Of a stretch of 64,000 nucleotides of DNA, positions 1 to 64,000 are shown piece by piece (the stretch's first letter is position 1; each line of letters opens with the position of its first letter). This stretch comes from Planctomycetaceae bacterium (GTDB lineage: Bacteria > Planctomycetota > Phycisphaerae > Sedimentisphaerales > UBA12454). A program made the translations under genes and the position numbers. Where the stretch lies: assembly GCA_021371795.1 (NCBI GenBank), contig JAJFVK010000019.1:124001-188000 (forward strand), in the 5' to 3' direction. A model generated the notes under the pieces. The model worked only from the letters and a program-made list of their open reading frames with translations. It did no database searches and had not been told where the DNA came from.

Positions 1-1
1 T

Positions 2-763
2 TTGAAAAAGAATACGGCAGAAGAACTAAAGAGCTTCATATCCGGAAAAATGCCTAACGCAAATGTTTTCAATATGCCGGAAAAAACAGCAGAAATGCTT
101 AAAGCAGATTTGGAAATGATAGGGATTCCATATATTGATGATTCAGGGCGTTATTGTGATTTTCATTCTCTCAGGCATTCGACCGGTTCGCTTTTGGCGG
201 CAAGTGGTGTACATCCTAAGATTGCTCAGGTTCTTATGAGGCATAGCGATATAAAGCTGACAATGAATCGATATACACATACTTTAATCGGTCAAGAATC
301 TGAGGCTGTAGAATCCCTGCCTGATTTGTCCTTGCCAAGCAAGGAATCGCAGAGAATGACTGGAACAGATAATTTAGCAACAAAAGCGCTTACAAACCAG
401 CTTACAAAAAATTCTTGCTCTGATAGTAATTGCTTGTCTGCGAATGGCAATGATGAAGAGGCAAAAACAGTATCTTGTAACAAACCTACAGGGGACGATA
501 AGTGTTTACAAGTGGGAGAGTTAGGCAATGAAAAAGAATCATTGGCAGCGGTTGTCATTGATTCAAATAAAAATGCGCCCGAGGGGATTCGAACCTCTGA
601 CCTTCGGTTTAGGAAACCGACGCTCTATCCTACTGAGCTACGAGCGCAAGTATTTGCAATCAAAGCAATTATGCTTTCGGCAATTGTAACAGGTTTTAGT
701 GCCTTCTGCAACAGTCAACACGTATTATATATAAAATTTTTGCTTATAAAAGTGAGAAATTAA
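2..763 (+). CDS. Tyrosine recombinase (phage-type integrase), C-terminal part
   Basis: C-terminal catalytic part of a tyrosine recombinase; the N-terminal domain lies beyond the left edge. Counting from the first codon in view, the catalytic signature is H55-x-x-R58 (HSLRHS), H81 in LMRHSD, and the nucleophile Y91 in MNRYTH. After about residue 100 the sequence becomes low in conservation, and the last ~60 codons run antisense through a tRNA-Arg gene, so the frame over the tRNA is probably a by-product of the attachment-site overlap. An integrase whose 3' end abuts a tRNA is the usual arrangement for an element integrated in that tRNA. Family assignment is firm; whether the element is intact cannot be judged. 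Confidence 0.8.
575..647 (-). tRNA. tRNA-Arg (anticodon CCT)
   Basis: On the minus strand the 73-nt sequence folds as a cloverleaf: acceptor GCGCTCG pairs with CGGGCGC (one U-G), anticodon stem TCGGT/ACCGA encloses loop TTCCTAA (anticodon CCT, Arg AGG), and the T arm has GGTTCGAATCC. No CCA is encoded. It overlaps the 3' end of the integrase frame and is a likely attachment site. Confidence 0.93.
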
Positions 764-960
764 TTTAGAAACAAGTACACTATATATGCGGCATTTTCAT
801 ACAATACACACAAGGGGAAAATATTCCAAAATCACTGCGTCAGCAATTTGCTTGACAAAATTCGAATATCTTTTTAATCATAGAACGAAAGTGTAGTTTG
901 AAAACTTCAATTGCAAATAATTATAGTTTTTCTTAAAATTTTAAGAACGGGATAAATTTA

Positions 961-3243
961 ATGTCGGAAAAAATCGAAGAAAAATATATACGTAAAATCG
1001 CAGAAGAGTTGAAAATCAGTGCCAGACAGGTGATCGCGGTTGCCGCGTTACTGGCTGAAAAAGCGACGGTGCCTTTCATAGCCAGATACCGCAAGGAAGC
1101 AACAGGCAGCCTTGATGAAGTTGTGATAACTAATATTCGCGACCGGCTTGAGCAGCTTGCCGAGCTTGACAAAAGACGCGATGCGATTCTCGAATCGCTC
1201 GAAAAGCAGGGGCATCTCACGCCGGAACTCAAAGACAAAGTTATGGCTGCCGAGACAATGGCTGTGCTGGAAGATATTTACCTGCCGTTCAGGCCGAAAA
1301 AGAGGACTCGCGGTACTATGGCAAAGGAAAAAGGACTTGAGCCTTTGGCGAAATTAATCTTCGAGCAGGGCAATTTCGACCTTCAGAAAGAAGCGGAAAA
1401 ATTCATCAATGCCGAAAAGAGCGTGGATTCAGCCGAAACCGCTCTTACCGGCGCACGAGATATAATTGCCGAATGGGCCAGCGAAGACCAGCAGGCACGA
1501 GCCGCTATGAGATCGCTTTATCAAAATAAAAGCCAATATGTCTGCAAGGTTGTACCCGGCAAAGAAGAAGAGGCGATTAAATACAAGGATTATTACGACT
1601 GGTCTGAAGCGATGACGACCGCACCGTCGCACCGTGTACTTGCGATGCGCCGCGGAGCCAAAGAAGAGCTTCTCGTTCTGCGTGTAATCGTCGAAGAAGA
1701 CGAAGCAGTATCGATATTGAATTCCATATTTATCAAAACTGAAAATTCCGCATCGCAGCAGGTCAGACTTGCGATCAAAGACAGTTTCAAGAGGCTGATA
1801 ATGCTTTCGATGGAAACGGAAATGCGACTTGAGAGCAAAAAGAAATCGGACGAGGAAGCGATAAGAGTTTTTGCGGAAAACGTCAGACAACTGCTTTTAA
1901 GCTCGCCGTTGGGCGAAAAGGGCTTATTGGCAATCGACCCGGGTTTCCGAACCGGCTGCAAGGTTGTATGTCTGGACAAGCAGGGCAAACTGCTTTACAA
2001 CGATGTGATTCATCCGCTCGGCGCAGAGGCCAGCAGAAACGAAGGCATTAAAATTGCCGCTTGGTGCCAGAAGTACAAAATCGAAGCGATAGCGATTGGC
2101 AACGGAACCGCAAGCAGAGAAACCGAGACGTTTGTTCGCGGCATCGGCCTGCCGAAAGAAATACATATTATAATGGTCAATGAAAGCGGCGCCAGTATTT
2201 ATTCGGCGTCCGACGTCGCCCGCGAGGAATTTCCCGATTACGATATCACAGTTCGCGGTGCGGTATCTATCGGCAGACGCCTGATGGACCCGTTGGCCGA
2301 GCTTGTGAAGATTGACCCCAAATCAATCGGCGTCGGCCAGTATCAGCACGATGTTGACCAGACGCTTTTAAAACGCTGCCTTGATGATACCGTCGGCAGT
2401 TGCGTGAACGCTGTCGGCGTCGAAGTCAATACCGCAAGCAAACAGCTTTTAACGTACGTCTCCGGCGTAGGCCCTAAACTGGCAGAGAATATTGTTTCGT
2501 ATAGAAATCAGAACGGCGCATTTGAATCTCGTGAAAAGTTAAAGAAAGTCTCCGGCCTTGGCGGTAAAACGTTCGAGCAGTGCGCAGGCTTTTTGCGAAT
2601 CCGCAATGCCGAGAATCCGCTCGACAAAAGTGCCGTACACCCTGAAAGCTACGCAATCGTAGAGTCCATGGCGAAAGACCTGAACTGCTCGGTTGCGGAT
2701 TTGATTAATGATTCGTCGCTGCGTGATAAAATTAAACTTGAAAAATATGTTACGGATACGGTTGGTATGCCGACGCTGATTGACATCAAAGCGGAGTTGA
2801 ACAAGCCCGGCCGCGACCCCAGAAAGCAGTTTGAGCTGTTCAGTTTTGACGAACAGGTTCACGAAATGGCCGATTTGAAAATTGGAATGGAATTGCCAGG
2901 CATTGTTACGAATATTACAGCGTTTGGTGCGTTTGTAGATATCGGCGTTCATCAGGATGGTTTGGTTCACATCAGCGAACTTTCGGACAGTTTTGTAAAA
3001 GACCCCAACGACGTTATCAAGGTGCAGCAGAGAGTTAAAGTCCGTGTGCTGGAAGTTGACATCCCAAGAAAGCGAATATCGTTGAGTATGAAGCGCGAGC
3101 AAAAGGAAATACCGGCTTCAACTGAAAAGCGTCAGCCTGCAACAAGGCCGGCTCCAAGGCAGACTATCGCACCGCAAAAGCCTGTGGTTTCATCAAACGG
3201 CAAACCGTTAGGCAACCTCGCCTCGCGACTGACTTTAGGCTGA
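961..3243 (+). CDS. tex: Tex-family RNA-binding transcriptional accessory protein
   Basis: Full-length Tex (760 aa). An N-terminal helical Tex region (about 5-190, with ATVPFIARYRKEATG) is followed by a YqgF/RNase H-like domain beginning near residue 320 (LLAIDPGFRTGCK), helix-hairpin-helix repeats near 500 (GVGPKLAENIVSYR) and a C-terminal S1 domain at about 640-715 (GIVTNITAFGAFVDIGVHQDG). The last ~40 residues are a Pro/Ala/Lys-rich tail. Tex is a cytoplasmic nucleic-acid-binding protein linked to transcription and RNA turnover. It is a single gene with about 200 bp of upstream non-coding DNA. It ends TGA-TAA. Confidence 0.96.
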   Translation: MSEKIEEKYIRKIAEELKISARQVIAVAALLAEKATVPFIARYRKEATGSLDEVVITNIRDRLEQLAELDKRRDAILESLEKQGHLTPELKDKVMAAETMAVLEDIYLPFRPKKRTRGTMAKEKGLEPLAKLIFEQGNFDLQKEAEKFINAEKSVDSAETALTGARDIIAEWASEDQQARAAMRSLYQNKSQYVCKVVPGKEEEAIKYKDYYDWSEAMTTAPSHRVLAMRRGAKEELLVLRVIVEEDEAVSILNSIFIKTENSASQQVRLAIKDSFKRLIMLSMETEMRLESKKKSDEEAIRVFAENVRQLLLSSPLGEKGLLAIDPGFRTGCKVVCLDKQGKLLYNDVIHPLGAEASRNEGIKIAAWCQKYKIEAIAIGNGTASRETETFVRGIGLPKEIHIIMVNESGASIYSASDVAREEFPDYDITVRGAVSIGRRLMDPLAELVKIDPKSIGVGQYQHDVDQTLLKRCLDDTVGSCVNAVGVEVNTASKQLLTYVSGVGPKLAENIVSYRNQNGAFESREKLKKVSGLGGKTFEQCAGFLRIRNAENPLDKSAVHPESYAIVESMAKDLNCSVADLINDSSLRDKIKLEKYVTDTVGMPTLIDIKAELNKPGRDPRKQFELFSFDEQVHEMADLKIGMELPGIVTNITAFGAFVDIGVHQDGLVHISELSDSFVKDPNDVIKVQQRVKVRVLEVDIPRKRISLSMKREQKEIPASTEKRQPATRPAPRQTIAPQKPVVSSNGKPLGNLASRLTLG

Positions 3244-3467
3244 TAATTTTAGCTGTGTGGACTTGTTTTAAGAAGCGGGGAAAATAGGTATTGATATTTG
3301 AAAACAGTTTGATATTCTTTATAACCTGTTTGAGATATTTGATACGGACTCTAAAGTAATTTTCGTGTCATACTTCGCGGGTAAGCGAAGCCGGCACAGT
3401 AGTTTGCAAATTGCGCGACGCGCGAGTAGTTATACCAATTGGTATTATTTTTGAAAGAAATCGAAAA

Positions 3468-3995
3468 ATGAAACAAAAACTTGTAATAGTTGTCATTGCG
3501 GTTGTTGCTCTGGGAGCAGGATTTGCGGGTGGTTTTGTATTCGCGAATAAAAAAAGCAATACGGTGGTTGCCGATATGCAGACGAAGATGCAGCAGTCGG
3601 AAGCGGCATCGCGGGCGAGAATCAGTAATTATGATAATATAGTAAACAGATTAAGCGGCGAACTGCAGATTGCCAGACTGGAAATTGAAGGCTTCAAAAC
3701 ACAAGGCGTTCAGCCGCAAGCAGCAGAAGAACCACAGCGGGCAACACAGCAGTCGACGACTATTTCACGTCAACAGCCGCAACAGCAGACTGAAATGCCG
3801 GACGGCCCAACGGATGGCGTTGCGCAAGGCAATACAAGAACATACACAATACAAAGCGGCGACAGCCTCTGGTCAATTGCGCAAAAGCAGCTTGGCAACG
3901 GCAGCCGTTTCAATGAAATTCTCAAACTGAATCCGAAGCTTACAGCCAAGAGTAATTTGGTCGTTGGCAGCAGATTAAAACTTCCGGCTAAATAA
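3468..3995 (+). CDS. Membrane-anchored LysM-domain protein
   Basis: Predicted 175 aa. Start taken at the ATG preceded by GAAAGAAA; an upstream in-frame codon would add 19 residues before the membrane segment. Residues ~4-25 (LVIVVIAVVALGAGFAGGFVF) form a membrane anchor, followed by a short polar, probably coiled-coil stretch, a Gln/Pro-rich linker and a C-terminal LysM domain (YTIQSGDSLWSIAQKQLGNG ... VVGSRLKLP). LysM binds peptidoglycan, so an envelope role is likely. It stands alone between tex and a lipoprotein gene on the same strand. Confidence 0.85.
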   Translation: MKQKLVIVVIAVVALGAGFAGGFVFANKKSNTVVADMQTKMQQSEAASRARISNYDNIVNRLSGELQIARLEIEGFKTQGVQPQAAEEPQRATQQSTTISRQQPQQQTEMPDGPTDGVAQGNTRTYTIQSGDSLWSIAQKQLGNGSRFNEILKLNPKLTAKSNLVVGSRLKLPAK

Positions 3996-4213
3996 TACCT
4001 TTTAACCGGCGGACATAAAAATTGCCAAAGTTTGTATCTTTCTTAAAGATAGTCCGGATAATTTGTGGGTTCTCAGTGCGAGAAAGTCTATTAAGCAGAC
4101 GAGGGAGATATGTTCACAAATTTTATTTAATATCAGGCTAAAGCGCTCACATATATCAGTCCGAACAGCCGATAAACTATTTGCAGTACAAATTAGGTTA
4201 TTCAGGTTGTTAT

Positions 4214-4870
4214 ATGGTAAGAACATATTTATTTACAGTGGTTTTAATTGGCTCTTTGGTGTTAATTAGTGGATGTTGGGAATCTGCGGATAATACAGGT
4301 TATTTAAGTGATTATTCAAAGCTTAATGAGGTGTCCGGGTTTGAAAAGGTCGAGGGCTCCACATTTCGCTATACCGATTCATCAGTAGCAAAAGGAAAAT
4401 ACCAGGGATTCATAGTTGACCCTGTTGCTATAAAATTTCAGATTGAATCCAAAGCCGCCGTAGCCCAAACCAAAGGGAAACTCAAACAGAATGACGTCAA
4501 CGATTTGGTTAACTATTTGTATTCTGCGATAATCGATGCAGTGAATGAGTCCGGATATAAAATTGTTTATCATGCAGGGGCAGGTGTTGCCAGAGTTCGT
4601 GTCGCGATAACGGATTTGCGAAAAACCAATATAGTTTTCGCGGCAGTTCCGACTGCGCGTATTACAACGGGGATAGGCACAGGCGGAGCGGCGATAGAAT
4701 CTGAAATGATTGATTCTGTTTCAGGTAAACAGATTACAGCGTGTGTTGCGTCCAAGCCCGGCTCGAGGGTTCCTTTTACAGATTTAAGCGATTGGGGCGG
4801 CGCTCAACACGCGATGGATGTATGGGTGAACAACTTCCGCAAGCAGTTGGCCGACATGAAAAAATCATAA
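4214..4870 (+). CDS. DUF3313-like lipoprotein
   Basis: 218 aa from the ATG at 4214 (MVRTYLF). Residues 1-19 are a signal peptide ending in a lipobox-like ISGC, so Cys20 is probably lipidated. The mature start TGYLSDYSKLNE resembles the GFLSDYS.L opening of the DUF3313 lipoprotein family, and the rest (VDPVAIKF ... VRVAITDLRKTN ... ARITTGIGTGGAAIESEMIDSVSGK) fits that fold. The function of the family is unknown. Its 3' end faces the convergent FHA gene only 42 bp away. Confidence 0.75.
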   Translation: MVRTYLFTVVLIGSLVLISGCWESADNTGYLSDYSKLNEVSGFEKVEGSTFRYTDSSVAKGKYQGFIVDPVAIKFQIESKAAVAQTKGKLKQNDVNDLVNYLYSAIIDAVNESGYKIVYHAGAGVARVRVAITDLRKTNIVFAAVPTARITTGIGTGGAAIESEMIDSVSGKQITACVASKPGSRVPFTDLSDWGGAQHAMDVWVNNFRKQLADMKKS

Positions 4871-4912
4871 AAGGCTTATACTGCATCCGCACATCAGGTA
4901 ATCGGACAAATA

Positions 4913-5317
4913 CTAAGATTCGTCGCCGATAAATGTTGCGCTGCCGTTTAATGCGTCGGGGTCGATGTTCGACAAGTCCGGCATCATAACAGCCGTATCC
5001 GAAGCGGCAATGTTCGCGGGCTGGCCGTTCACCTGGACGGTAAATGTCAGCGGACCAATCTGAATTTTGTCGCCGGCACCGGCTAAAATTTCGTCAGAAA
5101 TCTTTGCCCCATTCAGGAATGTGCCATTGCTGGATTTTAGGTCGCGGACTTTAACAATATTCGCCTCCTGGCTGATTTGGCAATGTCTGCGCGAGACTAC
5201 TTGCAATGGAATGCAAAAATCACAATCCGGTCTTCTACCGAGAATTGCCGCTTTGCTGCGGATGGGCAAGACCTTTTTCGAACCGTTCTTTTTGTGCAAA
5301 ACTAACGATACGTTCAT
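4913..5317 (-). CDS. FHA-domain protein
   Basis: 134 aa. A single forkhead-associated domain fills most of the protein: ILGRRPDCDFCIP, VVSRRHCQI (phosphothreonine-binding Arg/Ser-Arg-His signature), and VRDLKSSNGTFLNGAKI, typical of FHA. The C-terminal ~30 residues are acidic and disordered (PDLSNIDPDALNGSATF). Such small proteins act as phosphothreonine-dependent adaptors, often with Ser/Thr kinases, but none is nearby. Transcribed convergently with the DUF3313 lipoprotein gene. Confidence 0.9.
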   Translation of the reverse strand: MNVSLVLHKKNGSKKVLPIRSKAAILGRRPDCDFCIPLQVVSRRHCQISQEANIVKVRDLKSSNGTFLNGAKISDEILAGAGDKIQIGPLTFTVQVNGQPANIAASDTAVMMPDLSNIDPDALNGSATFIGDES

Positions 5318-5507
5318 AAGCTCCCTTTCAGGCTGCAGATGTGGAGCACTTAAATACCCAGTAGGTATTTTATCGGAGTCATTATAGCACCATTATTATG
5401 GTTTTGCAAGTATTTTACTAAAAACACAATAATCTTTTTCATTTTAACATTTGACTTTATATGAATGGTTTTATAAACTGCCGGTTTGTTTAACTATTGG
5501 AGTATTA

Positions 5508-6152
5508 ATGACTTATAGAGCAGTTGTGTTTGATCTTGATGGAACGCTGGTTAATTCGCTGGAAGACCTGGCGGATGCGGCAAATTTTGCGCTAACTTAT
5601 TTCGGACAGCCCAATCATAGTGTTGAAACGTTAAAAGCAATGATTGGCGATGGCACAAGGACGTTTATCAGCAGGGCACTGCCGGCCGATAAGCAAGACC
5701 TCATAGAACAGACGCTTGTCAAAATGCGGGGAAAATACATTGAAATTTGTACCAATAAGACTCTTCCTTATAAAGGCATTAAAGAAGTCCTGGACGAATT
5801 GAAAAAACGCGGCATCAAAATGGCGGTGCTTACAAATAAAGACCAGATAATGTCTGAAAGGGTCGTTAAGCATTTTTTTTATGGTTATTTTCAAATCATA
5901 ATGGGTACTATCGATGCTGTCCCATTAAAACCAGACCCCAAAGCCGTGCTGAAAATGCTCAAAGAGCTTGATGTCAAGCCGAGCGAAGCGTTGTTTGTCG
6001 GCGACAGCAATATCGATATCAAAACCGCGAAAGCGGCCGGGATTATCGGTATCGGCGTCAACTGGGGCTTTAGAAGCGAAGAAGAACTTCGACAAGCAGG
6101 AGCGAATTTCATCATCAATCACCCCAAAGAATTGCTGAATGTTTTAAAGTAA
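5508..6152 (+). CDS. HAD-superfamily hydrolase, phosphoglycolate phosphatase-like
   Basis: 214 aa from ATG 5508, chosen because GGAG lies about 8 nt upstream. HAD motifs: motif I VVFDLDGTLVNS (Asp nucleophile), motif II MAVLTNKDQ, motif III Lys in PLKPDP, motif IV FVGDSNIDIKTAKAAG. The helical cap between motifs I and II (DLADAANFAL...) matches the phosphoglycolate phosphatase (Gph)/PpaX group. The substrate cannot be fixed from sequence. It is a monocistronic gene followed by a terminator-like hairpin. Confidence 0.88.
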   Translation: MTYRAVVFDLDGTLVNSLEDLADAANFALTYFGQPNHSVETLKAMIGDGTRTFISRALPADKQDLIEQTLVKMRGKYIEICTNKTLPYKGIKEVLDELKKRGIKMAVLTNKDQIMSERVVKHFFYGYFQIIMGTIDAVPLKPDPKAVLKMLKELDVKPSEALFVGDSNIDIKTAKAAGIIGIGVNWGFRSEEELRQAGANFIINHPKELLNVLK

Positions 6153-6305
6153 GTATAAAACGAAGCATGGGAAAAGTTGCGCAAAAGTTTACAATTTTGC
6201 GCGAAACGCCCACTTAAAAAGCTGTTAAAACCTTGAAAACCTTGTAAAAGTGCTTAAGAACATAGCAAATTGCGCGTTTTTTAAGCCGATTTTTCGGGAA
6301 AACAG

Positions 6306-6319
6306 CCCCGTGAACGGGG
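6306..6319 (+). terminator. Terminator-like hairpin
   Basis: CCCCGT-GA-ACGGGG followed by TTTTCGC. It lies 150 bp after the HAD gene. The T run is short, so this is a weak call. Confidence 0.4.
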
Positions 6320-6658
6320 TTTTCGCTTCGCTTCAACAGTTTTGCGTAACTAAACGTAAGTAAAACACACTGGATTAACATAGAATCAACAGAAATTCAC
6401 AGAAAAAAGCAAAAAATAACCGCAAATCTTTTGCCACAGAGAACACCTATCCGCAGGACGCCTTGCGGCGGGACACAGAGATATAATCTACTTAAAAATA
6501 AGGAATTATGATTTTAAAAGATGGTTTTAATTTTGGAATCGGCCTTGAAAGCCCTGGGGGTTGCATTTTAGGGGGCTGTTTAATATAATAAATATATTAC
6601 ATATAAAATTATAATATTACATATAGGTTAAAAATATTATATACAGGAGACTTTTATT
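6320..6658. other. Intergenic region without recognised gene
   Basis: Non-coding stretch between the HAD gene and a small ORF. It has a GCCACAGAG ... ACACAGAG direct repeat interrupted by an imperfect dyad (CCGCA ... TGCGG, about 6450-6470). Near 6590-6640 it becomes extremely AT-rich with two copies of ATATTACATATA, plausibly the promoter of the small gene that follows. No RNA gene was recognised. Confidence 0.5.
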
Positions 6659-6898
6659 ATGAAAATCAAAGGTTATGAAAAATACGAGAAACGAGAGTAT
6701 CGATTCGAACGAATCGCGACCAGAAGAACACAGGAAATTATTAACAAAATTCGCCTGCTGGGCAACTGCTCTAACCGCAGTTTTTATAAATATGAGCAAC
6801 GGCAGATAGAGAAAATTTTTGACGCTATAAACAAAGAATTACGAACAGCTCACGCACGATTCACTTATACAAAATCTGAAAAGAAATTTAAACTATAA
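6659..6898 (+). CDS. Small basic protein of unknown function
   Basis: 79 aa, strongly charged and basic (MKIKGYEKYEKREYRFERIATRR...), with a helical middle (TQEIINKIRLLGNCSNRSFY and QRQIEKIFDAINKELR). No family recognised. It is supported as a gene by AGGAGA about 10 nt before the ATG and an AT-rich promoter-like upstream region. It precedes the KAP NTPase by about 250 bp on the same strand; a functional link is only a possibility. Confidence 0.6.
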   Translation: MKIKGYEKYEKREYRFERIATRRTQEIINKIRLLGNCSNRSFYKYEQRQIEKIFDAINKELRTAHARFTYTKSEKKFKL

Positions 6899-6914
6899 AA
6901 GTTACAGCCACCAA

Positions 6915-6970
6915 GTCATCCCCCTCTAATTTTTCTTTTCAAGGTAGAAAAATTCAGAAGAATCGGGGAC
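6915..6970. repeat. Palindromic hairpin element, left copy
   Basis: An inner dyad AATTTTTC (6928-6935)/GAAAAATT (6947-6954) is enclosed by an outer dyad TCCCC/GGGGA (6919-6923/6965-6969). The same layout recurs at 10751-10803 with compensating changes in both stems. The two copies flank the KAP NTPase gene. Confidence 0.55.
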
Positions 6971-7144
6971 TTTCGCTCCGCTTCAGCGAAGGCACGAAGA
7001 AATTTTAGTGTTTTTGATTGAGAAGGACGCACATAATGATACAATATTCCTATAGGCGAAACTGTTGAGAATTATCAAAAATTATCAAAATAGATAATGT
7101 AAAATGGTAATAATATTAGATAAATTTTGTATGGGAGATAAAAC

Positions 7145-10100
7145 GTGGCAGACGAGTTGAAACTTTTCGATGATTTACCTCTTTTTGAAAATATAGAAAA
7201 AGAAAAGCAGGAGGGAAAAGAGGAAGAAAGATTTGGGCATTGGGCTTATGCTGATGCCCTACATCAGATTCTTAAAGATAACAATAAATCACTTACCATT
7301 GGCCTGTTTGGTGAATGGGGGACAGGCAAATCAACGGTAATAAATATACTTCAAAATAAATTTAAGGAAGACAAAGATAGTAAGATACGCCCTGTTATTT
7401 TTAATGCATGGCGACATCAAGACGATTCGTTTCGAAGGCAGCTTTTGATTAAAGTTGCAGAAGATGTATATGGGAAACAAAATTCGAAATATAAAGATCT
7501 TACAAATCTTGTAGGATTGTCTGAATGTATAACCGAAGCAACGGACGAAGATAATTCTACCGAGAAGATGTCTTGGTCTGAAGTGGGAAAGCAGATTATT
7601 GATGTTTTGAAGTGGTTTATTTTTTCAAGCCAGAAATCAGCAAAGTTAATACGCATCGCAATCATTATATATGTTGTTATTTTAGTTGCAGGTATTTTTG
7701 TTTCTTTGTTTGGGAATCCAGAAGTAGCCAATTTCATATCTGCTGCATTGTTGTTGCCTATTGGCTTAATTTTATTTGGGTTGGTTGAAAAAGAGACTAA
7801 GCATAAGTTGATTGCGACTTTGAATATAAATCAACCCACTACCGAAAGGCCGAGATTAAGTTATCCTGAACAATTTGAGATGGAATTTATTGAATGTGTG
7901 AATTTTAGCAACAAAGAAAATAATAGATTAGTAATAGTTGTTGATGATTTGGATAGATGTGATAAAAATTTAGTGATAGCAGCACTTGCCACAATCAAGC
8001 AATTTTCTGGAAAGTCCAATTGTGTCTTTATTGTTCCATGTGATGAGCAACAAGTTCTAAACGCAGTAAACGCACAAGTTAGTAATCATGATTATGATTA
8101 TGAGTCACTTCGTAAATTTTTTGATGTTGCCGTGCGAATGGAAAAAATCCCTGAAGCAGATTTACATAATTATGCAAAATATCTTGTAGAGCAATGGAAA
8201 CTGGCGCCCCAATTGGCAGAGATAGCCGTTTACAGTGGAGCCAGAGATGCAAGAAAAATTAAAGCTTTTTTGAACTCATTTAATACACATTACTGGATGA
8301 TACAAAAAAGATTTAACCCAGAAAAAGCTGGAAGAAATTTGCTTCTAATCGCCAAGCTCACTGCTATTCAGGAAGGGTTTCCGGAATTATATAAGATTAT
8401 ATGCTTAGAGCCATTAATGTTAAATAGATTTGAGAATGCACATAAGGACTCTTCTGTCGATTCTTATGAAAAAAATAATGTGAGCAAAGAAATTAAAGAT
8501 TTGATACTTAAGAATAGTATTTTAACAAGATTTTTGGAATACACAGACAATATTGATTTAACAGAAATTGAAGACCTTGTTATTGGGAAACAACTGGAGC
8601 TTATTGCAGGAATTAGTACAGGTTCGATAATTCAAACAACGCTTAGTAATGGGAAAATAGAAGAATTTTCAGAAGCAGTTAAAGGATTAGATAAAACTCA
8701 AGCAGATCATCTTGTGGAATACATACGATTAATGGTAAAAGAATTCGAAGAGAAAAAATTCTATGTTATCTTGCGTATGTGGGTTAATTGTGCATTAGGG
8801 ATTTTTAGCTATGAAAACATATGGACTAATGATGATTTAATAACAGCTAAACAATTATTGGCCAATATTATCGTTGATGCAATCACAAAAGAAAAAGGCA
8901 AACTATTAAAGGATATATCAAACATCAAGGGAATTGAATCGATACTTCAAATTACTTCAGATTCCACAAGTCTTGCCAATGCGATTGTTCAAGTTTATCT
9001 TGAAAGGCTCACTACTGACGGAGCAAGTAGTTACATAGGATTATTCAATCGGAAGAAAAAATATTTCGAGCAAAAATTTGAAGGTATAAACACTGCCATA
9101 ATTTCAGCATTAAACTCAGAAAACGAACAATTAATTTTGAATCAGCTATCAATAGCTGAAATAAGAAATGACATTGATGACCCAATACCATCTAACACAG
9201 TTTTGAATACAATTGTACAAAGATTAGATGCAAAGGATAATGCGTATGAGCTTAATGAAAAACGTATTCAGGTTATAGAAATTTATCAAACTAAGATAGA
9301 TATGACAGGATTTATAAACAAATGGAATGAACTTACAAAGAAAGCACAATCTGCACCGATTGAAATTGAAAAAACTAATTTTGGCCTGATGCTGAATACG
9401 GTAAATAAAATAGGACAATTCGATAAATTGGAAGATGCTAATTTAATTTGTACTCCATTGTTGCAAATTTGGGCAGTTAATGGAAAGGAAAGTACAAGGA
9501 ATGAGTTATTAAAAACATTTTCTTTGGTATATCCTATTGTAGATGAAAGCCTAATTAAACAAGTAGAGAACGTGATTTTTTCTTGGTTCAAGGCACGTCC
9601 TACTGGAGAAATTAAAATTTATTTAGAATCTTTAACAAATAATATACAAACGACCACTGATAAACAAGGATTTAGAACTTTGACAGGCTTAGCTCTGTCT
9701 TTGTTGGAACAATTTGTAGAATGGATGAAAAATCAAGTAAATACTTACAATGAGAAAGTTGAAGAAATAGTAAATTTAGTAGTGGAATGGAGCCACACAC
9801 TCAAAACCGAAACAAAGATATATGAGTTGGTCGAGTACACGATAAAAAAAGCAAATGACCCATCTTTTGAATTATGGCATAAAAAGAGTTTAGGGAATTT
9901 ATGTGATTGTTTATCCGACGAACAAGTCCAAACTATTAGTCAATTGGTAATGGAGCGAATAGAAGAACCTCAAACGGCGAAAACGCGACGAAGCCAACTA
10001 TTAGATATTTTAATTACAAAACTATCTCGCAGAAAACTTACAGGTCAAGATACGGATAGAATTTTTGGATTGTTATGGCATGATGATGGAAATATGCGGG

Positions 10101-10534
10101 AACCAATATGTGAAAAATTCGAATCTTTAAAATCTCAATTTGAAGAAGACGATTTTAAAAGAAACATATCAATAATGGCAAAGAATATTTCAAATAGCAC
10201 TGCTGAAAAAATAACCCAAAAGGCCAATTCTTTAACAATAATTTTAAAAAGTCCAATAAGTCTTAAAGAACAGGACAAACCACTAATTCTTAATATGGTG
10301 CCTTTGTTAATTCATACGAAAAATAGTAGCAAAGAAACTATTGGGATAGGCTTAATTATAGTCGATTCCCTTGGGAATAGCGAAAATGTTTCAGAAGATA
10401 TTATAAGTGGTTTGAGGGCATTATCTCAATATGGCGATGAAAATATTAAAGGGAAAGCAGCCGAACTTCTCAAAAAGTACAATAAAGTGGCCGAACCGGA
10501 TGGTTTGGACAAGAAAGACAAATCGGACGTGTAG
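7145..10534 (+). CDS. KAP-family P-loop NTPase
   Basis: 1129 aa, GTG start with GGGAGA upstream. Walker A GEWGTGKST at about residues 57-65, two membrane helices inserted at about 167-190 and 195-215 (IAIIIYVVILVAGIFVSLF and AALLLPIGLILFGLV), then Walker B LVIVVDDLDRCD near 260. Membrane helices inside the P-loop domain are diagnostic of KAP NTPases (Kidins220/ARMS, PifA). The long C-terminal part (400-1129) is helical and unrecognised. PifA causes phage exclusion and KAP NTPases occur in defence loci, so an antiviral role is plausible but inferred. The gene is clearly more AT-rich than its neighbours and is bracketed by hairpin repeats, suggesting acquisition. Confidence 0.9.
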   Translation: MADELKLFDDLPLFENIEKEKQEGKEEERFGHWAYADALHQILKDNNKSLTIGLFGEWGTGKSTVINILQNKFKEDKDSKIRPVIFNAWRHQDDSFRRQLLIKVAEDVYGKQNSKYKDLTNLVGLSECITEATDEDNSTEKMSWSEVGKQIIDVLKWFIFSSQKSAKLIRIAIIIYVVILVAGIFVSLFGNPEVANFISAALLLPIGLILFGLVEKETKHKLIATLNINQPTTERPRLSYPEQFEMEFIECVNFSNKENNRLVIVVDDLDRCDKNLVIAALATIKQFSGKSNCVFIVPCDEQQVLNAVNAQVSNHDYDYESLRKFFDVAVRMEKIPEADLHNYAKYLVEQWKLAPQLAEIAVYSGARDARKIKAFLNSFNTHYWMIQKRFNPEKAGRNLLLIAKLTAIQEGFPELYKIICLEPLMLNRFENAHKDSSVDSYEKNNVSKEIKDLILKNSILTRFLEYTDNIDLTEIEDLVIGKQLELIAGISTGSIIQTTLSNGKIEEFSEAVKGLDKTQADHLVEYIRLMVKEFEEKKFYVILRMWVNCALGIFSYENIWTNDDLITAKQLLANIIVDAITKEKGKLLKDISNIKGIESILQITSDSTSLANAIVQVYLERLTTDGASSYIGLFNRKKKYFEQKFEGINTAIISALNSENEQLILNQLSIAEIRNDIDDPIPSNTVLNTIVQRLDAKDNAYELNEKRIQVIEIYQTKIDMTGFINKWNELTKKAQSAPIEIEKTNFGLMLNTVNKIGQFDKLEDANLICTPLLQIWAVNGKESTRNELLKTFSLVYPIVDESLIKQVENVIFSWFKARPTGEIKIYLESLTNNIQTTTDKQGFRTLTGLALSLLEQFVEWMKNQVNTYNEKVEEIVNLVVEWSHTLKTETKIYELVEYTIKKANDPSFELWHKKSLGNLCDCLSDEQVQTISQLVMERIEEPQTAKTRRSQLLDILITKLSRRKLTGQDTDRIFGLLWHDDGNMREPICEKFESLKSQFEEDDFKRNISIMAKNISNSTAEKITQKANSLTIILKSPISLKEQDKPLILNMVPLLIHTKNSSKETIGIGLIIVDSLGNSENVSEDIISGLRALSQYGDENIKGKAAELLKKYNKVAEPDGLDKKDKSDV

Positions 10535-10986
10535 GATGCGGACGAATTTGAAATTTAAAATTTGATATTTCAAAATTTATTTTTGGAATTTTTGTTTTAA
10601 AGGATTTCTCCGCTACGGTCGAAATGACTCACCCGCCACAGGTGCGGGTGCTAAACAATGTCGGACGAGTTGGACAAGTCGGACGGTTCTGACAGGGCGG
10701 ACACGGACGGATTTAAGATTTGAAATTTGAGATTTGATAAAATGCGTCGCCGTCCTCTCTGATTTTTCTTTTTAGATGTAGAAAAATCCTGGAAATTCGA
10801 GGATTAAAATGCCGACAACGGCTAAACATAACGAACCTGCCGAATGAATCGGCAGGCTAACGGAATAAACGCATCGCCGTTCCGGCGAGGGCTAAACATT
10901 ACCTACCCGCTAATTTTTCATAAGACATTGACGCGGGATGTAAATTTAGTATAATCAACCGTTTGTATTAAATTCAACAGGTAAAT
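10535..10986. other. Intergenic region rich in small dyads
   Basis: No gene seen. It contains hairpins CACCCGC/GCGGGTG (10630-10650) and CCTGCCGA/TCGGCAGG (10836-10856), the second copy of the 6915 hairpin element, and three scattered copies of a GCTAAACAWT-like motif (about 10651, 10821, 10890). It looks like a pile-up of short repeats downstream of an acquired gene. Confidence 0.5.
10751..10803. repeat. Palindromic hairpin element, right copy
   Basis: Inner dyad GATTTTTC (10761-10768)/GAAAAATC (10781-10788), outer dyad TCCTC (10753-10757)/GAGGA (10799-10803). Compared with the copy at 6915, the A-T to G-C change in the inner stem and the C-G to T-A change in the outer stem both keep pairing. 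Confidence 0.55.
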
Positions 10987-11412
10987 ATGGCTAAGAAAAC
11001 GAAAAAACGACTGAAACACGCTAAATGTAAAAATTGTGCCGGGCTGTGCTGCCGATATGTCGCACTGCCAATCGATAAACCAACAACTCGCGGCGATTAT
11101 GACGATATCCGCTGGTTTCTGACGCATAAACACGTTACGGTTTTTGTCGAAAATAAAACGTGGTACATCAGTATCGATAACAAATGTAGGCACCTGTCGG
11201 AAAAAGACCATAAGTGCAAAATCTACGACACAAGGCCGAGAATATGCAGGGGTTATAAAAATGTCGATTGCGAATTGAGCAAAGACCCATACGATTACGA
11301 CCTGTATTTTATGAACGATAAACAAATGGAAGCCTATATGAAAGTCAAGTTCGATAATAACAATATCGACAGGCTTGCGAAAATAAGAAAAATTAAAAGC
11401 AGAAAAAAATGA
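10987..11412 (+). CDS. YkgJ-type cysteine-cluster (Zn/Fe-chelating) protein
   Basis: 141 aa. Cysteine pattern CKNCAGLCC near the N-terminus plus CRHL...CKIYDTRPRICRGY matches the YkgJ/UPF0153 putative metal- or Fe-S-binding family, whose biochemical role is not known. Both ends are very lysine-rich. The stop TGA overlaps the hisS start (ATGA), so it is probably co-translated with hisS. Confidence 0.85.
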   Translation: MAKKTKKRLKHAKCKNCAGLCCRYVALPIDKPTTRGDYDDIRWFLTHKHVTVFVENKTWYISIDNKCRHLSEKDHKCKIYDTRPRICRGYKNVDCELSKDPYDYDLYFMNDKQMEAYMKVKFDNNNIDRLAKIRKIKSRKK

Positions 11413-12695
11413 AAATACCACCGGTAAAAGGCACAAGAGATTTTTATCCTGAAGATATGGCCAAACGCAACTTCATCGTTGACGGCTGGAAAAAAGTCTC
11501 GATACGAAACGGATTTGCGGAATTTGACGGACCAATCTTTGAATACCTCGCTATGTATCAGCAGAAAAGCGGCGATGAAATAGCTTCACAGCTTTTTGCG
11601 TTTGAAGATCGCGGCGAACGTATGCTGGCTATCCGGCCGGAGATTACGCCTACGCTTGCGCGAATGGTCAATCAGCGTATAAACGCGCTGCCCAGGCCTA
11701 TAAAGTGGTTTTCTGTGCCGAGGCTTTGCAGAGCTGAACGGCCGCAGAAAGGCAGGCTGCGCGAGTTCTTCCAGTGGAATATCGATATCATCGGCGTTGA
11801 CGATTGTCTGGCGGATGCGGAAGTGATTTTCTGCTCGGTCGATTATTTAAAACAGGCGGGGCTGACGGATAAAGATATTGTAGTAAAAATATCGAGCAGA
11901 AAAATGCTTGCGGCATTTCTAAAAAGTATCGGTGTGCAGGAAGAAAAACTTATGCCGTTGTATGCACTTCTTGACAAGAAGAAAAAACTGCCGGCAGAAA
12001 CTTTTGATGAACTGCTGAATACGGCAGTTCCAGATAAAGCGGTCGCGGAACAGATAAAGAATTTTATGAATCTCAAAGGAGCGTTCAATAATCTTGTCAA
12101 AACAGATAATCAGGAGCTTAACGCAAGTATTGATGAGATGACAAAACTTTTCAGTTATCTTGATACAATGGGGCTTGAAGGTTATTATGAATTTGATCCT
12201 GCGATTGTACGCGGGCTTGCATATTATACAGGTGTGGTTTTCGAGATTTACGACAGGTCGGAGCAGCTTCGCGCAATTTGCGGAGGCGGAAGATATGACA
12301 ATCTGCTTTCTGATTTCGGCGGGCCCAAAGTTTCCGCGACAGGCTGCGGAATGGGAGATTGCGTGCTTGGAATCGTGCTCGAAGAAAAAGGTCTATTCAA
12401 AAATGTAAATGAAAATCAACGATTAGATTATTTTGTCGCGTATGCGGACGACACTTTGCAGAATGAAGTGATTCGAATTATTGCAAAATTGCGGCAGGCA
12501 GGTAAGAAAGCTGATTTCAGCTACAAAGGCGGCGGACTCGGCAAACAGCTCAAACAGGCCTCAATACTTGCGGCGGCAAAATGCGTTATCGTTGGGCAGG
12601 AATTTTTAAACAAGCAGCTTATTGTTAAAGATATGGCAAACGGAGAACAAACAACAATTCCAGAATCGGAATTTTTAAAACAGATTGAAGAATGA
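11409..12695 (+). CDS. hisS: Histidyl-tRNA synthetase
   Basis: 428 aa class II aminoacyl-tRNA synthetase charging tRNA-His. The N-terminus PPVKGTRDFYPEDM, motif 2 region RAERPQKGRLREFFQWNID (about 107-125), the HisA motif GLAYYTGVVFEIYD (about 268) and motif 3 GGGRYDNLL are all present. The anticodon-binding domain occupies the last ~95 residues. Overlaps the YkgJ-like gene by 4 nt. Confidence 0.97.
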   Translation: MKIPPVKGTRDFYPEDMAKRNFIVDGWKKVSIRNGFAEFDGPIFEYLAMYQQKSGDEIASQLFAFEDRGERMLAIRPEITPTLARMVNQRINALPRPIKWFSVPRLCRAERPQKGRLREFFQWNIDIIGVDDCLADAEVIFCSVDYLKQAGLTDKDIVVKISSRKMLAAFLKSIGVQEEKLMPLYALLDKKKKLPAETFDELLNTAVPDKAVAEQIKNFMNLKGAFNNLVKTDNQELNASIDEMTKLFSYLDTMGLEGYYEFDPAIVRGLAYYTGVVFEIYDRSEQLRAICGGGRYDNLLSDFGGPKVSATGCGMGDCVLGIVLEEKGLFKNVNENQRLDYFVAYADDTLQNEVIRIIAKLRQAGKKADFSYKGGGLGKQLKQASILAAAKCVIVGQEFLNKQLIVKDMANGEQTTIPESEFLKQIEE

Positions 12696-12718
12696 AGATA
12701 GAATATTGAAGATTTGCT

Positions 12719-13258
12719 ATGGACGGAGGCAACCATTATGAGAGAGCGTTCCAGTGCTGGCTGAAAGATAACGGGGTTCAGTATCTGGCAGTTGACCAGC
12801 ATAAGCGGACGGCTTTTTCGAGATGCAAAATCAAAAGTTTCGATTTTCTTTTTTATACTGCCGGCGGACGAGCGGTAATCGCGGAAGTTAAAGGGCGAAA
12901 GTTTGCAGGCAAAAATTTTTCAGCGTTCGGAACTTTGCCTAACTGGGTGACGGATGATGATATTACAGGGCTTGAAAACTGGATTAGAATTTTTTCGAGC
13001 CGATATGAGGGGCTGTTTATTTTCGCTTATGATTTGGAAAATATAGATGTCGAGACCGATGGCAGAGAGATTTATGACTGCCTCGGCAGAAGATATGTTT
13101 TTATGGCTGTCAGGCTCGCGGATTATCTTGCCGGCGCAACACTGCGGAGCATAAAATGGAAAACGCTGCATTTGTCGGCGGAATATTTTAAGAAATGCAG
13201 TTTTGATGTAAATGAAATGGTTTTACGAACACATATTAGAACCACGAATGAACACTAA
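12719..13258 (+). CDS. HYExAFE-family protein
   Basis: 179 aa. The N-terminus NHYERAFQCWL matches the motif that names this planctomycete-associated family (HYExAFE). The following region (SFDFLFYTAGGRAVIAEVKGRKF) has D..., E-V-K elements reminiscent of a restriction-endonuclease-like nuclease core, but this is my inference. Downstream of hisS by 23 bp and upstream of bioB by 24 bp, so probably one transcript. Confidence 0.7.
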   Translation: MDGGNHYERAFQCWLKDNGVQYLAVDQHKRTAFSRCKIKSFDFLFYTAGGRAVIAEVKGRKFAGKNFSAFGTLPNWVTDDDITGLENWIRIFSSRYEGLFIFAYDLENIDVETDGREIYDCLGRRYVFMAVRLADYLAGATLRSIKWKTLHLSAEYFKKCSFDVNEMVLRTHIRTTNEH

Positions 13259-13282
13259 TAAACACTAATTAGAAAATACGAA

Positions 13283-14266
13283 ATGAACGAAACTATAACT
13301 AAACTTGCACAACAGATAATAAACGGCAAACTCATCGAACGTGATGATGTAGAATTTTTATTTTCATTAAGCGACGGCAGTCTGGAAGACCTGATGTATT
13401 GGGCGAACCGGATACGCGAGAAATTCTTTGGCAAAAAGATAAAAATCTGTTCGATAATTCCGGCAAGACTCGGCGGGTGCAGCGAAGACTGCAAATTCTG
13501 CGCTCAATCAGGCGGACATCAGACTGTTTACAGTGAGCCGAAGTATATGGCTGATGCAGAAATCCTCGAAGCGGCCGGGGATGCAAAACAGAAGGGCGTA
13601 CAGAATTTCGGGATTGTTTACAGCGGAAGAAGTCTCTCTGAAAAGGAACTTGTACGGCTTGAAAAACTGATTCCGAAAATTACAAATGAAATCGGAATCG
13701 CAGTCTGCGGCGGCTTTGGAATCATAAGTTATGAGCAGGCGGTGCGTTTGAAAAAAGCCGGTATGTCGAGGTATAATCATAATCTTGAGACTTCGCAGCG
13801 GCATTTTAAAAATATTGTAACAAAGCACGATTATCAATCCCGCATCGATACGGTTAAGGCTGCCGGAAAAGCAGGACTTGGTTTGTGTACCGGCGGAATT
13901 TTTGGGATTGGTGAAAACGACAGCGACAGAATCGATATGGCGATGCTGATTCGTGAGCTTGGAGTTGATATGGTGCCGATGAATTTTCTATCGCCGATAA
14001 AAGGTACGCCTTTGGGGAATATGCCGGTGATGCAGCCGCGAGAAATTTTGCGGCTGATAGCGTTATATCGTTTCATTTTGCCAAAGGTGCATTTGAAAGT
14101 TGCCGGCGGACGATATTTGAATCTTCGTGATATGCAGAGCTGGATTTTTTATGCCGGTGCGACTGCGATTATCAGCGGCGAAAAATATCTTACGACAGCC
14201 GGCAGAGCGGTTGAGGAGGATGTCAGGATGATACGCGACCTCGGATTGGAGCCAGAATTAATATGA
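13283..14266 (+). CDS. bioB: Biotin synthase
   Basis: 327 aa radical SAM enzyme inserting sulfur into dethiobiotin. The SAM [4Fe-4S] cluster motif is C66-SED-C70-KF-C73. Other conserved elements are GIVYSGRSL, CGGFGI, YNHNLETSQRHF and GGIFGIGE. PMNFLSPIKGTPL and a C-terminal VKVAGGR-type motif (HLKVAGGRYLNLRDMQ, containing the Arg that helps hold the [2Fe-2S] cluster) complete the family pattern. No other bio genes are adjacent. The stop overlaps the rsmD ATG. Confidence 0.95.
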   Translation: MNETITKLAQQIINGKLIERDDVEFLFSLSDGSLEDLMYWANRIREKFFGKKIKICSIIPARLGGCSEDCKFCAQSGGHQTVYSEPKYMADAEILEAAGDAKQKGVQNFGIVYSGRSLSEKELVRLEKLIPKITNEIGIAVCGGFGIISYEQAVRLKKAGMSRYNHNLETSQRHFKNIVTKHDYQSRIDTVKAAGKAGLGLCTGGIFGIGENDSDRIDMAMLIRELGVDMVPMNFLSPIKGTPLGNMPVMQPREILRLIALYRFILPKVHLKVAGGRYLNLRDMQSWIFYAGATAIISGEKYLTTAGRAVEEDVRMIRDLGLEPELI

Positions 14267-14877
14267 GAATAATAGCCGGTAAAAAACGCGGGATGAATAT
14301 ATTGCCGCCGAAAGGCAGCGAAACTCGGCCGATAACCGACCGTGTGAAAGAGTCTATATTTGATGTGCTGTTCAAATATAATCTGATTGAAGGCCGATAC
14401 GTCGCGGATTTGTTTTGCGGCACCGGTTCGTTTGGACTTGAGGCGATAAGCAGGGACGCTAAAGAAGCGGTGTTTGTCGACCAGGACAGACGGGCGATTG
14501 ATGTCTTGCGAAAAAATATCGAGAAAGCAAAATTTGAGTCGCAATCCAAGGTTGTTTGTGCCAATGCGTTCAAAATCGGTGCGCCGATTGGCATCGGCAA
14601 AAAATGTTCGCTGGTTTTTGTTGACCCGCCTTATGACTTGAGCAGGGAAGTGGGCCAGAAATCGCGGCTGGCGGGGCTTTTGGAGATTTTGCCACAGCAG
14701 ATAACCGAAGACGGGCTGGTTGTTGTGCGGACAGAAAAAAATGTTAAAGTTCTCGACAGTTACGGTGCTTTGAAGATAATAGATAACAGAGTATGGGGAA
14801 AAATGAGTGTGAATTTTTTTGCGTTGAAAAATGACGAACAAACAGGCGGCAATACAGATAATTCGCAGCCTTCGTAA
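14263..14877 (+). CDS. rsmD: 16S rRNA (guanine966-N2)-methyltransferase RsmD
   Basis: 204 aa Rossmann-fold SAM methyltransferase. MRIIAGKKRGMNI and TRPITDRVKESIFDVL are the family N-terminus, the SAM-binding loop is VADLFCGTGSFGLEAISR (about 48-65), and the catalytic motif is VDPPYD near 118-123. ATGA overlap with bioB. Its last 47 nt overlap the start of the cca gene in another frame. Confidence 0.93.
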   Translation: MRIIAGKKRGMNILPPKGSETRPITDRVKESIFDVLFKYNLIEGRYVADLFCGTGSFGLEAISRDAKEAVFVDQDRRAIDVLRKNIEKAKFESQSKVVCANAFKIGAPIGIGKKCSLVFVDPPYDLSREVGQKSRLAGLLEILPQQITEDGLVVVRTEKNVKVLDSYGALKIIDNRVWGKMSVNFFALKNDEQTGGNTDNSQPS

Positions 14878-16036
14878 GGAAGGTTTTCAGGCTCTGCTGG
14901 CGGGCGGTTGCGTACGTGATACGCTGCTGGGCAGAGAGCCGAAAGATTATGATATCGCGACAGATGCGCGGCCGGAGCAAATCTGTAAAATTTTCCGCAG
15001 GACAATTCGTGTCGGCACAAAGTTCGGCGTGATTATTGTAATGATGGAAGGCCATCAAATCGAAGTCGCGACGTTCAGGGCAGATACTGGGTATAGTGAT
15101 GGAAGACGGCCTGATAATATTAGTTTCACTTCGGCTGAAAATGACGCACTGCGAAGGGATTTTACAATCAATGGCATGTTTTTTGACCCGATTAAAAACG
15201 AGGTTTTGGATTTTGTCGGCGGACAGAAAGATTTAAAGAAAAAAACTATCCGCACAATCGGCAAGGCTGATGAAAGATTCAGCGAAGATTATCTGCGAAT
15301 GCTGCGGGCTGTACGGTTCGCAGGACAGTTGGATTTTAAAATTGAGAAAAGCACGTTGGCGGCGATTAAACGATATCACTCACTGATTACAAAAATCAGC
15401 GGTGAGAGAATAGCGATGGAGTTGGAATCGCTGATGGCTGCGACCAAGCGAATAAAGGGATTGAAACTTTTTATAGAGACCGGCCTTGCGAAGGAGATTT
15501 TTCCGGTTTTAAACGATAAAATAAATTTCGGAATGAAAGTTTTTAAATATTTGCCGAAAGAAATGACATTTGAACTTGCTGTTGCGGGAATGTTCTCCGG
15601 CTGCGAAAGTGCCGAGGCGATGGAGAGTCTTGAAGTTTTAAAACTTAGCACGAGTAAATTGAAACACATTGATTTTCTGCTGATCAAAAGAGATTTTCTG
15701 AATAATGAATTGTCGCTTGCTGAACTTAAGACGATTGTGTCGCAGCCGTATTATGCGGATTTGTATGTTTTTCAAACAGCGGTATTGAAGGCAGAACGAA
15801 AAGGCCTTGCGAAATTGAACGTAATTGCCAAAAGGGCGAAATTGCTTGCGGGCAGGGATTTACAGCCGAAACCTTTGCTGAATGGCCACGAGCTTATGGC
15901 TCTGGGCGCAAAGGCTGGGCCGCAGATAGGGCAGATCAGCAAGGAACTTTATGTTGAGCAGTTATCGGAAGATATTGCTACTAAAGAGGATGCGAAACGG
16001 TGGGTCGAAAATTGGATAAAAAACCACAAGAGTTGA
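14831..16036 (+). CDS. CCA tRNA nucleotidyltransferase / poly(A) polymerase family
   Basis: 401 aa class II nucleotidyltransferase. The head has ALLAGGCVRDTLLGREPKDYDIATDA with catalytic D39/D41, the DALRRDFTINGMF motif near 107, and EDYLRMLRAVRFAGQLDF in the neck. CCA-adding enzymes repair or build tRNA 3' ends; the family also includes PcnB. Here tRNA-Arg and tRNA-Ala lack encoded CCA, which favours a CCA-adding role. The start is kept at 14831 despite the 47-nt overlap with rsmD because the residues before LLAGG match normal family spacing. Confidence 0.9.
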   Translation: MTNKQAAIQIIRSLRKEGFQALLAGGCVRDTLLGREPKDYDIATDARPEQICKIFRRTIRVGTKFGVIIVMMEGHQIEVATFRADTGYSDGRRPDNISFTSAENDALRRDFTINGMFFDPIKNEVLDFVGGQKDLKKKTIRTIGKADERFSEDYLRMLRAVRFAGQLDFKIEKSTLAAIKRYHSLITKISGERIAMELESLMAATKRIKGLKLFIETGLAKEIFPVLNDKINFGMKVFKYLPKEMTFELAVAGMFSGCESAEAMESLEVLKLSTSKLKHIDFLLIKRDFLNNELSLAELKTIVSQPYYADLYVFQTAVLKAERKGLAKLNVIAKRAKLLAGRDLQPKPLLNGHELMALGAKAGPQIGQISKELYVEQLSEDIATKEDAKRWVENWIKNHKS

Positions 16037-16076
16037 GCTTGCAATAATTTGTGAATGTGTTATTATATTTCCAGAC

Positions 16077-16149
16077 GGGGCCATAGCTCAGTTGGGAGAG
16101 CGCTTGCATGGCATGCAAGAGGCCGCAGGTTCGATTCCTGTTGGCTCCA
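16077..16149 (+). tRNA. tRNA-Ala (anticodon GGC)
   Basis: Complete cloverleaf of 73 nt: acceptor GGGGCCA/TGGCTCC, anticodon stem CTTGC/GCAAG with loop ATGGCAT (anticodon GGC), T arm GCAGGTTCGATTCCTGT, discriminator A. Its 3' half is repeated at 17896-17923 (28 of 28 identical), 18450-18473 and 52299-52326, marking it as an integration hotspot. Confidence 0.95.
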
Positions 16150-16853
16150 TTGTTGTAAGTTACGCTGAATTCGGTGCTTACGAATACTCGCATTCACGCG
16201 ATGCGGTTGTAACTCTTATCAAAAAAGCAGTCAATTACTCTTTTGAAAGGAGCGACCGCATCTCGATTGACAGTACGAATCTGCCTGCAAGCGGTCCTTT
16301 TACAGTATCACTATGGGTTTATGCTGTTACTCCGGGCAATGACAGAGATGCAGTCTGGATGCAGTATTACAAGAGTTCAAGCTGTTATTTCACCATCGGC
16401 ACAGATGACCGTGGAAGCGGCAGATTCAAAGTCCGTGACGCCGCAGGCAACACATGGGAAAATTACCGCATGGGTAATGATACATGGGTGAATATGACAA
16501 TAACGTTCGACGCAAGCGGCAACTGCACGGGCGTATATTATGATGGCGGCTTATTGTCCAGCTATTATATGATTCTTTCCGGCTATACGGATGCGGGCTG
16601 GACAGTTTCGGGCACAGGTACTATAATGGGCAGACAGGGTTCAACGTCTTCTTATTATTATAAAGACAAGATAGATAACGTGATGATATTTAACCGAGTA
16701 TTAAGCGATGAGGAAATCAAGCTGCTTGCCAAAGGCCAATGCGATTCAACGGCCCTTGATTCCGACCAGATAAGCAATTACGGCAATCCGTATTATTTCA
16801 CAGGCAGAGAATATGACGAGCGTTGCAAGCATTTTCGTGAGATTGAATTTTAA
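16150..16853 (+). pseudogene. LamG / RHS-type protein remnant
   Basis: Open frame with no credible start; it runs in from the tRNA-Ala gene. The translation shows a concanavalin A-like LamG fold (SFERSDRISIDSTNLPASGP, FTVSLWVYA, VNMTITFDASGNCTGVYYDG, KIDNVMIFNRVLSDEEIKLL). It ends with ISNYGNPYYFTGREYDE, the opening of an RHS-repeat-associated core, and stops shortly after. This looks like a truncated middle part of a large secreted LamG-RHS protein abutting tRNA-Ala, probably left by integration or recombination. Confidence 0.65.
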
Positions 16854-16881
16854 GTTTGTTTTCAGTTCATAACTGAACGTC

Positions 16882-17292
16882 TTATTCGCAACGTGTAAAA
16901 AAGGCCAAGAAATCTCGTGGCGTCAGCACTCTTACATTTCCACATGCTTTTTGTGGAAAATGTTTACCATTGCCTGTCACGAGTAAACGACAGTGTGGAT
17001 CACTTGCGACTTCTACAAACATTTCATCTGTCGGGTCTGGAAGTCTTGCCGTAATGGGACTGCCTGTGGTACATATTCCCATTTCCTTAATCGAACCCAT
17101 CAATATTTCAATAATCGCAAAATCAAATCCGAATTTTTCACGATGCAGTACTTGCTCATATTCTAATAATATTCTGGCATCATAACATATCTGGATTTTG
17201 CCGTCAGCGAGCATACGGACAATTTCGCCACTTGCAGAAAATGGTTTTAACAGTCCAGATACTATGACATTAGTATCAATAACAGCTTTCAC
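16882..17292 (-). CDS. PIN-domain toxin of a type II toxin-antitoxin pair
   Basis: 136 aa. MKAVIDTNVIVSGLLKP (first catalytic Asp), E in LLEYEQVL, and DPTDEMFVEVASD with the C-terminal acidic residues match the PIN nuclease family of putative TA toxins (COG1569 type). Expected activity is RNA cleavage. Its ATG overlaps the antitoxin stop by 4 nt, so the pair is translationally coupled. Confidence 0.88.
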   Translation of the reverse strand: MKAVIDTNVIVSGLLKPFSASGEIVRMLADGKIQICYDARILLEYEQVLHREKFGFDFAIIEILMGSIKEMGICTTGSPITARLPDPTDEMFVEVASDPHCRLLVTGNGKHFPQKACGNVRVLTPRDFLAFFTRCE

Positions 17293-17573
17293 TTTCGGCC
17301 TCTCCGTACCTCTTTGATTTCTGCTTGAATTTCTTTTTCAGAGATGGAATCTTTTCCAGTTTTTACTGAGGACTGTTGTAGAGATGTGACGGCTTCCATC
17401 GCTCGTGCGCGTCTAATCGCTCGTAGTGAATGTTCAAAATCTTTATCACTGGTGGCGGTCATAATCGCCACAGGTTTACCATTTACAGTTATAACTACTT
17501 CTTGTTCCCGTGGCAGCTTACCCCAGAGTGATGACGCTTGTGTTCTTAAATCTTTTGCGGTAACAAATTTCAT
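17289..17573 (-). CDS. Phd/YefM-type antitoxin
   Basis: 94 aa from ATG 17573 (MKFVTAKDLRTQ), preferred over the upstream GTG because AAAGG lies 6-7 nt before it. The N-terminal part (TAKDLRTQASSLWGKLPREQEVVITVNGKPVAIM) is the Phd DNA-binding fold. The C-terminal helix-rich segment (SEKEIQAEIKEVRRGRK) would neutralise the PIN toxin. TA pairs of this kind normally repress their own promoter; no operator could be defined. Confidence 0.85.
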   Translation of the reverse strand: MKFVTAKDLRTQASSLWGKLPREQEVVITVNGKPVAIMTATSDKDFEHSLRAIRRARAMEAVTSLQQSSVKTGKDSISEKEIQAEIKEVRRGRK

Positions 17574-17741
17574 ATTAAGCCTTTCATATTTCGCCACAAC
17601 TATAGTACTATTGTGCTATTAAAGAGTACATAAAAAAGACTCCAAACGCAACAAGATTATGCCATATAAAGAACTATTTCAGATTGAAAGTTGACTCTGT
17701 ACTAACACATGCCATACTTGGTTATTATCTTTCCTTGACTT

Positions 17742-17926
17742 GTCCAGAAGTATTTTACTCTTTCGGCTCGCGTAATTACCGGCAATAAATGCAATGGTTT
17801 TTAGAAACAAGTTGCAATTCATCCGTAAATGTTGCTCATTGTCACACAATGAGTTACGAAAAATCGCAGAAAATTAAGAGTTTGGTGTGCGCATCGCATG
17901 GCATGCAAGAGGCCGCAGGTTCGGGA
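17742..17926 (+). repeat. Direct repeat A ending in a tRNA-Ala 3' fragment (putative att)
   Basis: About 185 bp matching 52146-52328 imperfectly over the whole length. Shared blocks include CGTAATTAC, TGCAATGGTTTT, AGAAACAA, TTGTTGCTCATTGT-like, and GAGTTAC. It ends in a 28-bp copy (17896-17923) of tRNA-Ala positions 16106-16133. The tRNA 5' half is missing, so this is not a tRNA gene. Confidence 0.75.
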
Positions 17927-18021
17927 TAAGGGAGAAAACTGCGGAAAAGCCCATAGTCAGGTCAGTGGGCAAGATTGGATAAGTTGCTCTTATGAACCTG
18001 TTACCGTTGGAGGTACTTGCA

Positions 18022-18444
18022 ATGTTGTGCAATAGCAGGCCAGAAATAACGTCCGAGCAAATTAAGATTTGTGAAAAGTGCAAATTTGCTTCTGCAAAAA
18101 AAATATGGTGTAGCAAGTTTGGCTTTTATTTTAAAGAGCCGAGTAAAATTATCCAGCCGGATAAAAAGCTGATTTTGACAAACGAAACCCACACAACCCA
18201 CACGCAAATCCCGCAGCCGGTCGAGAGGCCCAAGCCAACATTGCTGCAAATGGCTGCTGACTTTACAAAAGCCATGTTGCGATGGAGCAAAAGCAGCCTT
18301 GCGTGTGTATTTAAAGAAGAATATGTTCGTAGACGAACTATTTGTTCAGAATGTACTAACGGTTGGCGTTGTCCTCATTGCGGATGTATGCTTTGGGCGA
18401 AAGTTGCCTTGGTGACGGAGAAATGCCCAGAGGGAAAATGGTGA
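18022..18444 (+). CDS. Cysteine-rich zinc-ribbon-like protein, unknown function
   Basis: 140 aa from ATG 18022, chosen because GGAGG lies 8 nt upstream; an ATG at 17992 is also in frame. Two cysteine clusters: CEKCKFASAKKIWC at about 17-30 and CSECTNGWRCPHCGCML ... EKCPEGKW at the C-terminus. The C-terminal pattern resembles small metal-binding proteins common in phage and mobile DNA, but I do not recognise a named family. It lies between two tRNA-Ala fragments, which suggests mobile origin. Confidence 0.6.
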   Translation: MLCNSRPEITSEQIKICEKCKFASAKKIWCSKFGFYFKEPSKIIQPDKKLILTNETHTTHTQIPQPVERPKPTLLQMAADFTKAMLRWSKSSLACVFKEEYVRRRTICSECTNGWRCPHCGCMLWAKVALVTEKCPEGKW

Positions 18445-18449
18445 TAGTT

Positions 18450-18476
18450 GGCATGCAAGAGGTCGCAAGTTCGGGA
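18450..18476 (+). repeat. tRNA-Ala 3' fragment, short copy B
   Basis: 27 bp matching the tRNA-Ala anticodon-to-T-arm region with two mismatches, followed by CGGGA as in repeat A. It lies immediately after the zinc-ribbon gene. Probably a relic of another integration end. Confidence 0.6.
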
Positions 18477-18603
18477 TCCTGGAACTGTATAATGTTATAT
18501 GATAACGTAAAATTAGAATAGAACCCCATTGCCGAAATTTGATTAATGTGCCACAATTATACTATTGACGAGCACGAATAGGAGTTTGGGCTACCGATCT
18601 AAT

Positions 18604-18664
18604 ATTTTTTATCTTATCCTCACATCGTCCTTCGGATGAATGTGAAGAGGATAAGATAAAAAAT
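18604..18664. repeat. 61-bp near-perfect palindrome
   Basis: Two perfect 18-bp arms, 18604-18621 (ATTTTTTATCTTATCCTC) and 18647-18664 (its reverse complement). The 25-nt centre itself extends partly (CACAT/ATGTG) to a CCTTCGG tip. A-tract/T-tract flanks suit a bidirectional intrinsic terminator; it could also be a cruciform at the island edge. It separates the TA/att scars from the glycan genes. Confidence 0.8.
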
Positions 18665-18893
18665 GCTCTTTATGTGAAAAAACTTGTTGACCGACTATGG
18701 ATCATAGGATTATACATTATCACCTTAAATATTCTCAATCTTTTTTTCAAGTAAGGATTTAATGGCACTGTAAAAAATATTATAAACCAAAATATAATTT
18801 GCATTCGTAATTTTTTGTGTATTATAGAAATTTAAATATAATGATAACAATGTAGCATAAATTTACTATATTTAGAAATTCGGAGATATAATT

Positions 18894-19808
18894 ATGAATA
18901 AAAGAAGTTTTAATGGCATAATTCCTGCCCTTTATACATGTTTTGAAGATAGTGGCAGTGTTAACTATAAAGAAACTGCAAGGCTTGCCAAATGGTTAGT
19001 TAAAAAGGGGTGCGGAGGATTTTATTTGTGCGGTACAACGGGAAGTGGATTGCTTCTTAGTAAAGAAGAACGGGAAAAAATTCTCGAATCTGTTGCAGAA
19101 TCTGTTAATGGTGATGTGCCAATTATGGTGCATGTAGGTTCAATGGCAACAAAAGATGCAGTAGAATTAGCGAAACATGCTGCGGGAATAAAAGGAGTAT
19201 GTGGTATTAGTTCGCTGCCTCCGCAATATTATCCAGTCGGCTTTGATGATGAAATAGCAAATCTTTCTATTATTGCCGAAGCTACGGATATTCCATTTTA
19301 TCCCTATTTATTTGAGTCAACAGTCAACAAATATGGAGTGGATAATTTAATCAATGGTTTTGCAAAAATACCAAATATGGCAGGAATAAAAGCTTTTGTT
19401 GCGGATTTGTCTATACATCAGGCAATAGTTAACAATGGTCCCGCACATTGGCAATTATTTCATGGGTTTGATCAATGCCTTTTACAGGCATTATCGATTC
19501 CTCAGATAACAGCCGTAATAGGTTCAACATATAATGTAGTACCTGAAATTGTTATTGAAATTTTCAATGCAATTAAAAACAATGATTATAAAAAAGGCAG
19601 TGCGCTAAGTTGTGAATTTCGCAAGTATTGGCTCTCTATACAAGGCTACTCATTTCTTGGCTTTGGCAGCTACTTTCTCAAAAAACGTGGTTTCAGAATG
19701 GGCCAGCCTAGGCTTCCACTTCGATGGCCTGATAATGATGAGATCATTGTGGTTGAAAACCGCATGCAAAAGTCTGGTTTTAATTTGGAAAACGGCGGCA
19801 TAATGTAA
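18894..19808 (+). CDS. DapA/NanA-family aldolase (N-acetylneuraminate lyase-like)
   Basis: 304 aa class I aldolase of the dihydrodipicolinate synthase/N-acetylneuraminate lyase superfamily. GCGGFYLCGTTGSGLLLSKEER matches the G-T-T/G-E-...-L block, YPYLFESTV holds the catalytic Tyr region, and Lys in MAGIKAF is the Schiff-base lysine. The pyruvate-carboxylate-binding GTTGS and GxxG...E..L.S..ER blocks favour NanA over DapA, but other 2-keto-3-deoxy sugar aldolases remain possible. With the AGE epimerase at 32662 it could convert sialic acid to ManNAc and onward. First gene of the island, next to a LacI regulator. Confidence 0.75.
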   Translation: MNKRSFNGIIPALYTCFEDSGSVNYKETARLAKWLVKKGCGGFYLCGTTGSGLLLSKEEREKILESVAESVNGDVPIMVHVGSMATKDAVELAKHAAGIKGVCGISSLPPQYYPVGFDDEIANLSIIAEATDIPFYPYLFESTVNKYGVDNLINGFAKIPNMAGIKAFVADLSIHQAIVNNGPAHWQLFHGFDQCLLQALSIPQITAVIGSTYNVVPEIVIEIFNAIKNNDYKKGSALSCEFRKYWLSIQGYSFLGFGSYFLKKRGFRMGQPRLPLRWPDNDEIIVVENRMQKSGFNLENGGIM

Positions 19809-19922
19809 AAATAAGTTATTTTTATAAGTCTATGCATTTTAATGTTTTATATTAGCAAAATAAGCATTTTTTAGAGGTTTTTTTTAATGTATTTAAATTT
19901 TTTGGTTGACAATTTATATGGA

Positions 19923-19940
19923 CATGATAACCTTATCATG
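19923..19940. promoter_or_regulatory. Palindromic operator-like site upstream of the LacI gene
   Basis: CATGATAA-CC-TTATCATG: 8-bp arms around 2 nt, 26 bp before the LacI-type start codon. The size and symmetry suit a LacI-family operator, likely autoregulatory. A related half-site ATGATAAC occurs at 18841, before the lyase gene. Confidence 0.5.
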
Positions 19941-19966
19941 AAAACGATATCATAGAAACTAAAAAT

Positions 19967-21016
19967 ATGCAAATTGATGAACTAAAAACAACGTTGAAGA
20001 AAAAGAAACCGAGCCTTATTAATGTTGCGGAATTGGCAAAAGTAAGTCCGGTAACTGTGGCACGTACTTTCGCAGGTTCAGCACCGGTTGCTGAGAAGAC
20101 ACGGCAGAGTGTTGAAGCTGCGGCGAGAGAATTAGGTTACAAGCCGAATTTACTTGCCAGAGGATTACGCGGAGGCAGGACTCAAACGATAGGGGTTTTA
20201 TGGTCTTTGGGCGGCCCCCCGGCTGCGGTTCAAATGACAAGAAATCTTACCATTCGAGTGCAAAGGCGAGGATATGTTCCTTCGGTAATGGATAATATTT
20301 TTGATGATGTTGAAATTGCCAAGACCCTTGAAGATTACAGTCATCGCGGCATAGATGGCATTGTGGTTGAATGGGGACCTCCTGTTCCAAAAGATAAAAA
20401 TATATTTTCCCTTCTCAAGAGATTCCGAGCGGCAGTAGTTGTTACGCCAAGTTATCAGGGGTTGGGAGTTGACGAAGTTGTTCAAGACAGGCTTGGAGCG
20501 ATTTCCGCAGTTGCTGAACACTTTGCGGCGACAGGACGCAACTATCCGGCAATCATAATGCCATTGACTTCAGCGAAAGAAAAAGTAGGTGCTTTTGTGC
20601 AGACTCTGGAGAAAAAGGGAATTCCATTATCGAAGATAGCATTTGTAGATTGTCCATGGGGACCAAGCCAGGTGTTTACTCAAACCTATTATGATGTTCT
20701 GGAAGGAAGATTTCCGAAAGGCCATACTAAATTGCCAGATTGTCTATTTTGTGGTGCTGATGAAGGTGCAATCGCCGCTGTCGCATGGGCAAAAAATCGC
20801 GGCTTGCGTGTTCCTCAAGATATTGCAATAGTAGGTTTTAACGATAATGATGGCCTTAAATTTATGGACCCTCCGATAGCAAGTATTTCACGACGAAATT
20901 ATGATGTAGCTGATGCTATTGAAGAAATGTTATTCGGCCGTTTGGAAGAACCGCAGTCGCCGGTGCGTACTAAGCAAATTTCAATGGAATTTATTTGGCG
21001 TGAATCTGCTGGTTAG
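19967..21016 (+). CDS. LacI-family transcriptional regulator
   Basis: 349 aa. N-terminal LacI helix-turn-helix with hinge at about 16-65 (LINVAELAKVSPVTVARTFAGSAPVAEKTRQSVEAAARELGYK split here across the domain; note VARTFAG in place of the more usual VSRVLNG). It is followed by a periplasmic-binding-protein-like sensor domain with GIVVEWGP, CLFCGADEGAIAAVAWA and DIAIVGFNDND. It probably controls the neighbouring lyase and secreted-protein genes in response to a sugar ligand. Confidence 0.9.
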   Translation: MQIDELKTTLKKKKPSLINVAELAKVSPVTVARTFAGSAPVAEKTRQSVEAAARELGYKPNLLARGLRGGRTQTIGVLWSLGGPPAAVQMTRNLTIRVQRRGYVPSVMDNIFDDVEIAKTLEDYSHRGIDGIVVEWGPPVPKDKNIFSLLKRFRAAVVVTPSYQGLGVDEVVQDRLGAISAVAEHFAATGRNYPAIIMPLTSAKEKVGAFVQTLEKKGIPLSKIAFVDCPWGPSQVFTQTYYDVLEGRFPKGHTKLPDCLFCGADEGAIAAVAWAKNRGLRVPQDIAIVGFNDNDGLKFMDPPIASISRRNYDVADAIEEMLFGRLEEPQSPVRTKQISMEFIWRESAG

Positions 21017-21148
21017 CTTTTTGCAGATGCAAGCTGTGTAAAAAATATATTGTTGATAAAAGTTAATGGCGAAAGGAGGTTTAAGAAAAAAAACAATTAG
21101 GCGGGAAAAAATATAATTGATATAAATTAGTTTTTTGGAGGAAGTATA

Positions 21149-22159
21149 ATGAAAAAGTATTTAACAGTTTTGTTTGTAGTAGCAGTACTTGGAAGCGGGA
21201 TTGTAAGGGCTGAGTTTATGGACTTTGTTGCAGTTGGCGATGCCGGCAATGTGGCTGACACGCGTTTAGTCAGAGGGGCTTATACCTTTGGTGCGGTAAA
21301 TTATGATTATGGTATTGGCACCTACGAGGTAACTAATGCGCAGTATGCGACATTCCTGAATTCGGTTGCAGCAGATGATATATATGGCCTATATAATGAG
21401 AACATGGGAAGTTCCTCCTACGCTTATAGAGGTGGAATAACCCGAAGCGGTTCGGCAGGGTCATATACATACAGCACGATTTCGGGACGTGAAAATATGC
21501 CCGTAAACTGGGTTAGTTGGGTATCAACGGCAAGATTTGCAAATTGGATGAACAATGGTATGCAGAATGACGCATCTACTACAGAATATGGCGCATATGA
21601 CGATCCTTTCCTCGAACCAGCGACGCATAACGCAAATGCCAAATACTGGATTCCTACTGCGGATGAATTTTATAAGGCTGCATATTATAAAGGCGGCGGC
21701 ACAGACGCAGGTTACTGGATATACCCAACACAAAGCGATTCTACGCCTGTTGGTGGTCCAGATGGAGCGAGTTATCCCGCAACAAACCGAATTAATTATC
21801 AAGCGGACAATTATGATTTCGGTGAAGGTTATGACCAGGGTGATTTAGTTGCTGTTGGTAACTACTCTCTATCATCAAGTGCCTATGGTGCGTTTGATAT
21901 GGGCGGAAATGTATTCGAGTGGAATGAAGGTTATGCACTGGGTGGATATCCGGATACATACAGATGGCGTAATGGCGGCAATTTCCTGCAGAATTCAGCA
22001 AGTGAAGTATCTTATGATTCATTGAGCGTAGCAATTGCAGCGAATGGACAGAGAGTTACAGGATTTAGAATTGCATGCGATCCTACTATGGTTCCAGAAC
22101 CGACAACGATATGTCTTATGAGTGCAGGGCTTATTGGTTTATTAAGAAAACGGAAATAA
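21149..22159 (+). CDS. Secreted SUMF1-fold protein with PEP-CTERM anchor
   Basis: 336 aa, GGAGG before the ATG. Signal peptide (1-21, to VRAEF), a SUMF1/formylglycine-generating-enzyme-like domain (about 22-308: YGIGTYEVTNAQYATFLN, NWVSWVSTARFANWM, YWIPTADEFYKAAYYKG, GAFDMGGNVFEWNEG, GGNFL, TGFRIA), and a C-terminal VPEP-hydrophobic-LLRKRK PEP-CTERM sorting signal. The cysteine pair needed for formylglycine formation is absent, so it is probably a binding or structural domain. Two paralogues follow at 23015 and 25227. Confidence 0.88.
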   Translation: MKKYLTVLFVVAVLGSGIVRAEFMDFVAVGDAGNVADTRLVRGAYTFGAVNYDYGIGTYEVTNAQYATFLNSVAADDIYGLYNENMGSSSYAYRGGITRSGSAGSYTYSTISGRENMPVNWVSWVSTARFANWMNNGMQNDASTTEYGAYDDPFLEPATHNANAKYWIPTADEFYKAAYYKGGGTDAGYWIYPTQSDSTPVGGPDGASYPATNRINYQADNYDFGEGYDQGDLVAVGNYSLSSSAYGAFDMGGNVFEWNEGYALGGYPDTYRWRNGGNFLQNSASEVSYDSLSVAIAANGQRVTGFRIACDPTMVPEPTTICLMSAGLIGLLRKRK

Positions 22160-22173
22160 TGAAAGATTGTTTA

Positions 22174-22194
22174 GGGGCGCAATTTCTGCGCCCC
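22174..22194 (+). terminator. Intrinsic terminator
   Basis: GGGGCGCA-ATTTC-TGCGCCCC, perfect 8-bp stem followed by ATTTTA, 14 bp after the SUMF1/PEP-CTERM stop codon. Confidence 0.75.
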
Positions 22195-22222
22195 ATTTTA
22201 AAGCAGTCTTTAGGAGCTAATT

Positions 22223-22978
22223 GTGAAATACAGAATTTTACAGGTAAAGAGTCATGGCTTGGAAAAAGCCGAGGGAAAACCGTTGGCGGGTTTTACACTG
22301 GTTGAACTTCTGGTTGTTATCTCGATCATCGCCATACTGCTTGCAGTATTGATGCCTGCTTTGAGCAAAGCACGTGAACAGGGGAAAGCAACTGTCTGCA
22401 AATCGAATTTAAAGCAGTTGGGACTGGGGTTTACTTTGTACGCAGAGGCTTATAATGGCGGATTGCCGCAGGCCGACGGCGGCTTCAAGGTTATATATCC
22501 TTATCTTTCAATAGACAAAAATGTGTACAATGCACTTAATGGCGGCAGCAAGTATTTTTGGTGCCCAAGTGTAAAAACAGAATATAATAATGTGTCATAT
22601 GGCCTAAACTGGGTAAATGTTTTTGCGACTAAAACGGATAATGGTCAGAGTTGGGGTAACCCCGCATTGGAAATAAGCCGTAAACTGCCGAGGGTTCCGC
22701 GTACAACCTTTTTGATGGCTGATGCGGGTAGCGGCGATGGCAAGATATGTCCACCTACAAGGTGGATATTTGACTATGATGCAGACAAAGATGGGACAAA
22801 AGATTCCTGTGCAAATCTTGTCAGAGGATACGGGAAGATTGCGATATATAATTTTTTCGTTCCGAGACATAACAAAACGGGCAATGTATTACTTGCTGGA
22901 ATGTCTGTAACGGCAGTACCCATTCGGGATTGGGCTACCAATAAGAACGGTGTATGGGGACGATCGGACAGACCTTAG
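22223..22978 (+). CDS. Prepilin-like (type II secretion/DUF1559-like) protein
   Basis: 251 aa from GTG 22223, supported by AGGAG 6 nt upstream. A 28-residue leader ends in [24 protein letters not shown], the class III prepilin cleavage and membrane segment. The exposed domain has [31 protein letters not shown] and [15 protein letters not shown], typical of the abundant planctomycete/Lentisphaerae H-x-G pseudopilin family. Function unknown beyond surface or secretion-apparatus association. A paralogue is at 44989. Confidence 0.88.
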
Positions 22979-23014
22979 TTGCGAGTTTTTTCAAATTTTT
23001 AAATAGGAGTTTTT

Positions 23015-25174
23015 ATGTATAAAATAATAACGATTTGTTTTTTGGGGTTAATTCTTGGGAGTTTGAGTTACGGTGCAACTGCAAAAAAAGTGATTCAAAT
23101 GGGATATGATGACCCAAATACCGCTTTATTTATAACGAATATAAATGAAATGAAGAGTCAGCCGTTTGATGGAACTGGTTTTTTTGCTGAACCATTGAAC
23201 CCAACGACAAGGAATCAATTCAGTTGGCAGTGCTGGGGAACGACGATGTTTAGCCGTTCTGATTTGCAGCATTGCATCGACGAACTTAATGCAGTCAGCG
23301 ATTATGGTAATTTTACGGAAAACTTCTTAAGAGTTACTGTCGCGGCAGATAAGGATGTTACATGGTTTGTAGACTGGTTCGATGATTTCAATTCCATCAA
23401 AGCCAATATGGCAACCGCAACGTGGATGATAAAGCAGGGTGGCGCTAAGGGTATGTTTTTCGATATCGAATCTTATTCCGGCCAGCTCTGGCAATATTCA
23501 GAACAAAAATATAAAACTACAAAAACTTTTGCGCAATACCAGGCACAGGTCAAGCAGCGCGGCCGTGAAGTAATGCAGGCAATGCAGGCTGAAGACCCAA
23601 ATGTACTCATTTTCTTAGCAGCCGCTTATAGTTATGTTTGGGGTCCGAGCCAAATAAACGGTAATATATCAGAACTGCCCAACGTTCAATATGGTTTGCT
23701 TCCTGCATTCCTCGATGGTATGCTTGAAGTAGCCGGTACGGGCGTGAGATTTGTCGATGGTTATGAAGGCTCTTATAAATTTAAAACTCTGACAGAATTC
23801 CAAAACGCAAGAACTGCATTTACAACAGACTGTCTGCCGATTGTTGCTGATGATGCTAAATATGTGCAGAAGTATACATTAGGTTTTGGTTTGTGGATGG
23901 ATGTCGATCATAGGATTGGGGGCTGGTATACAAGTCCTACCCAGCAGTATTTAAATTATTTCAATCCTGATGAATTTGAATCTGCTTTGAAATATGCGTT
24001 GAGTGTTGCTGATGAATATGTCTGGGTTTATTCAGAGACACTTTTCTGGTGGAATGTTCATGGTGGTAACAGGAATATACCATACACTTATCACGCAGCA
24101 GTTCGATTTGGCCGGTCGAATGAGTTTATGGAGTTTGTACCTGTCGAAGATATTGGCAATTCAGTGGATTCACGGCCTGTAACATTTATAGGACAAACAT
24201 TCTTTTTTGGAAATGTGCCATATAAATATCAAATTGGAAAATATGAGGTGACTAACGCACAATATTGTGCTTTTTTAAACGCGGTTGCTGCAAGTGATCC
24301 TCATGAATTATATTATTATGATCCTTTATTTGAAATGAATCCCAACGGAGATTCGAGTTATCCCAACAGAGGCGGTATCGAGCGCAGCGGTTCTGATGGC
24401 AGTTATACCTATAGTACAATTCCAGGCAGGGCACATCTGCCAGTTAACTGGGTAAGCTGGCGTTCGGCTGCGAGATTTGCCAACTGGATGCACAATGGAA
24501 GGCTCAATGATGCCAGCACCACCGAATATGGGGCTTATGATGCAAGTACTTTCAATGAAGTAAATCCTAATCCCAACGGTTGGGGCAAAACTGATCAGTT
24601 GACACATTTTCCAAATGCCAAGTATTGGATACCTAAAACGAATGAATGGTATAAGGCGGCATTTTATAAAAGCGGCGGCACCAATGCCGGCTACTGGACA
24701 TATCCAACACAGAGCGACACTGCTCCTGCACCGGGACCATTTGACATTGATTTTAATCGTGCAAATCATACGGCTGACAATTTCGATTTTGGTGAAGGTG
24801 TGGACCATGGCGATATGGTTTCAGTGGGTTTTTACACTGCTTCACCAGGCGCTTATGGAACATTTGATATGGGTGGAAATGTTTTTGAACTAATGGAGGA
24901 ATGGGCTCCTGCGGGTTATGAAAACAATTTGCGCAGAAGGCATGGAGGCGCATGGTGTCATGATTATTCATATTTGATGTATAATACTTTGAGTTATGAT
25001 TATTGGGGACCGTATTTGGATACAGGATTCAGGCTGGCATTCAGCGGCCCGCAATGTGTAGAGCCAATTGTAGGCGATATATATCCTGACTGTAAGATTG
25101 ATTTTATGGACATGGCAAAGATGGTTGAAAGTTGGCTCGAATGCAGTCGAGTTCCGCAAAGCGAATGTTATTAA
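23015..25174 (+). CDS. Secreted protein: putative glycosidase-like domain + SUMF1 fold + dockerin
   Basis: 719 aa, signal peptide 1-22. Residues ~24-365 form a domain homologous to the whole protein at 29414-30595: shared features include WFVDWFDDF/NIDWFDSFD, GAKGMFFDIESYSGQLWQY/GIKGVFFDPEEYETPLWNY, Y..QVKQRG.EVMQA, YGLLPAFLDGM, and DEYVWVYSE. I do not recognise its family; the layout suggests a TIM-barrel hydrolase. Then a SUMF1-fold domain (~370-655) and a C-terminal dockerin type I-like repeat (DIYPDCKIDFMDMAKMVESW). Part of a run of secreted genes after the LacI regulator. Confidence 0.8.
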   Translation: MYKIITICFLGLILGSLSYGATAKKVIQMGYDDPNTALFITNINEMKSQPFDGTGFFAEPLNPTTRNQFSWQCWGTTMFSRSDLQHCIDELNAVSDYGNFTENFLRVTVAADKDVTWFVDWFDDFNSIKANMATATWMIKQGGAKGMFFDIESYSGQLWQYSEQKYKTTKTFAQYQAQVKQRGREVMQAMQAEDPNVLIFLAAAYSYVWGPSQINGNISELPNVQYGLLPAFLDGMLEVAGTGVRFVDGYEGSYKFKTLTEFQNARTAFTTDCLPIVADDAKYVQKYTLGFGLWMDVDHRIGGWYTSPTQQYLNYFNPDEFESALKYALSVADEYVWVYSETLFWWNVHGGNRNIPYTYHAAVRFGRSNEFMEFVPVEDIGNSVDSRPVTFIGQTFFFGNVPYKYQIGKYEVTNAQYCAFLNAVAASDPHELYYYDPLFEMNPNGDSSYPNRGGIERSGSDGSYTYSTIPGRAHLPVNWVSWRSAARFANWMHNGRLNDASTTEYGAYDASTFNEVNPNPNGWGKTDQLTHFPNAKYWIPKTNEWYKAAFYKSGGTNAGYWTYPTQSDTAPAPGPFDIDFNRANHTADNFDFGEGVDHGDMVSVGFYTASPGAYGTFDMGGNVFELMEEWAPAGYENNLRRRHGGAWCHDYSYLMYNTLSYDYWGPYLDTGFRLAFSGPQCVEPIVGDIYPDCKIDFMDMAKMVESWLECSRVPQSECY

Positions 25175-25226
25175 TAACACTGAAATAAAGGTAGTCGATA
25201 TATAAACAGATATAATAGGAGTAACA

Positions 25227-26294
25227 ATGAAAAAGCAATTAATAGCTTTATGTTCTGTATCTTTTATCGCATTGTTTTGTGCTGGAAGTTTAAAAGCTGA
25301 TTTCATGGATTTTGTTGTAGTTGGAGATCCATGCAATGCATCGGATACACGTTTAGTTCGTAATACACTGTGGGGCAATGTAAACTATTTGTACAAAATT
25401 GGAAAATACGAAGTTACAAATAATCAGTACGTAGCCTTTTTGTGTGCGGTTGCTTCAAAAGACGATCCTCATAGCTTATATAATACAAATATGGCCAATC
25501 CCGTATATCCAACCAGAGGAGGAATAGTTAGAGGCGGTTCTCCAGGAGCATATATATACGGACTTAATGGCGGATATGGTGATAAACCAGTTAACTGGGT
25601 CAGTTGGCGTTCAGCAGCGAGATTTGCCAATTGGATGCATAATGGAATGCTAAACGACTCAAATACCACTGAATATGGCGTTTATTCGAATATTGATTCA
25701 GAACCGACGACTGTAACTCATAATGCAGACGCAAAATTCTGGATTACAACAGCAAATGAATGGTATAAAGCGGCATTTTACAAAGGCGGCGCCAACGCAG
25801 GCTATTGGACATACACAACCCAAAGTAATTCAGCGCCTGTCGGCGGACCGTTACCTACAGACCCTGATAACAAAAAAGTTAATTATCAAGCTAACGGTTT
25901 TGATTGGGGAGACGGTGTAGGTTATGGCAAGACGACATTTGTTGGAACATATTACGAATCACCAGGGCCGTATGGTACTTTTGACCAGGGCGGCAATCTC
26001 TATGAATGGAATGAAGGCAGAGTTCCAACTTTTCCTGCAACCTATCGTATACGAAATGGCGGTTCTTTTCTTAAAGATGCTGCAAGTGATGTTTCGTATG
26101 CCTCAATGCATTATGCGATTGCAACAGCCACAAACAATGAGACTGGTTTTAGACTCTCGACCATTTTTACTGGTTGCTTGACAGCATTCCCAGGTGATCT
26201 GAATGGCGATTGCAAAGTTGACTTTACGGATTTTGCGTTGTTAGCATCTCATTGGGCCGAGTGCAATTTGGACCCTGCAGAAGCATGCAATTAA
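25227..26294 (+). CDS. Secreted SUMF1-fold protein with dockerin-like C-terminus
   Basis: 355 aa. Signal peptide 1-24, SUMF1-type domain (YKIGKYEVTNNQYVAFLCAV, NWVSWRSAARFANWMHNG, FWITTANEWYKAAFYKG, GTFDQGGNLYEWNEG, IRNGGSF, TGFRLS), then a C-terminal calcium-loop pair GDLNGDCKVDFTDFALLASHW typical of type I dockerins. Closely related to 21149 and to the centre of 23015, so the three arose by local duplication with different C-terminal anchors. No catalytic Cys pair. Confidence 0.85.
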   Translation: MKKQLIALCSVSFIALFCAGSLKADFMDFVVVGDPCNASDTRLVRNTLWGNVNYLYKIGKYEVTNNQYVAFLCAVASKDDPHSLYNTNMANPVYPTRGGIVRGGSPGAYIYGLNGGYGDKPVNWVSWRSAARFANWMHNGMLNDSNTTEYGVYSNIDSEPTTVTHNADAKFWITTANEWYKAAFYKGGANAGYWTYTTQSNSAPVGGPLPTDPDNKKVNYQANGFDWGDGVGYGKTTFVGTYYESPGPYGTFDQGGNLYEWNEGRVPTFPATYRIRNGGSFLKDAASDVSYASMHYAIATATNNETGFRLSTIFTGCLTAFPGDLNGDCKVDFTDFALLASHWAECNLDPAEACN

Positions 26295-26411
26295 TCTGAT
26301 GCAATAAGTTCACGTGTGTTGCAGGCCATAAGGAAATGGCTGACGGTTGAAAATCTTTGATTTCTATGTACAATCCCTATAAAACTATTTAAGGGATTTT
26401 GGGAGCTAAAA

Positions 26412-27662
26412 ATGTCTTTAGTGAAGGTTGTTCTCCTTGGTGCAGGCAGCAGGGGTAATGTCTATTCCAACTATATACAGCAGCATTCCGGCGATGTAGA
26501 ACTTGTCGGTCTTGCAGAGCCAAGAGAATATTATAGAAATCAATTTGCCCAAAAGCATAAAATTCCTAAAGAAAATGTATTCGAAGATTGGCAGGGGCTG
26601 GCGTCAAAAGATAAATTCGCGGATGCCGTCATTATAGCTTTGCAGGATTCGATACATGTTGAGCCGGCAGTTGCGTTTGCCAAAAAAGGCTATCATATTC
26701 TGCTTGAAAAACCGATGGCGACTACAGAGCAGGGATGCAGGCAAATTGTTGATGCCGTTAAGAAAGCAAATATCATTTTTGGTGTGTGTCATGTATTGAG
26801 ATATACGCCTTATAGTCAGAAACTTAAAAATATTCTTGATAGCGGCAGAATCGGCGAAATAGTAAGTATTCAGCATCTTGAGCCGGTGGGTTATTGGCAT
26901 CAGGCGCATTCTTTTGTGCGCGGAAACTGGCGTAATGAATCGCAGTCAACGTTTATGCTCATGGCCAAATCATGCCACGACCTTGACTGGATAAGATTTA
27001 TGTCGGGTTCGAAGTGCGTAAAAGTTTCTTCTTTCGGCAATCTCAAGTATTTTACAAAAGCAAATAAACCGAAAGGCGCTTCGGACCGCTGTCTGGATTG
27101 CATACATGAACCAAATTGTCCGTATTCGGCCAAGAAAATCTACATGAGCTTCGCGAACAAAGGGCATTTCTGCTGGCCGGTGGATACAATAACAAATGAT
27201 TTAACCGTAGAAGGCGTGCTCAACGCCATCAAAACCGGTCCTTACGGCAGATGTGTTTATTCATGCGATAATGATGTGGTTGACCATCAGGTAGTAAATA
27301 TGCTTTTTGAAGACGGGAAAACAGCGACATTTACAATGACCGCTTTTACCGAATTGACCAACAGAAGAACCAGAATCTTTGGAACAAAAGGCGCGATTGA
27401 TGGTGACGGGACGAAAATTAAAATATACGATTTTCTCACCGACAAAAAAGAAGAAATAGATACAACGCCGGCAGACAGTTCGATTTATGTCGGACATGGC
27501 GGCGGCGATGAAGGCCTGATGAATAATTTCATATCCGCACTTGCCGGAAACGACCGCAGTAAAATATTGACCGGACCTGATGAAACACTTGAGTCGCATT
27601 TGATGGTTTTTGCGGCCGAAAGATCCCGGCGAAATGGAAATATAGTTTCAGTGGAAAATTGA
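26412..27662 (+). CDS. Gfo/Idh/MocA-family oxidoreductase with cysteine insert
   Basis: 416 aa. N-terminal Rossmann fold (VVLLGAGSRGNVYSNYI), EKP motif (HILLEKPMATTEQGC) and C-terminal alpha/beta domain with KSCHDLDWIRF holding the H-D motif. An insert near residues 215-240 has C-LDCIHEPNC-PYSAKKIY, a four-Cys-type cluster seen in a subset of these proteins. Family members oxidise or reduce sugars with NAD(P), sometimes as NAD-dependent glycosidases. Starts the catabolic part of the cluster and ends directly before the FAD enzyme. Confidence 0.88.
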   Translation: MSLVKVVLLGAGSRGNVYSNYIQQHSGDVELVGLAEPREYYRNQFAQKHKIPKENVFEDWQGLASKDKFADAVIIALQDSIHVEPAVAFAKKGYHILLEKPMATTEQGCRQIVDAVKKANIIFGVCHVLRYTPYSQKLKNILDSGRIGEIVSIQHLEPVGYWHQAHSFVRGNWRNESQSTFMLMAKSCHDLDWIRFMSGSKCVKVSSFGNLKYFTKANKPKGASDRCLDCIHEPNCPYSAKKIYMSFANKGHFCWPVDTITNDLTVEGVLNAIKTGPYGRCVYSCDNDVVDHQVVNMLFEDGKTATFTMTAFTELTNRRTRIFGTKGAIDGDGTKIKIYDFLTDKKEEIDTTPADSSIYVGHGGGDEGLMNNFISALAGNDRSKILTGPDETLESHLMVFAAERSRRNGNIVSVEN

Positions 27663-27667
27663 AGAAT

Positions 27668-29392
27668 ATGAAAGACGTATTTCACGAAGTTGATTTTTGC
27701 GTTGTTGGCGGAGGATTGGCTGGTTTATGCGCAGCTGTTTCTGCCGCCCGGCATGGCGTAAAGGCGGCTTTGATTCATGACAGGCCTGTTCCGGGTGGCA
27801 ACGCTTCAAGCGAAATCAGAATGTGGCCGGCCGGCGCCCGTGGAGAAAATAATAGAGAGACAGGTATAATTGAAGAAATCATTCTGGAAAATTACTATTT
27901 AAATCCGTTATCAAATTACAGTATCTGGGACAGCGTTCTTTACGGCAAAACAAGGTATCAGGACGGCATTATATTGCTTTGCAACTGCTCTTGTGTTGGT
28001 CTTGAAATGCGGGACAATCAGATTGCATCCGTAAAGGCGTGGCAGCTTACCACTGAAACACGGCATACAGTTAAAGCCAAAATTTTCGCCGATTGTTCGG
28101 GCGACAGTATTTTAGCGCCCATGTCTGGAGCGGAATTTAGTATCGGCAGGGAATCTTCAAAAGAATTTAATGAAGATATTGAGCCTTCCGCTGCGGATAA
28201 AAATACGATGGGACTAAGTTGTCTGATTCAGGCGAGGGAAACGTCTTCATATCAAAAATTCATACCGCCGAAATGGGCTTACAAATACGCGAAAGATGAA
28301 GATTTGCCCAACCGCCCGCATAGAATCGATGAGACTAATTATTGGTGGATTGAAGTCGGCGGCGTAAACGACAGCATTCACGATACAGAGCAAATAAAAG
28401 ATGATCTTGTGAAAATCGCGTTTGGCGTTTGGGATCATATAAAAAATCATGGCGACCATAACGCAGATAACTGGGCTTTGGACTGGGTTGGTTTTCTGCC
28501 AGGCAAACGTGAAAGCAGGCGTTATGTCGGCGACTATATTCTTACGCAAAATGATATTCGTGCGGAAGGGAAGTTCGATGATATAGTGGCTTATGGCGGC
28601 TGGCCGATGGACGACCATGACCCAAAAGGATTCAAACAGCCGGGTAATCCAACGATTTTTCATCCTGCTCCTTCTCCTTATGGGATTCCGTACAGGTGTC
28701 TTTATTCGCGCAATATTGAAAATCTTATGTTCGCGGGACGAAATATAAGCGTTACTCATGCTGCTTTAAGTTCAACTCGTGTAATGCGGACATGCTCCAT
28801 TATCGGTCAGGCAGTTGGAACAGCGGTATCTATCGCTCTGCGAAAACAAACAACACCAAGAGGCGTTTACAATAAGCATATAAAAGAATTGCAGCAAATA
28901 CTCATGGAAGACGATTGCTATATTCCATGGCATACTCGGCCTGTTCCGGAATTATCACGACAGGCTGAATTGACAGCATCACAAGGCGATCCTGAACCAT
29001 TAAGAAATGGAATTGATCGGCCTGCGGGTAATAATGATAATGGATGGATGGGAAAGTTAGATTCATGGATTCAATATTCTTTCAAAGAGCCGAAAAATAT
29101 AAAACAGGTTTGCCTGATATTCGATAGCGACCTTAATCGCAATAACATGGCGTTGAGATGCTGCTATCCGCTCGACATAGAGCCGTATGGCGTGCCTAAA
29201 ACCATTATCAAGAAATTTAAAATTGAAACTCAAACAGAAACCGGCAAATGGGAAACTGTATTTAGCGAGGATAATAATTATCAAAGATTTGTACGCGTCT
29301 CGATTTCTGTTTGCACAAAAGCGGTCAGATTTATACCACAGGCAACATGGGGTTCGGAAAATGCGCATTTATTTGCGTTTGATGTTAGATAA
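27668..29392 (+). CDS. FAD-dependent oxidoreductase with C-terminal discoidin-like region
   Basis: 574 aa from ATG 27668; an in-frame TTG 9 nt upstream overlaps the previous gene's stop. Dinucleotide-binding FCVVGGGLAGLCAAVSAARHG at the N-terminus, GGNASSEIRMWPAGA, and a second FAD contact LMFAGRNISVTHAALSSTRVMRTC match the FAD_oxidored (PF12831) family. The C-terminal ~130 residues look like a jelly-roll carbohydrate-binding region. Such enzymes recur in polysaccharide clusters of this phylum; the substrate is unknown. No signal peptide, so cytoplasmic. Confidence 0.87.
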   Translation: MKDVFHEVDFCVVGGGLAGLCAAVSAARHGVKAALIHDRPVPGGNASSEIRMWPAGARGENNRETGIIEEIILENYYLNPLSNYSIWDSVLYGKTRYQDGIILLCNCSCVGLEMRDNQIASVKAWQLTTETRHTVKAKIFADCSGDSILAPMSGAEFSIGRESSKEFNEDIEPSAADKNTMGLSCLIQARETSSYQKFIPPKWAYKYAKDEDLPNRPHRIDETNYWWIEVGGVNDSIHDTEQIKDDLVKIAFGVWDHIKNHGDHNADNWALDWVGFLPGKRESRRYVGDYILTQNDIRAEGKFDDIVAYGGWPMDDHDPKGFKQPGNPTIFHPAPSPYGIPYRCLYSRNIENLMFAGRNISVTHAALSSTRVMRTCSIIGQAVGTAVSIALRKQTTPRGVYNKHIKELQQILMEDDCYIPWHTRPVPELSRQAELTASQGDPEPLRNGIDRPAGNNDNGWMGKLDSWIQYSFKEPKNIKQVCLIFDSDLNRNNMALRCCYPLDIEPYGVPKTIIKKFKIETQTETGKWETVFSEDNNYQRFVRVSISVCTKAVRFIPQATWGSENAHLFAFDVR

Positions 29393-29413
29393 ATTTTGAA
29401 AGGAATTAAAGTC

Positions 29414-30595
29414 ATGAATAAAACAATTATCACTATGGTCGTTATTTTTTGCGTATCTTTCTCGGCAGCTCATGCGGGCAAAAAATTAATTTATGTTGGT
29501 ATCGATAAACCGGATGTAAATTCGCTGCCTCAAATCGTAGACCAGATGGAACAGACGCCTTTTGACGGCTGGACATTTGGTATTACATCAAAAAATCCTC
29601 ATTTATCGTTGTTGGACGGCAGGCCGCGTAAATTTGACTTTACATGGGGAAGCTGGAGTAATCGCGTTTTCACACAAGACGAAATACAAAGTTCCATCGA
29701 CAGTTTCAAAAATACAAAATTCAAGAAATTAACAGATAATTTTGTTTACCTCTGTGTTACGCCCGGCAATATCGATTGGTTTGATTCGTTTGATGCTATT
29801 TTAAACAATGTCGGCCTGGCTGCGTTAATCGCGAAAGAAGGCGGTATTAAAGGCGTTTTCTTCGACCCTGAAGAATATGAAACGCCGTTATGGAACTATC
29901 AAAAACAAAAAGATGTAAAAACGAAAAGTTTCGACGAATATGCCGCACAGGTTAAAAAACGCGGCGCCGAAGTAATGCAGGCTTTTCAGAAAGTATATCC
30001 GGATATTACAGTCATGCTGGCTTTCGGACACTCGGCAAATTATTGGTATGAAGCCACAGATAATAAAGGCAATAATTTTTCCAAATGCAGCGGCGATCCG
30101 AATAAATTGCATTATGCTGATTATGGTTTGCTTTCTCCCTTCTTAAATGGAATGGTGGAAGCCGCAGGACCAAAAGTGAAAATTGTTGATGGTTGGGAAA
30201 ACGCCTATTTCTTTTTGCGAGCCAAAGAATTTGCACAGGGGCGAGCAATTGTTGATGAAAAAGTTTTGCCGTTTGTTTCAGATAAAGAAAAATATTCAAA
30301 AGTTTACCAATGCGGTTTTGGCGTCTGGCTTGACGCCAACTGGCTTGATGGGAAAAATCGAGACGATTATCCCGCTGACGGCAGAAAAGAATACCCTGGC
30401 TGGGGCAACACTGATTTTACACGAAACTATTTCCAGCCCGAAGAAATTGAAATGTCTTTGAAAAACGCGTTTAAATATTCAGACGAATATGTCTGGCTGT
30501 ATGTCGAACGCCTGTTTTACTATGGCAGTATAAAAAATGTGCCGGATGCGTATATTGATGCAATCCGCAGAGCCAAAGAAAGCATTAAAAATTAG
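29414..30595 (+). CDS. Secreted protein, putative glycosidase-like, family not recognised
   Basis: 393 aa from ATG 29414, with GAAAGGA upstream. Signal peptide to AHAG. Homologous to residues 24-365 of the 23015 protein. Conserved acidic motif FFDPEEYETPLWNY (FFDIESYSGQLWQY in the paralogue) is a candidate active-site strand of a TIM barrel. Other conserved elements are YVGIDKPD, GWTFGI, IDWFDSFD, YGLLSPFLNGMVEAAG and SDEYVWLYVERLFY. Function as a glycoside hydrolase is inferred only from layout and context. Confidence 0.7.
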   Translation: MNKTIITMVVIFCVSFSAAHAGKKLIYVGIDKPDVNSLPQIVDQMEQTPFDGWTFGITSKNPHLSLLDGRPRKFDFTWGSWSNRVFTQDEIQSSIDSFKNTKFKKLTDNFVYLCVTPGNIDWFDSFDAILNNVGLAALIAKEGGIKGVFFDPEEYETPLWNYQKQKDVKTKSFDEYAAQVKKRGAEVMQAFQKVYPDITVMLAFGHSANYWYEATDNKGNNFSKCSGDPNKLHYADYGLLSPFLNGMVEAAGPKVKIVDGWENAYFFLRAKEFAQGRAIVDEKVLPFVSDKEKYSKVYQCGFGVWLDANWLDGKNRDDYPADGRKEYPGWGNTDFTRNYFQPEEIEMSLKNAFKYSDEYVWLYVERLFYYGSIKNVPDAYIDAIRRAKESIKN

Positions 30596-30615
30596 CTTCA
30601 ATTTTGAAAAATAAT

Positions 30616-31947
30616 ATGGATTCTAATGTGATAAATATAGAAAACAGCCGTCAGCTTTTTATAGATGATTATCTGATTGAAAAAAGCAGTGGAGTAAGTT
30701 TCGGCATAAACCCGCCGATTAAGACTTATGAAAAATGTGTCATTGCTGAAAAACCATGGGAAGATGTCATGGTCGGTCCATACGGCACCGTTATGGATGA
30801 CAGCGGCGATTACAGGATGTGGTACGAATCATACTCAAAGGCCGAAGATGGCAAAGCATTGGGATTTTTGTGTTATGCGCAGTCAAAAGATGGAAAAAAC
30901 TGGGAAAAACCTAAAATAGGAAAAATCCCTTTTAACGATTCAGTTGAAAATAACATCGTATTTCCTCATCCAGGTAAATTGTATCATGGCGGAACCGTTT
31001 TTAAAGATCTGACCGCTGATGACGCTCATAGATACAAACTTGTTTATGCGATTGGCGGAGACGGCCTTTTCGGAGCGTACTCACCAGACGGAATTAATTG
31101 GTCAACTTATGACACTCATCTGTTAAAGCATCAATGTGATACTCAAAATGTATGTTTTTGGGACAGTCGCATAAAAAAATACGTCGCTTATGTTCGGCAC
31201 AATGTTCCGATTCGTAACCCCAATGTAATCAGAACAGTTGGAAGAAGCGAAACATCTGATTTCATGAATTGGCCTGTGGTTGAAACGGTACTTACGTTTG
31301 ACAAAGATGACCCGTCAGATATGGATATGTATAATTCGGCAGCAGTTAAATATGCTCGCGCAGACGATGTTTATATTATCATCACAAGCTGCTATCATCA
31401 TAACGAGGATGTTCTTATTCCCCAACTTGCTGTCAGCAGAGATGGAATCGCCTGGAAGCGAATTGAGAGAAAGCCGTTTATTGAACTTGGTAAAGATAAC
31501 GCATTCGACAGGGCAATGATACATACCTGCGTTGGTCAAATAATTAAAGATAATGAAATATGGATTTATTATCGAGGTATTGAAATGAAGCATAATCAGC
31601 CTTATGCTTTGACAGAATTTGGTGGTACTATAAGCAGAGCGATTTTAAGAATTGATGGTTTTGTTTCAGCCAATGCCGGTTTGCAGGAGGGTTCAATTTT
31701 GACAAAGCAATTGAAATTTTCCGGCAGCCGTATGGAAATTAATTGTCAAACAGAACAGGATGGTTTCCTGAAAATAAAAATAGAATCCGGCAGGCAATGT
31801 GTCGAATCTGAAGTTTTGACAGGCAATATGATTGATAAAAACATAAATTTAGACGCAAAGAAATTGAGTGCACTTAGCGATACTCCTGTAAAAATTACAT
31901 TTAAAATGAAAAATGCAAAGCTATATTCATTTTGTTTTAAGAGTTAA
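30616..31947 (+). CDS. Beta-propeller glycosidase-like protein
   Basis: 443 aa from ATG 30616; a TTG 12 nt upstream is an alternative and neither has a clear ribosome site. Starts with SRQLFIDDYLIEK, typical of a planctomycete family related to GH32/GH43-type five-bladed propellers. Three SxDGxxW blade motifs (SKDGKNW, SPDGINW, SRDGIAW) are spaced through the protein, with MWYESYS and IYYRGIE near the putative centre. No signal peptide. Could be a cytoplasmic glycosidase; substrate unknown. Confidence 0.7.
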   Translation: MDSNVINIENSRQLFIDDYLIEKSSGVSFGINPPIKTYEKCVIAEKPWEDVMVGPYGTVMDDSGDYRMWYESYSKAEDGKALGFLCYAQSKDGKNWEKPKIGKIPFNDSVENNIVFPHPGKLYHGGTVFKDLTADDAHRYKLVYAIGGDGLFGAYSPDGINWSTYDTHLLKHQCDTQNVCFWDSRIKKYVAYVRHNVPIRNPNVIRTVGRSETSDFMNWPVVETVLTFDKDDPSDMDMYNSAAVKYARADDVYIIITSCYHHNEDVLIPQLAVSRDGIAWKRIERKPFIELGKDNAFDRAMIHTCVGQIIKDNEIWIYYRGIEMKHNQPYALTEFGGTISRAILRIDGFVSANAGLQEGSILTKQLKFSGSRMEINCQTEQDGFLKIKIESGRQCVESEVLTGNMIDKNINLDAKKLSALSDTPVKITFKMKNAKLYSFCFKS

Positions 31948-31950
31948 AAG

Positions 31951-32649
31951 ATGGCAAGTGAAAATATAATAACAAATTCAATCGGAATGAAACTGGTTTT
32001 AATCAGGGCGGGAGATTTTTTGATGGGTTCTCCTGAAACAGAAATTGACCGCGACTCCGATGAAGAACCGGTTCATCCTGTTAGATTAAGCAATTATTAT
32101 ATGTCAGAATGTTTGGTTACTCAAAAACAGTTTGAAAGTGTTTTGGGTCATAACTACAGTATTTTCAAAAATCCGGCTAATCCTGTGGAAATGGTTACAA
32201 AAACTGAAGCCGATACTTTCTGCAGGAAGTTATCAGAAATGGAAGGAAGAAATTATTCGTTACCAAGTGAAGCACAATGGGAATATGCGTGCCGTGCTGG
32301 TTCGTATTTCTCATATAGTTATGGTAATGATGTTGAACAGCTTAAAGATTTTGCCTGGTTTAAGCAAAACTCCGATAACCATACTCATCCGGTCGGCACC
32401 AAAAAAAACAATTCATTCGGACTGTACGATATGCATGGAAATGTTTGGGAATGGTGCTTGGATAAATGGCAGGAAGCCGGCTATGATCCCGAAGACAAGA
32501 TAGATCCAATTTGTACAAAAGGGTATATCTTTGTCATACGCGGCGGTTCTTATTTGAATGAACCTCAAGCACTGCGATGCGCAAAACGGTTTGGATATAA
32601 TAATCAACGAAATTCAACCGTTGGATTTAGAGTTATTTTAAAAAGATAA
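31951..32649 (+). CDS. Cytoplasmic SUMF1-fold protein
   Basis: 232 aa without a signal peptide. Canonical SUMF1 features: NSIGMKLVLIRAGDFLMGSPE, EEPVHPVRLSNYYMSECLVTQ (split), YSLPSEAQWEYACRAG, NSFGLYDMHGNVWEWCLDKW, VIRGGSYLNEPQALRCAKR, VGFRVILKR. At the place of the catalytic Cys pair of formylglycine-generating enzyme it has SYLNEPQAL, so sulfatase activation is unlikely. Three bp after the propeller gene and 12 bp before the epimerase gene, so one operon. Confidence 0.85.
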   Translation: MASENIITNSIGMKLVLIRAGDFLMGSPETEIDRDSDEEPVHPVRLSNYYMSECLVTQKQFESVLGHNYSIFKNPANPVEMVTKTEADTFCRKLSEMEGRNYSLPSEAQWEYACRAGSYFSYSYGNDVEQLKDFAWFKQNSDNHTHPVGTKKNNSFGLYDMHGNVWEWCLDKWQEAGYDPEDKIDPICTKGYIFVIRGGSYLNEPQALRCAKRFGYNNQRNSTVGFRVILKR

Positions 32650-32661
32650 GGAAATAATTAA

Positions 32662-33846
32662 ATGGATAAGAACAGAATAAATGAGCTGATTTCAATTTAT
32701 CGTGATGGCTTATTGAATGATACTCTTGCCTTTTGGCAAAAACATTCGCCGGACAAAAAATACGGAGGCTTTCTGACATTTCTCGATGCTGACGGCACAA
32801 TCGTCGGGTCGGATAAACAGGTTTGGGCACAAGGGCGAATAAGCTGGGTTTTCAGCAAGCTCTATAACACAGTTGAAAAACGCAAAGAATGGCTCGACCT
32901 GGCAAAACACGGGATTGATTTTATTCTTAAATGTACTTTCGATACCGACGGCCGCATGTTTTACAGCGTAACAAGAGAAGGCAAGCCGCTAAGGAAAAGA
33001 AGGTATGTATTTTCAGAATGTTTTGCTGTAATTGCATTTGCTGAATATGCCAAAACCACAGGCAGCAGCGAATTCAAAAAACGCGCTGATGATTTGTATA
33101 AATTGATTCTTCGTTACAGCAGCACTCCCGGTCTTCTCGAACCCAAACTTATCCCGCAGACAAGGCAGCTTAAATCGCACGCGATGCCGATGATACTTCT
33201 CTCAATAACGCAGGTGCTTCGGCAGGTAAACGATGACCCGATTTACAAAAAAGTTGTTGATGACGCTTTGTATGAGATTGAACATCATTTTATGAAACCA
33301 GAATTTAAGGCTCTGCTGGAAAGTGTTGGTCCCAATGGAGAATTTATTGATGAGCCGATGGGCAGAACTGTAAATCCGGGCCATGCGATTGAAACGGCGT
33401 GGTTCATTATGGAAGAGGCAAGGGCACGCAAGGATAAAAAACTGGTTGATCTTGCCTGCAAAATCCTCGATTGGTCGCTTGATATCGGCTGGGATAACAA
33501 ATACGGCGGGATTTTTTATTTCAGAGATGTTAAAGGTTTTCCGTGTGAGCAGTACGAGCACGATATGAAACTCTGGTGGCCGCATAATGAAGCTATTTAC
33601 GCGACACTGCTGGCCTATCATTTAACCGGCGACGAAAAATACGCACAGTGGCACAAAAAAGTACACGACTGGGCTTATGCTCATTTCCCGGATAAAAAAC
33701 ATGGCGGCTGGTTCGGTTATCTCCATAGAGATGGCTCGGTTTCATCCACAACCAAAGGCAATATGTGGCAGGGGCCTTTCCATCTTTCACGAATGCAGTT
33801 GTACTGCTGGAAACTTCTTGAAGAAATGGCTAAATCAGCAAAATAA
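32662..33846 (+). CDS. N-acylglucosamine 2-epimerase (AGE) family protein
   Basis: 394 aa (alpha/alpha)6-barrel. Family motifs: GGFLTFLDADG, VWAQGRISWVFSKLY, RRYVFSECFAVIAFAEYA, GHAIETAWFIMEEA, KLWWPHNEAIYATLLAY and MWQGPFHLSRMQLY, which include the His residues used for epimerisation. Length is normal for AGE/cellobiose epimerase-like enzymes. With the NanA-like lyase it could interconvert ManNAc and GlcNAc, but other mannose or cellobiose epimerases share this fold. Confidence 0.88.
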   Translation: MDKNRINELISIYRDGLLNDTLAFWQKHSPDKKYGGFLTFLDADGTIVGSDKQVWAQGRISWVFSKLYNTVEKRKEWLDLAKHGIDFILKCTFDTDGRMFYSVTREGKPLRKRRYVFSECFAVIAFAEYAKTTGSSEFKKRADDLYKLILRYSSTPGLLEPKLIPQTRQLKSHAMPMILLSITQVLRQVNDDPIYKKVVDDALYEIEHHFMKPEFKALLESVGPNGEFIDEPMGRTVNPGHAIETAWFIMEEARARKDKKLVDLACKILDWSLDIGWDNKYGGIFYFRDVKGFPCEQYEHDMKLWWPHNEAIYATLLAYHLTGDEKYAQWHKKVHDWAYAHFPDKKHGGWFGYLHRDGSVSSTTKGNMWQGPFHLSRMQLYCWKLLEEMAKSAK

Positions 33847-33858
33847 TTTAATATAATA

Positions 33859-34902
33859 ATGCAAAATAAAATAAATAATATTATTGATTTAACTTCAAAA
33901 GAACTTGTCTTACAGGCGATCAATCACCATGAGCCTAAATGTATCCCTTTTACGCTTTATATCGCAAAGCCGCTTTATAATAAGCTTACACAAATGTGGG
34001 GCCCAAGGCAGCATTGGCCATGTCCTGCAGATGATACCATAAGAATTCTCTGGCCTGTTGAATCTATTGATATTTCGCCGGAACTATTCCGAGACAGGTT
34101 TGACTGTGAATGGAAAAGAGAACACGGCGGATATACCTTCATCAATCCGCCTCTCAAACAGCCGGATGCACGCAAAATACCCATTATAGACTTAGTACCA
34201 AAATGTGATATAGATTTAATAATTGAGACAAGGAGACAAAATCCTGGCTGTTTTATTTACTATCAGTTTACAGGCACTCTTGGCGAAAGGCTTTGGTGTC
34301 TTCGCGGCCTGGAACAAACCTTGACGGATTACCTCCTGGAACCAAAATTCGTTCATGAGGCGTTGGATATCCTCATGGAAATGCATATTAAGGCATTGGA
34401 TAAAATATTAGCATTGCCGATTGATGGAGTAACTTTTGGTGACGATTATGGTTCACAAAGGAGCCTGATGATCAGCAGGCAGATTTTTTTAGATTTTTTC
34501 AAACCAAGACTTGCGAAGTTGTATGAAAAAGTCAGATTTGCCGGCAAAGTTGTTATGCATCACAGTTGTGGTGATAATACCGAGATAATGCCGGACCTTA
34601 TTGACATAGGATTACAGGTTTTTCATCCTCTTCAGCCTGAAGCAATGGATATTAGCCGCTGTAAAAATGAATTTGGCAAATATTTGACTTTTCGCGGAGG
34701 TATTGGAACGCAGGGCAATATTGTTTTTGGTACACCTATGCAAGCACGCCAGGAAATTAGTAATGCAGTTAAAATCCTAAGCAAAGGAGGCGGCTATCTT
34801 TTGGAAACCGCTAAACCTTTGCCGGAAGAAACTCCTGTCGAAAATGTTTATGCAGTAATTGATGAAATGATAAAAGTTATGAATTATCAATTTATAGAAT
34901 GA
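33859..34902 (+). CDS. Uroporphyrinogen decarboxylase-family protein (MtaA/CmuA-like)
   Basis: 347 aa. Shows the UroD TIM-barrel elements FTGTLGERLWCLRG, DGVTFGDDYGSQRSLMIS, VVMHHSCGDNTEIMPDLIDIG and GGIGTQGNI. The H-x-C-G segment resembles the zinc-binding site of corrinoid:CoM methyltransferases rather than haem-pathway UroD. Such proteins recur in planctomycete sugar clusters with unknown reaction. 12 bp after the epimerase gene. Confidence 0.82.
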   Translation: MQNKINNIIDLTSKELVLQAINHHEPKCIPFTLYIAKPLYNKLTQMWGPRQHWPCPADDTIRILWPVESIDISPELFRDRFDCEWKREHGGYTFINPPLKQPDARKIPIIDLVPKCDIDLIIETRRQNPGCFIYYQFTGTLGERLWCLRGLEQTLTDYLLEPKFVHEALDILMEMHIKALDKILALPIDGVTFGDDYGSQRSLMISRQIFLDFFKPRLAKLYEKVRFAGKVVMHHSCGDNTEIMPDLIDIGLQVFHPLQPEAMDISRCKNEFGKYLTFRGGIGTQGNIVFGTPMQARQEISNAVKILSKGGGYLLETAKPLPEETPVENVYAVIDEMIKVMNYQFIE

Positions 34903-34935
34903 GTATGTGTCAGTTTTTTTCTGGAGTAAATCAGA

Positions 34936-35745
34936 ATGCATAATGAAATAGCAAAAATGTTTGATTTGTCTGGCAAGGTCGCTCTGGTCGTCGGCGGGGC
35001 GAAAAATTTCGGCCTCGAGATATCATCGGTTTTATGTGCAGCAGGTTGCGCAGTCGCGTTAACCTCGCGCAGTTTGTCCGACGCAAAGCAAACCGCTAAA
35101 AAACTGCAGGATAAATATAAGACGGAAACATTGCCTCTTGAACTTGACCAGACTGATTTTGAAAAAGTGAGTGCCGTCGTTAAAAAAGCATCCCAATGGA
35201 AAAAACGTATTGATATTCTTGTCAATAACGCCGGCGGTGGTTCAGGAAACGGAATATGCAAGCTGTTCGACAGGAGTCCTGAAGATATAAAAAAAATGAT
35301 TGATGTAAATTTAACCGGAGTCATTTACTGCTGCCGTGAAGTCGGGAAAATTATGGCTCAGCAGAAACATGGAAAAATTATAAGTATTTCTTCAATGGCG
35401 GCATTAGTAGGCAGAGATAGAAGAATGTATGAACGTAACAATCTGGCAGGTCAGCCTGTCGATTATGCTGCTGCAAAGGCAGGTATTATTGGATTGACAA
35501 TAGATCTTGCAGGCTATCTTTCTCCAATGGGGATAAATGTTAATTGTATATCTCCGGGCGGTTTTGAAAGAACCGGTATGAAGAAAGGGTTTGTCAAGGA
35601 TTATAGTGACCGAACTCCATTTGGACGAATGGGAAAAGATGGAATTGATTTAAAAGGTGCGATATTGTTTCTTGCATCGTCTGCTTCCGATTACGTTACC
35701 GGTCATAATCTTGTCGTGGATGGCGGTTTTTCTATATGGAAATAA
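34936..35745 (+). CDS. Short-chain dehydrogenase/reductase
   Basis: 269 aa classical SDR. The cofactor loop is altered (VALVVGGAKNFGLEIS for the usual TGxxxGIG), the adenine-site NNAGGG is present, catalytic Ser in ISISSMAAL, and YAAAKAG holds Tyr and Lys. VNCISPGGFER and the C-terminal VTGHNLVVDGGFSI are standard. It probably oxidises or reduces a sugar or sugar acid with NAD(P). In operon with the UroD-like and MFS genes. Confidence 0.9.
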   Translation: MHNEIAKMFDLSGKVALVVGGAKNFGLEISSVLCAAGCAVALTSRSLSDAKQTAKKLQDKYKTETLPLELDQTDFEKVSAVVKKASQWKKRIDILVNNAGGGSGNGICKLFDRSPEDIKKMIDVNLTGVIYCCREVGKIMAQQKHGKIISISSMAALVGRDRRMYERNNLAGQPVDYAAAKAGIIGLTIDLAGYLSPMGINVNCISPGGFERTGMKKGFVKDYSDRTPFGRMGKDGIDLKGAILFLASSASDYVTGHNLVVDGGFSIWK

Positions 35746-35778
35746 TTATGTTAAGCAATAGATATAAGGGAGTTTAGT

Positions 35779-37152
35779 TTGAGTAATCACGTTGATCATG
35801 ATTTGATTGAAAATATGCCGCATTTGAAGCCCTATTATGACGATAAGGCGCTCTTTTATAGAAACATCTTTTTCATAATGGTAAGTAATGCTCTTTTTAC
35901 TTTCGGTTTCGGTGCTACGATGAGTATGATGGCTATGCATATGGCCAATGTAAAATTAAGTGCCTCGCAAATATCCAGCATATTCGCAATAACCGGCTGG
36001 ATTGCAATACCAACAATTCTTTATGTTTCAAGTTTGACGGATAAGTGTCAGTGGAAATGGGGACGACGGCTTCCATTTATTGCAATGGCTATTCCTGTGC
36101 TTGTTACTGCTTTATTTCTTTTCCCCTATTCGAATACTTTCTTAACCTGCTTGGTGCTGTATGTTGCTTTCAGTCTCGCTGCTCAAACCAGGTCAGCGAC
36201 ATATCCGTTTCTAAACAACGATATTTCCAAAAAAAAATATTGGGGACGTATCACTGGCATAAATGATTTGTTCATAGGCAGCGTTGGCGGCTGGATGAGT
36301 ATTATTGTTTTGCTTTCATTGGTAAGTTCTCGTGGGGAAAAAACAGCTTTTACGTTAAGTGCATTGGCTATTGTAATAGCGACTGTCTGCCTTCTTATCT
36401 TCATAAAAGAACCGCCGATAAGAACAGATGATAAGCCAAATTATAATCCCATTTCAGTTATATGGGGAACCTTGAAGTTTGGTTTCACGGAAAAGAAGAA
36501 TATACCAATATTTCTTGCTTATACTTTAACTATGCAGGTGGGAATTCCTGGAACATTCATTGCACTGCAGGCCAAAGTCAATTTAAAGATGACCGAAGGG
36601 GATATTGGCACACAAATTTTACAATACGGATTAATCGCAATGATCGCAATGTCTTTTTTTATTGGCTGGTCTGTCGATAAGCTCGGAACACGCAAATCTC
36701 TCTTTATCGCATATATCGGCGCAGTTTTTGCCGCAGTCTTGGGAATAAATCCTGTTTTTTCAGCTGATAAATTATCCGTTTGGCTCAATATGCAAATTTC
36801 GCCTGTATATCTGATGGCAGGAGCTTATATAATAGGATTGGTTTCTTACAGCCTCATAGGCACGGCTGCGAGCATTTTTATTATGTCCTGTGTCAAGCGT
36901 GAACAATTTTCAAGGTTCTGTGCGTGTAGCGGTTCGGTAAATTTATTCACTCAATCATTTGTCACTCTTATAATAGGCCTTTTTGTTACACATCTTTTTG
37001 GCGGGAATTATGGTTTTTCTTTTTTAGCATCGATAATATTAGGGTTTGCAGGAATCATTTTATTTATAGTAGTTGATAAGAGAAGAGTAAAATCAAGCAT
37101 TGCAATGAATAATGAAATTTTAGTTTCTAATAAGGAATTAGTTAATGGATAA
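35779..37152 (+). CDS. MFS transporter, sugar-type
   Basis: 457 aa. TTG start supported by GGGAG 6 nt upstream. About 12 membrane helices; the loop DKCQWKWGRRLPFIAMAIPV between helices 2 and 3 and the IGWSVDKLGTRKSLFIAY between 8 and 9 are MFS signatures, of the GPH/oligosaccharide cation-symporter style. It would import a product of extracellular glycan breakdown. Its stop overlaps the next ATG. Confidence 0.88.
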   Translation: MSNHVDHDLIENMPHLKPYYDDKALFYRNIFFIMVSNALFTFGFGATMSMMAMHMANVKLSASQISSIFAITGWIAIPTILYVSSLTDKCQWKWGRRLPFIAMAIPVLVTALFLFPYSNTFLTCLVLYVAFSLAAQTRSATYPFLNNDISKKKYWGRITGINDLFIGSVGGWMSIIVLLSLVSSRGEKTAFTLSALAIVIATVCLLIFIKEPPIRTDDKPNYNPISVIWGTLKFGFTEKKNIPIFLAYTLTMQVGIPGTFIALQAKVNLKMTEGDIGTQILQYGLIAMIAMSFFIGWSVDKLGTRKSLFIAYIGAVFAAVLGINPVFSADKLSVWLNMQISPVYLMAGAYIIGLVSYSLIGTAASIFIMSCVKREQFSRFCACSGSVNLFTQSFVTLIIGLFVTHLFGGNYGFSFLASIILGFAGIILFIVVDKRRVKSSIAMNNEILVSNKELVNG

Positions 37153-38137
37153 ACAGCAACGTATCGTAATTGTAGGAATGGGTTCGATTGGCAGAAGACA
37201 TGCAAAATTGCTTAAAGAACATAAAAATGTTATAGTGGAAATAGTGGAGCCAAATCCTGAAGTTGTAACAGCGGCAAAAGAAAAGCTTGGGAAATTGTAT
37301 TTACATAAAAATTTTGATGAGATGCTTAAAACAAAGCCTGAAATTGTTATAATAGCTACACCTCATCGCTTACATGCATCTCAAGCAATTCAGGCTCTTC
37401 GTGCTGGTTGCCATGTTTTTTGTGAAAAACCGATGAGCGACAATCTGGCTGATGCGATAAAGATAAATGAGGTTGCCCAGTCCACAGAGATGGTTTTAAA
37501 TATAGGTTTTCAGCTTCATTTCCACCCCGGCTTGGTTATGCTAAAGAAAATTATTGGACAGAAAATTTTGGGTACAATTTTGCATGCTCATGCCAAAGTA
37601 GGCACATATATTACTCTTGTAAATTCAGTTTCGAGTTATCAAACTTCTCAAGAAGGAGCATTATTTTACGATTATACCCATCAATCCGACATCCTGTTTT
37701 GGCTACTTGAAAAAAAACCTAATGCAGTTTATGCGTTGGCATTACAGAGCGGCAATCTTGAATTTTCATCAAATCCGAATTTAGCCATTATTAATTGTGA
37801 GTATAATTCCAATTTATTTTCTACGATCCATTTGAATTATATTCAGATGCCGGAAAGGCATGAGTATGAGATAATTGGCGATAAAGGATGGGCTGTACTT
37901 GATGCTAATATGGGGATTTTGAGAACTGGAATGCGAGAAAATTCATCAATGCAGACAGAATCATTTAGCATAGATAGAGATGATATGTATAGAGGTGAGC
38001 ATAAGGCATTTTTTCAGGCAATCGAAAAGAAATCGCTTCCTGAAAGTCCGGCCAAAGATGGCTTGATATCTATTGCTATATGTGATGCTGCGATGAAATC
38101 ATGGAAAACAAAGAGCAGGGTCTTAGTTGATTTATGA
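37145..38137 (+). CDS. Gfo/Idh/MocA-family oxidoreductase
   Basis: 330 aa. IVIVGMGSIGRRHAKLL nucleotide-binding motif, EKPMSDNL, and the substrate domain with YDYTHQSDILFWLL, where the D/H catalytic residues usually sit. Overlaps the MFS gene by 8 nt, so translationally coupled. Probably acts on the imported sugar. Confidence 0.9.
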   Translation: MDKQQRIVIVGMGSIGRRHAKLLKEHKNVIVEIVEPNPEVVTAAKEKLGKLYLHKNFDEMLKTKPEIVIIATPHRLHASQAIQALRAGCHVFCEKPMSDNLADAIKINEVAQSTEMVLNIGFQLHFHPGLVMLKKIIGQKILGTILHAHAKVGTYITLVNSVSSYQTSQEGALFYDYTHQSDILFWLLEKKPNAVYALALQSGNLEFSSNPNLAIINCEYNSNLFSTIHLNYIQMPERHEYEIIGDKGWAVLDANMGILRTGMRENSSMQTESFSIDRDDMYRGEHKAFFQAIEKKSLPESPAKDGLISIAICDAAMKSWKTKSRVLVDL

Positions 38138-38187
38138 TGTTAAGAAATATAAATTAAAATTGGCAAAAGATTGTTTTTTAGAAGAAG

Positions 38188-38338
38188 GAGACCTCTGAAA
38201 AACTAAAATTTGAAAGATTGAGATTGCCGCGGTCGTCCAAAGGACTCTCTCGCAATGACAAAAAACGCACATTCTATCATTGCGAGGAGTTCTGATGGAA
38301 TCTGAACGATAAAGCAATCTCGGTTTTTCAGAGGTCTC
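38188..38338. mobile_element. MITE-like element with 16-bp perfect terminal inverted repeats
   Basis: 151 bp. Ends 38188-38203 (GAGACCTCTGAAAAAC) and 38323-38338 (its exact complement). Inside, GAGATTGCCGCGG...CTCGCAATGAC is mirrored by CATTGCGAGGAG...AAAGCAATCTC, so the whole element is a long imperfect palindrome. GAAG flanks both sides and may be a target duplication. No coding capacity. It sits directly before the next gene's ribosome site. Confidence 0.8.
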
Positions 38339-38352
38339 GAAGGTGATCATAA

Positions 38353-39414
38353 TTGCTAAGTGACAGAAATATATTGATGGGAGAATATTTTAAGAGAAAG
38401 GTAAGTGAAATTTCTCCGAAGTACAGGTTCAAAGGGAAAACTCAGCAAGATTTTAAGTTATGGAAAACAAAGCTTCTCGATGAACTCAAAAAAAAGCTGG
38501 GGCCTATGCCGCAGCCTGTTGGTCTCAATCCAGAAATCATTCATGAAGTTAAAGCTGATGGTCTACTTAAAAGGCGTATATTAATTGACCTTGAAAAAAA
38601 TATGTCAGCTGTGATATTGTTATATGTTCCACAAAACGCATTTCAAAAACCTGCTCCCGCCATTTTGTGCTGTCATGGTCATGGCAATTATGGAAAAGAT
38701 TCCGTGATGGGGATAAGAAATCCTTTTTGCCCTCAACGTGAAGGAGAAATTAAGCAATTTAACTATGACTATGGTTTGCAAATGGCTAAACATGGGTTTG
38801 TTACGATCGCAATTGATTGGAGAGGATTTGGTGAAAGAAGCGAAGGAGATACATTTGATGGCAGGGATGAATGTAATGTAAATTATTTGAAGTGTGCACT
38901 TACTGGTTATAACCTATTAGCAATGGATATATTTGATGGAATAAGATGCATTGATTACCTCTGTTCACTCGATTTTATCGATCTAAAGAACATTGGCTGC
39001 ATGGGGCTAAGTTTTGGCGGCACAATGACAACATGGATAACATTGCTGGATGAACGTATTAAAGCCGCGGATATAATCTGTTATAGTGCCAGATTCTCTG
39101 AATTTGCTTTAAAAACCAATAAGTTTTGCGGTTCACAAATGTTTTTCGGGTTATATGAGCTTTGCGATGTTCCTGATCTGCATGGACTTATTGCGCCAAG
39201 ACCTTTGCTATCGGAAGTTGGAATAAATGATTTATGTTTTCTCTCTGATGAAGCATCAAGTTGTTGTGATGAAGTGAAGAAAATTTATGCTGTGGCAGGT
39301 GTTTCTGATAAATATGAAGTTGACTTATTTCAAGGTGGCCATCAATTTGCGGGCAATAAAGCATTTAATTTTTTTGAAGACAATTTGAATTTTCGGAAAA
39401 GGAAATATCTATGA
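38353..39414 (+). CDS. Alpha/beta hydrolase (dienelactone hydrolase/acetyl-esterase type)
   Basis: 353 aa from TTG 38353, chosen because AAGGTGA lies 6 nt upstream; ATG 38377 is an alternative. The fold is shown by PAPAILCCHGHGNYGKD (oxyanion region), IDWRGFGERSEGD, nucleophile Ser in GLSFGG, and His in GGHQF. Proteins of this style near glycan genes are often acetyl-xylan-type deacetylases. No signal peptide. The MITE end lies only 14 bp before the start, so it may affect expression. Confidence 0.82.
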   Translation: MLSDRNILMGEYFKRKVSEISPKYRFKGKTQQDFKLWKTKLLDELKKKLGPMPQPVGLNPEIIHEVKADGLLKRRILIDLEKNMSAVILLYVPQNAFQKPAPAILCCHGHGNYGKDSVMGIRNPFCPQREGEIKQFNYDYGLQMAKHGFVTIAIDWRGFGERSEGDTFDGRDECNVNYLKCALTGYNLLAMDIFDGIRCIDYLCSLDFIDLKNIGCMGLSFGGTMTTWITLLDERIKAADIICYSARFSEFALKTNKFCGSQMFFGLYELCDVPDLHGLIAPRPLLSEVGINDLCFLSDEASSCCDEVKKIYAVAGVSDKYEVDLFQGGHQFAGNKAFNFFEDNLNFRKRKYL

Positions 39415-40709
39415 ACTTTTACAAAAAAAACAAAGCATTTTTGGCAGTTTTATTTTTGTTGTGTCTCTGGCCGCTGCAGCTTCTTACAGCAGCCGAAGTT
39501 ATTATTGCCCAGCCGTTGAACGTTATAGACCGTTGCGGTAGGGGAGCTCTTGTTGATGCCGGCGGTACAAAGGTTTTGCTTCTGGCGGGCAGCCCTTATG
39601 AAATGGGCTATCAGCATGGAAAACTTTTAAAAAATTCTGTCAGCGAACTTGTTAAACGTGTGCATCTGATAGTTAGAACTGCCGAAATGGCAAATGCAGA
39701 AGGATTTACCAGTGGCACTTTTGAGATGGTTCTTGGAAAAACGCAAAAATTCATAGATCAGCGTTTTATTGATGAAATGCAGGGATTGGCTGACGGCGCC
39801 GAACTTAACCCAGTGGACGTGCAGCTTGCAAACATATTTCCAGAAATGTTCCACTGCAGCGGTTTTGCGCTGTTTGGCAAGACAACAACGGATGGGCAAT
39901 TGCTTCACGGCAGAATCCTCGATTATATGACCGAGGTTGGTCTTCAGGAACAGGCTGTTGTTATTGTCGCAAAACCGGACAATTTTAACTCATTTGTGAA
40001 TGTCGGATATGCCGGGCTTATCGGCTCGGTAACGGGAATGAACGATAAGCAAATCGCAATTGGTGAAATGGGAGGCGACGGATACGGAAGTTGGGACGGT
40101 CTGCCTATGACCTTTCTGATGCGCAAGGCTCTCGAAGAAGCCGACAGTCTTTCGCAAGCAGTTAAAATCTTTCGCGACACCCCTCGTACCTGCGAGTATT
40201 ATTATGTAATTTCGGACGCTAAAATTCCCGATGCAAGAGGCTTAGCATGTACAAGCAACAAATTTGATGTGCTTGAGCCGAATCATTCATATCCTCGATT
40301 GCCGCATGCCGTAAATGATGCCGTACTTATGAGCGCAGGCGACAGATATGAATGCCTGGCGGAGATGGTCAAACAGCAATCCGGCAAAATCGATATTGCA
40401 GCCGCGCTTGATTTGATGAATCGGCCAGTGGCGATGAAAAGCTGTCTTCACCGTGTTTTGTTTGCCCCGCAGCAAAAAGCCTTCTGGGTAGCCAACGCTT
40501 CTGTTGATATTAATGAACCGAATTATGCCGCTTGTTTTCAGCCGTACTACAAATATGACTTTGCCGGACTGTTAAGTATGATAAGCGAACCGAACGCATC
40601 GGATTCGCAGATTCCCGCACAAAAAAAAGAAAAATCCGCCCCATTAAATCCACCGCAGACTCAGACCGGAGAGAAAACTCGTGCGGTACAAATATATAAA
40701 ACTCATTAA
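39411..40709 (+). CDS. C45-type Ntn-hydrolase (acyltransferase/peptidase-like), secreted
   Basis: 432 aa, ATGA overlap with the esterase gene. Signal peptide to LTAAE. GSPYEMGYQHGKLLK and FHCSGFALFGKTTTDGQLLHGR-like segments fit the C45 autoproteolytic family (acyl-CoA:6-APA acyltransferase/DUF3840 group), where Cys in FHCSG would become the N-terminal nucleophile after self-cleavage. The C-terminal 40 residues are a low-complexity tail. Natural substrates of bacterial members are mostly unknown. Confidence 0.8.
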   Translation: MNFYKKNKAFLAVLFLLCLWPLQLLTAAEVIIAQPLNVIDRCGRGALVDAGGTKVLLLAGSPYEMGYQHGKLLKNSVSELVKRVHLIVRTAEMANAEGFTSGTFEMVLGKTQKFIDQRFIDEMQGLADGAELNPVDVQLANIFPEMFHCSGFALFGKTTTDGQLLHGRILDYMTEVGLQEQAVVIVAKPDNFNSFVNVGYAGLIGSVTGMNDKQIAIGEMGGDGYGSWDGLPMTFLMRKALEEADSLSQAVKIFRDTPRTCEYYYVISDAKIPDARGLACTSNKFDVLEPNHSYPRLPHAVNDAVLMSAGDRYECLAEMVKQQSGKIDIAAALDLMNRPVAMKSCLHRVLFAPQQKAFWVANASVDINEPNYAACFQPYYKYDFAGLLSMISEPNASDSQIPAQKKEKSAPLNPPQTQTGEKTRAVQIYKTH

Positions 40710-40716
40710 AATTATG

Positions 40717-40932
40717 CTAACACTATACTGTTTAATTCTTGAAAAATCAAGCATTTATGATTTTGCTAATGGAAAATACAACGAATCAAACAACTGCCAA
40801 CAGATGGCTAAATGTACCAATCATCGCAACGATCACTCGGCTATTGTGCCGGAATTGACTCTTCAGAATGAATATCTTCGGCAAAAGCTTACCAATGCAA
40901 TCTATAAATCCTGTTTCATAGTCCAAAAATAA
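40717..40932 (+). pseudogene. Short ORF, possible transposase remnant
   Basis: About 70 codons downstream of the C45 gene. The segment SAIVPELTLQNEYLRQKL resembles the leucine-rich N-terminal helix of integrase-type transposases, but nothing else of such a protein is present. No clear start or ribosome site. Adjacent to a 52-bp repeat also found at 51988. Low confidence. Confidence 0.3.
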
Positions 40933-40950
40933 TAAAAGATTAGATTTTAA

Positions 40951-41002
40951 GTCTGTTTGTTTAAAATGGTTATGGCAAATTAATTTTGTATCATATGGGT
41001 GC
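40951..41002 (+). repeat. 52-bp repeat, copy 1
   Basis: Imperfect direct repeat of 51988-52040, sharing GTCTGTT, TTTAAAATGGTTATG and CAAATTAATTTT-TGTA-CATA. It lies between the C45 gene and the end of the XylR-type regulator gene. Confidence 0.65.
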
Positions 41003-41013
41003 TTGACCAGAAG

Positions 41014-42171
41014 TTATAATGTTGGATTAATGAATTTTTGTCTATAAGCCAATGGCGAAAGGCCGGTTTCTTCTTTGAAATATCTGCCGGTATGTGTGAT
41101 GTCCTTGAAGCCCATTGCAAGGCCGATTTGCGCGATTGTCAGGTTCGTTTCCAGCAGCATCGAGATAATTTTGTTTACCCTTATATGTCTGATTACGTCA
41201 TAAACGGATTTGTTCAGCAATTTACGGAACTTTCTTTCCAGCCTTCTTCTCGATATCATTACCGCTTCAGCGATATCATCAACAGAGATGTCCATATTAG
41301 AATGTTTTTGTATGTAGTTGATGGCGTCAGAAAGAGACTGGTCTTCTATGGCGATAATGTCGGTTGATTGCCGCGTTACAATATGAGTCGGCCTGGCAAT
41401 AATTCCTGTATTTATTCTTTTTTTTGTTCGCATCATTTTTGCCAAAAGCTCCGCGGCTTCATAGCCGGCCTTTTCTGTGCCCAGTGCGACGCTTGAAAGC
41501 GGCGGATACGTCAAAGAGCAGACGAATTTGTCATTGTCAACGCCAAGGATTGAAATATCGTCGGGGATACGCAGTTTTGCAAGTTTGCACGCGGTAATCA
41601 AATGCTGGCCGCGGTCATCGTTACAGGCAAGAACTGCTGTTGATGCGGGCAAAGTTTTGAGCCATTTGGCGATATCCTGCTGCTCAAGCTGCCACGATTT
41701 TCTCAATGTGCCCTTGAGATTTTTATACAGATAGACTTTGTAACCTTTATTTTTGAGAAATGATTTAAAGCTTTTTCCTCTTTCTCTCGACCAGTGAAAT
41801 TCGTCGAATCCGCAGAACGCGAAATTTCTAAAACCTTTATTAAGAAAATATTCAGCGGCGAGTTTTCCAATCGCTTCAGTGTCGCCGAAAATTTGAGGCA
41901 TACCCGGAACAATTTCCCTGTAACCAATCAGAATCGTCGGTACTAACGGCGGCAATTTTTTTCTCGCCCACACAGTGTTCGGAATTTTTGCGATAATGCC
42001 ATCGGCCAATTCAGGTGAAAGCTGCGGCAGTGTTCCTTCGTGTTTACCAGGCTCACGATAAAAAACCCATGGGCCGTTTGTATTGGAATATTGCGCAATC
42101 CCACGCAGCAATCCCTGAACATATTCGCCTATCGGCTCTATCATTAGGATTATTTTTGGAAGCTTTTTCAT
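41014..42171 (-). CDS. XylR-type regulator (LacI-like sensor + AraC DNA-binding domain)
   Basis: 385 aa. Residues 1-275 resemble a LacI/periplasmic-binding sugar sensor (IGEYVQGLLRGIAQY, YFLNKGFRNFAFCGFDEFHW, TAVLACNDDRGQHL, ILGVDNDKFVCSL). Residues ~285-385 are an AraC-type double helix-turn-helix (DDIAEAVMISRRRLERKFRKL and IAQIGLAMGFKDITHTGRYFK). This architecture is that of XylR from E. coli. Divergent from the 42474-51984 genes, which it probably activates. Confidence 0.92.
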   Translation of the reverse strand: MKKLPKIILMIEPIGEYVQGLLRGIAQYSNTNGPWVFYREPGKHEGTLPQLSPELADGIIAKIPNTVWARKKLPPLVPTILIGYREIVPGMPQIFGDTEAIGKLAAEYFLNKGFRNFAFCGFDEFHWSRERGKSFKSFLKNKGYKVYLYKNLKGTLRKSWQLEQQDIAKWLKTLPASTAVLACNDDRGQHLITACKLAKLRIPDDISILGVDNDKFVCSLTYPPLSSVALGTEKAGYEAAELLAKMMRTKKRINTGIIARPTHIVTRQSTDIIAIEDQSLSDAINYIQKHSNMDISVDDIAEAVMISRRRLERKFRKLLNKSVYDVIRHIRVNKIISMLLETNLTIAQIGLAMGFKDITHTGRYFKEETGLSPLAYRQKFINPTL

Positions 42172-42193
42172 AAAAGCAGTTTAACACATCTTG

Positions 42194-42208
42194 TTTGGAA
42201 TGTCCAAA
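42194..42208. promoter_or_regulatory. Palindromic site upstream of the XylR-type gene
   Basis: TTTGGA-ATG-TCCAAA, 6-bp perfect arms, 23 bp before the regulator's start on its own strand and in the divergent promoter region. Possible autoregulatory operator, but short. Confidence 0.4.
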
Positions 42209-42473
42209 AAAACATCTAAAATTGAATAATATCGACAAGGCTTTTTGTGTGATATTGTTTGTTTAACTGTTTTACATATAATGATTTATGCTTATGTTTA
42301 ATCGTTTTTATGGTTGTCGTAAATTGGCTAAAAAAATCCGTATATTGGCTTTGATATAAAAATGTGTTTTCTTTAATATATAATAATGGATGCTGTACAA
42401 AAAGTGCACTTAACAAGGCAGCAAAAACGTAATGAATTTAATTGAAAAATTGGTTTTTGTAAGGAGGAATACA
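42209..42473. promoter_or_regulatory. AT-rich divergent promoter region
   Basis: About 265 bp between the XylR-type regulator and the PEP-CTERM gene with no credible gene. Very AT-rich, with several TATAAT-like hexamers (for example TATAAAAATG near 42355 and ATATATAATAATGG near 42379). AAGGAGG at about 42461 is the ribosome site of the next gene. Confidence 0.5.
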
Positions 42474-43289
42474 ATGTTGAAAAAATTTAGTACAGTGTTG
42501 TTGGTTATTGTTTGTGTTGTTAATGTTTCTTTTGGCGGATGGGTTTTTTGGACAAATAACGAAGGTGCAGGAGACGGGCTGTGGGAAACGACAACAAACT
42601 GGACAGGTTATCCGACCAGCGGCGATGATGCAGTTATTTATGGTGATACTTCTGGCGGTCCTACTATTAACACTGGCGTAACCGGATATGCAAGTTGGCT
42701 GCACTTGTGCGATACATCTTCAACAGGGTCAAAAGTTACTGTCAATGGCGGTACACTTGCTGTTTCAGACCATTTATTAGTTGGTGAAGAATGGGGAACA
42801 GACCAAAAGGGAACACTGCAGGTTGATGCCGGTATGGTAAACACAACTTTGCTGCTTTGCGGCGGCGGAAGATGGGGCAATGGCGGTAACGGAACGCTTA
42901 TCGTCAATGACGGCACAATTAATATTTCCTGGCTGCTGGCTGTCGGCGGCGGATATGCGGGTGTAAACAATGGCGGTATGGGCGGTCATATTCAGCTTGA
43001 CGGTGGTCTTATATATCTGACTACCGGCGGCAACGCAGTTGACCAGGGCGGTTTGATTATGTCAAGCGGCGGCTCAATAGATATTACAGACGGTGCTTTG
43101 AGTCTTAACGGTGTCATTACTGATATTACACTTTTAGCTAATGGCGGTTCTATTACTGCTTACGGCGGAACCGGCACTTTTCTCTATGATTACAGCGTAG
43201 CCGGCAGAACGATAGTTACGGCTATTCCGGAACCTGCTACGCTTGTCATCGCGGCATTAGGCTCATTGCTTATCAGAAGAAAAAAATAA
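42474..43289 (+). CDS. Secreted PEP-CTERM protein with glycine-rich beta-helix-like repeats
   Basis: 271 aa from ATG 42474 (AAGGAGG 6-7 nt upstream). Signal peptide to SFGG, then repeating Gly/Asn/Thr strands (TVNGGTLAVSDHLLVGEEWG, LQVDAGMVNTTLLLCGGGRWG, LIVNDGTINISWLLAVGGGY, IQLDGGLIYL) typical of autotransporter-like passenger repeats. The C-terminus IPEPATLVIAALGSLLIRRKK is a PEP-CTERM signal. Probably surface-associated; binding role unknown. First gene divergent from the XylR-type regulator. Confidence 0.85.
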   Translation: MLKKFSTVLLVIVCVVNVSFGGWVFWTNNEGAGDGLWETTTNWTGYPTSGDDAVIYGDTSGGPTINTGVTGYASWLHLCDTSSTGSKVTVNGGTLAVSDHLLVGEEWGTDQKGTLQVDAGMVNTTLLLCGGGRWGNGGNGTLIVNDGTINISWLLAVGGGYAGVNNGGMGGHIQLDGGLIYLTTGGNAVDQGGLIMSSGGSIDITDGALSLNGVITDITLLANGGSITAYGGTGTFLYDYSVAGRTIVTAIPEPATLVIAALGSLLIRRKK

Positions 43290-43354
43290 CTATCTATCTA
43301 ATAAATTTGTCATTAAGCAGTCTGTTTCGCTTATGGCATAATGGAGTTGATTAT

Positions 43355-44824
43355 ATGAATAGATTATGGATATTTATCGCTGCTTCGATGTTAATGCTCA
43401 ATGCCTGTTCCGTAAAAGCGGAAACGGCGTGGGAAGACAATTTCGACCCTATCAAAGCAACATGGGTTGAGACTTCCGCTGTATGGACGGATTTGGCCGG
43501 TTCAACTGCGACATTGACAGAGAACGACAGCGCACTTTCTTACGGCTTTGCGCAATCTGAACCGATTACGCTCGACGTCAGCCAATACAGAGAACTTTTG
43601 ATTTCTGTTGCAGCGGTTGACGCAGGCGCTCTTTATACAGTCCAGATTCAGGAAGTCGGCGGCGCAGAGGCTTCTGCCAATGCGATTAGTTTTATGGGCG
43701 AACCTTGCACAAAGGTTATCGACATCGCATCGCTGATGGGCTGGAGCGGCACAAAAACTTTCGTTATTAACATCTGGATAGACGGCGAAAGCAAAGGCGT
43801 TACTTTTGACACTCTTCAAGTGAGAGCGACAGAAACAGCAATGGCCGCCTGGTCGGAGATTTTCGACCCTGTCAAAATAACCTGGACGCAGGAGAGTTGT
43901 CTTTGGACAGACACTGCGGGCATCGGAGCAGTTCTTACCGAAAATAATCCTGCGGTAAGTTATGGCGTAGTCAGGTCGGAGATTTTGACAGTTGACCTTG
44001 ATGTTTACAATGAATTGTATGTCAAGACGACTGCGATTGATTCGGGCTGCTATTACAGCGTGCAGATTCAGGAAGTTGGCGGAAGCGGCGCGTACAGAGA
44101 CGCTATTAGTTATGCAGGTGTTGCCGCTGCGCAGGTAATCGATATTGCAAAGCTGATGAACTGGAGCGGTATGAAAACGTTCCGAATCAATATCTGGCTT
44201 GAAGGCGATAACAGAAGTACAACCTTCGAAAAGATTGAGCTGCGAAACGGCGAAAAACTGCCGGGCTATATTTACTGGCGCGACCATTTCAATCCGCGAA
44301 AAGAACTGTGGTATGAAATGGGCGCTTACTGGACGGACAACGGCGATTCGACATCTACGCTTACCGAAGACCAGCCGGGCCAGTCTTATGGCAAAGTGGA
44401 ATCTGAAACAATAGATGTTAATGTCAGTCAGTTTCCGGAGTTGACCGTTGATGTTACCAATGTTACCGGCGGGTGGCTCGATGTTGCGATTCAGGAGCAG
44501 GAAAATTTTTACGCTGCGAATGATGTGATAACAGGTATTACTGAATTCGGCGTTTATAAGGGCAGTGTTGCTGCGGCTATGAACTGGACTGGACGACACA
44601 GGTTCAGGATTGTTTTATGGGTCAACGGCAACGGCAAGAGTTTTACGTTCGACAGTATTCAGCTTGCTATGGATTGCGGCACTGATGTAATGACAGGCGA
44701 TTTCAACGAAGATTGTTCGATTGATTTCTACGATATTGCTTATATCGGCGATAGCTGGATGAACGAGTATGATATGCTCGATTTGAAGGATATTTCAGGC
44801 AACTGGCTTGAAAAAGCATATTAA
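43355..44824 (+). CDS. Secreted protein with three tandem ~140-aa repeats and a dockerin
   Basis: 489 aa from ATG 43355 (GGAG upstream). Signal peptide to VKAET. Three tandem repeats each with W.E.FDP-K-TW-E...WTD, TLTEN...SYG...SE, VQIQEVGG, A-NAISF, KVIDIA-LM-WSG-KTF-INIW-G. They look like jelly-roll carbohydrate-binding modules of a type I cannot name. C-terminal dockerin-like GDFNEDCSIDFYDIAYIGDSW plus a second half-loop LDLKDISGNW. The repeats suggest multivalent binding of an extracellular polymer. Confidence 0.82.
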   Translation: MNRLWIFIAASMLMLNACSVKAETAWEDNFDPIKATWVETSAVWTDLAGSTATLTENDSALSYGFAQSEPITLDVSQYRELLISVAAVDAGALYTVQIQEVGGAEASANAISFMGEPCTKVIDIASLMGWSGTKTFVINIWIDGESKGVTFDTLQVRATETAMAAWSEIFDPVKITWTQESCLWTDTAGIGAVLTENNPAVSYGVVRSEILTVDLDVYNELYVKTTAIDSGCYYSVQIQEVGGSGAYRDAISYAGVAAAQVIDIAKLMNWSGMKTFRINIWLEGDNRSTTFEKIELRNGEKLPGYIYWRDHFNPRKELWYEMGAYWTDNGDSTSTLTEDQPGQSYGKVESETIDVNVSQFPELTVDVTNVTGGWLDVAIQEQENFYAANDVITGITEFGVYKGSVAAAMNWTGRHRFRIVLWVNGNGKSFTFDSIQLAMDCGTDVMTGDFNEDCSIDFYDIAYIGDSWMNEYDMLDLKDISGNWLEKAY

Positions 44825-44836
44825 GATTTATTAAAA

Positions 44837-44871
44837 ATTTCGGGGCAGGCATAAAAAACCTGCTCCGAAAT
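44837..44871 (+). terminator. Strong hairpin, probable terminator
   Basis: ATTTCGGGGCAGG and CCTGCTCCGAAAT, 13 pairs with one G-T, 9-nt loop, 12 bp after the dockerin gene. Followed by ACCCTTTAG rather than a clean T run. Confidence 0.6.
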
Positions 44872-44988
44872 ACCCTTTAGGGTAGTAAGTTTCCGCGGTT
44901 GAAAATAATGCTTTTTATCAGAACCTTTATCCGCGGATTATGAAAAAGGTTCAATTATGATTGGTGAATTTAAAAACGGAGTTCTGAA

Positions 44989-45858
44989 ATGAATAAAAAA
45001 GCGTTTACACTTGTGGAATTGCTTGTGGTTATTTCAATAATAGCCATTCTTCTTGCTGTATTGGTTCCTTCTCTTAATAAGGCCAGAGAGATGGCGAAAA
45101 CCATTGTCTGCCAGACTAATCTTAAAGGGCTTGGCACGGCATGGGACGCTTATGCGGTTGCAAATAATGGTTTGATAGTTTGTTCGTTAACATATAAAAC
45201 TGATGATGTTACAGATACAGACAGATTTGCACACTCGCAGTATAGCTGGGTTCATGCCCCTGTAAATCTTACTACGAAAGAATCTATTCCGGAAAAACAG
45301 AAGGCAAAGGAAACACCTGAACAGGCACAGTATGGCATCAAGCAGGGCAAGCTGTTTCCTTATGCCGCGGATTTTGGCGTTTACCGCTGCGGCAGCGACA
45401 AGACGGGACATTTCAGAAGTTATTCAATTATTGATCATCTCAACGGCGAGCAGGATTTTATGGTCGGCACATACAAAAAGTCGTGGGATAATATTACCAA
45501 AACATCGCAGATTAAACGTCCGTCTGAAAGTTATGTTTTTATGGAAGAAGACGATACGAGGGCTTACAACGTAGATTCATGGGAACCAGAAATTATGATT
45601 GCAGGCGTTAACGGCAAGACACAAACTAAATATCAATTTGATCCTATTGCTCTCCGGCATAGCGGAAATTACAAAAGTAATTTCGCATTTGCCGACGGAC
45701 ACAGTGAGCAGCACAGATGGTCTAAAGAAACTTATGAACACTTCGCAGGCTTCAAAAAAACAGGTGGTACCTATCAATGGCGGGATTATGTGCCTCAAAC
45801 GGAAGCAGGAAAGCTTGACGTCGAATGGCTCGAAAGAGGCAGAGCCAAAAAAAATTAG
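44989..45858 (+). CDS. Prepilin-like (H-x-G pseudopilin) protein
   Basis: 289 aa. Short leader MNKKA followed by [24 protein letters not shown], a class III prepilin segment with Ala at the -1 position in place of Gly. The exposed domain includes KAREMAKTIVCQTNLKGLGTAWDAYA and, near the end, LRHSGNYKSNFAFADGHSEQ, the H-x9-DG motif of this pseudopilin family. Paralogue of 22223. Likely part of a surface or secretion structure expressed with the glycan genes. Confidence 0.9.
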   Translation: MNKKAFTLVELLVVISIIAILLAVLVPSLNKAREMAKTIVCQTNLKGLGTAWDAYAVANNGLIVCSLTYKTDDVTDTDRFAHSQYSWVHAPVNLTTKESIPEKQKAKETPEQAQYGIKQGKLFPYAADFGVYRCGSDKTGHFRSYSIIDHLNGEQDFMVGTYKKSWDNITKTSQIKRPSESYVFMEEDDTRAYNVDSWEPEIMIAGVNGKTQTKYQFDPIALRHSGNYKSNFAFADGHSEQHRWSKETYEHFAGFKKTGGTYQWRDYVPQTEAGKLDVEWLERGRAKKN

Positions 45859-45902
45859 TAGTTTTTTATTTGACCGAACATTTAAGCATTTAGGATAGAT
45901 CT

Positions 45903-47699
45903 TTGATGAACTTACATACTATCGACATAGTTATTATAGCGATTTACGTTGTTATTATTGTCGCGATGGGGTTTCTCTTTACCAAGATGGCATCTAAAAA
46001 CGTCGGTTCTTATTTTTTGGCGGGTAATCGCATTCCCTGGTACCTGCTCGGTATTTCCAATTCTTCGAGTATGTATGATATAACCGGCACAATGTGGCTG
46101 GTGTATCTTCTGTTCGCGTATGGTTTGAAGAGCTCGCTGATACCGTGGATTTGGCCTACATTTAATCAGATATTTGGAATGGTTTATCTTTCAATCTGGC
46201 TGCGAAGGTCGAATGTCGTTACAGGAGCTGAATGGATTAGTACCAGATTTGGTAATTCGCTCGGCGTGCGGCTTTCGCACATCAGCGTTGTTGTTTTCGC
46301 GCTGGTTTCAGTTATTGGTTTTATAGGATATGATTTTCAGGGCGTGGGAAAGTTCGCCGCGATTTTTCTGCCCTGGCATTTAACGCCGAATACTTACGCG
46401 GTTATTATTATGGCAGTAACTACCGTTTATATTATCGCCGGCGGTATGTACAGCGTTGTTTTAACGGATGTGCTCAAGTATGTTATTATGGCGATTGTAT
46501 CATTCATAATAGCTTTTATCGCGATGAGCAAAACTACAGCCGCGCAGATTCAGGCGGCGGTTCCACACGGCTGGAGCAGTCTTAGTTTCAGCGAAGGCTG
46601 GGGAATAGACTGGTCTGGTATGCTTGACAGTTTAAACGCGAAAATGGCGCAGGATGAATTTGGCCTTTTCGGCATTTTTGTAATGATGGTTTTGTTTAAG
46701 GGAGTTCTGGCGAGTATGGCTGGGCCTTGCCCGAATTATGATATGCAGCGCGTGCTCTCGACGAAAAGCCCGCGTGAATCGGCGTTGATGAGCTGGTGCG
46801 TTTCGCTAACGCAGTTTATACCGCGTTATATGCTGATTACGGGCATTACAGTTCTTGCTCTCGTTTATTATACTCCGCAGTTAAATAGTATGGGCGCTAA
46901 AGCGGATTTCGAGCAGATACTTCCTTATATCGTGAATAATTTTCTGCCGGCTGGTTTAGTTGGTTTGGTGCTTGCCGGTCTGCTGGCGGCTTTTATGAGT
47001 ACTTTCGACGCAACGGTAAATGCCGGAACAGCTTATATCGTTGTCGATATTTATAAATGCTACATAAATCCGAACGCATCAGATAAAAAATATGTTTACA
47101 TAAGTTATATCAGCACGGTTATTGTTGTTATCGTGGGAATAACTTTCGGGCTTTTCACGAAGTCGATAGGCTCTGTTACGATGTGGCTCGTCGCGGGCTT
47201 ATACGGCGGTTATTTAGCTCCTAACGTTTTGAAGTGGTATTGGTGGCGGCTTAACGGATTGGGATATTTCGCGGGAATGGCTTCGGGTGTTGCCGCGGCG
47301 CTTGCTTTCCCAATATTTTTCCCGAAACTCACAGCTCTAAACAGTTTTCCGTTTATTCTGATTATCAGCGGAATTGCCTGCGTTGCGATGAGTCTGCTGA
47401 CAAAACCGGAAGATGATGAAACGCTCAAGAAATTTTATTCTACTGTCCGGCCGTGGGGCTTTTGGGAGCCTGTGTATAAAATGGTTTTAAAGGACAATCC
47501 GGCGTTTGAAAGAAATAAGGATTTCAAACGTGATATGACGAACGTTGGAGTTGGAATTATCTGGCAGCTTACGCTGCCTGTGCTGACGATTTATTTTGTG
47601 ATAAAAGAATACAGAGCGATGTTTATTACGATTGCGATTACGATCGTAACCTCGATATTCCTTCATTATAATTGGTTTAAAAAACTTGAAAAAAAATAA
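45903..47699 (+). CDS. Sodium:solute symporter (SSS family)
   Basis: 598 aa with about 13-14 membrane helices. SSS features: N-terminal DIVIIAIYVVIIVAMGFLF, GNRIPWYLLGISNSSSMYDITG, GLLAAFMSTFDATVNAGTAYIVVDIY (the Na+-binding Ser/Thr helix 8 region). Members carry sugars including sialic acid and mannosides with Na+. Its place before GH130 and GH99-like genes suggests uptake of a mannose-containing oligosaccharide. Confidence 0.92.
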   Translation: MMNLHTIDIVIIAIYVVIIVAMGFLFTKMASKNVGSYFLAGNRIPWYLLGISNSSSMYDITGTMWLVYLLFAYGLKSSLIPWIWPTFNQIFGMVYLSIWLRRSNVVTGAEWISTRFGNSLGVRLSHISVVVFALVSVIGFIGYDFQGVGKFAAIFLPWHLTPNTYAVIIMAVTTVYIIAGGMYSVVLTDVLKYVIMAIVSFIIAFIAMSKTTAAQIQAAVPHGWSSLSFSEGWGIDWSGMLDSLNAKMAQDEFGLFGIFVMMVLFKGVLASMAGPCPNYDMQRVLSTKSPRESALMSWCVSLTQFIPRYMLITGITVLALVYYTPQLNSMGAKADFEQILPYIVNNFLPAGLVGLVLAGLLAAFMSTFDATVNAGTAYIVVDIYKCYINPNASDKKYVYISYISTVIVVIVGITFGLFTKSIGSVTMWLVAGLYGGYLAPNVLKWYWWRLNGLGYFAGMASGVAAALAFPIFFPKLTALNSFPFILIISGIACVAMSLLTKPEDDETLKKFYSTVRPWGFWEPVYKMVLKDNPAFERNKDFKRDMTNVGVGIIWQLTLPVLTIYFVIKEYRAMFITIAITIVTSIFLHYNWFKKLEKK

Positions 47700-47717
47700 T
47701 AATTTAAAAGGTTCTCA

Positions 47718-48839
47718 ATGACAGTCTCAAAACAAACAGCCGGTGATGCAGGGACGAGCAATCTAAAAGTAAAATCACAGATGTATGTTAATATCAAACA
47801 CAAAGCCTCTGTAAAGCTTCAGCGGTTCGAGGGTAATCCTATAATCGCTCCCAATCCCGCCAACGCATGGGAAAACTTTGTTACGACAAATCCCGGCGCC
47901 TGTTACGATGAGCAGACGGGTGTTGTCAATCTTCTGTATCGCGCAGCGGGACACGATTCACGGCACATAATACGCTTCGGCAGAGCGACAAGCAGCGACG
48001 GTTATCATTTCAAACGTTTCGATGAGCCGGTCTTCTCGCCCAGTGTCGACGGTCTCGATGGCGGCTGTATCGAAGACCCGCGAATCGTCAAAATGGGGCA
48101 ATACTATTATATAACGTATGCTACGCGAATTTTTCCGCCGGGCGAGTATTGGCTGAATAACGGCAGTTGCTATAAGAGTCCGGATTGCGCACCGGAGTTT
48201 CCTCTTTGCATTCGTGAAAATCACACGACAACGCATTTGGCGATTACGAAAGATTTCAAAAGTTTCATCAGGGCAGGAGTTCTTACGGACCCAACGATGG
48301 ACGACAGAGATGTAATTTTGTTTCCTGAAAAAATTAATGGGAAATTTTATATGCTGCATCGTCCGATGGACTGGTGCGGAAAAGATTACGGCACAGACCA
48401 TCCTGCGATGTGGATTTCTTCTGCGGATGATTTATTGGCTTTCAGAAAAAGCAAACTGCTTGCCAAAGCGACGTTTCCATGGGAATTTAAAATCGGCGGC
48501 AATACTCCGCCTATAAAAACTAAAGCAGGCTGGCTGACTTTATATCACGCGGTCGGCCATGATAAATATTATCGGCTCGGCGCGATGCTGCTGGATTTGA
48601 AAGACCCGACGAAAGTGAATTTCAGAACGCGGGACTGGATTTTCCAGCCGGAAACCGATTATGAAACAAAAGGCTGCTATTTTGGCGGCGGCGTTGTTTT
48701 CCCGTGCGGAAAGGTTATAATAGGCGATAGATTATTCGTTTATTACGGCGGTGCCGATATGTATGTAGGGCTGGCAACCTGCAAGGTTGACGATTTAATA
48801 AATTATCTTTTGAGTTGTCCGGTTAACGAAAGCGAATAG
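47718..48839 (+). CDS. GH130-family mannoside phosphorylase/hydrolase
   Basis: 373 aa five-bladed propeller. GH130 motifs: RFEGNPIIAPNPANAWE, TNPGACYDEQTGVVNLLYRA, GGCIEDPRIVK (catalytic Asp), DVILFPEKINGKFYMLHRP, NTPPIKTKAGWLTLYHAVG, FGGGVVFPCGKVI and FVYYGGADMYVGLA. Family enzymes phosphorolyse beta-mannosides, including mannosyl-GlcNAc from N-glycan cores; some hydrolyse. No signal peptide, so it acts after uptake by the SSS transporter. Exact subfamily cannot be set without alignment. Confidence 0.92.
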   Translation: MTVSKQTAGDAGTSNLKVKSQMYVNIKHKASVKLQRFEGNPIIAPNPANAWENFVTTNPGACYDEQTGVVNLLYRAAGHDSRHIIRFGRATSSDGYHFKRFDEPVFSPSVDGLDGGCIEDPRIVKMGQYYYITYATRIFPPGEYWLNNGSCYKSPDCAPEFPLCIRENHTTTHLAITKDFKSFIRAGVLTDPTMDDRDVILFPEKINGKFYMLHRPMDWCGKDYGTDHPAMWISSADDLLAFRKSKLLAKATFPWEFKIGGNTPPIKTKAGWLTLYHAVGHDKYYRLGAMLLDLKDPTKVNFRTRDWIFQPETDYETKGCYFGGGVVFPCGKVIIGDRLFVYYGGADMYVGLATCKVDDLINYLLSCPVNESE

Positions 48840-48842
48840 TAA

Positions 48843-50075
48843 ATGAAATTGTATAAAATTCTGATTGTGATTATCAGTATGGTTTTCATCAGTAATACTT
48901 TTGCACAGAACAACGACAACAACAAAAGCGTTTACGCTCATTTCGTAACGTGGTTCAAAACAAAAGATGTTTCCGGCAGATGGGAAATGTGGAATTCAGA
49001 TTACAACGAAAGTCCGCATAATCCCGATACGATTTTTATGAACGGCAGGCGGGATTTGGCTGTTACAAGTTATCCTCTGACCGGCCCGTATGATACTTCC
49101 GACCCTGACATTTTGGAGTATCAGTTTTTGCTGATGAGATTAAGCGGTATCGATGGAATCATCGTTGACTGGGACGGCAGAAAGATTAATCAATATCGCC
49201 ACGATGCGCTGATGACGATTCTGCCGTATTTGGAAAAATATAATTTGAAATTGATTATGTGTTTCGAGGAATGGTGCGGCTATTGGCCCAGAGGAACTTT
49301 CGCAGACAGACAGGCTGAAATAAAAGCCGCCAAAGATGAAATGCAGTGGATGATTGGAACTTTCCTTGATAAGCCGTTTTATGGCACTATAAACGGTAAA
49401 AAGCCGGTATTGGTATTTCGTAAAATTCCCGACAAATGGTTTAATCCCGCCGAATGGCAGGATATTACCAAAGATTTTAACAATGTGCGGTTGATTTTCG
49501 ATGCGGATGCGTATCGTCAGTTCGGCTCGGCAGTCGGCGGCAAATATTTCTGGGTTGGCAGTTTCGACCCTAAAACGAATAACAGCAGTCTGGAGTTTTG
49601 CAAAAAAGTTTATACGGATTTCTTTAATATAAAAAACCCGCAGGTTAAAAATGGAATTATTTTCGGCGGAGTTACACCGGGCTTTGATGATTCGCCTGTA
49701 TGGGGATGGGGCACTACCGCAAGAAAAGCGCCTCGTTATGACGGCAAAAGATTCGATATGACCTGGCAGATGTCGATTGATAATAAGGTCGATGTCGTTC
49801 AAGTAATTACCTGGAATGATTGGAATGAGGGGACGCAGATAGAGCCGTGTGATGAATTTGGGTACGAATATCTCGAACTGAATAAAAAATATTCAGCGAT
49901 ATATAAAGGCATTAAAGACGATATGCCTAATGACGTGTTAAGAATCCCGCTGAAACTTTATAAAGCGAGAAAAGCAGGTCAGGCTGAAAAGGCAGTATTG
50001 GATGAATTGAGCGGTTGTTTGTTTAATAAAGATTTTGGAAAAGCAAAATCGCTGGCTGGAAAAATTAATGATTAA
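48843..50075 (+). CDS. Secreted GH99/GH71-like glycoside hydrolase
   Basis: 410 aa. Signal peptide to TFAQN. TIM-barrel features of the GH99-like group: YAHFVTWF at the first strand, GIDGIIVDWDG, LIMCFEEWCGYW and the C-terminal QVITWNDWNEGTQIEP (about 322-337). In bona fide GH99 endo-alpha-mannosidases the last motif has two Glu (E-W-x-E); here the first is Asp (D-W-N-E). It may cut alpha-mannan or a related glycan. 3 bp after GH130; overlaps the next gene. Confidence 0.85.
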   Translation: MKLYKILIVIISMVFISNTFAQNNDNNKSVYAHFVTWFKTKDVSGRWEMWNSDYNESPHNPDTIFMNGRRDLAVTSYPLTGPYDTSDPDILEYQFLLMRLSGIDGIIVDWDGRKINQYRHDALMTILPYLEKYNLKLIMCFEEWCGYWPRGTFADRQAEIKAAKDEMQWMIGTFLDKPFYGTINGKKPVLVFRKIPDKWFNPAEWQDITKDFNNVRLIFDADAYRQFGSAVGGKYFWVGSFDPKTNNSSLEFCKKVYTDFFNIKNPQVKNGIIFGGVTPGFDDSPVWGWGTTARKAPRYDGKRFDMTWQMSIDNKVDVVQVITWNDWNEGTQIEPCDEFGYEYLELNKKYSAIYKGIKDDMPNDVLRIPLKLYKARKAGQAEKAVLDELSGCLFNKDFGKAKSLAGKIND

Positions 50076-51984
50076 AAAATTGACAATACTGTTTTTGTTC
50101 TGCTTTGGTTGCTGCTGTTATGCAGAGGTTATAGACAATCTCGACAACGCGACTTATTTAACTGCCGTGCTGAATTCGTCTTTTACCGCAAACGGCAACA
50201 GCACTGTTAGTATGAAACGAACGGCAGCGGGCGATTCGGTCGTCAACTGGCGTGGCAGCAACAGTTACTATATAAAAATTAGAAATTATCAGGACAGGGT
50301 GGAAATCACACCGACAGCGGCAATCAATTCCGGCCAGTATTCGCTGTATATTTTATTTTTCAACAGCGATAGATATTTTCTTGGCGAAGTCCAATGGGCC
50401 GATGCCCGCGACAGTACGGATGTGCAGATACTCAAAAGCGTTTCACGACTTGCCGCGCAAAATAATATCACAAATGCGGAGTATTTTTTCGTTCGCTTCA
50501 GACTGCACGGCGATGTCAACAGCGGATTTATTTTTGATAAAATCCATATTAAGGAAGGCACCGGCTATTGGACGCCGACAGCATTAACGCAAGCCGCGCC
50601 GAAAACCGTTTTCGTTCACGAGATGGCAGCTTTCAGAACTCCGCAATACAGCGGCAGTTGGGGCGGCTGGAACTATAACAGTCATAATCCCAATGTACTC
50701 GATGCCAACGGTAAACCTGACATTGCTTCTGTTTATTATCCGTCCGTTGGTTATTATGATATGAAAGACCCGTGTCTTGTCGAGTATCACTGCCAGATTA
50801 TGAAAATGGCCGGCGTTGGCGGCGTTATATTCGATTTGGCTTATTATCAGATGGACACCGACACCGTGAATATGATAACCGGCTATCTGAATATTATGTC
50901 CCAATATGGTTTGCAGGCCGTGATATGTTTTGAGGACAAAGCGCACTGGATATGGGACAGTTCCGCGACGACACGAGCAATGGCATTAGCAAGAGCCTAT
51001 CAGGATATGAACAACTGGCTGAATTTATTTATCAGTTCCGGCACGCAATATTATGTTACCGGCACAAGGCCGTTATTTCTAATGTTCAGTTACGAAACCG
51101 AAGTTAGCGGCAAAGGCATAAGCTGTCTTTCGCCTGCGGAGATTACGACCTGGCTGAATACTTTTTCTTCCGCGAACAGACCTGTGATGATGCGTCAATG
51201 GTTTAGAGACCCTGAACACATCGGCGTTTTGAATGGTCAATATGGTTGGCCTCAATTATATACCGCGCCGGCAGAAATGCTGCCTTATGTCGGCTATTGT
51301 GATATGGCTGATAATAATGATACGCTTTATAACGCAAGGGATTTCGGCCAGTATTTGTTGAAGAACAGTTACGCTGATTTTTATATGTCGGGCGTTTGGC
51401 CGGGATTTGACGATTATGGCGTTTGGGGATGGGGCAGCGGGCCGCGTCTTATGCCGAGATATGATGGCGCGTTGTACGATATAACTTGGGACTATGCGAT
51501 AGATGATAATCTGCCTGTCGTGCAGGTTGCTACGTGGAACGACTGGTTTGAGGGAACGATAATTGAGCCGTCGGTTGAATTCGGCAATTTATATATGCAG
51601 AAAACATTTTTGAAAAACGCAGTATTCCAAAATCTCCCAAGTTCACCTGTTCCCGATTTCAATGTTCCGATATGGATTTATAAAATCAGAGATATTTCAG
51701 ATAACGCACAGGTGCTTGCGGATATGCAGACCGCAAGTGAATATATAAAAGTGGGGCAATACGAACAAGCGGAGTATATAGTGTCGTTTTGGGCAAACTT
51801 CTTTGATATTGATTCTGTAAAATATTGGACAGGAGAAGGTTCACTTGCGGCGTATCAGCCGGGGGATTATTCGCACGATGGCAAGGTGAATTTTAAAGAC
51901 CTTGTACTTGTCGGGTTGAATTGGCAGGGCGGTTATGAGGTTCGTGATTTAGCGGTGATTGCGGATAACTGGCTCTGTGAATAG
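50068..51984 (+). CDS. Secreted GH99/GH71-like glycoside hydrolase with dockerin
   Basis: 638 aa from ATG 50068, overlapping the previous stop by 8 nt. Signal peptide to CCYAE, an N-terminal ~165-aa beta-sandwich (possible carbohydrate-binding module), then a GH99-like barrel (VFVHEMAAF, VGGVIFDLAYY, AVICFEDKAHW, GVWPGFDDYGVWGWGSGPR, VATWNDWFEGTIIEP near 485-500), and a C-terminal dockerin-like GDYSHDGKVNFKDLVLVGLNW plus VRDLAVIADNW. As in its neighbour, Asp replaces the first Glu of the catalytic motif. Probably the cell-surface partner of the 48843 enzyme. Confidence 0.85.
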   Translation: MIKKLTILFLFCFGCCCYAEVIDNLDNATYLTAVLNSSFTANGNSTVSMKRTAAGDSVVNWRGSNSYYIKIRNYQDRVEITPTAAINSGQYSLYILFFNSDRYFLGEVQWADARDSTDVQILKSVSRLAAQNNITNAEYFFVRFRLHGDVNSGFIFDKIHIKEGTGYWTPTALTQAAPKTVFVHEMAAFRTPQYSGSWGGWNYNSHNPNVLDANGKPDIASVYYPSVGYYDMKDPCLVEYHCQIMKMAGVGGVIFDLAYYQMDTDTVNMITGYLNIMSQYGLQAVICFEDKAHWIWDSSATTRAMALARAYQDMNNWLNLFISSGTQYYVTGTRPLFLMFSYETEVSGKGISCLSPAEITTWLNTFSSANRPVMMRQWFRDPEHIGVLNGQYGWPQLYTAPAEMLPYVGYCDMADNNDTLYNARDFGQYLLKNSYADFYMSGVWPGFDDYGVWGWGSGPRLMPRYDGALYDITWDYAIDDNLPVVQVATWNDWFEGTIIEPSVEFGNLYMQKTFLKNAVFQNLPSSPVPDFNVPIWIYKIRDISDNAQVLADMQTASEYIKVGQYEQAEYIVSFWANFFDIDSVKYWTGEGSLAAYQPGDYSHDGKVNFKDLVLVGLNWQGGYEVRDLAVIADNWLCE

Positions 51985-51987
51985 TGT

Positions 51988-52040
51988 GTCTGTTCATTTA
52001 AAATGGTTATGACAAATTAATTTTTGTACCATACGAGGGC
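51988..52040 (+). repeat. 52-bp repeat, copy 2
   Basis: Imperfect copy of 40951-41002. The two copies enclose the XylR-to-GH99 module. It begins 3 bp after the last glycosidase stop. Confidence 0.65.
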
Positions 52041-52145
52041 GGCCGAATTTAGCCGATTTTGCCAAAAATAATTCAAACAATAATCACCATATCACATCAA
52101 AGTTAGGTGTCACATCCGGCATGTTTTCTATTCCTCACTTCTGTT

Positions 52146-52328
52146 GTCCACAAGTATTATACTGCTTCGGCGCGCGTAATTACTCGCAATCAATGCAATG
52201 GTTTTCAGAAACAACTTGCAATGTGTCGTGAATTGTTGCTCATTGTGGGTAAATGAGTTACAGAAAACTTCAAAAAATGAGAGTTTAGTGTGTGCATCGC
52301 ATGGCATGCAAGAGGTCGCAGGTTCGGG
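52146..52328 (+). repeat. Direct repeat C ending in a tRNA-Ala 3' fragment (putative att)
   Basis: Partner of repeat A (17742-17926), 34.4 kb away in the same orientation. It ends at 52299-52326 with a 28-bp tRNA-Ala fragment (one mismatch to 16106-16133). Together they look like island ends. No tRNA 5' half is present. Confidence 0.75.
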
Positions 52329-52400
52329 TTGCGAAAAAGATGCGATACAGATAATATTTTGCCTGGTGGTGTTGGGCTATTAGTCAAAATCTGTAAGCCC

Positions 52401-52523
52401 ATGAGTTTTCAAATTCTATGCACCAACTGCAAAAAATGGACTCAACACGAAAAGATTAAGGTCGGCAGTCCAAGTGTAGCATTCGGGCCTTTAAATTATC
52501 TCTGTCCTGATTGTTGTCTGTGA
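52401..52523 (+). CDS. 40-aa CxxC peptide, unknown
   Basis: MSFQILCTNCKKWTQHEKIK ... NYLCPDCCL: two CxxC pairs, a possible tiny zinc ribbon. No clear ribosome site. It follows repeat C as the zinc-ribbon gene at 18022 follows repeat A, which may mean both are cargo of similar elements. May be a fragment. Confidence 0.4.
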   Translation: MSFQILCTNCKKWTQHEKIKVGSPSVAFGPLNYLCPDCCL

Positions 52524-52628
52524 TATTGAAAGAATATAGTGCAAGCGATGAATTTAAATATCTCTCTCCCCGGAGATCATCCAAATGGGTCTTCGAGGAA
52601 TGACCGTTCGACTTCCTCGATTATACTC

Positions 52629-52805
52629 GGAACGGGCAAACTCACGGCAGACAGGTTCGGATTTTCTGCTTTTCCGATAACACTTATAGCGATGATAACA
52701 GGTGCTATGATATTACAGTTTGTTGTGCTGAAGCGACTGGCCGGCATAAGGGAATTTGACAAACAGAAGGCTATGGAGGCGGTGGTGCGGGTAGGGGTAG
52801 GGTAG
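52629..52805 (+). pseudogene. Duplicated 3' fragment of the MFS gene
   Basis: From about 52646 the sequence matches 54814-54970 at high identity (GGCAGACAGGTT.GGATTTTCTGC..., then KRLAGI). It encodes LTADRFGFSAFPITLIAMIT, the last helix of the MFS protein. A one-base difference after GGCATA puts the end into another frame compared with the full gene. A non-functional partial duplication. Confidence 0.75.
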
Positions 52806-52948
52806 GGTAGCAATCATTTATTTATCTCGCGATAAAGTTAAATTTCTCGACTTTTCAAAATAAGTATGATATTCTACTGAAAATCAGTCTCAGCGGTGTA
52901 GCTGAGAATAGATTGTATTGATAGGAAATTAGATTAAGGAGTAGTATT

Positions 52949-53266
52949 ATGGCAAAGAGTGCAAAACCAGCAACAAAGAGTGAAATTCTGTCCAACATCG
53001 CCGAGGCCACACAGCTTTCCCGCAAACAGGTAGCATCTGTGTTCGATGCCCTTTCAGACCAGATTAAGAAGGCCGTAGGCAAAAAAGGTCCCGGCGTCTT
53101 TGCTTTATCGGGTTTGATAAAGATCGTAGTCGTTAACAAACCGGCCACCCCAAAACGCAAGGGCATCAATCCGTTCACCAAGCAGGAACAGGTCTTTGCA
53201 GCCAAGCCCGCTCGCAGAGTCGTCAAGGTTCGAGCCTTCAAAGCTCTCAAGGAAATGGCTAAGTAA
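52949..53266 (+). CDS. HU/IHF-like DNA-binding protein
   Basis: 105 aa. KSEILSNIAEATQLSRKQVASVFDALSDQI is the HU helical dimerisation part, followed by PGVFALSGLIKIVVVNKPATPKRKGINPFTKQEQVFAAKPARRVVKVRAFKALK, corresponding to the beta-arm region (written in parts: PGVFALSGL; KIVVVNKPA; NPFTKQEQVF; KVRAFKALK). The basic arm is typical of planctomycete HU-like proteins. Nucleoid-associated. AGGAG lies before the ATG. Confidence 0.9.
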   Translation: MAKSAKPATKSEILSNIAEATQLSRKQVASVFDALSDQIKKAVGKKGPGVFALSGLIKIVVVNKPATPKRKGINPFTKQEQVFAAKPARRVVKVRAFKALKEMAK

Positions 53267-53318
53267 ATTGATAAAATAGTATTTATAGAAATAATGCTAT
53301 TTTCAGAAAGGAACTATT

Positions 53319-53513
53319 ATGGCAAAAAAACTTGTAACTGGAGTGTTCTCAAAAGAGGAAACTAAATCTTTAAAAAAACTGTTTTCTAATACAAGCACAA
53401 AAGAGCTTGCTAAGAAACTGAATAGGAACCCAAAGTCAGTTGAAGCCAAGGCATTTCAGTTAGGTCTGAAGAAAACAGCTAAATATCTTAAAAAGATGGG
53501 ACTCAGGAAATAA
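53319..53513 (+). CDS. Small helix-turn-helix-like basic protein
   Basis: 64 aa, GAAAGGA before the ATG. Lysine-rich, with FSKEETKSLKKLFSNTSTKE and LAKKLNRNPKSVEAKAFQLG, which reads like a Myb/SANT- or sigma-like helix-turn-helix. Directly downstream of the HU-like gene (52 bp) and probably co-transcribed. Family not recognised; nucleic-acid binding is inferred. Confidence 0.65.
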   Translation: MAKKLVTGVFSKEETKSLKKLFSNTSTKELAKKLNRNPKSVEAKAFQLGLKKTAKYLKKMGLRK

Positions 53514-53713
53514 GAGTTCTAATAAGCTCTACCAGATTTGAGGGAATTGACCCGGCAGAGTGGGCTTGTCTTTGCAGGTATTTAAGCCCAATGGATGCGG
53601 TACTGAGAGTGGGACAGGGTGAATTTGCCAAAAACATGAAATCGTGTATATAGAGGCGTATCCTTCCGTTGTAGGATTTTCTTTTTTTATCACAATTTGT
53701 GTTAGAAAGCTAT

Positions 53714-54928
53714 ATGACTCGATTTTTGATTTATCTGTTCCCAGCCGTAGCTGATGTGATACTCGCAGCTACAATGTTTGTATGCAGCAATCGTATTGCT
53801 GATGCCGGCAAGAGCAGGACTGAAGTTGCTATGGTATTCGCTGCATGGGCAGCAGTTTACATCTTTAGCAATCAGATACTTGCCCGGTTTGTTACTTCAC
53901 GCAATGCAGCAGCAATGATGTTTGTCGCAAACTTGCTATTCACTGCCATAGCCGGGGTATTCGTGTTTATTGAAAATATCTGGGCAATATATACCGCTAT
54001 GGCAGTTTTGGCAGTGGCGTCAGCGTTGTTCTTTCTTCCATTTCAAATTTTTATGAAAGCTGTTGAGCCTGACCAGAATCAGGGTGTGGTGCGGTCGGTA
54101 GCTTTTTACACTTTCTCATGGAGTTTGGGCTTTGCGAGTGGCCCTTTTATCGCGGGGTTTATATACCAATGGTTGGGTTGGCAGTGGTGTTTTGCCTTCA
54201 CCGGCCTGATTAGTTTGCTAACAGCCTTTGGGATACAGTTACTGAAGCATCATGCCAAACATCATCATAGTGAGGCTATAGTACCGAATCAGCAATCGTG
54301 CAATGTGGAAGATATCAACTATCACACAATGCCAGACATTGCTTGGCTGCAATGGGCGGTTACCGGAGTTGGATGCCTTGGTTCTTATGCGCTGTTAGCT
54401 TTATTGCCGTCTATTAGTGTATCATTTGCAATACCAAAATCTCAGGTTGGGTCAATGATAGCATTGCTCTATGTTGTTCAAGCGTTGGTTGGTTTGAGTT
54501 TCATGCGCAGCAAAATTTGGATGTTTCGGGTCTTGCCCGTCATTGGTTTTACAGCTTTCGGATTGATCAGCATAACATGTTTTGGTATATCACTACTACC
54601 GATTCTAAATGGAGCAGAACTATTAACTGTGCCATTAAGGACGATAGGATTGTACGTTTCGACTGCCTTTTATGGAGTTTTTTCAGGTTCATTTTTCTTC
54701 GGATTGGTATTTCACTCTCTGGTGCATCCGCATCGCAGCGCAAGATATGTAGCTATTAATGAAATGGTCGTGGGTATCTGTGGCGTGGTGGGACCGATTA
54801 TGGCTGGTACGCTGGCAGACAGGTTTGGATTTTCTGCGTTTCCGATAACACTCATAGCGATGATAACAAGTGCTATGATATTGCAATTCGTTGTGCTGAA
54901 GCGACTGACCGGCATAAAGGGAATTTGA
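53714..54928 (+). CDS. MFS transporter
   Basis: 404 aa from ATG 53714; a GTG 15 nt upstream is possible. About 11-12 membrane helices, with MFS features such as SRTEVAMVFAAWAAVYIFSN, SWSLGFASGPFIAGFIYQWL and GVVGPIMAGTLADRFGFSAF. Substrate unknown. The final residues KRLTGIKGI differ in frame from the duplicated fragment at 52629, so its C-terminus may have been changed by a one-base indel. Confidence 0.82.
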   Translation: MTRFLIYLFPAVADVILAATMFVCSNRIADAGKSRTEVAMVFAAWAAVYIFSNQILARFVTSRNAAAMMFVANLLFTAIAGVFVFIENIWAIYTAMAVLAVASALFFLPFQIFMKAVEPDQNQGVVRSVAFYTFSWSLGFASGPFIAGFIYQWLGWQWCFAFTGLISLLTAFGIQLLKHHAKHHHSEAIVPNQQSCNVEDINYHTMPDIAWLQWAVTGVGCLGSYALLALLPSISVSFAIPKSQVGSMIALLYVVQALVGLSFMRSKIWMFRVLPVIGFTAFGLISITCFGISLLPILNGAELLTVPLRTIGLYVSTAFYGVFSGSFFFGLVFHSLVHPHRSARYVAINEMVVGICGVVGPIMAGTLADRFGFSAFPITLIAMITSAMILQFVVLKRLTGIKGI

Positions 54929-55253
54929 CAAGCAGAAGGCGATGTAGGCGGTGGTAAAGGTGGCGAATGTGGGGTAAGGTGAATTTGACAAAAGCACGCG
55001 CAAGCTTTTTGTCATCAAAGGCTTGTCTGAGTTACAATTGTAACGTGTTGTATCGGCGTAAGCGTTCACAGTAAATTTATCAGAGAGCCGTTTGCTCCGG
55101 AGCAGATAGATAAGACGGGGTTTGGATTTTAGACTTGTTTTGGCTTACCAGCAAATTTACTATTTATTTTTAATAAAGCCGGTATAATCAACACAGATTT
55201 ATACTTTGAAGGCCGGGTAACTGAAAGGATTTAAATCTTTGAGGACATCGTTT
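54929..55253. other. Intergenic region before the selenoprotein genes
   Basis: About 325 bp without a gene. The first ~45 bp continue the MFS duplication. A perfect 14-bp palindrome GTTACAATTGTAAC lies at 55031-55044, a candidate operator. TATAAT occurs at about 55181-55186, 70 bp before the start of the next gene, a plausible -10 element. Confidence 0.45.
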
Positions 55254-56576
55254 ATGAAAGCTGTAATTATACTTTTGGGTTGTTGTATATTCGCAAGCAA
55301 TTTGTGTTTGGCTGCGGAACCAAATGGTATATTAAAAATCGAGGGGAAATATGTTAAACATTTGAGTTTGTATGGTAACGGTAAAGAGGTTTTTAATGAG
55401 CCCAACAAAATTATAAACTTGCCGGTTGGTACTTATTATATTTCTGAAATTAAATTAGAGGGTGATTATGTATGTCATCCTTATAATCTTTCATCCAAAG
55501 AATTACATATCAAAGAGGGACAGACGACTGTCTTGGGAATGGGCGCACCGTTAAATCAAAATGTGAACATTTTAAGACGCGGCAATTCATTAGTTTTAAA
55601 CTATAAACTTCAGGGCATTGGCGGAGAAACATATTTCCCGGAAGTAAGAGGCAACCCTCCAAAGTGTACGGTATATGCCGGTGACGAAGAGATTGCAAAT
55701 TGTAATTTTAAATATGGTTGAGGCGGTACATGTTCGTACTCGTGGCGAGTACCCTTAAAATCATACGGCAATTTTAAAATTATAGCATCAAACGACATTG
55801 GCCAGTTAGGTCCCGGTCAAGGTCTGCCTGTGATGTATGATTGGAAACTTTATTATCATTTTCCCAACCTGATTTTATGGGGCATACTGCTTGCATGTTT
55901 GGTATTGAAGGAAAACCGGAATTTGCGGGCATATCTCGTGCTTTTGCCGATTTTATCTGTATGTGCTCTTTGGGGCATAATACGACAGATTCTTCCGGCG
56001 TTTGTTTCGCAATCAAATATACTTACACACATTGTATCGACGCTTATGCTGTCGGCTGCGATTCTTTGGCTTATGTTGGATAGATTGGCAAGATACAAAT
56101 TAGCTGTGTCATTTTTCCTGTCGATTGTACTGCTTTCGATGGTCGGAATTATCAGTATGTTTGTTTTTGGCGGATTTAGTTTTTCCAGCGATGTGATTTC
56201 AATTTTTATTATGCAGTTTGCATGGGCAGTTTCACTGGTTTGCGGAATTTTAATAGCACGATATTTTTGCCGTAAAGGCTTTAGCGGTAAGGTGTTTTCT
56301 CTGTGGCTGCTTTTGTGGATGATAGTTGTGTTCGACGTTATGATGTTTTTTATAATGTTGGTCACGCTGGCATCCAGCGGATACTTGATGAGGAATCTTT
56401 TTATACTGATTTTTGTGCCGATTCAGGGCACGACAGCAGGTTTGATGGCCTATGTTTTTACATTGCCTTATCTTATTTTGACGTTTAAATGCGAGTTTTA
56501 TAGAAAACGGTTTTTAGCTTGGTTGCGTTTAACCGAACCTGCTAAAGAAAATGATTTTTCAATGCCGTATTCATGA
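55254..56576 (+). CDS. Candidate selenoprotein: secreted domain with UGGTC motif plus ~7 membrane helices
   Basis: Read with TGA 55719-55721 as selenocysteine, this is one 440-aa protein; taken as stop it gives a 155-aa fragment and a separate membrane ORF in the same frame with no stop in the 284 codons that follow. Signal peptide 1-21 (to LAAE), an Ig-like beta domain, then KYG-U156-GGTC160-SYSWRVP. About 45 residues later follow roughly seven membrane helices (LILWGILLACLVL to AYVFTLPYLIL). GAGGA lies 8 nt before ATG 55254. The same motif occurs in the next gene, and a UGG-loop hairpin follows both UGAs. Function not recognised; Sec/Cys suggests a redox role at the outer face of the membrane. 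Confidence 0.82.
55719..55752 (+). promoter_or_regulatory. Selenocysteine UGA and SECIS-like hairpin 1
   Basis: TGA (55719-55721), then 14 nt, then stem GTACTCG (55736-55742), loop TGG (55743-55745), CGAGTAC (55746-55752). Bacterial SECIS hairpins lie just after the UGA within the coding region, with a G in the first positions of a small apical loop; this fits. Confidence 0.8.
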
Positions 56577-56648
56577 TGTTAAATTTTTTTTGAAATAAAC
56601 GGTAAAGTTGTTATTATTGTGTCATAATCAAGTGTTAAGGACTGCAAA

Positions 56649-58046
56649 ATGATTAGCAAGCGGACTTTAGGGATTTGGGCTGTTTTGACTATAGGTGTGG
56701 TTGCATCTGCGTTCGGCAAGGATGAGCAATGGTTAAGCTATCGCTCATCACGTCAGGCCAGAGATATTGTCCAAGGAGTCTGTTCACAGAATCTGGAATT
56801 GGCGTCTGAAAAACCGGAAGGTGTCGAGTTACCTGTGTTTAAAAGTGACCAGCCGCTTTTTGGCAAATTTAAAACACCGATGGCAAAAGACGGTTTTCTG
56901 TGGGTTGCTTTCGACCGGACAAGCAAAAGGGGAGCATATAGCATTCTTTATATCGATTCGAATGCAAATAAATCATTAAAAGATGAAACTGCCGTTACCG
57001 CATATCAAAAAGAACAAAATTATGCCCAATTTGGGTCTATCGCTGTAATTTTTGACAGCAATGATGGGCCAATAACATACCACCTGAATATATACTGTTA
57101 CAGCAATGAAAAAGAAAACCGTGCTTATGTTTCTTCCGGTTGCTGGTATGAGGGGCAAATCACAGTTGATGGCACAAAGTACGAATGTATGCTTGTGGAT
57201 TACGATAGTGACGGGACTTTCAATGATAAGTCTCTAAATCAATGGAAATCAGACCGTCTTCAAATCAAAAAAGGTGAAAAATGGGAATCTGCTTTTGTAG
57301 GGAAATATATTTCCATTGATGATAAACTTTATACGCTGAAAGTTGCCAAAGATGGCGCGTATATCAAAATTGCTAAAGCAGTCGATGTAAATTATGGCAA
57401 TTTTCGTGTTCCTTCGGAAATAGCTGAATTACAGGCCGGCGGCAAGAACGGCAGTTTTGTTTTTCATCCTAAAAATGGTATCTGCAAAATACCGGCAGGG
57501 CATTATCAAATTTTGAACTGGTCTGTTGAGGAAAAGAAAGGCGGCGATATCTGGCAACTTCGTGCAAGCGGGAGTAGTGATAAAGCCCGTTTTTTTGCGA
57601 CAGAAGCAAATGAGCCCAATCTTATGATTGGTCAGCCTGTTGTTTCAAAACTTGACGTCCAGCCAGACGGGAAAAATCATCGAATTAACCATAGGCTTGA
57701 AGGGCGACTTGGTGAAAGTGTTGATATTTTACATAATGGTTCAAGGACTAATGCTCCGAAAGTATCTATCACCAATGCAGACAAAACATACAATAAGACA
57801 TTTAGTCTGGAATATGGTTGAGGTGGTACATGTTCGCTCTCGTGGCGAGAGCCCAAAAAAGTGAGAGGTCCTTTTACTGTAATAGTTCAAATCGCAGGAC
57901 CGTTTAAAATTGATACTGATTCGGTTAAAATTGAAACAAAAATTGCGGCGGCAGACGACAAACCGGCTAAATCATATAACTGGGCATGGGTGTTAGGCAT
58001 AGTCATGGTGGTTGTTTTTATTGCCTTGTTTGTCCGCCGAAAATAA
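56649..58046 (+). CDS. Candidate selenoprotein: secreted, single C-terminal membrane anchor, UGGTC motif
   Basis: 465 aa when TGA 57819-57821 is read as Sec (U391); otherwise the frame stops there and a 61-codon tail with a membrane helix is left orphaned in the same frame. Signal peptide 1-23 (to AFGK). The first ~290 residues contain Gly/Tyr-rich beta strands and two Asp-rich loops (YIDSNANKSLKDE, VDYDSDGTFNDKS) like calcium sites. Residues ~320-420 match the domain of the upstream gene: I-G-P, G...G, then EYG-U-GGTC395-SLSWREP and G-F-V. C-terminal WAWVLGIVMVVVFIALFVRRK anchors it. 72 bp after the previous gene; one operon likely. Confidence 0.82.
57819..57852 (+). promoter_or_regulatory. 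Selenocysteine UGA and SECIS-like hairpin 2
   Basis: TGA, 14 nt, stem GCTCTCG (57836-57842), loop TGG, CGAGAGC (57846-57852). Compared with hairpin 1, two stem pairs changed on both sides (T-A to C-G, A-T to T-A), keeping all seven pairs. Confidence 0.8.
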
Positions 58047-58121
58047 ATAATTTTAGTTCTTAACTGTTGTATTAGTTTATAGTTTCATCTTATAGTGGAA
58101 TTTTAACATAGGAGATAATAA

Positions 58122-60584
58122 ATGTTTACCCGGCAGAGGCTGATTATTTGCGTTATAATTGTATTGACCGGAATATCGTCTGCATTTTGTGATGGGACGG
58201 ATGTTCCACAAAAGATTACATGCTCTGGTAAATTAGTTGATGACGCAAACAAAGCTGTTGCCGGTGTGAAAGTTAAATTGCATATGCTTGTGCCTGATGC
58301 CGGTGGTTTGGAAATAGGGGATGTGAACACAGAGGAACAGATTACCAAAGACGATGGCAGTTTTTCTTTCAGCGTGGAAAAACTTGCAGATAGAACATAT
58401 CGCATGGGAATAGTAGTTGTGCAGAAGGATGGCTTTGCGATTTGCTGGGATAACTGGGATATGCGAAAAGACAAGGTTCTGGCGCTATCATTGGAAAAGC
58501 CGTATAAATTGCAGGGCGTTGTTGTCGATGACGCCAATAAACCTGTTGCAGATGCCGAAGTGCGGATTTCAATGCTGATTGTGGGAGATATTAGCGGCAG
58601 GAATAATGAAGGGCGATACCTGACGGCAGTTAAACATCTTGATATGCTCAAAACAACGACTGATGCTAATGGAATTTTTGTATTCAAAGATATCCCGGCG
58701 GCAGGCAAAGCGGAATTTATGGTTACAAAAGTCGGTCGCGCAACTGTTAGCACGTTCGTCTTTAATCCATCCAACTACAATCCCGGCCAATACACCGTAG
58801 AAAGTAAGGATATAAAAATTATTCAGCCTGTTGAAGCGAAGATTGAAGGTAAAGTTGTCGAGAGCGGTACCGAAAAACCTGTTGGTGGTGTCAAAGTGAC
58901 GTGCGTTGTGGAGCCGCGTGTTGGGGCATCCGGCATTAAACCTGTTGTTTCAAAAGAAGATGGAACATTTACATTTGACGGGCTTGAAGCGAAGACTTAT
59001 ACGGTGCGTGGTGCTTCATCGCAAAAAGGAACTGCGCAATGGGTCATTGAACCTGCAAATGTTACAACAACTGCAGGCCGGACAAATTCTGATGTGGTTA
59101 TTAAAGCGAGTAAGGGTGGTGTGCTTGAAATTATTGTACGCGATAATGAGAATAAAAATATTGCCGGCGTAAATGTGCACATTCGCGCAAAAGACATTCC
59201 GCAGGGACAGGGCGGAATTACAGATTCAAACGGAGTTGCGACAATTCGGTTGGCACCGGGCGAGTATGAATTGCAGGGCACATATAAGGAGGGGTATTCA
59301 TCACCGAAGGACAGACAAACCGCGACAGTGGAAGACGGCAAAACCACACGGCTGGAAATTGAGCTTAAAGGTTCTCCAAAAATTTCCGGAATTGTAACAG
59401 ACGATAAAGGCAAGCCTTTGGCTGACGCAACTGTTCGAATCTTTCCAATGGGTCGGACTCAGAATGTAAAGTCAGACACAACTGGCAAATTTGAAGTTGC
59501 CTGGAACCCTGAACGATGGGGAGGAAATCAGGAAATTCAATATCTCCTTGTTGCTCGCCATATTGGACGCAATCTTGCTGTGGCTGTGGATATTGACGAA
59601 GACACTAAAACTATTGATGTAAAAATGTCGCAGGGGATTGTGATTAAGGGTAAAATTGTTGACGCTAACAGTAAACCACTGGCTGATGCCAAAGTGCATG
59701 TGAATCTTCATATTTCCAACTGGGGAACGTATGTTGATCAGGATGGTATTAAGGCTGATGCGCAGGGCATGTATGAATATAAGGCTTTGCCGGACGAGCA
59801 GAGATATAGCGTTTCCGCACAAGCTGACGGTTATGGCCAAAGTTATGCTGAAGTACTGACGGAAGATGCTGTTGACGGCCTTGTTGAGATTGAGCCGATG
59901 ATATTAAAATTGGCTGTGATGAGTGTTTCCGGTGTTGTTAAAGACGGCAATGATAAACCTGTTGCGGGCGTAGATGTGGGCGTGTCCGGACAGGGGCAGC
60001 AGAATCGCAGGGCTGTTACAGATGCAAACGGGAATTTTACAATTGATAAACTTTGCGAAGGTCAAGTGTATATCTATGCGAATTATAATAAAGGCAATTC
60101 ATATTTATATGGATATGCAAATGTCGAGTCTGGAGATAAGGAAATTGAGTTGATAATCGGGCAGCAGGGTGATGGTGGCAGGTCTGTTGAAAAACAACCA
60201 TCATCGCTCAAAGGCAAACCTCTGCCGGATGTCAATTCTATTGGTGTTAAGTTCGATGCCAATGATGTGAAAGATAAAGCAGTCTTGCTTTGTTTTGTAG
60301 ATATGAATCAACGGCCCAGCAGACATTGTTTCAAAGAGCTTATGAACAAACACAGTGAGCTTGAACAAAAAGGCATTAAGATTATAGTTATACAAATTGG
60401 TAATGCAGATGTTGATGCGAATCAGCCATTTATAAAAGGCCAAATTCCAAATGATGAAAAAGATCTTTTTGGATGGGGCGTAAAATCATTGCCGTGGCTT
60501 GTTTTAACTGATAAGCAGCACAAAATTATTGCTGACGGTTTTTCCGTTGACGAGATTGATGCAAAGCTTACAGAGCAAAAATAA
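58122..60584 (+). CDS. Secreted protein of CarboxypepD-regulatory-like repeats with C-terminal thioredoxin fold
   Basis: 820 aa. Signal peptide to AFCDG. Six or so repeats of a beta-sandwich (carboxypeptidase regulatory-like/Cna-B-like), each with GKVVDANSKPLADAKV-type starts and T(D)ANGNF..DKL ends. The last ~125 residues are thioredoxin/peroxiredoxin-like (GKPLPDVNSIGVKF, VLLCFVDMNQRPSRHCFKEL, IKIIVIQIGNADVD, LPWLVLTDKQHKIIADGF). In place of a CxxC it has RPSRHC, leaving one Cys. 75 bp downstream of the second selenoprotein gene and probably co-transcribed; could be its redox partner. Confidence 0.82.
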   Translation: MFTRQRLIICVIIVLTGISSAFCDGTDVPQKITCSGKLVDDANKAVAGVKVKLHMLVPDAGGLEIGDVNTEEQITKDDGSFSFSVEKLADRTYRMGIVVVQKDGFAICWDNWDMRKDKVLALSLEKPYKLQGVVVDDANKPVADAEVRISMLIVGDISGRNNEGRYLTAVKHLDMLKTTTDANGIFVFKDIPAAGKAEFMVTKVGRATVSTFVFNPSNYNPGQYTVESKDIKIIQPVEAKIEGKVVESGTEKPVGGVKVTCVVEPRVGASGIKPVVSKEDGTFTFDGLEAKTYTVRGASSQKGTAQWVIEPANVTTTAGRTNSDVVIKASKGGVLEIIVRDNENKNIAGVNVHIRAKDIPQGQGGITDSNGVATIRLAPGEYELQGTYKEGYSSPKDRQTATVEDGKTTRLEIELKGSPKISGIVTDDKGKPLADATVRIFPMGRTQNVKSDTTGKFEVAWNPERWGGNQEIQYLLVARHIGRNLAVAVDIDEDTKTIDVKMSQGIVIKGKIVDANSKPLADAKVHVNLHISNWGTYVDQDGIKADAQGMYEYKALPDEQRYSVSAQADGYGQSYAEVLTEDAVDGLVEIEPMILKLAVMSVSGVVKDGNDKPVAGVDVGVSGQGQQNRRAVTDANGNFTIDKLCEGQVYIYANYNKGNSYLYGYANVESGDKEIELIIGQQGDGGRSVEKQPSSLKGKPLPDVNSIGVKFDANDVKDKAVLLCFVDMNQRPSRHCFKELMNKHSELEQKGIKIIVIQIGNADVDANQPFIKGQIPNDEKDLFGWGVKSLPWLVLTDKQHKIIADGFSVDEIDAKLTEQK

Positions 60585-60587
60585 GTC

Positions 60588-61415
60588 CTAATTTGATTTA
60601 TGCTTTTTAAAAACAGAACCTATGCTAAGTGCTTTTGGTTTGCAGCTTGTACAGTCAAGACAACGAATACAGTTAGTATGGTTAGGTTGCAGATTGGGTT
60701 TTACACCAATTTTGCAGCTTGTATGACATATATTGCAATTTGTACAAACGGCTGGGTCTAATTTAAGATGGAATACTGAAAATTTATTGAATAACCCGAA
60801 AATTGCCCCTAATGGACATAGTTTGCACCAGAAACGATTGACAAATATCATCCCGGTCAATGTAACAAGTAAAACTGTAATCTTAAGTGTGTTTGGAAAA
60901 ATAATTTTTTGTCCCGCGGCAGCCTGCGAGAGCATATTAGGTACCGCTCCTTCAAGTGCACCGGCCGGGCAAACTTTGCAAAATGTGAGCGGATGATTTT
61001 CGCCCCAGAAAAATGGGACAGCCAGCACGAGTCCTAAAAGTACTAAATAACGTATGCTGCCAAACCATTGCGGCAGATTAAATTTGCGAACAGGAATTTT
61101 AGCTGCCATATCCTGCAAAAGCCCGAACGGACAGATATACCCGCAGACAAAACTTCCAAGAATCGCGCCAACTAATATCAGTGTTCCTATTGCCATAAAA
61201 GGAAACAAATGCAAGGCGCTGAAATTTACAAGTATTCCAACAGGACAAGCGAATGTTGCTAATGGGCAGGCATAACAATGGAATACGGTTCCGCAGACGT
61301 TGTGCATCCTAAGAGCCATCGGGTCCAGCCAGATTAAGAGAAACGCTGTTTGTATCCAGATTCGACTGGCGGTTAATTTTTCAATGAATGAAGTTTTTTT
61401 GGTCATGGCCACCAT
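60588..61415 (-). CDS. NapH-like membrane polyferredoxin (4Fe-4S)
   Basis: 275 aa. About 5-6 membrane helices with cysteine motifs CYACPLATFACPVG, CGYICPFGLLQD, CKVCPAGALEG and CKLCPLGAIFGLFN, followed by two 4Fe-4S sites CTNCNICHTSC and CIRCLDCTSCKPKAL. This is the NapH/CcoG/MauN-type quinol-linked electron-transfer family. Its first codons (ATG 61415; a second ATG at 61406) lie inside the SECIS-like hairpin of the upstream small gene, so the two are coupled. Likely passes electrons across the membrane to the CxxU protein or another partner. Confidence 0.88.
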   Translation of the reverse strand: MVAMTKKTSFIEKLTASRIWIQTAFLLIWLDPMALRMHNVCGTVFHCYACPLATFACPVGILVNFSALHLFPFMAIGTLILVGAILGSFVCGYICPFGLLQDMAAKIPVRKFNLPQWFGSIRYLVLLGLVLAVPFFWGENHPLTFCKVCPAGALEGAVPNMLSQAAAGQKIIFPNTLKITVLLVTLTGMIFVNRFWCKLCPLGAIFGLFNKFSVFHLKLDPAVCTNCNICHTSCKIGVKPNLQPNHTNCIRCLDCTSCKPKALSIGSVFKKHKSN

Positions 61416-61433
61416 AACCCTTTACTTAACTCA
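61401..61433 (-). promoter_or_regulatory. Selenocysteine UGA and SECIS-like hairpin 3
   Basis: On the minus strand TGA (61433-61431) is followed after 11 nt by stem GGTTATGG, loop TGG (61411-61409), CCATGACC: eight pairs with one T-G. Loop identity and distance match the two hairpins at 55.7 and 57.8 kb. Confidence 0.7.
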
Positions 61434-61709
61434 AGTAGGGCACAAGGACGCAGGTTTGTTATTGATGTCATACGTACGCTGTATGCCGCCTGAATCCAGT
61501 TTAACAAGTCCGCCTAAAGTAACATCAAATATCGCCTGCGATTCTGAAATATACAAGACAGGCTGATATGTTTTAGGGAGCTTTGTCATCTTTTCTAACG
61601 GCAGGTTTTGTATTTTTAAAGTGCGAAACAAGCCGATATACAGCAAAACTCCCGCTGCCACCAGCAGAGTGATAGTGACGTATCGTTTTATCTTATTTTC
61701 GTTAGCCAT
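61422..61709 (-). CDS. Candidate selenoprotein: small membrane protein ending CPTU-VK
   Basis: 95 aa when TGA 61433-61431 is read as Sec; 92 aa if it is a stop. Start at ATG 61709 (MANENKIKRY), since the frame above it is antisense tRNA-Sec. One N-terminal membrane helix (YVTITLLVAAGVLLYIGLF), then ~60 residues outside. The C-terminus is SLC90-PT-U93-VK followed by TAA, giving a CxxU redox pair five residues from the end. Only 12 nt after tRNA-Sec and directly before the polyferredoxin gene. Family not recognised. Confidence 0.72.
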
Positions 61710-61720
61710 AATTTTAAAAA

Positions 61721-61816
61721 TGGCGGAGGCGAATGGGAATCGAACCCACCCGAGACGCGTTCGCGCCTCGCGCTGGTTTTGAAGACCAGGAGCGCCACCA
61801 GACACATGTCACCTCC
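61721..61816 (-). tRNA. selC: tRNA-Sec (anticodon TCA)
   Basis: 96 nt with encoded CCA. 8-bp acceptor GGAGGTGA/TCGCCTCC, discriminator G, anticodon stem CTGGT/ACCAG with loop CTTCAAA (anticodon TCA), and a long variable arm (CGAGGCGCG...CGCGTCTCG). T arm GTGGGTTCGATTCCCAT. Acceptor length, long extra arm and UCA anticodon together identify the selenocysteine tRNA. Confidence 0.95.
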
Positions 61817-61855
61817 GTTTAGTCATTATTAATTGTAACATAAATTTATAAGATT

Positions 61856-63052
61856 TCACTTCTTTTCTAAAAACACTTTACCAGTTCCTTTGCCAATTAT
61901 CCTGCCGATAATAGCGGCTTCTTCTATTTTCGCTTTATGCAGTTTTCCCAATAGTTTTTCTGCTTTGGCTTGCGGCAGGCAAATCAATAATCCTCCGGAT
62001 GTCTGGGCATCAAAGCAGATATCGGCCATTGGCCTTGTTACGCCTTTTCCCGTTACTATACGATGGCCGGAAGATTCCCTATTGCGTTCGACCGTACCTG
62101 GAACAATGTCCGCGTTAACAGCCTCCAAAACGCCGGGGAAAAGAGGAATGGCGTCAAACAATATTTCCGCGTTTACTTTGCTCAATCCTGCCATTTCGCC
62201 TAAATGTCCCATAAGACTGAAACCCGTTACGTCAGTGCAGGCATGTACGTCGAATTCCTGCATTAACTCGGCGGCTTTTTTGTTCAGAGTTGCCATCGAA
62301 TTTGAAATAGCCTTAACGCTTTTTGCAGACGCTTTATCAATCTGTGAAGCGAACGCGATTATTCCTGTGCCCAGTGGTTTTGTGAGTATGAGGACGTCGC
62401 CTGATTTTGCATTTGCATTTGTAAGAATTTTTTTGGGATTAATTAATCCGGTTACCGCAAAACCGGCTTTTATCTGCGGGTCGTTAATGCTGTGTCCGCC
62501 TATGACGGGCACCTCTGCTTCTATCATTTTGTCTATTCCGCCTCGAAGGATATCACGCATTATTGAGTCCTTGAGTTCTTTGCATGGAAATCCGATTATT
62601 GACAAGGCGGTGATTGGTCTGCCTCCCATTGCATATACGTCGCTAACTGAATTAGCAGCGGCAACCTGACCAAACACGTACGGGTCGTCAACAGAAGGTG
62701 TGAAAACATCAACTGTTTGAACCAAAGCTGTGTCTTTGGAAATTTTATAAACTCCTGCGTCGTCACCCGCGGCAGCACCAACCAGCACATTCGGATGATT
62801 GAAAGAAGGCAGTCCTCGCAAAACATTTTTCAAGAATTTCTGGTCTATTTTAGAAGCACAACCGGCTTTTTCGACCAGTTTTGTAAGCTGCACTTTTTTT
62901 GTTTTTGCGTCTTCAAGTCGTTCTCCTGCACACAGGCAAACATTTTTCCCCTGAAATATGTCGCACGGACACGGTTTTTTAGGGTCGCATACACAATGGC
63001 CAAGCCGCATAGAACGGCCCATAATCAATTTTCTTTTTTCGATGTTAATCAC
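61856..63052 (-). CDS. selD: Selenide, water dikinase (selenophosphate synthetase)
   Basis: 398 aa from GTG 63052, preferred because AAAGGAG lies 6 nt upstream and GTGATTAA overlaps the upstream stop; an ATG at 63073 is also in frame. It makes selenophosphate from selenide and ATP. Catalytic C65 and K68 in AGCASKID, glycine-rich VGAAAGDDAGVY, TVDVFTPSVDDPYVFGQVAA, GGHSINDPQ, DVTGFSLMGHLGEM and DAQTSGGLLI. About 45 extra N-terminal residues hold six Cys (HCVC, CPC, CLC). The catalytic position is Cys, not Sec. Confidence 0.95.
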   Translation of the reverse strand: MINIEKRKLIMGRSMRLGHCVCDPKKPCPCDIFQGKNVCLCAGERLEDAKTKKVQLTKLVEKAGCASKIDQKFLKNVLRGLPSFNHPNVLVGAAAGDDAGVYKISKDTALVQTVDVFTPSVDDPYVFGQVAAANSVSDVYAMGGRPITALSIIGFPCKELKDSIMRDILRGGIDKMIEAEVPVIGGHSINDPQIKAGFAVTGLINPKKILTNANAKSGDVLILTKPLGTGIIAFASQIDKASAKSVKAISNSMATLNKKAAELMQEFDVHACTDVTGFSLMGHLGEMAGLSKVNAEILFDAIPLFPGVLEAVNADIVPGTVERNRESSGHRIVTGKGVTRPMADICFDAQTSGGLLICLPQAKAEKLLGKLHKAKIEEAAIIGRIIGKGTGKVFLEKK

Positions 63053-63854
63053 ATTCAACTCCTTTGATTTCATGTTGCTGTTTAAAATATTTAATTGCGA
63101 GAATCGCTGCGCCGATTGCGCCGGTCAATTGCGGCTGCGGCGATATTTCAACTGGTCTTTCAAAAACTTTCCGGAGGGCGGTATCCATTCCATGAATCAT
63201 AGCTACACCGCCTGTAAAAATAATTTCAGTCGGCAAATTTCGTCCGGCCATACTCAAGATTCGCGATGCGATAGCGTTTTGTACTCCGCAGACGATATCG
63301 GCAGGGGAGCGTTGTTCTGCCATTAATCCCACGATTTCTGTTTCAGCGAAAACGACACACATACTGCTGATTGAGGCGGGCTGTTTGCTTTTTTTTGCCA
63401 TCATACCCAGCGCATTAAGCAGTACAGATAATTTTTTCGCGACCATTTCCAAAAAGCATCCTGTTCCGGCTGCGCAGCGGTCGTTCATTGCGAAGTCTTC
63501 AATACTGCCGCTTTCGTTCATCCGAATGAATTTGCTGTCCTGCCCGCCAATGTCTATAATCGCACGCGCATCGGGAACAAAATATTTTACTCCGGTCGCG
63601 TGGCAGGTGATTTCGGTAATTGCCTTATCGGCGAAGCTTATTGCATTTCGGCCATAACCGGTTGCGATTGTCGCGGCAACTTCGCTGTGAGATATGCCGT
63701 TATTTTTCAGTGTATTCTCAAAAAGTTCTCTTGCGAGATTTTCCTGTGCCACTCCCTGATCAATTACGCCTGTTGCGATAATTTTAGAATTATCTGAACG
63801 CATCAATGCGATTTTGATTGCTCGTGAGCCTGCGTCTATGCCGGCACAAATCAT
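63045..63854 (-). CDS. 2-hydroxyacyl-CoA dehydratase activase (HgdC/BadF-type ATPase)
   Basis: 269 aa ASKHA-fold ATPase. GIDAGSRAIKIAL and IIDIGGQDSKFIRM are nucleotide-binding elements; the bridging [4Fe-4S] ligands are Cys in NDRCAAGTGCFLE and in SSMCVVFAETEI. It reduces its partner dehydratase/reductase with ATP hydrolysis. ATGA overlap with the partner subunit gene upstream and 8-nt overlap with selD downstream, so the three are one operon. YjiL-like members near selenium genes have unknown substrates. Confidence 0.92.
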   Translation of the reverse strand: MICAGIDAGSRAIKIALMRSDNSKIIATGVIDQGVAQENLARELFENTLKNNGISHSEVAATIATGYGRNAISFADKAITEITCHATGVKYFVPDARAIIDIGGQDSKFIRMNESGSIEDFAMNDRCAAGTGCFLEMVAKKLSVLLNALGMMAKKSKQPASISSMCVVFAETEIVGLMAEQRSPADIVCGVQNAIASRILSMAGRNLPTEIIFTGGVAMIHGMDTALRKVFERPVEISPQPQLTGAIGAAILAIKYFKQQHEIKGVECD

Positions 63855-64000
63855 TTTTGCCTCCGCTGTAAAACAATTTCAATTAATGTTTCAATTTTAT
63901 TTTTTATCGGCTGCCGCAAGGAATCCGATAGCGATGGAATTTCAATTTCAAGCGTTGGAATGCCAAGTTTTTTCTTAACGATTTCTGCGATTATTGTGCC
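63851..64000 (-). CDS. 2-hydroxyacyl-CoA dehydratase subunit (HgdB/YjiM-like), 3' end only
   Basis: Last 49 codons of a gene running off the right edge: IIAEIVKKKLGIPTLEIEIP ... KIETLIEIVLQRRQK. The KKLGIP.L..E.P and closing helix fit the C-terminus of the HgdB/D-component family, and the adjacent activase supports this. Stop overlaps the activase start. Confidence 0.7.
   Translation of the reverse strand, partial: GTIIAEIVKKKLGIPTLEIEIPSLSDSLRQPIKNKIETLIEIVLQRRQK

Follow-up and report, generated by a model that had tools for sequence, protein, structure and literature searches.

Two predicted selenoprotein families that appear new, one with selenocysteine in an Ig-like domain, encoded beside the sel genes of a planctomycetal bacterium

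DsbD carries an exported Ig-like domain, nDsbD, which bears a redox residue and is fused to a membrane electron conduit. For prokaryotic selenoproteins, a 2026 catalogue lists 119 families and subfamilies, which rely on a UGA codon with a bSECIS hairpin and on SelA, SelB, SelC and SelD, and usually contain one Sec; several co-operonic selenoproteins are encoded in the SAO or Tso operons (PMC13188914). A bSECIS hairpin is expected to have a loop of 3-9 nt with a G in the first two positions and a stem of 4-16 bp, to lie 16-37 nt from the UGA, and to have a minimum free energy (MFE) of at most -7.5 (PMC13188914). A deep-learning finder of selenoprotein genes retains a candidate only if a known Sec homologue, or else several Cys homologues, can be found for it (PMC12013277). 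The locus described here likewise combines UGA codons, hairpins of the bSECIS type and the sel genes, and, as in the SAO or Tso operons, several predicted selenoproteins are encoded together. The decoding chemistry itself is already known; the two selenoprotein families, their fold setting and the module that they form appear to be new within what was searched.

Genes A and B are consecutive in the window, that is, the whole 64,000-nt stretch of DNA that was analysed (Table 1). Each contains one in-frame UGA inside a common domain of ~110 aa with the motif YG-U-GGTC, and the two copies of this domain are homologous (hhalign, 99.5%). The DNA context of both codons is YG-TGA-GG[C/T]GGTACATGTTCG, also given as YG-TGA-GGNGGTACATGTTCG. 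Past the TGA, the frame remains open for 284 codons in A and 74 codons in B, and comparison with the congener G156 gives dN/dS of 0.19-0.30 both upstream and downstream of the UGA in the two genes; by this measure, the coding frame beyond the UGA is evidently under purifying selection. Elsewhere in the window UGA is a normal stop, and gene A itself is closed by an ordinary TGA (56574-56576) with no such hairpin 3' of it, which provides an internal contrast. The original prediction had proposed Sec recoding in two consecutive UGA genes with open downstream frames, membrane helices at the gene ends and hairpins 14 nt after the TGA. All of this held on re-reading, with the same positions, contexts and codon counts, and the helices proved to be seven predicted TM segments after the Sec domain in A and one at the C-terminus of B. 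The domain common to A and B, the copy number of the family, the second selenoprotein gene and the family member between selA and selB had escaped that prediction.

Table 1. Features of the locus, with positions in the window
Feature	Position	Strand	Evidence
Gene A, predicted 440-aa selenoprotein, Sec = residue 156; N-terminal signal-like segment, Sec-containing Ig-like domain, 7 predicted TM helices	55254..56576	+	ORF reading, orthologues, dN/dS
Predicted Sec UGA codon, gene A	55719..55721	+	sequence, homologue alignment
Predicted SECIS hairpin of A, GTACTCG-TGG-CGAGTAC, 14 nt past UGA; arms 55736-55742/55746-55752	55736..55752	+	folding, covariation
Gene B, predicted 465-aa selenoprotein, Sec = residue 391; signal-like segment, beta domains with DxDxDG-like motifs, C-terminal Sec Ig-like domain, one TM helix	56649..58046	+	ORF reading, dN/dS
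Predicted Sec UGA codon, gene B	57819..57821	+	sequence, homologue alignment
Predicted SECIS hairpin of B, GCTCTCG-TGG-CGAGAGC, 14 nt past UGA; arms 57836-57842/57846-57852	57836..57852	+	folding, covariation
Gene C, CarboxypepD_reg repeats and degenerate thioredoxin-like C-terminal domain	58122..60584	+	
NapH/MauN-like membrane protein with Fe-S motifs, conserved neighbour	60588..61415	-	
Predicted SECIS hairpin of CPTU, overlapping the NapH-like start	61401..61419	-	folding, covariation
CPTU gene, predicted 95-aa small membrane selenoprotein ending C-P-T-U-V-K, Sec = residue 93	61422..61709	-	
Predicted Sec UGA codon, CPTU gene	61431..61433	-	sequence, homologues
tRNA-Sec (selC)	61721..61816	-	tRNA search; Rfam
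selD, Cys form	about 61856..63052	-	TIGR00476, 369 bits; GTG start and stop by eye

The stems of A and B, both of 7 bp with a TGG loop, differ by two compensatory pair changes, and the encoded residues change from Y to L and from V to E, as originally noted. Folded alone, the hairpins reach -8.3 (A) and -10.5 (B) kcal/mol, and with a UGG loop, 7 bp and a distance of 21 nt they fall within the bSECIS limits. When a longer stretch of gene A is folded, the minimum-energy fold is another structure, so that covariation, not energy, is the evidence for the hairpin. Across 128 distinct UGA sites, 92% of the stem cells are paired, compared to 22-57% when the partners are slid by 1-3 nt, and perfect 7-bp stems are found at 89 of these sites vs 1.2 expected under synonymous recoding of the codons. 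An alignment of 53 distinct sequences, a hand-thinned subset of the 128 (the omitted ones include two divergent poor pairers), contains 72 cells with changes on both sides, vs 17 in shuffled and at most 24 in slid alignments, and each of the seven stem pairs has changed on both sides at least once. Covariance folding, proposed earlier as a check, bears the hairpin out: RNAalifold recovers the stem unprompted, with six pairs and a five-base loop. In a search of Rfam with this stretch, tRNA-Sec was the sole match, and no SECIS family was found. The variants TCG-TGG-CGA, ACG-TGG-CGT and CGG-TGG-CCG encode SWR, TWR and RWP, respectively; the residues vary in such a way that the pairing is kept, and the stem drives change in the protein.

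The 2.85-Mb genome contains the exact DNA pattern two times and no copy of its reversed control, hence the pattern is not due to chance. A stop-tolerant protein search detected the A/B family in 60 of the 161 genomes of the order, nearly all matches having exactly one TGA at this position, and in 392 genomes of the phylum, searched with a profile, there were 38 matches, with TGA in all but one. The scan of 84,980 species genomes with the DNA pattern, which demanded the TGG loop and so partly imposed the conservation of the loop (stem pairing was not imposed), gave at least 123 matches, 79 of them with at least five paired stem bases. Among the matches listed, these 79 lie mostly in long open frames; the other 44 of the 123, judged chance or unpaired, are mostly closed frames with unpaired stems, and such closed-frame, unpaired matches in other bacteria are an internal control. 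Planctomycetota, Verrucomicrobiota, Lentisphaerota, Sumerlaeota, Hydrogenedentota, Omnitrophota and Riflebacteria are represented among the matches listed. Genomes contain up to about 11 matches each, and a further member (L038:6939-7628; motif KYG-U-SGNCRYSWRVP) is encoded between selA and selB. In locus L174 (genome G076, near selB), either each frame holds two Sec domains or neighbouring genes are read as one frame.

In the alignment of 156 profile-chosen sites, 150 have TGA, five Cys and one Arg, a count that leans to TGA given that many loci were recruited by the UGA pattern, unlike the searches of the 161 and 392 genomes. The frames continue in the homologues, where a consistent stop would have spoken against recoding. 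The search for Cys homologues suggested in the original prediction turned up five, in G093, G095, G097, G099 and G015, none of which has selB over the cut-off. The first four share a genus with G096, where selB is found together with the UGA form; in these four the stem is gone. A paralogue in L159, in which AGA (Arg) replaces the UGA and most of the stem is kept, looks as a decaying selenoprotein gene would, with its stem still partly intact. A motif scan of the 84,980 genomes for the Cys form retrieved nine stretches, none of them a relative. The family thus appears to be nearly Cys-free, Cys homologues being rare among the sequences compared. A Cys at +4 from the Sec is usual; it is missing in some distant members, so a U-Cys pair cannot account for all of the chemistry.

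The tRNA-Sec and selD genes, expected nearby from the first reading, are present, and selA and selB, the absence of which would have told against Sec, lie beyond the window end on this contig, at 4.8 and 7.7 kb. Within the order, selB was detected in 42 of the 52 genomes with UGA members vs 2 of the 109 without (161 genomes; p 1e-26); this statistic ignores phylogeny, and the one-genus contrast between G096 and G093, G095, G097 and G099 bears it out. UGA members but no selB over the cut-off were found in 10 genomes, most of them incomplete, although two, G074 (93%) and G081 (90%), are not very incomplete. In 24 of the 44 selB genomes, the distance from selB to a family member is 5 kb or less. 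Of all selenoproteins, Fdh-alpha has the most frequent link with the Sec trait; the model TIGR01591 has no match in this genome. The stretch between selD and selA (window 63045-63854 and L038:1158-4109) encodes an acyl-CoA dehydratase activase, two 2-hydroxyglutaryl-CoA dehydratase D-like (HGD-D) proteins and a methyltransferase-like protein (LCCCTGAG), and HGD-D genes adjoin A/B family members in other loci as well; this gene set is a possible further selenium-linked system.

The second gene, CPTU, encodes a small protein with one TM segment and lies between tRNA-Sec, directly upstream, and the NapH-like gene, directly downstream. Its 3' end reads ASLCPT-TGA-GTT-AAG-TAA, followed by the hairpin GGTTATGG-TGG-CCATGACC. 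The position directly after tRNA-Sec recurs in L061, L087, L122 and L124. At 13 public-set sites, upstream of NapH-like genes in other phyla, the sequence is always CPT-TGA, one or two codons and a stop, and the 30 loci of the order all have C-[PSAL]-T-TGA, two codons and a stop; TGA is thus present at all 43 sites, with some genomes counted twice. Hairpin positions are paired at 21-30 of the 30 sites, with many pair types; the stems have 7-8 bp in most cases and 5-6 in some, the distance from UGA to the loop is mostly 19-23 nt, and the hairpins exceed shuffled sequence (117 vs 57, sd 6). The family is represented in 41 of the 161 genomes, 40 of which also have the A/B family (p 7e-26) and 34 selB. 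The CPTU family is unrelated to the A/B family; with its conserved UGA, SECIS hairpin and accompanying sel genes, it is, on comparative grounds, a predicted selenoprotein family.

Among the loci examined, gene C is present in 31, and in many genomes it is found downstream of B; the Cys of its thioredoxin-like domain (RPSRxC) is not conserved. The NapH-like gene is present in 13 loci, and in four of them (L045, L060, L071, L149) it shares the strand of A and overlaps or adjoins that gene; in the window, it is on the strand opposite A-B-C. Its product matches Fer4_5 above the Pfam cut-off; with the NapH/MauN family model (TIGR02163), it scores 45.5 bits vs the NapH cut-off of 213. In a different part of the window, the transporter gene at 53699-54928 seems to have a partial, degenerate duplicate of its 3' end at about 52500-52800.

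Neither the A/B nor the CPTU family matches Pfam or NCBIfam (June 2026), and neither is described in the literature searched, with subscription papers, supplements and preprints outside reach. Among the 119 catalogued families, there is none in which an Ig-like domain bears YG-U-GGTC or in which a protein with a C-x-T-U tail is encoded next to a NapH-like gene. The nearest in motif is hypothetical protein DG (NF049953), with the listed GUxG compatible with G-U-G-G; identity with it was rejected, as its model matches neither A, B nor their homologues. A search of this genome with NF049953 was also without a match, but the controls of that search were silent too. The UXX-star proteins (NF041114, NF041211) have, by name, a Sec two residues before the stop, like most CPTU members; no NCBIfam match of CPTU to either model was found at E up to 1.

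Predicted structures were obtained for A (pLDDT 86, 17 sequences; the model has one spurious extra residue because the final stop was read through) and B (pLDDT 90, 28 sequences). In these models, the Sec domain would be an Ig/FN3/macroglobulin-like sandwich, with Z of 8-10, which may reflect no more than a common arrangement, and Sec is located in a loop preceding a strand. The domain is inferred to be exported and extracytoplasmic; in A it would be anchored on a 7-TM protein, and in B on a chain of secreted type that has one TM helix. Homology to nDsbD (PF11412) was considered and rejected, the probability in profile comparison being 3.7%; in the fold comparison, the structural matches listed were Ig/FN3-like only (Z 8-10). 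The 7TM part of A differs from DsbD in having no DsbD match in Pfam, and the genome encodes a full DsbD of its own. Replacement of DsbD by the family, suggested by an anti-correlation with PF11412 (DsbD_N), was dropped, since the divergent N domain of this genome's own full DsbD is missed by the model and the anti-correlation may be a detection artefact.

Taken as a whole, the evidence makes it very probable that A, B and CPTU are selenoproteins. Insertion of Sec at the UGA of A and B we regard as nearly certain, the codon being presumably decoded by tRNA-Sec and SelB with guidance from the hairpin 14 nt downstream; covariation, purifying selection, the complete selA/B/C/D set, co-occurrence with selB and the Cys homologues all agree. 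As to function, an extracytoplasmic selenol/thiol electron relay is put forward tentatively, at somewhat less than an even chance, from the co-occurrence of the CPTU and A/B families and their linkage to the NapH-like Fe-S gene. The NapH-like Fe-S protein would pass electrons across the membrane to CPTU, whose C-x-T-U tail would take them up and reduce the Sec residues in A and B, often accompanied by Cys at +4; the Sec domains of A and B would then serve an extracytoplasmic acceptor. The degenerate thioredoxin-like part of gene C counts against the relay, as does the opposite strand of the NapH-like gene in the window.

A sensor or a structural envelope protein, with A resembling a 7TM receptor and Sec detecting oxidants or metals, is rather unlikely, if not far behind. 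The Ig/FN3-like Sec domain, the DxDxDG motifs of B homologues and a weak match to 7TMR-DISM_7TM in one of 17 A homologues (E 0.0014) would suit such a role, but A revealed no cytoplasmic signalling domain, and the NapH-like linkage and near-obligatory co-occurrence with CxTU suggest electron flow. We find it improbable that the module handles selenium itself, by uptake, storage or reduction of Se compounds: the positions between selA and selB, after tRNA-Sec and no more than 5 kb from selB (24 of 44 genomes) fit this function, whereas a count reaching about 11 matches in a genome, many of them remote from sel genes, would be unusual for selenium supply, and Cys versions are retained in genomes with no selB found.

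Readings in which no Sec is inserted fare much worse. The evidence for Sec being comparative, it could be conceived that the UGA is read as Trp, Gly or Cys by a near-cognate tRNA, or under an altered code, and that the hairpin is a generic readthrough signal. This is highly implausible in a genome that has selA, selB, selD and tRNA-Sec and also uses UGA as a normal stop, given that five of the six non-UGA homologues have Cys, and none Trp or Gly, and that the bSECIS-type loop recurs in the unrelated CPTU gene. It is hardly credible that the UGA of A and B is a plain stop (as UGA is elsewhere in the window, and as standard annotation, which would split both genes, would take it), with A and B being pseudogenes or split genes and the downstream similarity a relic: the downstream dN/dS is 0.19-0.30, UGA stands in open frames at 150 of 156 aligned sites, the hairpin covaries, and the family co-occurs with selB.

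With two uncatalogued families, which are spread over several phyla and reach many copies in a genome, environmental selenoproteomes would seem to be undercounted. Standard annotation splits UGA genes of this kind, and the finder that requires a Sec homologue or several Cys homologues (PMC12013277) would tend to discard the A/B family because it is nearly Cys-free; this requirement may explain why the family was missed earlier. Sec in an Ig-like fold would be a departure from the usual thioredoxin-like setting, and the stem-coupled changes among SWR, TWR and RWP show that an RNA element shapes the active loop of the protein. If the relay exists, which we consider possible, though the odds are slightly against it, it would be a selenium-based relay in the envelope, with Ig-fold selenoproteins that reach ~10 copies per genome in Planctomycetota and are found in several other phyla as well.
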